Below, piece by piece: positions 1-27,103 of a DNA stretch of 27,103 bases. The notes under the pieces are model-generated. The model was given only the letters and a program-made list of their open reading frames with translations. It did not search any database and was not told where the DNA came from. The position numbers were made by a program, and so were the translations under genes. The stretch lies in NCBI GenBank assembly GCA_003024985.2, contig PXIH01S0000090.1; one strand, written 5' to 3'. This stretch comes from Euperipatoides rowelli (lineage: Eukaryota; Onychophora; Udeonychophora; Euonychophora; Peripatopsidae). The first letter of the stretch is position 1. Each line of letters begins with the position of its first letter.

Positions 1-727
1 GAAAAAATTGGAATTTTATTGAGGCAGCCAGTTTTTACACATGGTCAATTGTAAGTCGCAGCAAGTAGAGTTGGTCATTAAATAATTTGAGATTTTATAT
101 TGGAGTGGTAGAAGTCAATATTTCGGAAATGGGCTGGAGTGGAAAGGGTTAATACTACAGCTGTAAATGGTATTGCATGTCGTATATTTTATATAAAGTC
201 AAAATCATAGAATTTACCCTGGTATGATCTGAACGAATATAAGGGACATTTGACTCTTTCCTCTTGAAAAATCATGTTTAATATCAATGATTGTTACCCT
301 TCTCTCTTACTTTCTTCTCCCAGAAACATGATTTAAACAACTTTTTTTTTTTAAAAAAAATCAAGTATCAGGAAAGAAAATAGGAGAAAGCTAATCACAA
401 TTGGTTAGACATAGGATTATAAAAGGGAAAATAATCTTTTCAAAAAAGAATTAGCAATGATTTGCATATACAATTTATTGTATTGAATAAAGAAGCCCAA
501 TATTATTAATTTAAAAATCTAGTTCAAGGAAAGGAAATGTCTCTAATTATCCAATTTACTAACAATAAATATCAATAAATATTTTATTCAAAATTTTCAA
601 TTCAGCCCTAACAGAAGAAAAAAAAATCACAAAAAAAAAAAGAAAGAAAGAAATCCGAAACACATGTTTAAAGCTCATTAGAAAATTGTCAAAAATCTTT
701 ACTATACTAAAAAATAAAACTACTTAC
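1..727. other. COPB2 intron 7 (partial)
   Basis: Non-coding, AT-rich. Apart from the piggyBac-like right end at 96-152, only homopolymer tracts are visible, including A-rich runs near 350 and 620-645. No exon was found on either strand. Confidence 0.7.
96..152. mobile_element. piggyBac-like element, right terminus only
   Basis: The ~57 bp ending in GGAAAGGG/TTAA (TTAA at 149-152) nearly match the block ending at 11212: the TATTGGAGT, GTAGAAGTCAATATTTCGGAA and GTGGAAAGGGTTAAT words are shared. Read inward, the end begins CCCTTTCCACTCC next to TTAA, the usual layout of piggyBac-type ends. The rest of this copy lies to the left of, or outside, the window. No transposase is seen. Confidence 0.55.
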
Positions 728-827
728 CATCTTCAGAACCAGTCATAATTATAGGCAGTTCTGGGTGGAATGATACAGCTGAAATATTCTGTGCGTGACC
801 TTCCAAAGTTTGAACACAGGTTTTATT
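728..827 (-). CDS. COPB2: COPB2 coding exon 7 (residues 218-250)
   Basis: 100 bp. It encodes [20 protein letters not shown], then [13 protein letters not shown]. It ends in phase 1, with the first base of the next Gly codon, before a GTAAGT donor. The following exon (expected to begin with the rest of the Gly codon and TVRIW) is not found between 1 and 727, so it lies outside the window. Confidence 0.96.
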
Positions 828-3800
828 CTACAAATTAAGATTTTTTTTTTAATATAATGTATAAATAGTATATACTGTACATGTACAGTATATACAATAA
901 AAAATATAAACAATAAACTGTACATACTAAATAACAAATTATTTTCTCATTTATCATATTGATTCGCTGTGGAAAGGAACATCTGGTTTTCGTTTACGCA
1001 TTGTTTACTTTCTTAATGAGACATTTACTTTTTGATAGTAAATGTTGTATTCATAATACAGTATGCTCACTTATGAGATTGTAAACAATACAAGAAACAA
1101 TCAACCTCCTTTACATATGCAAATCAATGATAATTTATTCATTGGGAGGATCATCATAATATACTGTATATACTCAATAAAAATATACAGTATAATGTCA
1201 CGAACTGTCTTGTTTAGTTTTATTCATTTTATTTTATTAGTTAATTGGTACTTTCAAATAGCAGGTATTTCAGGGTATAATTATTTTCTTAACAGGTTAT
1301 TTACGAAAACCATCGCATTCGCAGATTGCAATTTAAAACGACTTGGAAAATTGTTGAATCTAAATTATTTTTTTAAATATTCAAATTAATTTGAACGTGC
1401 TAATTAATTAATTATTCATTTATTAATTTTTATGCGCGATCTCCCCGTCATATAAAAGGGAGATCGTTCATACAAAGATTGCTATCTTTGTATATTAGAG
1501 TCTGCTGCCCTCTAGTGAACAATTATATGGATTATGATTTACACATTGATTATTTTCTTATTGTAAGCTAGGGGGTGCAGCCCCTAGGTGCATAACACAC
1601 TCAACACAATATTTAGCTGCTATTGTCAGAAGGAGGGTTTTTTTATTCATTTTAGCTTTTGCAATAGAACCAGCAAAATAAATATATTATTTCTACCTGC
1701 CAGTTTTGTTTCCTGTTGAGTTTTACCTGTAACCGCACTATTGTAATGGTTTTGCTGTTCTAATAGGCAAAATCAATATAATATATTGAATTTAACATCA
1801 AAATATGAAATTAAAATATGCAGTTTCTTAAACACACACACTAACCTGATAATCCCAAATCTTGACTAGTCTATCATCAGCTCCAGAAATGAGATAGGGT
1901 TTATCACCTCCATGATAATAATCAACACAATTGACACCTTTCTCGTGTCCTTCTAAGGTGAAATTTGGAGTATTAGAGCCCAGCTGCCAAACCTAAAAGA
2001 AAACGAATTTAAAACAATTATTTACTGTAGAATTAACAGTTCATTCTTATTTATTTTCATAACTTTTAAAATATTAGTTATATTAAACACAATATTCTTA
2101 TTTATATATCTTCTACAGAAGACTGGATAATTAAACTTAATAGCTGTAATAGTTTGTGAATATTGAGTCTTGTAACTTTCCTTAGAGATACCAACTTTTA
2201 GAAATTGGAATTAGGTAAAACTTTTCCATGGTGGCCAGAGCAGGGGGGTGAGAGGTCGGACTGAAAATTTTCATAACAGATGGGGGGAGGGGTTTTGAAG
2301 GGGATTTTAATGGTAAAACATGTTTTAATGCTATGATTTGATCTCTAAAAAACACTAATGAAGGGGTTTACAAATTTGGGGATAATTTAAAATATATTAG
2401 TTAATATTTAATCCAATATTAAAAGACTAATACAGATAAAGTAGGCAAAGCTTATAATAGATCAGGTCAACAGCAAATTAAAGGTAAAAAAAAAATGCAT
2501 AATTGAGATCAGAGGTGTGCCCACCAAGGCGGGGGGGGGGGGGTCATGAATAATTCTTGGGGGGAGGTTAAATAAATTTAAATAAAAATGTTTTTTTTTT
2601 AGTTTTTTTTTGTTCTGAGTGCCAAAAGTAGGAAGAATGAAAATAGTGCACATAAATGTTTTTGTTAGTGTAAAAAACATCAAAAACATATTTCATAGGA
2701 AATGCTATGAAAAAAATATACAGTTTATATGCAAAGACGTTGGAAATATACTTGTCTTTGTATATACGAAAATGAAAACATTAAGTTGCTGATCATACAT
2801 CGTAGTTATGATGTATAACAGCTCCTTCTAGTGGAGGAAGATGTCATTGACACATGTGCAGTTAACGTATGTTTTATTACATGGTGTGTTCACCGTTTGT
2901 GTTATCAGCTAATAAAGTTATAATAAATGATCAAGTTTATAAATCAGCGAGTTGTCTCCCGGTATGTTTTAAATTTAATCTATTCTTTAGTATAAAATAA
3001 AGTATTATTTTATATGATAAAATACCATATAAACAAAACGTTAACAATCTGCAACTGCCTATGTTCAGTTTCGTATATACTGTATTATGTTTTGTCTAAA
3101 AAAAAGTATGAAAATACAGTTCACACAGCGAGTGGTGGTGAAAGCTGGTGCTTTCCGAAGCCGATTTAAATTCTGTTTTTGTGATTACAATAAAATAGAA
3201 TTTTTAAGAATTGAAAGATTTAATGTTTTTGAAAATATATGAGGGGGGGGGGGGAAGTGATGAAACCAAATAAAGGAGGCGCGACTTAAAAAGTTTGGGC
3301 CCCTCTGATATAGATTACAAACAAAAATTATCTATGATTAGCACTTTAACTTCTATTCAAGGAAAAATATAAGATAATTTAATTTTTATTTATAAAAAAA
3401 AATCATTATTAACAAAAATTATGACAATCTATTCACCTTAAAAAATAAAAATTATAGACACACACAATAATGGTATTTTATTGAAAAAAAAAAAAAAATC
3501 TAGCAGAGTTAAGAATTCTATATAATAAAACAAGTAAAGATTGGGAATTCTTTAGATAAAAGCTTTTTTGATCATTCCCTGAGCCATTTCAAAAAATGTA
3601 TTAGACTATTTATTGTTAAAGATTTATAATTCACGAATATACAATAATAGCTATCAAATTGTAATCCTTCTTGCTTTTACTTTTTGGCAGATATAATATT
3701 GAGATTTGGTTTGTATCTTTCTTTTATTGTTTTTATATATTTATTATACTGGTTACGTTTCTGGGTTTTTTTTTTTTTTTACTTTTTCTTGCTATTGCTT

Positions 3801-6800
3801 AGTTACTGTATATATTTTCATATACAGTATATTAAATGAGACATTGTTTCTGGTAGAAAAATATCTAATTCTTAGGCACTAATGAATTGAATTAAAAAGC
3901 CTTCTAGCGAAAACTAAAGTATATGTTAGTCTAGAGGTTCTAAAAAGTGACAGTCAAATACGAACATACTGTATACCAGTATTTATTGCAGTTGACTGAA
4001 CATCATAAAACACACACTATTTATTGCAAATGACTTATAGAAGTTACAGAAATGTAGGCCAATACTCTTTTGTTTTAAATTTATGAAATTAAAAAAATAT
4101 ACGATTATATCCATCCGAAAAATTAAATTTTTTTTGTACAATAAACACGATAGGCATAAAATCATAAAAAGGGATAAATTTAGTATATTTTATGGAAAAA
4201 TTGTGAGAATTTATAGGTTTGCTGAAGTCTAAAAGCTTTTCAAAAATGATAAAGTTTAATCTAATTACAAGAGAAAGTTTTATCTTATTGGGCATTAACT
4301 AATATGGTAATAGTAAGAACAGCTTTCTTCCAACTAGTTGAATATAAAACATTTATGACAATACTCAGGTTTATATTTAAATAAAATAAGCTAAATATAA
4401 TATTTTGTACATCCTTTTTTTTTTGTGATCTAAAGCTATATATTTTTAAGGGTTCAAGAAAAGCTTAATTGAAGTTAAAATCAATACCTTAACTGTTCGA
4501 TCAAGAGATGCACTAGCAAAGGTATTATTGTCTTTAGGATTTATAACGATTTGCATAACATAATGAGTGTGTCCTTCAAAGATCTGCGTACATGACCATT
4601 TCTTTTCCCAATCCCATAACTTTATAAGCATATCATCTGAAAGAAGTAAATAGAACATTTAACATTTAAAGATATTAAAAAGAGCACAGGATGTGAGAAT
4701 GAAACATTTTTATTATCAGTCGAGTTTATTGATATACATTTTTGTTTTGTTTTTTATCACTTATGCATGAATGAAAGAAAACTTATAGCAATATTAAATA
4801 CAAAGCCAAAAGTTAAATCCAGTAGAGGAGGGGTGGTGGTGAAATGCATACAAGTTAGAGAAGTGCCAATAGACAAATAAAGCAATTATTTACATTACTA
4901 TTTTTTTTATTAAATAATTTATCACAAAATATTAAAAGTAACAACAAAATGAAAATAACAATTCTGTGACAAAGATTCTGGGCTTCCATACAAATTATAT
5001 GGTGAAAACAAGAGACCCAAAAAAATACTGCTCCCTGTTGTTGACTCAGAGCTCTTGAAAGACTATTCTGGCAAGGTAGATCAACTGGGCTTCCCAAATT
5101 ATAACAAAAAAAGTATTCTAAAAGAAAAATACTGAGGTGTCTTCCATAAACTACATCATGCTAGAACGTCCCTTTTAACGTGGGGTAGAATAAATGTGGG
5201 GAGGGAGGGGTCGAATAAACGTGGCTTTGTGATGATGATGATGGAGGGAGGGGGTTTGGAATGTGATGTCATATAATAAATAAAAAAAATCCACAAATCT
5301 TCAATTGCGTATACAGTAAATTAAATACAGGCACACCCCGGTTCACGGACCCTCGTGAGTACGGACACATTTACAGTAGCACCCTACCCTGCTTCATACG
5401 AACAGACAATGAAAGTCATTATTCGAATAAACAAATGCATTAATAGTTTTAGAAAAATATGTTAAAAAATTATATCAACATATAATACTCGTTTAATATT
5501 TTTTAGTTTTTTAATGAATTAATAAATTGTCTAATCCATTACATTAATGGAAAAGAGGGGGTGAGGGGTCAAACTAATATTGTGATGTAATTTCATATAG
5601 GGGGTATTAAATTGTGCGACAAATTGTGATGAGGGGGTGGGAGTACAAAATAGAAAAAAATTGTGTCCTGTAGTTTATGGATAATCCCCGAGATGGAAAT
5701 ATTAATATAAAGGATTTTCCCATTATGCCTAAGTTCAAACTCCCTATATTATTGATGGTTGATGAGATCAAAAAATTTTCACTTAATTTAGGGGGGCCAC
5801 CATGTAGTAAAGGTTAAGAACTGCTGGTCTAAGCCATTACATTAATTCATTTTGCTTTGTGGAAGAAAATGAGGGGGCGGGGAGGTTTATTGTGATGTAA
5901 TTTCATTTAGGGGGTATAAATTGGGTAACAAATTGTGATGAGGAGGGGGGGAGAGGACTACTACAAATAGAAAAAATTGTGTTCTGTAGTTTATGGATAA
6001 TCCCTGATGGAAATATTAATAGAAAGGATTTTTCCATTATACCCAAGTTCATACTCCCTCTATTACTGATGGTGGATGAGATCAATTATAAAATGAAAAT
6101 ATCTACTGTATGTGTAAAAGAGATACAAACTTAGTTTTCAGGTCAAAGAAAGTATTTGATTCTGGTATTTTGCAAAAACTCTAGTATCCTACTTGAAAGA
6201 TTTTGGAAAGTGATTCAAACAATTTATAATTTAGTTACAGTGTATACACTTGGTGGCTTCAACATAATAAATATACAAAATTCCTAACTGCTAAAATCTA
6301 GTTGGTTAATTATTACTGTTTAAAAATGTTCCTAGGTTCAATTGCATGCTCACAAAGTAATAAGAATGAGCATTGACATGCTATGGTTTCAGTGTGGTAA
6401 CTCGATGTTAATATCGTTGTATCCGCACAATTTGGACATCAATGAAGTGCAGGTTGTACCAGTGGACAATGTTCATCGACCTAGATTTCAGAGGTTTGGA
6501 CTGAAATCTAGTAATTGGTTCTTTTGCAGTGGAAATGGACCAATGATGAGTTGAGAAATATGTTTAAAATTCACACTGCAGTCTGTGCTTATGTAAATCA
6601 GCTAGGTTTGTTTAACAAATTAAACCGTGTTAGCTTCAGTAACATGGAAATATGATTAGCCTTTATTAACATGTGATGACTGTTGCTACGATATTTTTTA
6701 TATAGTATATTAAAAACACTTTTTAAACAGTCACAATATTACTCCAAGTATTAATATAAAAGACTGGAAAAAATATCAAGTTAGATCACTTAAGCTTATT

Positions 6801-9800
6801 ATATTCAACTGGTTCAATGCTAGATTTAAGGCCTTAATTAAATGCCATTTTTTTTAAATTAATATTGTAAATTATTCCTGTAATTTATTAATGAACATTT
6901 TATATGAGAGTAGGAGAACCATGCAGTTTGAATATAAGGTAAATATGAAGAAAATCATGTTTTAAACTTTAGCAAATCATAAATTTACTTACCGCTACTA
7001 GTCAGAATAAATGGCTGTGTAGGATGAACTGCGATGGATCTTAAATAATCAGAATGAGCTTCAAACACATGGACACGCTCCAGAGTATTATAATTAAAAA
7101 CACGAATTTGCATGTCGTCCTAAAACGAATTAGAACACTAATTTCATAAAAAATATGCATTTGTTGTAGGCCTATATACACAATACATTGTTTATAAGCA
7201 TATTGTGTATACACATTGTATATACTGTGTACATATACTAGAACATATACACTAAAAATATCTAAAATACAGTATACTGGGTACATTGTCATTTAAATAC
7301 AAAAAAAAACACAATATAGAAGGCCAACACATTTTAGTAGATAGTGTAATAATGTAGAAAAGAGGTTGATAAATACATGATCGATTGATATGGAAGGGTA
7401 CAGTATGCTGGCATGCAAAGAAGGATCAAGATTTATTAAGAAATGTTAAAACAGAAGATTATAATAATCATAGATCTCGGCAGGCCACACATTTTAATTT
7501 AGTCTCCATTCCCATCAACTTTTAGTTTAGATACTGTACATAGGGAATTCCTATCCTTAATTAATAAAATCTAGCAAAAAAAAAAAAAACTGGAATTCTT
7601 ACAGATCCTGTTATAATCCAGTTCTTTCGTGGTACAAACTTTGCCGCCCTAACAGGAAGATCGCAGACTTCAAACGATTTGACCAGTTGCTGAAAAAACA
7701 AAAAAAATTCATTTTTTTTAGGAATAATTTTATAAATTAAATTATAAATTTGATAATGCAATAAAATTTTGGATCAAAATAAATGGCTTTCAAATTAGTT
7801 AAATCAGTACCCAACTATGTGGAGCCTGGAGTCTAAACATTTGATGGTAATGAGGATGGATATAAAGTGGTTCATTTCAATAAGTAATCACGGCCTACCT
7901 AATTCAGCAGGTAACCTTTTGAACAGTAAGTTTAACTTCATCAACGTATAGGTATATAGCAGGGTTGCTCAACCAGCCGATCACGATCTACAGGTGGATT
8001 TTGACATGTTGTCTGGTAGATCTTTCTTTTTTATGTTTTCATTTTTTTTTCTATTTGAATATACACTAATCCCTCATATAACACTGTTTCAAAGATACCC
8101 AAATCATATATACACCAATCCAAGAGGCTTTACATGAGTTACATGATCCTGGAAATGCCAAATATATAATTACAGCTGAGACAACTTTATTGAATTATAT
8201 TCAACTGTTTAAAAGTTTTAATGAATAAATTCAACATTCCTGTACAATGAAAAAAATCAAATCAGTATTTAAAGACTAGATTTTCAACAATCCCTCTATG
8301 CAGGATGAGCTGAACATTGTGGCAAATTAATAGAAATTTGATTTGTTAGAATAATAAAATCACTATGTATATTTTTTTTTTATATTTTCTGATAAAATAT
8401 TTTTGGTTTTTTTCTTCTCTTTTTAAAAATATCAGTCAACAACACTCTCTCTCTCTTTCTTCTTTTTATTTATTTATAATTAAAAAAAATAAAACTGATT
8501 TTTTTTTTATTTAAAATTTATTAAATTAGGCTGAACTGTATATTTAATTATCTTATTATTGTACAATAATTTCAATATTGAGAATTTTCAAAAAATTTAA
8601 GAACTTAAAATTAGTTTTAATTTTTATATTTATTTTGTTGCTCTTTATTTATATTTTGATACTTTGTTCTTGATTGTTTAATAAACATCGACATCAGATT
8701 CTAACTTTGTATTTTTTCCATGTACACAGGTAGATCATAAGGTCGCTTGTCTAAATAAAAATAGCTCGCACCTACAGTACAAAAAGGTTAGGTACTCCTG
8801 GTATATATGTGTATGGGGAAAACATGATTCAATCATATGATTTTTAGTTAATTTCTAAAATTTGTTACAGCAAGTTTATTTTGTATGAATCTAATTTATA
8901 CATATTGAAACAATATAGTGTAGTAATTGTCTCATGCAATCAGAAAATTTGCAATGCTTTTTATTTATTTGGGTCATGAACCGTTTTTATTGGATTTTTT
9001 TTTTTTTTCATTTCAATATAACAAATCAACATATCCCATTTTAACTAGTAGCAGTTATGAAAAATTATGGTTTCAAATTTATCCATTTATACGAAGAACT
9101 GAACAAAAAAAAAAGTAACCCTTTCAACTCCAAAGTCGACTCTCAGTCAACAAATTTCAATTAGCAGTTCCACTCCAAAGTCGATTGAGAATCGACTTTT
9201 TATCAGACAGCAAAGCTAAACTATAAACATTGGAGACTAAGAACTAAAGAATAGGTGAGTGCAGCGGTAAGGAAATAAAAATAGTAATGCTAGTTGTGTT
9301 TAACAAATAAGTGGTTATATTCAGGAAAACATTCATCATTAACAATACAGCATAATTGGCCCTTTATTAATATTGGGCTAACATAGAATAAGGAAATGAA
9401 GTGCTTACCCCAGCATTAGACAGGAACAATGTACGGCGGTTTCCCCAAAGGCGGAGACTCGGGCCTCTGCGGGAGGAACAGAAGGTTTCCCTCCCTTATT
9501 CCACAGTTCCCAACGGCCGAAACACGGACCGCGGGATTCGGTGTTGGGCTCTTCCCCTTTCACTCGCCGCTACCATGGGAATCTTCATTAGTTTATTTTC
9601 TTCCGCGTATTGAAATGCTTAATTTCAGTGGGTGAGTTTACCACCCACTTCAGGTTGCGCTTTCGGGCAACCCTACTATTCAGGAGGTTCTAATCGGTCG
9701 CCGTGGACCACTAGGGGCCTCGCACCCGCATGGGGTGTGTGCTCTGTTCGCGGAGACTCGGCCTCCGCGAGCGGACTGGAAGGTGTCCCACCCTTACTCC

Positions 9801-12800
9801 AGTTCCCGGCGGCCATAGCACGGACCAAGGGCTTCGGCATTGGGCTCTTCCCCTTTCACTCACCGCTACCGGGGGAATCCTTGTTAGTTTATTTTCCGCC
9901 GCTTAGTGATATGCTTAAATTCAGCGGGTGATCTCGTCCGATCCGAGTTATAATGTATTTATTAGTTTATTGTAAGTAATATTTTGTTTAACTTAAAATG
10001 CTTGCTGATCTAAAATTGTTGATTACAAAATGAAAGTGTTTGCCAATATTATTTTTTTATCAGTTCTCTCATCAGGTTGATGGATGAACACGTTGCTTTG
10101 TTTTCCTGAAATAGATTTAAATCAGTTGGTAAATGTGCGAGATGGTGTGAACAATTAATCACAGAATCTTGTGCGCATATTATATAAGCCAGAGACTCCT
10201 GTCATTCGGGTCTGCAGGTCTTATCTTTACAATGAGAACCTGCCACCATTTTAAGTCGGGCCAGCCCTGAATTATTCATCTGGTCCTGCAAATGTAATAG
10301 GCTGTGACACACAGCCTATCCAAAGTTATTATTTCTTTTTTTTGGTCCACAGTTTTTATGTTTTTACTACAACGTTAAGCAACCTCGGATTCTTCTGTTT
10401 TCCGTTACGGCACCGTTTATGACGGTAGTTTCTGGCTAACTGACGCAGCTATGTGTTTTCCGCCATTGGGGAAACCGCCGTACATTGTTACCTGTCTAAT
10501 GCTGGGGTAAGCAATTCATTTCCTTATTCTATGTTACCCCAATATTAATAAAAGGTCAATTATGCTGTATTGTTAATGACAAATGTTTTCCAGAATATAT
10601 TAACCACTTATTTGTTAAAACACAACTAGCATTACTGTTTTTCTTTCATTACCGCTGCACTTACCTATTCTTTCATTCTTAGTCTCCGATGTTTATAGTA
10701 AAGCGTGGCTGCTGACATAGCAATGAGGCCAGCACATTTATATATNNNNNNNNNNNNNNNNNNNNNNNNNNNNNNNNNNNNNNNNNNNNNNNNNNNNNNN
10801 NNNNNNNNNNNNNNNNNNNNNNNNNNNNNNNNNNNNNNNNNNNNNNNNNNNNNNNNNNNNNNNNNNNNNNNNNNNNNNNNNNNNNNNNNNNNNNNNNNNN
10901 NNNNNNNNNNNNNNNNNNNNNNNNNNNNNNNNNNNNNNNNNNNNNNNNNNNNNNNNNNNNNNNNNNNNNNNNNNNNNNNNNNNNNNNNNNNNNNNNNNNN
11001 NNNNNNNNNNNNNNNNNNNNNNNNNNNNNNNNNNNNNNNNNNNNNNNNNNNNNNNCATAATTGGCCCTGCATGTGTGTAAAAAAGTCATTAGATATTCAT
11101 GCAAACCATTTTAAAATTATTTTTTCTTCATTTCTAAACAAATTAAAAAAAAAATTATATTGGAGTAGTAGAAGTCAATATTTCGGAACTCTATTGCAGT
11201 GGAAAGGGTTAATAGAATTTTATTTTTTTAAATTGCACAAAGTGCGCCCCTTCCCCACCCATCCTTTTGTAATATTAAAAATTAGGTATTCACACAAAAG
11301 TTATGACAAAAAATATTTAAATCTGACGTACAGTATCCACAATTATTAATTAGAATGAAAATATTCAGTTTACAGTAAAAATTATTCTACAGGAATCTTT
11401 ATTGGGTTTCTTTCATAATCAGATAACTTTTAATTTAACTTTATATTTCGATTTTCAAAATTATCCTACGCTTAAAAAAAAAAAAAATTCTTCGCAGCAA
11501 TTACAATTTAAATACTTTGGTAAATTTAATAAGCCATATAGGCTGGTGTCATCAGAAGAGATGTGGGGATGAGTAGAAAAAATAATGGTTCAATTCTTCC
11601 TATATCTGCATCACCAATCCCATTATATAATAAATTGTTTTTAGATCTTTCATTTTATATTACCTGTGATTCATGATTCCATACATGAATATTGCCATTA
11701 TATAAACTAGCTAACATCCATGGTTCTGTTGGGTGGAGATCAACACATTTCACTCTGTCAGAACGAGCAGAAAGCTTTCGCTTGATATCTAATCTTAACG
11801 GCTAAATGTAAAAAAAAATAGATTAAAAATACACATTAATGGCCACAAGTTTAAATCAAGCATAAATTAAATCAAAGTGATAAATTATAAATAGAAGTAC
11901 TTTTAGCAATTTGAGAAAATTTAGAACAGACTAAATTAATGAAAACCAAAAGTAATCATAATTATTTAAAAATAGGCCAATAGGCTTAAACCTTTACTAT
12001 TTGGCATAGAACAAGGATTTATAGGTCATAAAACAATGAATTTTTTTATATACCGGTAGCCTACAGTATAAATACTTTTTTTTTTTTTAAAAAGTCATTA
12101 AAAACAAATATTTTTACTTGATGACCCCCCCCCCCAAAAAAAAAAACAAAACAACAACAACATAATTGAACAATGACATTAACAAGTTAAGCCTTTTTAA
12201 TTCCTCATCCTGAAAACAGTAGTGTTTTCAGAATTCATTTGGCTGTTCTGATTTCAAGGAATTGGTTATCATTTGTGGTAAATACAGGCAGGTACAAAAT
12301 GTATTTCATATGGAAGAAATTGTAACATATTGTCCGTGGTAACATTCTGTTATGGCTTAGACAGATGAAATTCCGCCTTAACTATTAGTTAGTGAATGTA
12401 GGCTATGTTATGAAATATGAATTCAAAATTATTACAATTTATCGGATTGTAGCAACTGATGAATGAAATGATAAAGCAATTCAGGCATGAAATTTTTTTT
12501 TTTCCAAGGTGGGAATTATGTAGGCTACAGTACCTTGCTTGATAGGTCTCAAGAAGGTGATTTTAGGGTAAAGGGAAAATAAATTTAATTCAATTTGAAT
12601 GGCTAAAGGAGAGGTGGAAAACCAGGTGCCCATGGGTACCCTACTTTTTTTTATTATGGCCTCGTATGATTTTGCTAATAGTGCTAATATATCTATTGTA
12701 ATTATTATTGTTTATTTATTTATTCCAGGAATAAAAGTGTCCAATTTTGTTAGTACTTCTTTTGTCAATATTCAATTCAGAGACTATATAGAAAATATAA

Positions 12801-15385
12801 ATGTATTTTAATCTTTTAAGACTAATTAATTTATTTTTGTTATAATTAACTGTAGAATTATTGTTAATTGAATTATTAGGCTATATAAGCCTAATCTAGT
12901 GAGTCCCAAACATTGTTGGTTCTTCTACTACCTTCTTCAGTATTGATGTTTGAAGTACCAAATGCAATCTCGGTCAGAATCCTGTGAACTGCCCACCAAC
13001 GTAATTAATGTTATTAGTCATGCGACAACTAAAATGTATTAGCTTGTGGAATTATTTTTTGCTGAATTTTAGTATGTTTTCTTAACAGTCCTAACCTTAT
13101 CATAACCCTGAACTCTATAATAATCTATAGGTGGAATAATCGTTTGCTGTGTGTTGGTTTAGATAATTTCAACATCCTTCGATTATCCATATTGGTGGCA
13201 GATAACAGATCTTGACAGCAATCTTAACTTGTTACTCCTTCTGCTATTGGTAAATTTAAAAAAATAAGCATCAGTCCCATACTCTCCTTATCAAATTTAA
13301 TTTTCATTACTTCCTCTCTCCCCACCCACCACCATTTCTTTGCACATTATTATAAATTTTAGTACAATTATTTTTCATTGTTGTTTTTTGAAGAAAAAAA
13401 AAACTTACTATTGTTATAATCACTTCATTTTTTCAAGCCAAGTCTATTCACATTATTCTACTTTATTTTATAAACTTGTCTTTATTCTGTTAGTATATTT
13501 TCTTTCTTAAATCACTGTTTTTTGCCATTATTTGTGATCCCAATTTAAAATTATTTCAATCACCATATGCAAATTAAATGTTCCTATTAAATGGCACATA
13601 ATTGGAAATCCTGATCAGGGGAATGGGAGTGGGAAGAGCTATGGAAGGGCCTATTTGTTTTAAAAAAGGACACAGTTAATCATGGTGCTCACTATGTCTA
13701 TAAGAATAGAAAAATGGGTGTCAATATTGAGCTTAGATTATTGGAAGGGGGTAAGTTAATAGGTGTAAATGTATTTTATACTGTCAACGGTCTTCCATGG
13801 CTTTTGACCCGGAAGGGGAAAAAGGTCATTAAGCCACAATAAAATAACTTTAATGAGACTCTCCACAAATTAGGGCTTAAATGGATTTAAATTATTCAAG
13901 TGACAAACAAAGACAATGAGGAGTTCCCATATTTTTAATATACATAGAGATTTTAGGGATATTGTTGGACTATAAGTAAAATAAAATTCCACAAGGCCTA
14001 TTCTAAAAGAAATTTCAAATGAACGTACAGAGTTTTGTTTGGTAGTTTTCTTAAAAATTTTCTCAACATTTAATCTGTAAATGTAAAGAATTTTTGCAGG
14101 CATCATTAATATGTTCTGCTCCTATGCCCCCAAAAAGTGAACTTTGTTTATTTGTTTATGCTTTCCATGATATTAGTCACTGAACTAGAAAATATTTCAA
14201 CAATAGTGTGAAAAATCAGTGTGTGATTTCAATATAAATAAAAATAATATTGTTGAACTTGTTATAATGACAAGGATTTCAGGATTTATGACATTTTTAA
14301 CAAATGTTACCCAATTTAAATAATTATTAAAAATAAATATGCTTTGTAAAATCGAATCTATGATAACCATTCTTAAGTAGTCAGTTAACACGTTCACTGC
14401 GTATGATTTAAATCTGAGTCAACTCAAACTTTCACAATATGCTGATGACTCGAATACGAGTCCATTGTGTTAAAAGGTTCAAAATGCAAATATGAATTGG
14501 GCAATAGTGTTAACATTTTTTTATCATTTAGGCACATAAAATAGGAAATAAAAAAAACATATTTCTGGATCGTTTGAAATTTTCTTTAGTTTTGGGGTCA
14601 CAATGNAAAAATTAGATGATATTTGGGAGCTCTTGAAGGATGAAGGTCTGTAAAGTAAATTCATGCCCATTATACTTTTTTTTTTTTTTTTTTACAATTG
14701 AATGAAATAATAGTTCTGAAATGTAGGCTAATAAGAACCTTTAAATAACTTGTATCAATAATTTTAATTTGAATGTACTAGTCTATATGCTTATTTTTTT
14801 TTTATTATAGAGCCCTTTAAATTTTTAAAATTTTATCTTTGAATTTGTCTGTTAGATAAATTGCACAGTAATAATATAGTCTTTTCAGGTAGACACCTGA
14901 TTAATGTCATATTTTATTTGTTGCGATGAAAAACAGGATTTAAATAATGCAAAATTTTCCTATTTTTAAAAGAACCTCGACTAGGAGTTAGGATATTCCT
15001 CAATCATAGTGCCTGTTTTCGACATAAAATCTATAACTCTAGCCTCATTCATTCATGAACTTAATATTTTATAGTTCTTGACAACCTTGTGCTTGAAAAC
15101 CTCCCTATACAATGAAACTAAGGCTTATATTGATAATCCTAATCCTTTACAATAAGGAAAAAATTCGCGAGTTTACACAACATTAAGCCTGCCAACCTGT
15201 AATAATATCGTGATTACTGATTTACCACCTCTAAAATTATATTTAAGGGGGGTAAATATTAAAATCAAATTCACATTTTAAATTCTTGAAATGACTAACT
15301 GATAATGGTAAATTATATTAAGTCTGTTGTAAGTAAATAATTTTAAACTTATATAAAGTAAAAAAATAAATAAATGTCTTACCAT
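728..15385 (-). CDS. COPB2: COPB2 (coatomer subunit beta', beta'-COP), 5' part, seven exons
   Basis: Beta'-COP is a COPI coat subunit. It drives Golgi-to-ER and intra-Golgi vesicle transport, and its N-terminal WD40 propeller binds C-terminal dilysine sorting signals. The coding sequence is the complement of join(728..827, 1846..1992, 4488..4636, 6993..7119, 7603..7689, 11664..11801, 15383..15385). This gives residues 1-250 in one open frame, with GT-AG junctions throughout. The protein starts [20 protein letters not shown] and contains successive WD40 units, with motifs such as [37 protein letters not shown] and LEGHAQNI. Residues R17 and K19 match the yeast dilysine-contacting R15/K17 (from memory). 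The animal protein is about 900 residues, so the second propeller and alpha-solenoid lie off the left edge. No frameshift or missing blade is seen, so the gene looks functional. Exon ends were set by protein continuity and splice motifs, not by transcripts. Confidence 0.97.
868..895. repeat. perfect 28-bp palindrome
   Basis: Two 14-base arms, GTATATACTGTACA and its exact complement, meet with no spacer. Flanking bases do not extend the symmetry. It contains the TACTGTATA-type word that recurs throughout this window. Confidence 0.85.
1437..1491. repeat. two adjacent small hairpins
   Basis: CGATCTCCC pairs with GGGAGATCG across a 12-base loop (1437-1466). A few bases on, ACAAAGAT pairs with ATCTTTGT across TGCT (1472-1491). 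They sit together in an unidentified repeat-like patch of the COPB2 intron. Confidence 0.6.
1846..1992 (-). CDS. COPB2: COPB2 coding exon 6 (residues 169-217)
   Basis: 147 bp, phase 0. It encodes [20 protein letters not shown], then [17 protein letters not shown]. The [10 protein letters not shown] stretch is the most typical WD40 D-strand in this part of the gene. The donor is CAG/GTTAGT. Confidence 0.97.
1993..4487. other. COPB2 intron 5
   Basis: 2.5 kb, non-coding. It contains the hAT-like element at 2510-3307. G-rich tracts at 2240-2300 (GGGGGG-type runs) resemble other degraded element ends in the window. Positions 3316-4487 hold only AT-rich sequence, with poly-A/T tracts and TACTGTATA-like words near 3810-3840 and 3965. 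Confidence 0.65.
2510..3307. mobile_element. hAT-like non-autonomous DNA transposon
   Basis: The left end reads CAGAGGTGTGCCCACC. The right end, read inward on the other strand, begins CAGAGGGGCCCAAAC. These are short CAG-type inverted ends as in hAT elements. The flanks are an imperfect 8-bp duplication, ATTGAGAT (2502-2509) and ATATAGAT (3308-3315), matching at 6 of 8. Both ends carry long G runs (about 2531-2545 and 3242-3254). The ~800 bp interior encodes no transposase. The assignment rests on ends and duplication length only. Confidence 0.5.
4488..4636 (-). CDS. COPB2: COPB2 coding exon 5 (residues 119-168)
   Basis: 149 bp. It encodes [15 protein letters not shown], then [19 protein letters not shown] and SASLDRTVK. 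It carries a complete GH-to-LD(R) WD40 unit. The acceptor is TTTCAG and the donor is AAG/GTATTG, weaker than the other donors but consistent with the protein. Confidence 0.97.
5136..5688. mobile_element. MITE-like element with CCATAAACTAC inverted ends
   Basis: The left end at 5136-5154 contains TTCCATAAACTAC. The right end at 5670-5688 contains GTAGTTTATGGATAATCCCC, its inverted complement with a few differences. Both ends are followed internally by TGTGATG-type words and G-rich stretches. No coding capacity. The superfamily is not assigned; target duplications are not clear. Confidence 0.5.
5529..6083. repeat. direct repeat of ~250 bp (two copies) split by a hAT-like end
   Basis: 5529-5770 and 5827-6083 are the same sequence, diverged. 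Both run from GTCTAA.CCATTACATTAAT through TTGTGATGTAATTTCAT, GTAGTTTATGGATAATCCC and GGAAATATTAATA to GATGAGATCA. The unit covers the right end of the MITE plus its flank, so duplication followed insertion. The 56-bp spacer ends in a segment whose complement starts CAGCAGTTCTTAACCTTTAC and goes on to GGCCCCCC, typical of a hAT terminus. Confidence 0.7.
6336..6554 (+). other. unidentified protein-like open frame in COPB2 intron 4
   Basis: A 72-codon open frame follows a TTCCTAG that could serve as a splice acceptor and ends in TGA at 6552-6554. The composition is unlike the low-complexity shadows nearby: it has balanced charged and aromatic residues, with segments such as [11 protein letters not shown] and [19 protein letters not shown] do not recognise the family. 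It could be a fragment of a transposon or retrocopied gene, a nested exon, or chance. No matching donor or neighbouring exon was found. Confidence 0.25.
6993..7119 (-). CDS. COPB2: COPB2 coding exon 4 (residues 77-118 plus one base)
   Basis: 127 bp. It encodes [10 protein letters not shown], then [19 protein letters not shown] and ILTSS, the second/third WD40 blades. It ends in phase 1: the terminal G joins AT of exon 5 to make Asp119. The donor is GCG/GTAAGT. Confidence 0.97.
7120..7602. other. COPB2 intron 3
   Basis: 483 bp, AT-rich, with no gene. It contains several TACAGTATA and GTATATAC words (7190-7280), some able to form short stems. Otherwise featureless. Confidence 0.7.
7603..7689 (-). 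CDS. COPB2: COPB2 coding exon 3 (residues 48-76)
   Basis: 87 bp, phase 0 at both ends. It encodes [19 protein letters not shown] followed by RKNWIITGS, a stretch strongly conserved in beta'-COP. The acceptor follows a T-rich tract (TTTTTTCAG) and the donor is TCT/GTAAGA. Confidence 0.97.
7960..8800. mobile_element. hAT-like non-autonomous DNA transposon, 841 bp
   Basis: The left end reads CAGGGTTGCTCAACC. The right end, read inward, begins CAGGAGTACCTAACC, giving imperfect ~15-bp inverted ends of hAT type. It is flanked by an 8-bp duplication, GTATATAG (7952-7959) and GTATATAT (8801-8808), matching at 7 of 8. Subterminal GATC-containing words (CGATCACGATCTAC, then GTAGATC near the left end; TAGATCATAAGGTCGC near the right) add symmetry. 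The interior is very AT-rich with no transposase frame, so this is probably a deletion derivative or MITE. Confidence 0.7.
9127..9199. repeat. paired subterminal stem modules of the element
   Basis: The word ACTCCAAAGTCGA occurs twice (9127-9139 and 9172-9184), each time leading into a small stem. The first is GTCGACT-CTC-AGTCAAC (9135-9151, one mismatch). The second is AAAGTCGATT-GAG-AATCGACTTT (9177-9199, perfect). Repeated subterminal motifs of this kind often bind transposase; that role is inference. Confidence 0.65.
9207..9455 (+). repeat. left arm of ~250 bp inverted repeat
   Basis: Reads outward-in from the sequence around ACTATAAACATTGGAGACTA to CGGCGGTTTCCCCAAAGGCG. It matches the complement of 10459-10710 at roughly nine bases in ten by eye, with a few single-base indels. 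Long exact blocks include GTAATGCTAGTTGTGTTT and ACAATACAGCATAATTG. The inner end abuts the 28S block exactly where homology between the arms stops. Confidence 0.88.
9456..9633 (-). pseudogene. degenerate 28S rRNA 5' fragment, copy B (~178 nt)
   Basis: Directly abuts copy A in the same orientation. On the minus strand it runs from CCCACTGAAATTAAGC through AATAAACTAATGAAGATTCC and GGCGAGTGAAAGGGGAAGAG to GAGTCTCCGCC, where the left arm takes over. It lacks the first ~20 nt of 28S and ends earlier than copy A. At GGCGAGTGAA it keeps the normal base where copy A has changed, while elsewhere (AATACGCGG) it is more altered. The copies share derived words such as GGTCCGTG, so they probably arose by duplication of one captured fragment. 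Confidence 0.8.
9634..9947 (-). rRNA. degenerate 28S rRNA 5' fragment, copy A (~314 nt)
   Basis: On the minus strand this begins at the 28S 5' end (a GACGAGAT...CCCGCTGAATTTAAGCATAT-type start). It continues with words such as AAACTAACAAGGATTCCC and GGGGAAGAGCCCA and stops at GTGGGTGGTAAACTC, about 300 nt into normal 28S. Local GC is far above the surroundings. Differences at normally invariant sites (for example GGTGAGTGAA for GGCGAGTGAA) and truncation mark it as a non-functional derivative. No 5.8S or ITS is recognised upstream, so this is not a piece of a working rDNA unit. Family assignment is firm; function as rRNA is not expected. Confidence 0.85.
9948..10458. other. unidentified interior of the 28S-bearing element
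   Basis: About 510 bp between the 28S start and the right arm, where ITS2 would lie in real rDNA. No 5.8S words are found. It contains a perfect stem ATAGGCTGTG-ACA-CACAGCCTAT (10297-10319) and a looser GCAGGT...AACCTGC pair (~10213-10242). Not coding. Confidence 0.6.
10459..10710 (-). repeat. right arm of ~250 bp inverted repeat
   Basis: Inverted partner of 9207-9455, beginning TCCGCCATTGGGGAAACCGC and ending near the start of the assembly gap. Homology fades beyond about 10710, before the Ns start at 10746. In a COPB2 transcript the two arms could pair into a very long stem enclosing the 28S block. Confidence 0.88.
10746..11055. other. assembly gap (310 N)
   Basis: Unresolved bases. The gap sits just outside the right inverted arm. 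The sequence resuming at 11056 (CATAATTGGCCCT) repeats 13 bases from inside the left arm (near 9351), in direct orientation. This suggests that a further arm-like copy lies in the gap or that the repeat defeated assembly. Open frames reported through it are meaningless. Confidence 0.95.
11664..11801 (-). CDS. COPB2: COPB2 coding exon 2 (residues 2-47)
   Basis: 138 bp, phase 0 at both ends. It encodes [10 protein letters not shown] through WNHESQ, the first WD40 blade, and includes the SDRVK segment whose Arg and Lys line the dilysine-signal pocket in the family. The acceptor is TTTAG and the donor is CAG/GTAATA. Confidence 0.97.
11802..15382. other. COPB2 intron 1
   Basis: 3581 bp, non-coding, AT-rich. 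It contains a C13-A10 homopolymer junction near 12126-12146, a TTAA-bounded mini-element at 14385-14473 and a single N at 14606. The rest (12150-14380 and 14480-15380) shows no open frame with recognisable similarity and no clear repeat. Confidence 0.65.
14385..14473. mobile_element. possible 89-bp TTAA-bounded miniature element
   Basis: TTAA followed by CACGTTCACTGCGTAT on the left; on the right, read inward, TTAA followed by CACAATGGACTCGTAT. A GACTCG-AATA-CGAGTC stem lies inside the right end. TTAA flanks with CAC-type ends fit a decayed piggyBac-like MITE. The ends match only partly and TTAA is frequent in AT-rich DNA. Confidence 0.3.
15383..15385 (-). CDS. COPB2: COPB2 coding exon 1 (start codon only)
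   Basis: On the minus strand the initiator ATG is followed at once by a GTAAGA donor, so this exon contributes only Met1. Exon 2 starts exactly with the PLRLDIK of beta'-COP, so no upstream ATG is needed. The 5' UTR continues to the right of 15385; its extent is not visible. Confidence 0.88.
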
Positions 15386-15470
15386 TATCAATTGCCGTGT
15401 TGTCAATGATGGCGTGGCTGTGCCTTAGTTCGCATGCGTACTATTAAATCTCGTAAAATCTCATTCGTTT
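15386..15470 (-). promoter_or_regulatory. COPB2 5' UTR/promoter region with NRF1-like palindrome
   Basis: Immediately upstream of the COPB2 ATG, GC content rises locally. The 8-bp palindrome CGCATGCG at 15431-15438 matches the core of the NRF1 consensus (GCGCATGCGC) at 8 of 10 positions. NRF1-type sites are common in TATA-less housekeeping promoters of animals, which would suit a coat-protein gene. No TATA box is evident. The transcription start and regulatory role are inferred only from position and motif. Confidence 0.35.
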
Positions 15471-16212
15471 CCCAGGTAATACTATCAACATGAAAAATCG
15501 GTAGGTTTGGAAAGTGTAAGTGTAAAAATAAAATGAGTGATATGCATTACAGTAGCTACTAATAATCTGCATGCTTTAATTTAATTTATCATTTGTTTAG
15601 TTTAGTTTCTAAATAACATGAAAAATGTATAATTACCTTATTCATATTTTAATTACCTAAGGCAGGAATCATAATGATACTTTTTAAGATTTGTAATGGA
15701 AAATGATTGGAAATTGGAGATCTAGTTTTATAGTTAATATTTTAATATATTCTTTTTTAGTAATGAGGGAACCTGTAAAACAATTTTTTCTAAATTGAGG
15801 ATCCTAATAATCCTAATCGGTAATCCTAATTATTAGAAATAGCCTGTAGACCTATACTTGTTAATGAGAATTTGTGACAAAGGATCTGGAAGAAACCTTT
15901 TTTTTTTCAAGTCTAGGAAAATTATGTTTGTGATTCAAATGTACAGTATCTTTAAAAAAAAAAACTTTAGTCCCAAACATTATTTACTTTATTTTAAAAG
16001 CAGGATCTTCCATGGAAGGCTGATGTTCCAGATCATCTTTGGATGAAAACAGATACGAAAGAATACAATAAAAAAAGTTTGACAATGTAAAAATAAATAT
16101 ATATATAAAATAATATAAAGTATATTGGTATATACAAAGGGTGATTAAGGATTGTTTAGGTATGCCAAAAGCTTAGATCTAAAATAGAACAGCATGTTGA
16201 CATTATGATCTA

Positions 16213-16389
16213 TCTGCAACATACTACTAGCTTGTCCCTGAAAGGCTCTGGCCTGGTTCTGTCTTGCCCCCAAAATCAGGAACAGTCTACAAAGCTCAGA
16301 TTATTGATGTTGATAGACTGTTCCAGATTTTTTGGACAAGACGGAACCAGGCTAGAGAGGCTTTTAGGGATCTAGTAGTCTGTTGTAGA
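16213..16389. mobile_element. foldback MITE, ~80 bp arms
   Basis: The left arm (TCTGCAACATACTACTAG, then GCCTGGTTCTGTCTTG, then AACAGTCTAC) is complementary to the right arm (TAGACTGTT, then CAAGACGGAACCAGGC, then CTAGTAGTCTGTTGTAGA). About 20 bases (around CTCAGATTATTGATG) form the loop. GC content is higher than the flanks. It has no coding potential; the superfamily is unknown. Confidence 0.75.
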
Positions 16390-17963
16390 CCCTTTGTTTA
16401 ACCTTAACCTTGTATTATGGCTATGTTCTATGTGAGCATTGTTTAGTAGAGTGGACAGATTGCCATAAGCTATTACATTGACATTTCCACACATTAGTGC
16501 ACCAAAATAGACTATCTGATCTTGTCCAGATCCATCCATTTCACAGTTTGGCCCCGCTCGTGCTTGATCATAACCGATTGAATTCTGTTTAATTTGTTTT
16601 TGTTTTTGCCAAATCCCCAGATTAGATGACAGTTATAGTGAAGGGCCTGGCAGTTTTATGTTTAAACACAAGACTGTTAGATCTGTTACAACTAAAGGCA
16701 TCTTAATTTTGTATCCAAAAAAACTATTATAGCTTACACTAGTAAAAGAATGCCCTCCCTCCCTCTGTTTACATCAATGCCATTTCATGCACATACTAGA
16801 TTTTAGACAAAACATTTTGAATCGTAAACATAAACATTTTTGTGCACTACACTAGAAATTCTGATAACTTTCACCGTAACTTCATTAGAACCAAGAGATG
16901 CTTTAATACGCTAATTCCATCCATGATCAGAATGTTAAATAATCACTAATTCTATTAAGCACTTCAATTTCTTATTTTTATTTTTAGTTTATCTCTAATT
17001 AATTGGTGTAACTAGTCCTCATATCCTTCATGGGCTAGAGGATTATAATTTGTTTTAGATTGTATTATATATTTGTATTAAATAAACGTAATAATAATAA
17101 TCACTATTTTCTATACAGATAGCAGATAATGTTGGGGGATATGAAAAAAAATTGATTATATAAATAATTTAATAAAGCAGACATAGAACAATATAATAAC
17201 TAATTACACTTGGTTAAACAATTTCAGTCAGGATTGTTGGGTCTATAATATGTTGTAGGTTTTGCTGAATATTATTATGATACAGGTTATTATTGGTCAC
17301 TCAGAAATTAGTCTCTACAATTTTATGATGGCACCAAAATTTAATTTAGCGAAACATGGTAGTTTACTAGTTGGAACTCCACCCCAAAATAAGGATGTCA
17401 AATTAGATCTTATTATTTTAAATGAAAAATTTTATTTTTTAAATTATCATAAAAAGGATTATTAAACTAGGACTCCTTTTCAAAAGCTCCAAAAATGTTC
17501 TTCACCCACATATATACAGAACATACACTTTCTATCCTCCAACAACCTTCTGCTTATATGCCTTGTCTATGCTGCTATAAAATATTACATTTTAAAATGG
17601 TATTCTGATAAATTTGATGTTAATCTTCTTCCTGTAAGTATACATAATCTGTTCTTTATTATTTCTAATAACGTAATGTCTTGTTTTCTATATCAGAATT
17701 ATATAGAACGATTTGACATGTTAGATGCCAGAAAGTTTTTATTTTCCATTTTCCATAATTTATGAAGTGTCTTATGATTTTAAATTTATGAAATTCTTAT
17801 ATAATAGGGATAGTAAATATGATTTGGAAAATATTATCTCTTTTGTTATTAACTTTATAAAATTTTTATTATGTGTTATATAAAATAGAGGTGTATACCT
17901 ATTTTAAAAATATATACATAACATTTTTCTAAATGACTTCTATATCAAAGTGTATTATCATCG

Positions 17964-18288
17964 CTATTTTCAACTTGTGTCAATTTATTTTTATTTTGTC
18001 AAAAAAATGTATGTTTTAATTCATCAAATTTCCTTATATCATTTTAAAGGTGTGAAAATCTAAGTTTTATACAATGTTAGAATATAATGATGATGTCATC
18101 TATGACATCACTTAATCAGAAATCAAAGCAAACACCAGCTGTTTGTTTTGTTTTCTGTTTAAGATGATGTAATAGATGACATCAGTATTTTCTAACATTG
18201 TATAAAACTTAGATTTTCACACCTTTTTAAATGAAATAAGAAAATATGGTGAATTAAACATACATTCTTTTGACAAAGTTGAAACTAG
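17964..18288. mobile_element. near-perfect palindromic foldback element, ~325 bp
   Basis: The block around GGTGTGAAAATCTAAG, TTTTATACAATGTTAGAA and GATGTCATCTATGACATCA returns in inverted order to the right of a centre near 18138 (CAGCTG), with almost no loop. Weaker complementarity continues outward through ATGTATGTTT.AATTCA and TTTGTCAAAA to about 17964 and 18288. Arms are ~110 bp of high identity plus ~50 bp of looser match. It is probably a palindromic MITE. It lies about 430 bp upstream of the TMEM107 start codon. Confidence 0.8.
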
Positions 18289-18719
18289 CACTGAAAATTA
18301 AATATCTATATACCTGTATGTAAAATCCTTATTGTACATTGCAGAAAGGAAATAGACTAGCGTCATCTATTGATTAAAATTTTAACTAAATTATACTTTT
18401 AACTTTTTAAATATTTTTTCATAAAATTTTTAAAAATATTTAGCATTGAGTTTTAACTTTTAGAATTTTTTCATTTTTAAACAAACGGGCATAGGGGAAA
18501 ATGGATGGAGGGGAACATAAGAATTGCTGTCATTTAATACCCTAGGGTACAGATGTTATGTGCCGGGGTATCTAGTTATAAATTAAACATATTCTAAATT
18601 ATAAATGTTATTTGCAAATTCTATGTTCTATTACTTTCATTTTTATTTTTGTGGTTCAAATTTCAGATAATTATCGAAGTTTTTACATGATGTAATAGTT
18701 TTAGAATCTGAAGACAACT

Positions 18720-18803
18720 ATGATGATGTCCGGGCTTATACCTGCAAGATTTCTTACTATGATATCTCATTTAGTTATAACTATTACCATATTCTGGTCA
18801 AGA
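18720..18803 (+). CDS. TMEM107: TMEM107 coding exon 1 (residues 1-28)
   Basis: Starts with three consecutive ATG codons, then SGLIPARFLTMISHLVITIT and IFWSR, the first membrane helix. It ends in phase 0 at AGA/GTAAGT. Which of the three Met codons is used cannot be told; family length fits any of them. Confidence 0.94.
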
Positions 18804-21800
18804 GTAAGTTGGGCTTTTTTAATTCATAATATTTTTTTAAGTACTTCATCAAAATTTATTTAATTTTGAACAATTTTTTATTTTAACATTTTTTATTAAA
18901 AATAAATTCAGTTAATTTTTTTAAACATCATTTATTAATTATGATATTTATTAGTGAGACAAAAAATATCTATTTTTAATATACCTATCCTGGCAGGTTG
19001 GCATAATTGTTGAGTGGATAAAGCTATAAGCCTACCTACTGAGTAGGCACTTCGGCTTCTAAGTAGGGCACACTGTCTCTGGATAGTGATGACTATCCAA
19101 CAGTAGGGGTAATGACCTTTGGGTGGATAATTTGCTTCTTTATAGAGATTGACCCTTAGGTTAGGGACAATTATCCTTTGCTTAGCATCATTTTTCTTGC
19201 AATTACAACTTAAGATTAGGGTTTTTTATGATGCAAAAAAAAAAAAAAAAAGCTTGTTCTCTTTAATTTTATACTTGCTGTTTCATCTTCTGGATTAAAA
19301 GTCAAAAATTTTATATTAAAAAACAATGTCAAAGCATATTTGCTTATCCTGCTTTTAAACTAAATTTTTGTTAACCAAATGAACTTTTAATTAATTAACA
19401 GCTGAACTTTGTAATATGTAAATCATTTACCAGAAGGCAATTTACTTATTGAAGTCTAAATGAATCATTTTTAAAATTTAGTTTATTTCATTTTTTAAAT
19501 GTAATATATTTGTGTTAATTGCTTTAATATGTTATATTTATGACAATAGGTTTTTTTCTTTTTTAATATAACAAATATAGATTTCCAATTCAATAATTAT
19601 AGGCCTATTGAAAAATTTCTCTTTGCATAGCCGGTAGCTCTCGATATTATTATTTTTTTCATAAATAAGTATCATCTAAATATCTTGTAAAGCTTATCGA
19701 AATGCCTTTGTTTGTTATAATCTAATTTATCTCTCTTCGTTGGGTTTTTATTTAAAAAACATGTAATTCATTTGTCTACATTGGAAATTCCATTCTTATT
19801 AGGTCTCGATAAAGTGTTCTAATTCTAGTAATTAATTGATCGCAACTCCTTGTGAAGGGTGGGGATTTCATAATTATGTTCGTGCGATCGTGAATTTTTT
19901 TTAATTCCTCTAAAGGTGATAATAATTAATCGTGAATTTCTTTTGTGTAAATATTTGGTAGCATATAATTTTTGCTCTCAAGATAACAATTGTATTTTTC
20001 TAATATTAATATGTGGAATGATGTGTGAAGTTAAATTTGTATTCAATATTTATAATTATTTTATATCATTATAATATTCTTGTTCTTCTGTATGCTTTAC
20101 AATTTTAAAAATTTAATTCCTATACCGTACAAATCTTTGATTACAGACATAGAGATATCTTTTTTTTCCTTATCACTTTTTAGTAATGTAGAATGCCAAT
20201 CAACGGTGCATGCACACTTCTCATTCCTCCAGGGGAAAGAATTAGGAATTGTCCTTGTTCGATGCCATGCTAGTAACCTTAGATTTATAACAATGCATTA
20301 CAAAACTGTCCCAGGCACACTTGTTTGGCTAGAATCAGAATTCATTAATGACTTTATTAAAACGGCAACTTATTTGGATTATAAGGAAACACTATCTTGA
20401 ATCTTAGGTGTAAAAACTAGGGGGCGCAGTTTAAATTTTTTTTCAGAGTGATCAAAAAGCTTGTGAGGTGACGATGGCACACTTTACCTAACTTTGGCCG
20501 AGAAATTGGGATGGCACACTTATTTAATGGGGCGCCAATCGATGGTATTCTATGGTATTAAAAATGTGATGTATCAGTCAAAAGTACTTTGACAAGTAAT
20601 AATACTGAGACAAACCTTTTATAGCTATGTTATTTATTGTAAGATATTTGGAATTCCAATTGGAGATGATGCAAATACATCCATCACCATTCAATACTTC
20701 CCCGTCTGCTAGTCTCCCCCACAGATCTCGTTCTCACGAGATTACAACATATACCACAAAAAACGTGTTCTTTTTATCTAAACATTTGTTGATAAATAGG
20801 CACCCAGATTGCTTTTTTTTTTTTTTTTTTGTCTACTGTCAAGTATTAAAAATTTGATTTTTATACTTATTCAATATTTATGTAAAATTTGATGGCAGAA
20901 TTTTTGTCCATCATATGTATAGTATTAAGATTTTTTTTTTTACCCTATAAATTTTTTTATATTTTTACAGCAAGAATAATTTTTGCTAATATTTTTTTTT
21001 TTCCTTCTTTGGCTTTTAAGTTTTGGGTTCAAATTATTTTCAGGGTGGGGAAGACTGTAACGTGTTATTTTGTTATTATTTGTGTAGTTCCTCTATGTTA
21101 GATCATTCCTAGTTTAGTTTCATTCATTATTTATCTTGATCGCAATTCTACAATCAACTCTGTTGATCATAGTAATTGTGATACAGAATGATCAGCTTGG
21201 AATATTCAATGAATGAAACAGTTACCTCATCATGCATGTAAAGAATAATATGCAAATTATTTTTTTTGTTGCTCATTTGAATGTCTGCGTGCTTCTAGCA
21301 ATAAAAGCATCATATACATTCAAATGGCTGGCCTATCATAAACTTTAAAACTGATTTATTCAAAATGTTATTTCATTGAACTATGCCATTTTTTTCATGA
21401 CTTCCTCAATTATATATTTTCAGGATGAGAATATCAAAGCTTGTCTCCCACTGGTATATACTCAGAATGAATATTCTATTAAAGACACACAGTAAGTTTA
21501 TATTAAACTAGAAGTTATAATTTACCAATTCACTAGGAATCCAAGCTTATTAATTAAAGACTAATTTGCATCGGATTAAAGTTTTGCTCCACCTTTCAGA
21601 GTAAAAATTTTACTGAAGCAAAAGTAATTTTTTGCTTAGGATGATGTGGAAATGATGTTTTTTATTATGATCAGCAGGTCATCTTTAATAAGATCGCATT
21701 GTTATGCACTTGAATAGCGTACATTACAATACATATGCTACATAAACAAAATGGCTGACCGTTCATCAAATGTCTCAAAATGTAAGGGAAAAGATGGACA

Positions 21801-24800
21801 TTGGAAGACAATGAATTAATTGTAAATATATGGATCACAAGAAACATTCAAAAGTTATTTGACTCTGCTGTGCATAATCCCTATATCTGCAATCAAATTT
21901 TAGATCAGATTATTACATTCTAGCCTGATTTTGACCGTTTAAATATACATGCATATAAACATCTGTTTCTCCCAATTATACTAGCAAATGTGTCGAACAG
22001 GTTTTGTTTTCCTGTGGTTCCCAGTAAACGCTTTCCCCTACTTATTACTGGGGTAAAAAGTAGGGTAAAAGTTATACAGATTTCATATTTTATATTGAGT
22101 TGATTTTTTTTCAATTCTTCCCCTTTAATGGGAAATGATGTTTTTATTCTTTCTTAATCTTATAATGTGATGCAAATAAAATAGCCTATCTGTCTAGCAC
22201 CACCACATATTTCTTTGACAATTGCTCCTCACTTAATTATGAGTTCAAATAATCATATTTAGCCGACAATAGCTTCCATGGAATCACTTAGCACCAATTT
22301 TTTATTTAAAGATGACCTTTACAATTAGGGACCTTTTGATTTCTTTTGTTATGATTATGAACTTTTTGTTATGTTATTTGGCTACTGAAGCCATGGGTGG
22401 TCTTGAAAATAAAACTGCCATTATTTATTCATATAAAAAATTTAAAGAAACAATATTTTTTTAATTTTAGAAATGATTTATGAAATCTTTTAATATTTCA
22501 ACTTTATGATTTCTTTTAGTCTAATAACATTTCTGAATCTTATGTTAAAAACTATAAGTTTATTGTTCCATTGCATACACTAGTTTGAAAACAATTCAAA
22601 TTTATTGTTCAATTGTATATGACCAAGGTAAATAAACCTTGAAGAGTGGGATGTTCCATTATAGCTGGGTAGTTGTATAGCGCATGTGTGAAGTCAGCGC
22701 GGTAACTTGTGTCATGGCTGATGTAGCATGTCCTCCGATTCAGTTATAAAAGTTAGTCTTCTTATTGGTTATTTATTTATATTGCTCGACATGATACTAA
22801 AACAGTTTGCTCCAAAGTATCTTTGCTTTTCCATTTTCTCCCATGAATTTATTTGATCTGTGTCTAGGCATGATTGTCTGACATTGCACCAAACCCTCCC
22901 CTTACAGGCCATGTGGACTGCCTACTGCAATTGAACAAAGGTATAGGTCAACGAAAGGCTCCTCTAGTGGTCCTGGTTCTGATTATGTGTTGATTTTAAG
23001 AATTAAAAAAAAAAGAAGAGATTTCTTGGATATCTTTGATGTTATACTTCCTTTAAGCAGTTGAGATAAATGAAGTACCATAGTATGTAATGATAACCAA
23101 TTAAAATAATATGCATTGACATTATTTCATTATTACTTCCTATTATCCAATTCTCACCACCCTCATTTAACCATTGATAATAGGCAAATAAAGCCTGAGG
23201 TAATCATTTTTCTCCATTATAAATTATATGAAACGCAAATTGAAAAAACAGCGGACACCATAAAGACGAATGCTACCCATAAAAAACAAAACTATATTGA
23301 ATCTCTGTCATTTCTACATCTTACATATTCATCAATCTGCTAATGAATTGACATGACCCTGATCCAGTATTAAATTGATTTTCTATATCAAACTTTGAAA
23401 AAACAATAGGTGGAAAGTGGATGGATGGATTGATAAATAGAAAAAGGCTAAAATTCAATAGAAATACAACATATACTCCATATTCTTATAAAGCTAGGTC
23501 TGTACATTAAATTGTGTAGAATTGCATTCATCATACTAAATATATTTGAGATTTATTTTTATAATTTTTCTTAACATGATCAATGTGTGAATTCATTTTT
23601 GATGAATACTTATTTTGCTGTTAACATTTTTTCTTCATTTTATTTTGTAGGTTAATAATAGCTTTATCATTGACACTTTGTTTGCTATCTGTAGAATTGG
23701 TTGGGTTTTTTGGAGGAATCACCATGTTTATGCCAACAACTTGCCTTTTTTGTATCCTTTTATTTTATTAATATTGTAAATTAATAAGAAAGTGTATGTG
23801 AAAAATATAAAGTTATGTGTATAGAGTTTAAGCTACCACAAGAAAGATGACTAAATGCTACTCGACAAAGTAATGTATAGTATGCCATTAGCAAAGAAGC
23901 TAAATTCAAGATAAACTAGAATTTATTATCTTGAGCCAATCACAATTATCCAAACTGCTATTTACAGTATATATTCCAAATATCAAATATTACTAATAAT
24001 TTGGTAGGAAGATCATATTACTACTAAAATTTATTTACAAAATCTAACCAAGTTGCCAACTTTGTTTTCAATGCAGCATTAAACGTGAATATGTGTCTGG
24101 ATGAAATAGGCTGACCATAATTCATTGGAATGGGGGGGGGGGTAGATTTGTTTTGGAAAAAATTTTTTTTTACAAAAAATAAGGATGTATACTACATATA
24201 AAAGATAATTTTTAGTTCAAGTCATTATCAGTTTTACTTTTATTTTAGATATTTACCTTGAAGTATTAAAAACACTTTGAGTTTCTTCTCCGGCAAAACA
24301 CATTTTGGTTTATTTGTTTTAACAATCGCTAATGATTAATAAGTTTTAGAGATTACAATTCACACTGTCAAAACAATTTGCACTGTGGCTGTGGAGTGCA
24401 GACACTACACGATTGCCTATGCACTATCGCGTTGCTAATCTTTGAGACAAGTCACTAGATCTAGTGCTTTTACAATATACAGTACTTTTTTTTTTGTGAA
24501 AAGAAAAAACATACAAAAGCCTCAAATTACGGGAGACATAATTTAAGGTAAAAAACATAAGAATATGAAAAAACTTAAATCTGGCAACCCTAGATACAGA
24601 AGAATCCATCCATAGCCATAGACTGTAAAAAAAACCAGAGATACCATTCCCCACCCCCTGGATCTAACCACTACCTTAATGTAAATGTCTAGGAGATTGG
24701 TGGCTGTGATTGTTGCCTCACGACTACCGTTACTCCTTGACTTGAACAGTTTATTTAAGTTATATGAATCTTTGACAATTTTGTTAACAAACACTAATTT

Positions 24801-25040
24801 TAGTTGAATAAACTTTTTTTTTTTTTTTCTGTGTTTCATTTGTGTTAGAAGTAATAGTTCCTTAACTAATTCCTAGCTATAGCAGCTCATGCCAGTGCTT
24901 CAGTGTCCTTATCCTACTTTCTGTTTGATGCCTGGGACTGCAATTTCTATTGGTGGGTCTTTGGATTCTGTTCAGCTTTGCCAGCCTTCATTGAGATCAT
25001 CGCTATGATAGGAGTTTTGGGTTTTCATAGGGGATTATGA
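18720..25040 (+). CDS. TMEM107: TMEM107 (ciliary transition-zone tetraspan protein), four exons
   Basis: TMEM107 is a small four-pass membrane protein of the ciliary transition zone that belongs to the MKS module controlling ciliary membrane composition and Hedgehog signalling. The coding sequence is join(18720..18803, 21424..21491, 23651..23751, 24877..25040), 138 residues against about 140 in human. The N-terminus SGLIPARFLTMISHLVITIT matches the family. Membrane segments are at about 11-27, 52-74, 86-101 and 109-134. The loop DENIKACLPL and the FGFCSALPAFIEI segment are typical. Three ATGs in a row offer starts; the first follows an in-frame TAG at 18702-18704. All junctions keep frame, and the last intron is U12-type. 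The gene appears intact. Confidence 0.95.
18993..19254 (+). mobile_element. possible tRNA-related SINE with poly-A tail
   Basis: The 5' part, TGGCATAATTGTTGAGTGG, resembles a tRNA-type A box. A following TTCGGCTTC patch could be a decayed B box. The unit ends in GATGC followed by 18 A residues (to 19254), as in retroposed elements. No clear target-site duplication was found and the B box is poor, so the assignment is tentative. Confidence 0.35.
21115..21217. repeat. imperfect hairpin of ~100 bp
   Basis: Outer arms GTTTCATTCATT and AATGAATGAAAC are exact complements. Inside, CAATTCTACAATCAAC and GTTGATCATAGTAATTG pair with some mismatches around a TCT loop. It could be a small MITE; a microRNA-like precursor is possible, but the unpaired middle is asymmetric. 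Confidence 0.45.
21424..21491 (+). CDS. TMEM107: TMEM107 coding exon 2 (residues 29-50 plus two bases)
   Basis: 68 bp encoding DENIKACLPLVYTQNEYSIK and DT, then CA completed by G of exon 3 (Gln51). This is the loop between helices 1 and 2. The acceptor is TTTTCAG and the donor CA/GTAAGT. A Glu in QNEY aligns by eye with the human disease-linked E45 (from memory). Confidence 0.94.
21492..23650. other. TMEM107 intron 2
   Basis: 2159 bp, AT-rich. It carries the Myb/SANT-like gene remnant at 21751-21923. From 21924 to 23650 no coding or repeat structure is recognised; open frames there are short and low-complexity. Confidence 0.6.
21751..21923 (+). pseudogene. frameshifted Myb/SANT-like DNA-binding domain remnant
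   Basis: ATG at 21751 opens a frame MADRSSNVSK that runs out of phase. From 21786 a second frame reads RWTLEDNELIVNIWITRNIQ, followed by KLFDSAVHNPYICNQILDQ, and ends in TAG at 21921-21923. The spacing W-x(2)-E-x(3)-LI-x(3)-W...IQ...S-V-x-N is that of Myb/SANT-like trihelix domains found in transposon-derived genes, including Harbinger-type accessory proteins. The frame change between the two parts and the early stop indicate a dead 5' fragment, probably of a transposon gene, inside TMEM107 intron 2. The exact parent family is not known. Confidence 0.6.
23651..23751 (+). CDS. TMEM107: TMEM107 coding exon 3 (residues 51-84 plus one base)
   Basis: 101 bp encoding the second membrane helix (LIIALSLTLCLLSVELVGFF) and the following GGITMFMPTTCLF. 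It ends after the first T of Ser85 at a GTATCCTTTT donor, which is of the minor-spliceosome type, not the GTAAGT type used by exons 1 and 2. Confidence 0.93.
23752..24876 (+). promoter_or_regulatory. U12-type (minor spliceosome) intron of TMEM107
   Basis: The donor GTATCCTTTT (23752-23761) equals the U12 5' splice-site consensus. The branch-site element TTCCTTAAC (24858-24866) also equals consensus and places the branch A about 11-12 nt before the terminal AG (24875-24876), the short spacing required by U12 introns. A GT-AG U2 reading would have a poor donor (C at +5) and no long polypyrimidine tract next to the AG. Splicing would need U11/U12 and U4atac/U6atac snRNPs. The 1125 bp interior is AT-rich, with a G12 tract near 24133 and nothing coding. 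Confidence 0.93.
24877..25040 (+). CDS. TMEM107: TMEM107 coding exon 4 (residues 85-138, stop)
   Basis: 164 bp encoding SIAAHASASVSLSYFLFDAW, then the last helix around FGFCSALPAFIEIIAMIGV and the tail LGFHRGL, with TGA at 25038-25040. It contains helices 3 and 4. The tail is slightly shorter than the Lys-rich human one. Confidence 0.94.
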
Positions 25041-27103
25041 CACCAACATTTCTAAATTATTATAATTTATTAATATTTATTTTTATACAGCAGCTAAACT
25101 TGATAATCATTGTGAAATGATGAGTTTCTAAAATCTTATCAAACAGGAATTAGAATCCTAGTCTTCTATTCATTTATGTTGTGAGGTTACAGTTTGATTT
25201 GCAGCTAGCTTTAATTTTTTGCAAATGATTACTGGTACCGTACTAAATTAAATTTTTTAATTTTTTTTTTTAATATATAATAAGGCTATATTTTCATAAA
25301 TGGGTCATTCTCCAAAAAACATACATTTTGAACAAAAATAGTTTAATTTTAAAGTTTTATTTTTCAGGATGATCATTATCTTTATAATAACCTATCCCTT
25401 AATATTAGTAAAAACCTACACTGGTCCTAATAAATTATGACATTTTACTCATGAATGCAACTTTTTAAAAAATTCATCCCATTCACAATCTATGTCAACA
25501 ATGGAGGCGATAATGCTTACTAAGGCAAAATTCATGGAGGTGAGGAGTTTGTTTTAAATATCAAGACTAATCTGTACATTTTCACTTTTCAGGGAAAGAA
25601 ATTCATTTTTTTGAAATGACATCCACACATGTACTGTAATTAAATATTTCATTATTACTTTATTTACTTGATTTTAGAGCAAACAATTTTAGAATCTTCA
25701 ATAACCATGTTTGTTTCTTAACAAAGTCTTAAACACTTACACATAAAAAACAGTTTCTTACTTAGGTTTTAGAAACAATAAACAATATGGTTGACTGTTG
25801 CATTTGGGAAAATAACTGATAGAGTGCTGCCCTCTACAATATAAAAAAAAGAATTTAATGTAATGGAGGTAAGATTTTATTGTGGGACAGTGTTTTCCAA
25901 AAACCAAATAAAATATGAATAGATGTCAATATGCTTAATATATGAGATACTTGTTGCTAGAGTAATAAATATATTTTTTCATAAACCCATTTGTTAGTAA
26001 CACCAGACTTGGGACATGCAACATAAGTGAGGTCTCATATACTATGAACTGAAATATTAAATAAAGATTATTATAAAAATTTTGTGTAATCAATTAAATT
26101 ACCTTCTTTCCATGTCAAAAGAAAATATAATTTAATTAAAAAAGGTTCAGTTCTGTTTTTGTGAAATGCTTGGGACAAAAATTGAAGAATGACCCAAATA
26201 TGAAAATGCTGAATTGATGTAAAATAACATATTTATTATCGAATAGTCTGTATGTTCACTTTTTTAGATGTATCAGCTATTTGTGAATAATTGAAAGATT
26301 TTTGGTGCTGATGACATTTTGTCTTTTAATTAAAATTGTCATATAGTAATAAATACTTGACACAATATTTAGTTTTTATTCTATATTCTTATGTCTATAA
26401 TATCTGAAGTAATCTTAGGAGATGGGGCAAACCCCTTCATTCCCCTCCATTATAAAAAAAAATGGATTTAGTTAGTGTGAAGTGAATGTTAAGTCATTAA
26501 AACAGTAATTTGTTTATTTCACATAAATTATATTAAAAAAATGGGGAAATTTTTCTGATTATAGCTTTCTCTCAGAAATTATTATTTCACTAAGCATTAC
26601 TATAAACTTAAAACTTGCAATTGGTAACATTAAAGCTTCCAGATTTTAAAAACAAAAAAAAACAGGATGTTTAGACATCTATGTTAAACAAAAATGGTTG
26701 TGCATGGGCTATGGGCATTAGGGTGGACCATAAACTCAACTTTTGAAATTCAATAAACCTATGAGTGGAAAAGTGGCCTACTATTGAGTGAATATTATGG
26801 CTAAAATTTCAATTAAATCAAATAATATTTACTGGTGCCACAACACATGTGAAATTCATAACATTGCGGTGCCCTGAAGTATGCAATTCTATTGCAAAAG
26901 ATTTTGTACAAAATATACAATGCACAACATTGTAAAGCAAAATGTACAAAAGATGATATACAAAATAATAAAAAACTAAAAAATAAATTAATTTATACAT
27001 AAAATGAAAATGGTAAATTTATTTTTGCTCATTAATGAAATCCTATAAAACACAATTTTTCAAATGGCAAACATGACACATTATAGTGGTAATAATAACA
27101 ATG
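25041..27103. other. TMEM107 3' UTR and downstream intergenic sequence
   Basis: AT-rich. No canonical AATAAA occurs within the first 700 bases after the stop; the first are at 25777-25782 and 25907-25912, so either the 3' UTR is long or a variant signal is used. No further gene or element is recognised up to the window end; the open frame at 26818-27000 on the minus strand is low-complexity. Confidence 0.55.

Follow-up and report, generated by a model that had tools for sequence, protein, structure and literature searches.

We describe a relic of a non-autonomous piggyBac-like element whose interior appears to be a one-off, old patch of foreign sequence joined by microhomology, a reading to which we give a probability of about 50%. 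The patch most likely originated through the repair of broken DNA or through reverse transcription. The coatomer beta' gene harbors the relic in one of its introns. In the window (i.e., the whole 27,103-nucleotide stretch of DNA that was analysed), three unrelated things (piggyBac-like ends, pieces of an LTR-like unit, and 28S rRNA sequence) are nested rather than forming one element, as judged by sequence comparison, and we see in the locus an unusual relic and not a new mobile family. What the sequence shows directly is which pieces are present, how they are ordered and oriented, that three inner joins overlap, that the site is intronic, and that the composite occurs once in the assembly. 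The features are as follows.

11664-11801, minus strand: coatomer beta' (COPB2) exon flanking the relic (E = 5.6e-34 to PDB 8d41_A residues 20-65)
7603-7686, minus strand: next coatomer beta' exon, flanking the relic opposite the first; assigned from its translated peptide, which fills the space between 8d41_A residues 65 and 95
6994-7119, minus strand: following coatomer beta' exon (E = 5.8e-34 to 8d41_A residues 95-136)
9116-9203, plus strand: left end of the non-autonomous piggyBac-like element, with TIR CCCTTTCAACTCCA at 9119 and flank GTAA; at least 12 other left-end matches in the assembly
9204-9455, minus strand: left arm, matching 10459-10711 in the 3' third of the LTR-like unit but inverted (inverted repeats I1-I4)
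9451-9455, no strand: junction of the LTR piece and 28S piece 1 (overlap GCGGA, 5 nt)
9451-9635, minus strand: 28S piece 1, roughly 28S nt 24-215; 82% identity to C156 rDNA
9634-9635, no strand: junction of 28S pieces 1 and 2 (overlap GA, 2 nt)
9634-9947, minus strand: 28S piece 2 (RF02543), comprising about the first 310 nt of 28S, 5' terminus included; 77-84% identity to rDNA at C156 and C904
9947, no strand: junction where the LTR-like unit's 5' end joins the 28S 5' end, with a 1-nt overlap (G)
9947-10743, plus strand: LTR-like unit, BEL/Pao-type, with the right arm at 10459-10711, a TATA-like sequence at 10178-10188, and AATAAA at 10549-10554
10746-11055, no strand: assembly gap of 310 N, covering the right junction of the patch
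11056-11212, plus strand: right end of the piggyBac-like element, with TIR CCCTTTCCACTGCA at 11195-11208 (minus strand) and flank TTAA; at least 22 other right-end matches

Outer piggyBac-like ends

A short TIR with a CCC/CCY start is a hallmark of the piggyBac superfamily, and CCCTTTCCACTCCA-type ends lie on both sides of the relic; the TTAA/CCCTTT-type ends reported in the initial annotation of this DNA are thus real. TTAA adjoins 7 of the 11 family-type ends having at most one TIR mismatch, the other four flanks being GTAA (the window's left end), TTTA, TTTA, and TTGA. A family-end search of the assembly, in which 40 of 150 candidates were scored, gave at least 34 other end matches (a lower bound), and the left end was 89 to 92% identical to three full family copies (L014, L015, and L016). 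On these comparisons, the outer ends are those of a multicopy, non-autonomous piggyBac-like family. A genomic copy at C1322 (L024) carries a 636-amino-acid ORF with a DDE_Tnp_1_7 match (PF13843, E = 1.5e-73), the exact TIR, and subterminal similarity to the three full copies (37 bp, 84 to 86%, E = 3e-7 to 6e-6). The match between the window's own ends and L024 is confined to the TIR (E = 0.02 to 0.04), and the window's family is linked to this transposase copy through other family members. Among 30 transposase loci in all, whose ends were compared with those of the window, no convincing match besides L024 was found. A TTAA site, the characteristic TIR start, and a related DDE_Tnp_1_7 copy were each found, in agreement with membership in the piggyBac superfamily.

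Inverted arms, LTR-like unit, and 28S rRNA pieces

The two inverted arms of about 250 bp already recognised between these ends were confirmed: 9208-9455 and 10459-10711 differ at 19 of 248 aligned positions (92.3% identity), far above chance. They are foreign to the outer family and are pieces of another repeat. The LTR-like unit is about 795 bp long, with the right arm as its 3' third, and has copies at C3902 (78%), C685 (74%), and C3852 (69%, over its 5' part). The unit query gave four matches (three of three candidates scored), and a query with the C3902 unit gave five (four of four candidates). A BEL/Pao pol lies downstream of the unit copy at C3902, in the same orientation, and a CCHC knuckle lies downstream of the copy at C3852. 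The evidence for the unit lying upstream of pol comes from L010, where positions 4900-5724, on the same strand as the unit, match L062, a Peptidase_A17 (PF05380) locus, with E values to 4.6e-19; direct Pfam scans of the L010 and L062 pieces named no reverse transcriptase family. Because a BEL/Pao pol follows the unit at C3902, 9947-10743 is probably the LTR of a BEL/Pao element. We grade it only as probably an LTR, since no copy among the unit matches has paired, near-identical LTRs around one element and the TG...CA ends and TSD were not fixed. A search for the LTR ends through a two-LTR relative gave no unit match of weight in the sequence upstream at C3111, and a promoter and terminator scan of the unit with bacterial patterns was near the shuffle level and uninformative.

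The antisense block of 28S 5'-end sequence, also part of the initial annotation, matches RF02543 (LSU_rRNA_eukarya) on the minus strand from 9951 (123.8 bits, E = 1.2e-30), starting at model position 1; an Rfam fast-filter scan of the whole window listed nothing. The block consists of two 28S pieces with the same orientation (repeat D1) that are 83% alike ungapped (32 mismatches at 177 aligned positions) and together span about the first 300 to 330 nt of 28S. Comparison with human 28S places the end of piece 2 at what we take to be within a few nucleotides of the mature 28S 5' end. When the assembly was queried with the block, all five candidates were scored and five matches obtained, the other four being degenerate rDNA at C156 (two) and C904 (two); arms and unit are absent from all four. 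Because this DNA search gave only degenerate stretches, the functional rDNA array is probably outside the assembly. Pieces 1 and 2 and the four rDNA stretches show a star-like pattern, with 21 minority states in piece 1, 15 in piece 2, and 1 common to both among 179 columns, and both pieces therefore look like separate captures of near-normal 28S. A 28S-derived SINE was rejected, there being five genomic matches in all and no shared tail. The 28S pieces run sense to the coatomer beta' transcript, inside the 250-nt inverted arms; effects through double-stranded RNA would be hypothetical.

The foreign sequence lies inside a TIR element, and the overlaps of 5, 2, and 1 nt concern its three inner joins only. 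The 5-nt overlap requires TCCGC in the source LTR, a motif present in the window's right arm and absent from C3902 and C685. Where the window switches to the unit (9947), the C156 rDNA continues into ITS2, and the unit copies at C3902, C685, and C3852 start at or within about 10 bp of the same point, with unrelated flanks. A further LTR piece in the gap was suggested by a 13-mer after the gap, CATAATTGGCCCT, that also occurs in the left arm; this idea was dropped because family members at C4172 and C2125 have CATAATTATCCC at that place, and the 13-mer is mostly a variant of the piggyBac-like family.

Origin of the patch

In the reading that we favor, a non-autonomous piggyBac copy resident in the coatomer beta' intron would have suffered an internal break, presumably the trigger, which would have been filled with short foreign pieces joined by microhomology: an inverted BEL/Pao LTR fragment, two 28S 5'-end fragments in antisense, and an almost complete LTR, in that order. 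The pieces may have come in as cDNA or as copied DNA fragments, and the patch would represent a single event or a short series of events, old and without multiplication. Such gap filling inside a TIR element would make the relic Pack-TIR-like. In support, piggyBac homology ends sharply at 9201-9204 in all three full copies compared and picks up again after the gap, and no second copy of the composite was found with the 28S, unit, and C3902-unit queries. In yeast, Ty1 cDNA and rDNA are reported to be inserted at breaks, in some cases as several fragments and in inverted orientation (PMC11724301, PMC10802722), and gap filling is described as the source of most single-copy Pack-TIRs in animals, where 190 of 281 show microhomology (median, 2 bp) (PMC8277862). 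Against the patch, divergence is uneven between the arms (19/248) and the 28S pieces (32/177; Fisher p = 0.0014) and does not fit one event under one rate; this contrast is weaker without CpG-context changes (p = 0.080) and with transversions only (11/248 versus 13/177, p = 0.21). Moreover, the right junction lies in the gap, and overlaps of 1 to 2 nt are ordinary by chance. Pack-TIRs have a cis bias, which was not seen here: none of the matches listed for the end, 28S, and unit searches is a donor on contig C48.

At the 28S/LTR junction, natural ends meet on both sides, an arrangement that random DNA fragments would seldom produce; it counts against the patch and favors reverse transcription. 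A possible, if doubtful, alternative is a reverse-transcription chimera of BEL/Pao strong-stop cDNA and 28S rRNA captured in the piggyBac relic. Starting in U5/R, to which the left arm would be antisense, the BEL/Pao reverse transcriptase would make minus-strand strong-stop cDNA, switch onto 28S rRNA at the 5-nt match, switch again within 28S, and continue until the 28S 5' end. End joining would then link this product to a second LTR cDNA at its U3 end, before capture in the relic. LTR reverse transcription makes the 3'-end part of the LTR first, and it is to this part of the unit that the left arm is antisense; the 28S sequence also stops near the mature 5' terminus, where it abuts the unit's own 5' end or a point close to it. 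Capture of 28S fragments by mammalian LINE-1, through either ligation or a template switch, is reported for 18 loci (median, 269 nt; PMC13174262). However, the scheme builds on an LTR identity that we infer, no transcription start was located in the unit, the left arm lacks about 25 to 30 nt of the unit's 3' end, and the final join needs an extra end-joining step. Judged by the TATA-like sequence at 10178-10188, R would lie far upstream of 10459, where the arm has its inner end, and the arm would represent just part of a strong-stop. A failed first strand transfer, in which the reverse transcriptase jumped from BEL/Pao strong-stop cDNA to 28S rRNA and the chimera became fixed in the genome, is offered tentatively; if true, 28S rRNA capture, known for LINE-1, would extend to LTR retroelements, the first such sign, and the locus would be the fossil of a failed strand transfer.

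Insertion of a BEL/Pao element at the 28S 5' end of an rDNA unit, followed by copying of the junction fragment and an inverted LTR piece into the intron, would explain why the unit's 5' end directly abuts 28S as at an integration site, and degenerate rDNA is indeed dispersed in the genome at C156 and C904. We consider it unlikely: the 28S end must coincide with the insertion site by chance, and 28S lies beside none of the three other unit copies (C3902, C685, and C3852), although the missing LTR beside rDNA is a weak negative because the functional array is seemingly absent from the assembly. Contigs misjoined across the N gap or chimeric within it are a still less probable source, although the 310-N gap lies inside the structure and inverted repeats are difficult for short reads; the coatomer beta' exons are in order on both sides, and the arms and both 28S pieces lie on one ungapped stretch (8700-10745), with their own old mutations. 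The initial annotation had read the locus as a piggyBac-like element carrying 28S between its arms and, should other copies exist, as one copy of a family dispersing rRNA-like sequence. The physical nesting holds, every part lying between matching TTAA-type ends, and piggyBac elements such as Pokey are reported to be able to carry rDNA repeats (PMC3849761). The unity is not supported, since the outer homology stops before the arms and the arms occur elsewhere without 28S. Ends without arms or 28S were found among at least 34 other end matches (40 of 150 candidates scored) and the full copies compared. No other locus found in the assembly with the 28S, unit, and C3902-unit queries has both arms and 28S, the outcome that the annotation itself had named as refuting a family. 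A TTAA-type family whose unit includes arms and 28S is, in our view, extremely improbable.

Comparison with known systems

As a relic, the locus shows that DNA transposon, LTR retroelement, and rRNA sequences can meet at a single site without a mobile family forming, and it cautions against reading nested repeats as one element. To our knowledge, known cases of LTR-mediated retroposition concern mRNAs; they likewise involve an LTR-element reverse transcriptase switching onto cellular RNA, which here would be, as a proposal, rRNA. The complex templated insertions reported at yeast double-strand breaks resemble the patch in their LTR-retrotransposon cDNA and rDNA donors, multi-fragment and inverted pieces, and microhomology, but they are described as induced, recent, and mostly short, whereas the pieces here are 180 to 800 bp long, old, and in an animal-type gene intron (PMC11724301, PMC10802722). 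Animal single-copy Pack-TIRs, as described, share foreign sequence within a TIR element, a single copy, breakpoint microhomology, here at the inner joins, and proposed gap filling; here, in contrast, the fillers are a transposon end and rRNA sequence, in four pieces, and no nearby donor was found (PMC8277862). The reported 28S rRNA/LINE-1 chimeras likewise fuse short 28S segments (median, 269 nt) to a retroelement, but by target-primed LINE-1, whereas the partner here is LTR-like, with inverted arms and no TSD or poly(A) seen (PMC13174262). The combination had been called unfamiliar, which was too strong, since Daphnia Pokey is likewise a piggyBac element with rDNA-derived repeats; in the published description, these are IGS and ITS2 repeats, family-inherited at 2 to 5 per element, whereas the sequence here is 28S, at one locus, and degenerate (PMC3849761).

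A composite relic in a coatomer beta' intron

The three features named in the initial annotation (TTAA-type ends, inverted arms, and antisense 28S rRNA sequence) were all found in the window.

Features in and around the relic, with junction overlaps read from the sequences
6994-7119, minus strand: coatomer beta' exon (8d41_A residues 95-136; E = 5.8e-34)
7603-7686, minus strand: candidate coatomer beta' exon (peptide fits the 8d41_A residues between the two searched exons)
9119 and 11195-11208: TIR-like ends
9208-9455 and 10459-10711: inverted arms, inverted copies (19 mismatches in 248 aligned positions)
9451-9455: LTR piece/28S piece 1 junction, overlap GCGGA
9451-9635, antisense: 28S piece 1 (shorter), roughly 28S nt 24-215
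9634-9635: 28S piece 1/piece 2 junction, overlap GA
9634-9947, antisense: 28S piece 2 (longer), from the 5' end of 28S to roughly nt 310
9947: 28S piece 2/unit junction, overlap G
9947-10743: LTR-like unit (~795 bp), containing the right arm
10746-11055: assembly gap (310 N)
11664-11801, minus strand: coatomer beta' exon (8d41_A residues 20-65; E = 5.6e-34)

Because coatomer beta' exons lie on both sides, the relic is intronic, and their order supports the scaffold across the N gap. The 28S pieces are sense relative to this gene. In its pre-mRNA, the arms (within window positions 9204-10711) could pair around a 1-kb loop with sense 28S pieces.

The 28S block (9451-9947) was confirmed by an RF02543 match on the minus strand from 9951 (123.8 bits, E = 1.2e-30), which begins at model position 1 and was missed by a whole-window scan under Rfam's fast filters. 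The block consists of two pieces in the same orientation rather than one. The 5-nt overlap presupposes a source LTR with TCCGC, which is present in the window's right arm; the unit copies on contigs C3902 and C685 differ. The left join between patch and piggyBac-like sequence is only approximately placed (about 9202), and the right join lies inside the N gap.

Copies of the outer and inner elements

The assembly searched (100.9 Mb, 4,324 contigs) contains the window at G000:C48:57306-84408. A query with 9119-11208 returned at least 46 matches from 40 of 150 candidates scored; among those listed, 4 fell in the window itself, 4 in LTR-like unit copies on C3902 and C685, and 4 in degenerate rDNA on C156 and C904; the others were at least 12 further left ends and at least 22 further right ends. 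Three whole copies (L014, L015, and L016, on C3571, C36, and C1434) have ends spaced 1.7 to 2.9 kb apart and a common left-end sequence of about 170 to 195 bp, to which the window's homology breaks off at 9201-9204. TTAA adjoins 7 of 11 family-type ends (the others: GTAA, TTTA, TTTA, and TTGA). A locus on C1322 (L024) carries a 636-aa open reading frame with DDE_Tnp_1_7 and no stop, an exact TIR, and subterminal similarity to the three whole copies (37 bp, 84 to 86%). Since the window's own ends match L024 in the TIR only, and no convincing match to them was found at the ends of other transposase loci, the piggyBac link runs via the family. There were 81 PF13843 matches in the assembly, indicating many piggyBac transposase remnants. 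Window positions 1-152 hold a second right end of this family (exact TIR and TTAA), entering from the left edge, and L015:2537-3080 holds a second, internal left end (TTAA and TIR), apparently nested or duplicated.

Other copies of the inner unit occur at C3902 (78%), C685 (74%), and, for the 5' part only, C3852 (69%); their starts lie no more than about 10 bp from the window's 28S-to-unit change point. The unit's sequence includes both a TATA-like box and AATAAA. In the same orientation, it is followed by BEL/Pao pol at C3902 (E down to 4.6e-19 in comparison with the Peptidase_A17 locus L062) and by a CCHC knuckle at C3852 (3 pattern matches in 305,467 bases of loci scanned, 2 at this same site). 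From these features, we take the unit to be probably a BEL/Pao LTR. Counting against this, direct Pfam scans named no family for the short pol pieces, genome searches found no two-LTR copy, and the ends of the unit are placed only approximately.

The initial annotation had raised a multi-copy family, but no other genomic place has both arms and 28S sequence, with all candidates scored for the 28S (5 of 5), unit (3 of 3), and C3902-unit (4 of 4) queries. Besides the window, the 28S candidates were four stretches of degenerate rDNA; the DNA search of the genome found no intact 28S gene. Long degenerate stretches including ITS2 or 28S (L012 and L013 on C156, about 30 kb apart; L009 on C904) are GC-rich islands in an AT-rich genome.

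Origin of the relic and known precedents

We give a probability of roughly 0.5 to a break within the piggyBac copy that would have been patched by several fragments via microhomology. Such patching would account for the single occurrence, the sharp end of piggyBac homology, the piece order, and the inverted LTR piece. Uptake of Ty cDNA and rDNA has been described at yeast breaks, with Ty in 3 and rDNA in 2 of 8 insertions in wild-type growing cells (PMC10802722); in rad27 mutants, complex insertions that included inverted pieces from a single locus were common (15 of 23, rDNA and Ty excluded from the count; PMC11724301). A reverse-transcription chimera, which we consider doubtful, better explains the two natural ends meeting at 9947 and the left arm being antisense to the unit's 3' end, but it lacks a mapped transcription start. 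Improbable, in our judgment, is a BEL/Pao insertion at the 28S 5' end within rDNA, with the junction fragment later copied into the intron.

Across six 28S fragments (179 columns), pieces 1 and 2 have 21 and 15 off-majority states, respectively. Because only one minority state is common to both, separate captures of near-normal 28S fit better than an already decayed copy that was duplicated internally. Divergence is higher between the 28S pieces (32/177) than between the arms (19/248; P = 0.0014), with P = 0.080 without CpG-context changes and P = 0.21 for transversions only; this comparison therefore does not establish a single event.

No LTR-element/28S chimera was found in the mainly open-access literature searched. 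Related combinations are already known: LINE-1/28S chimeras (PMC13174262) and the piggyBac elements termed Pokey, which carry rDNA-derived repeats (PMC3849761).
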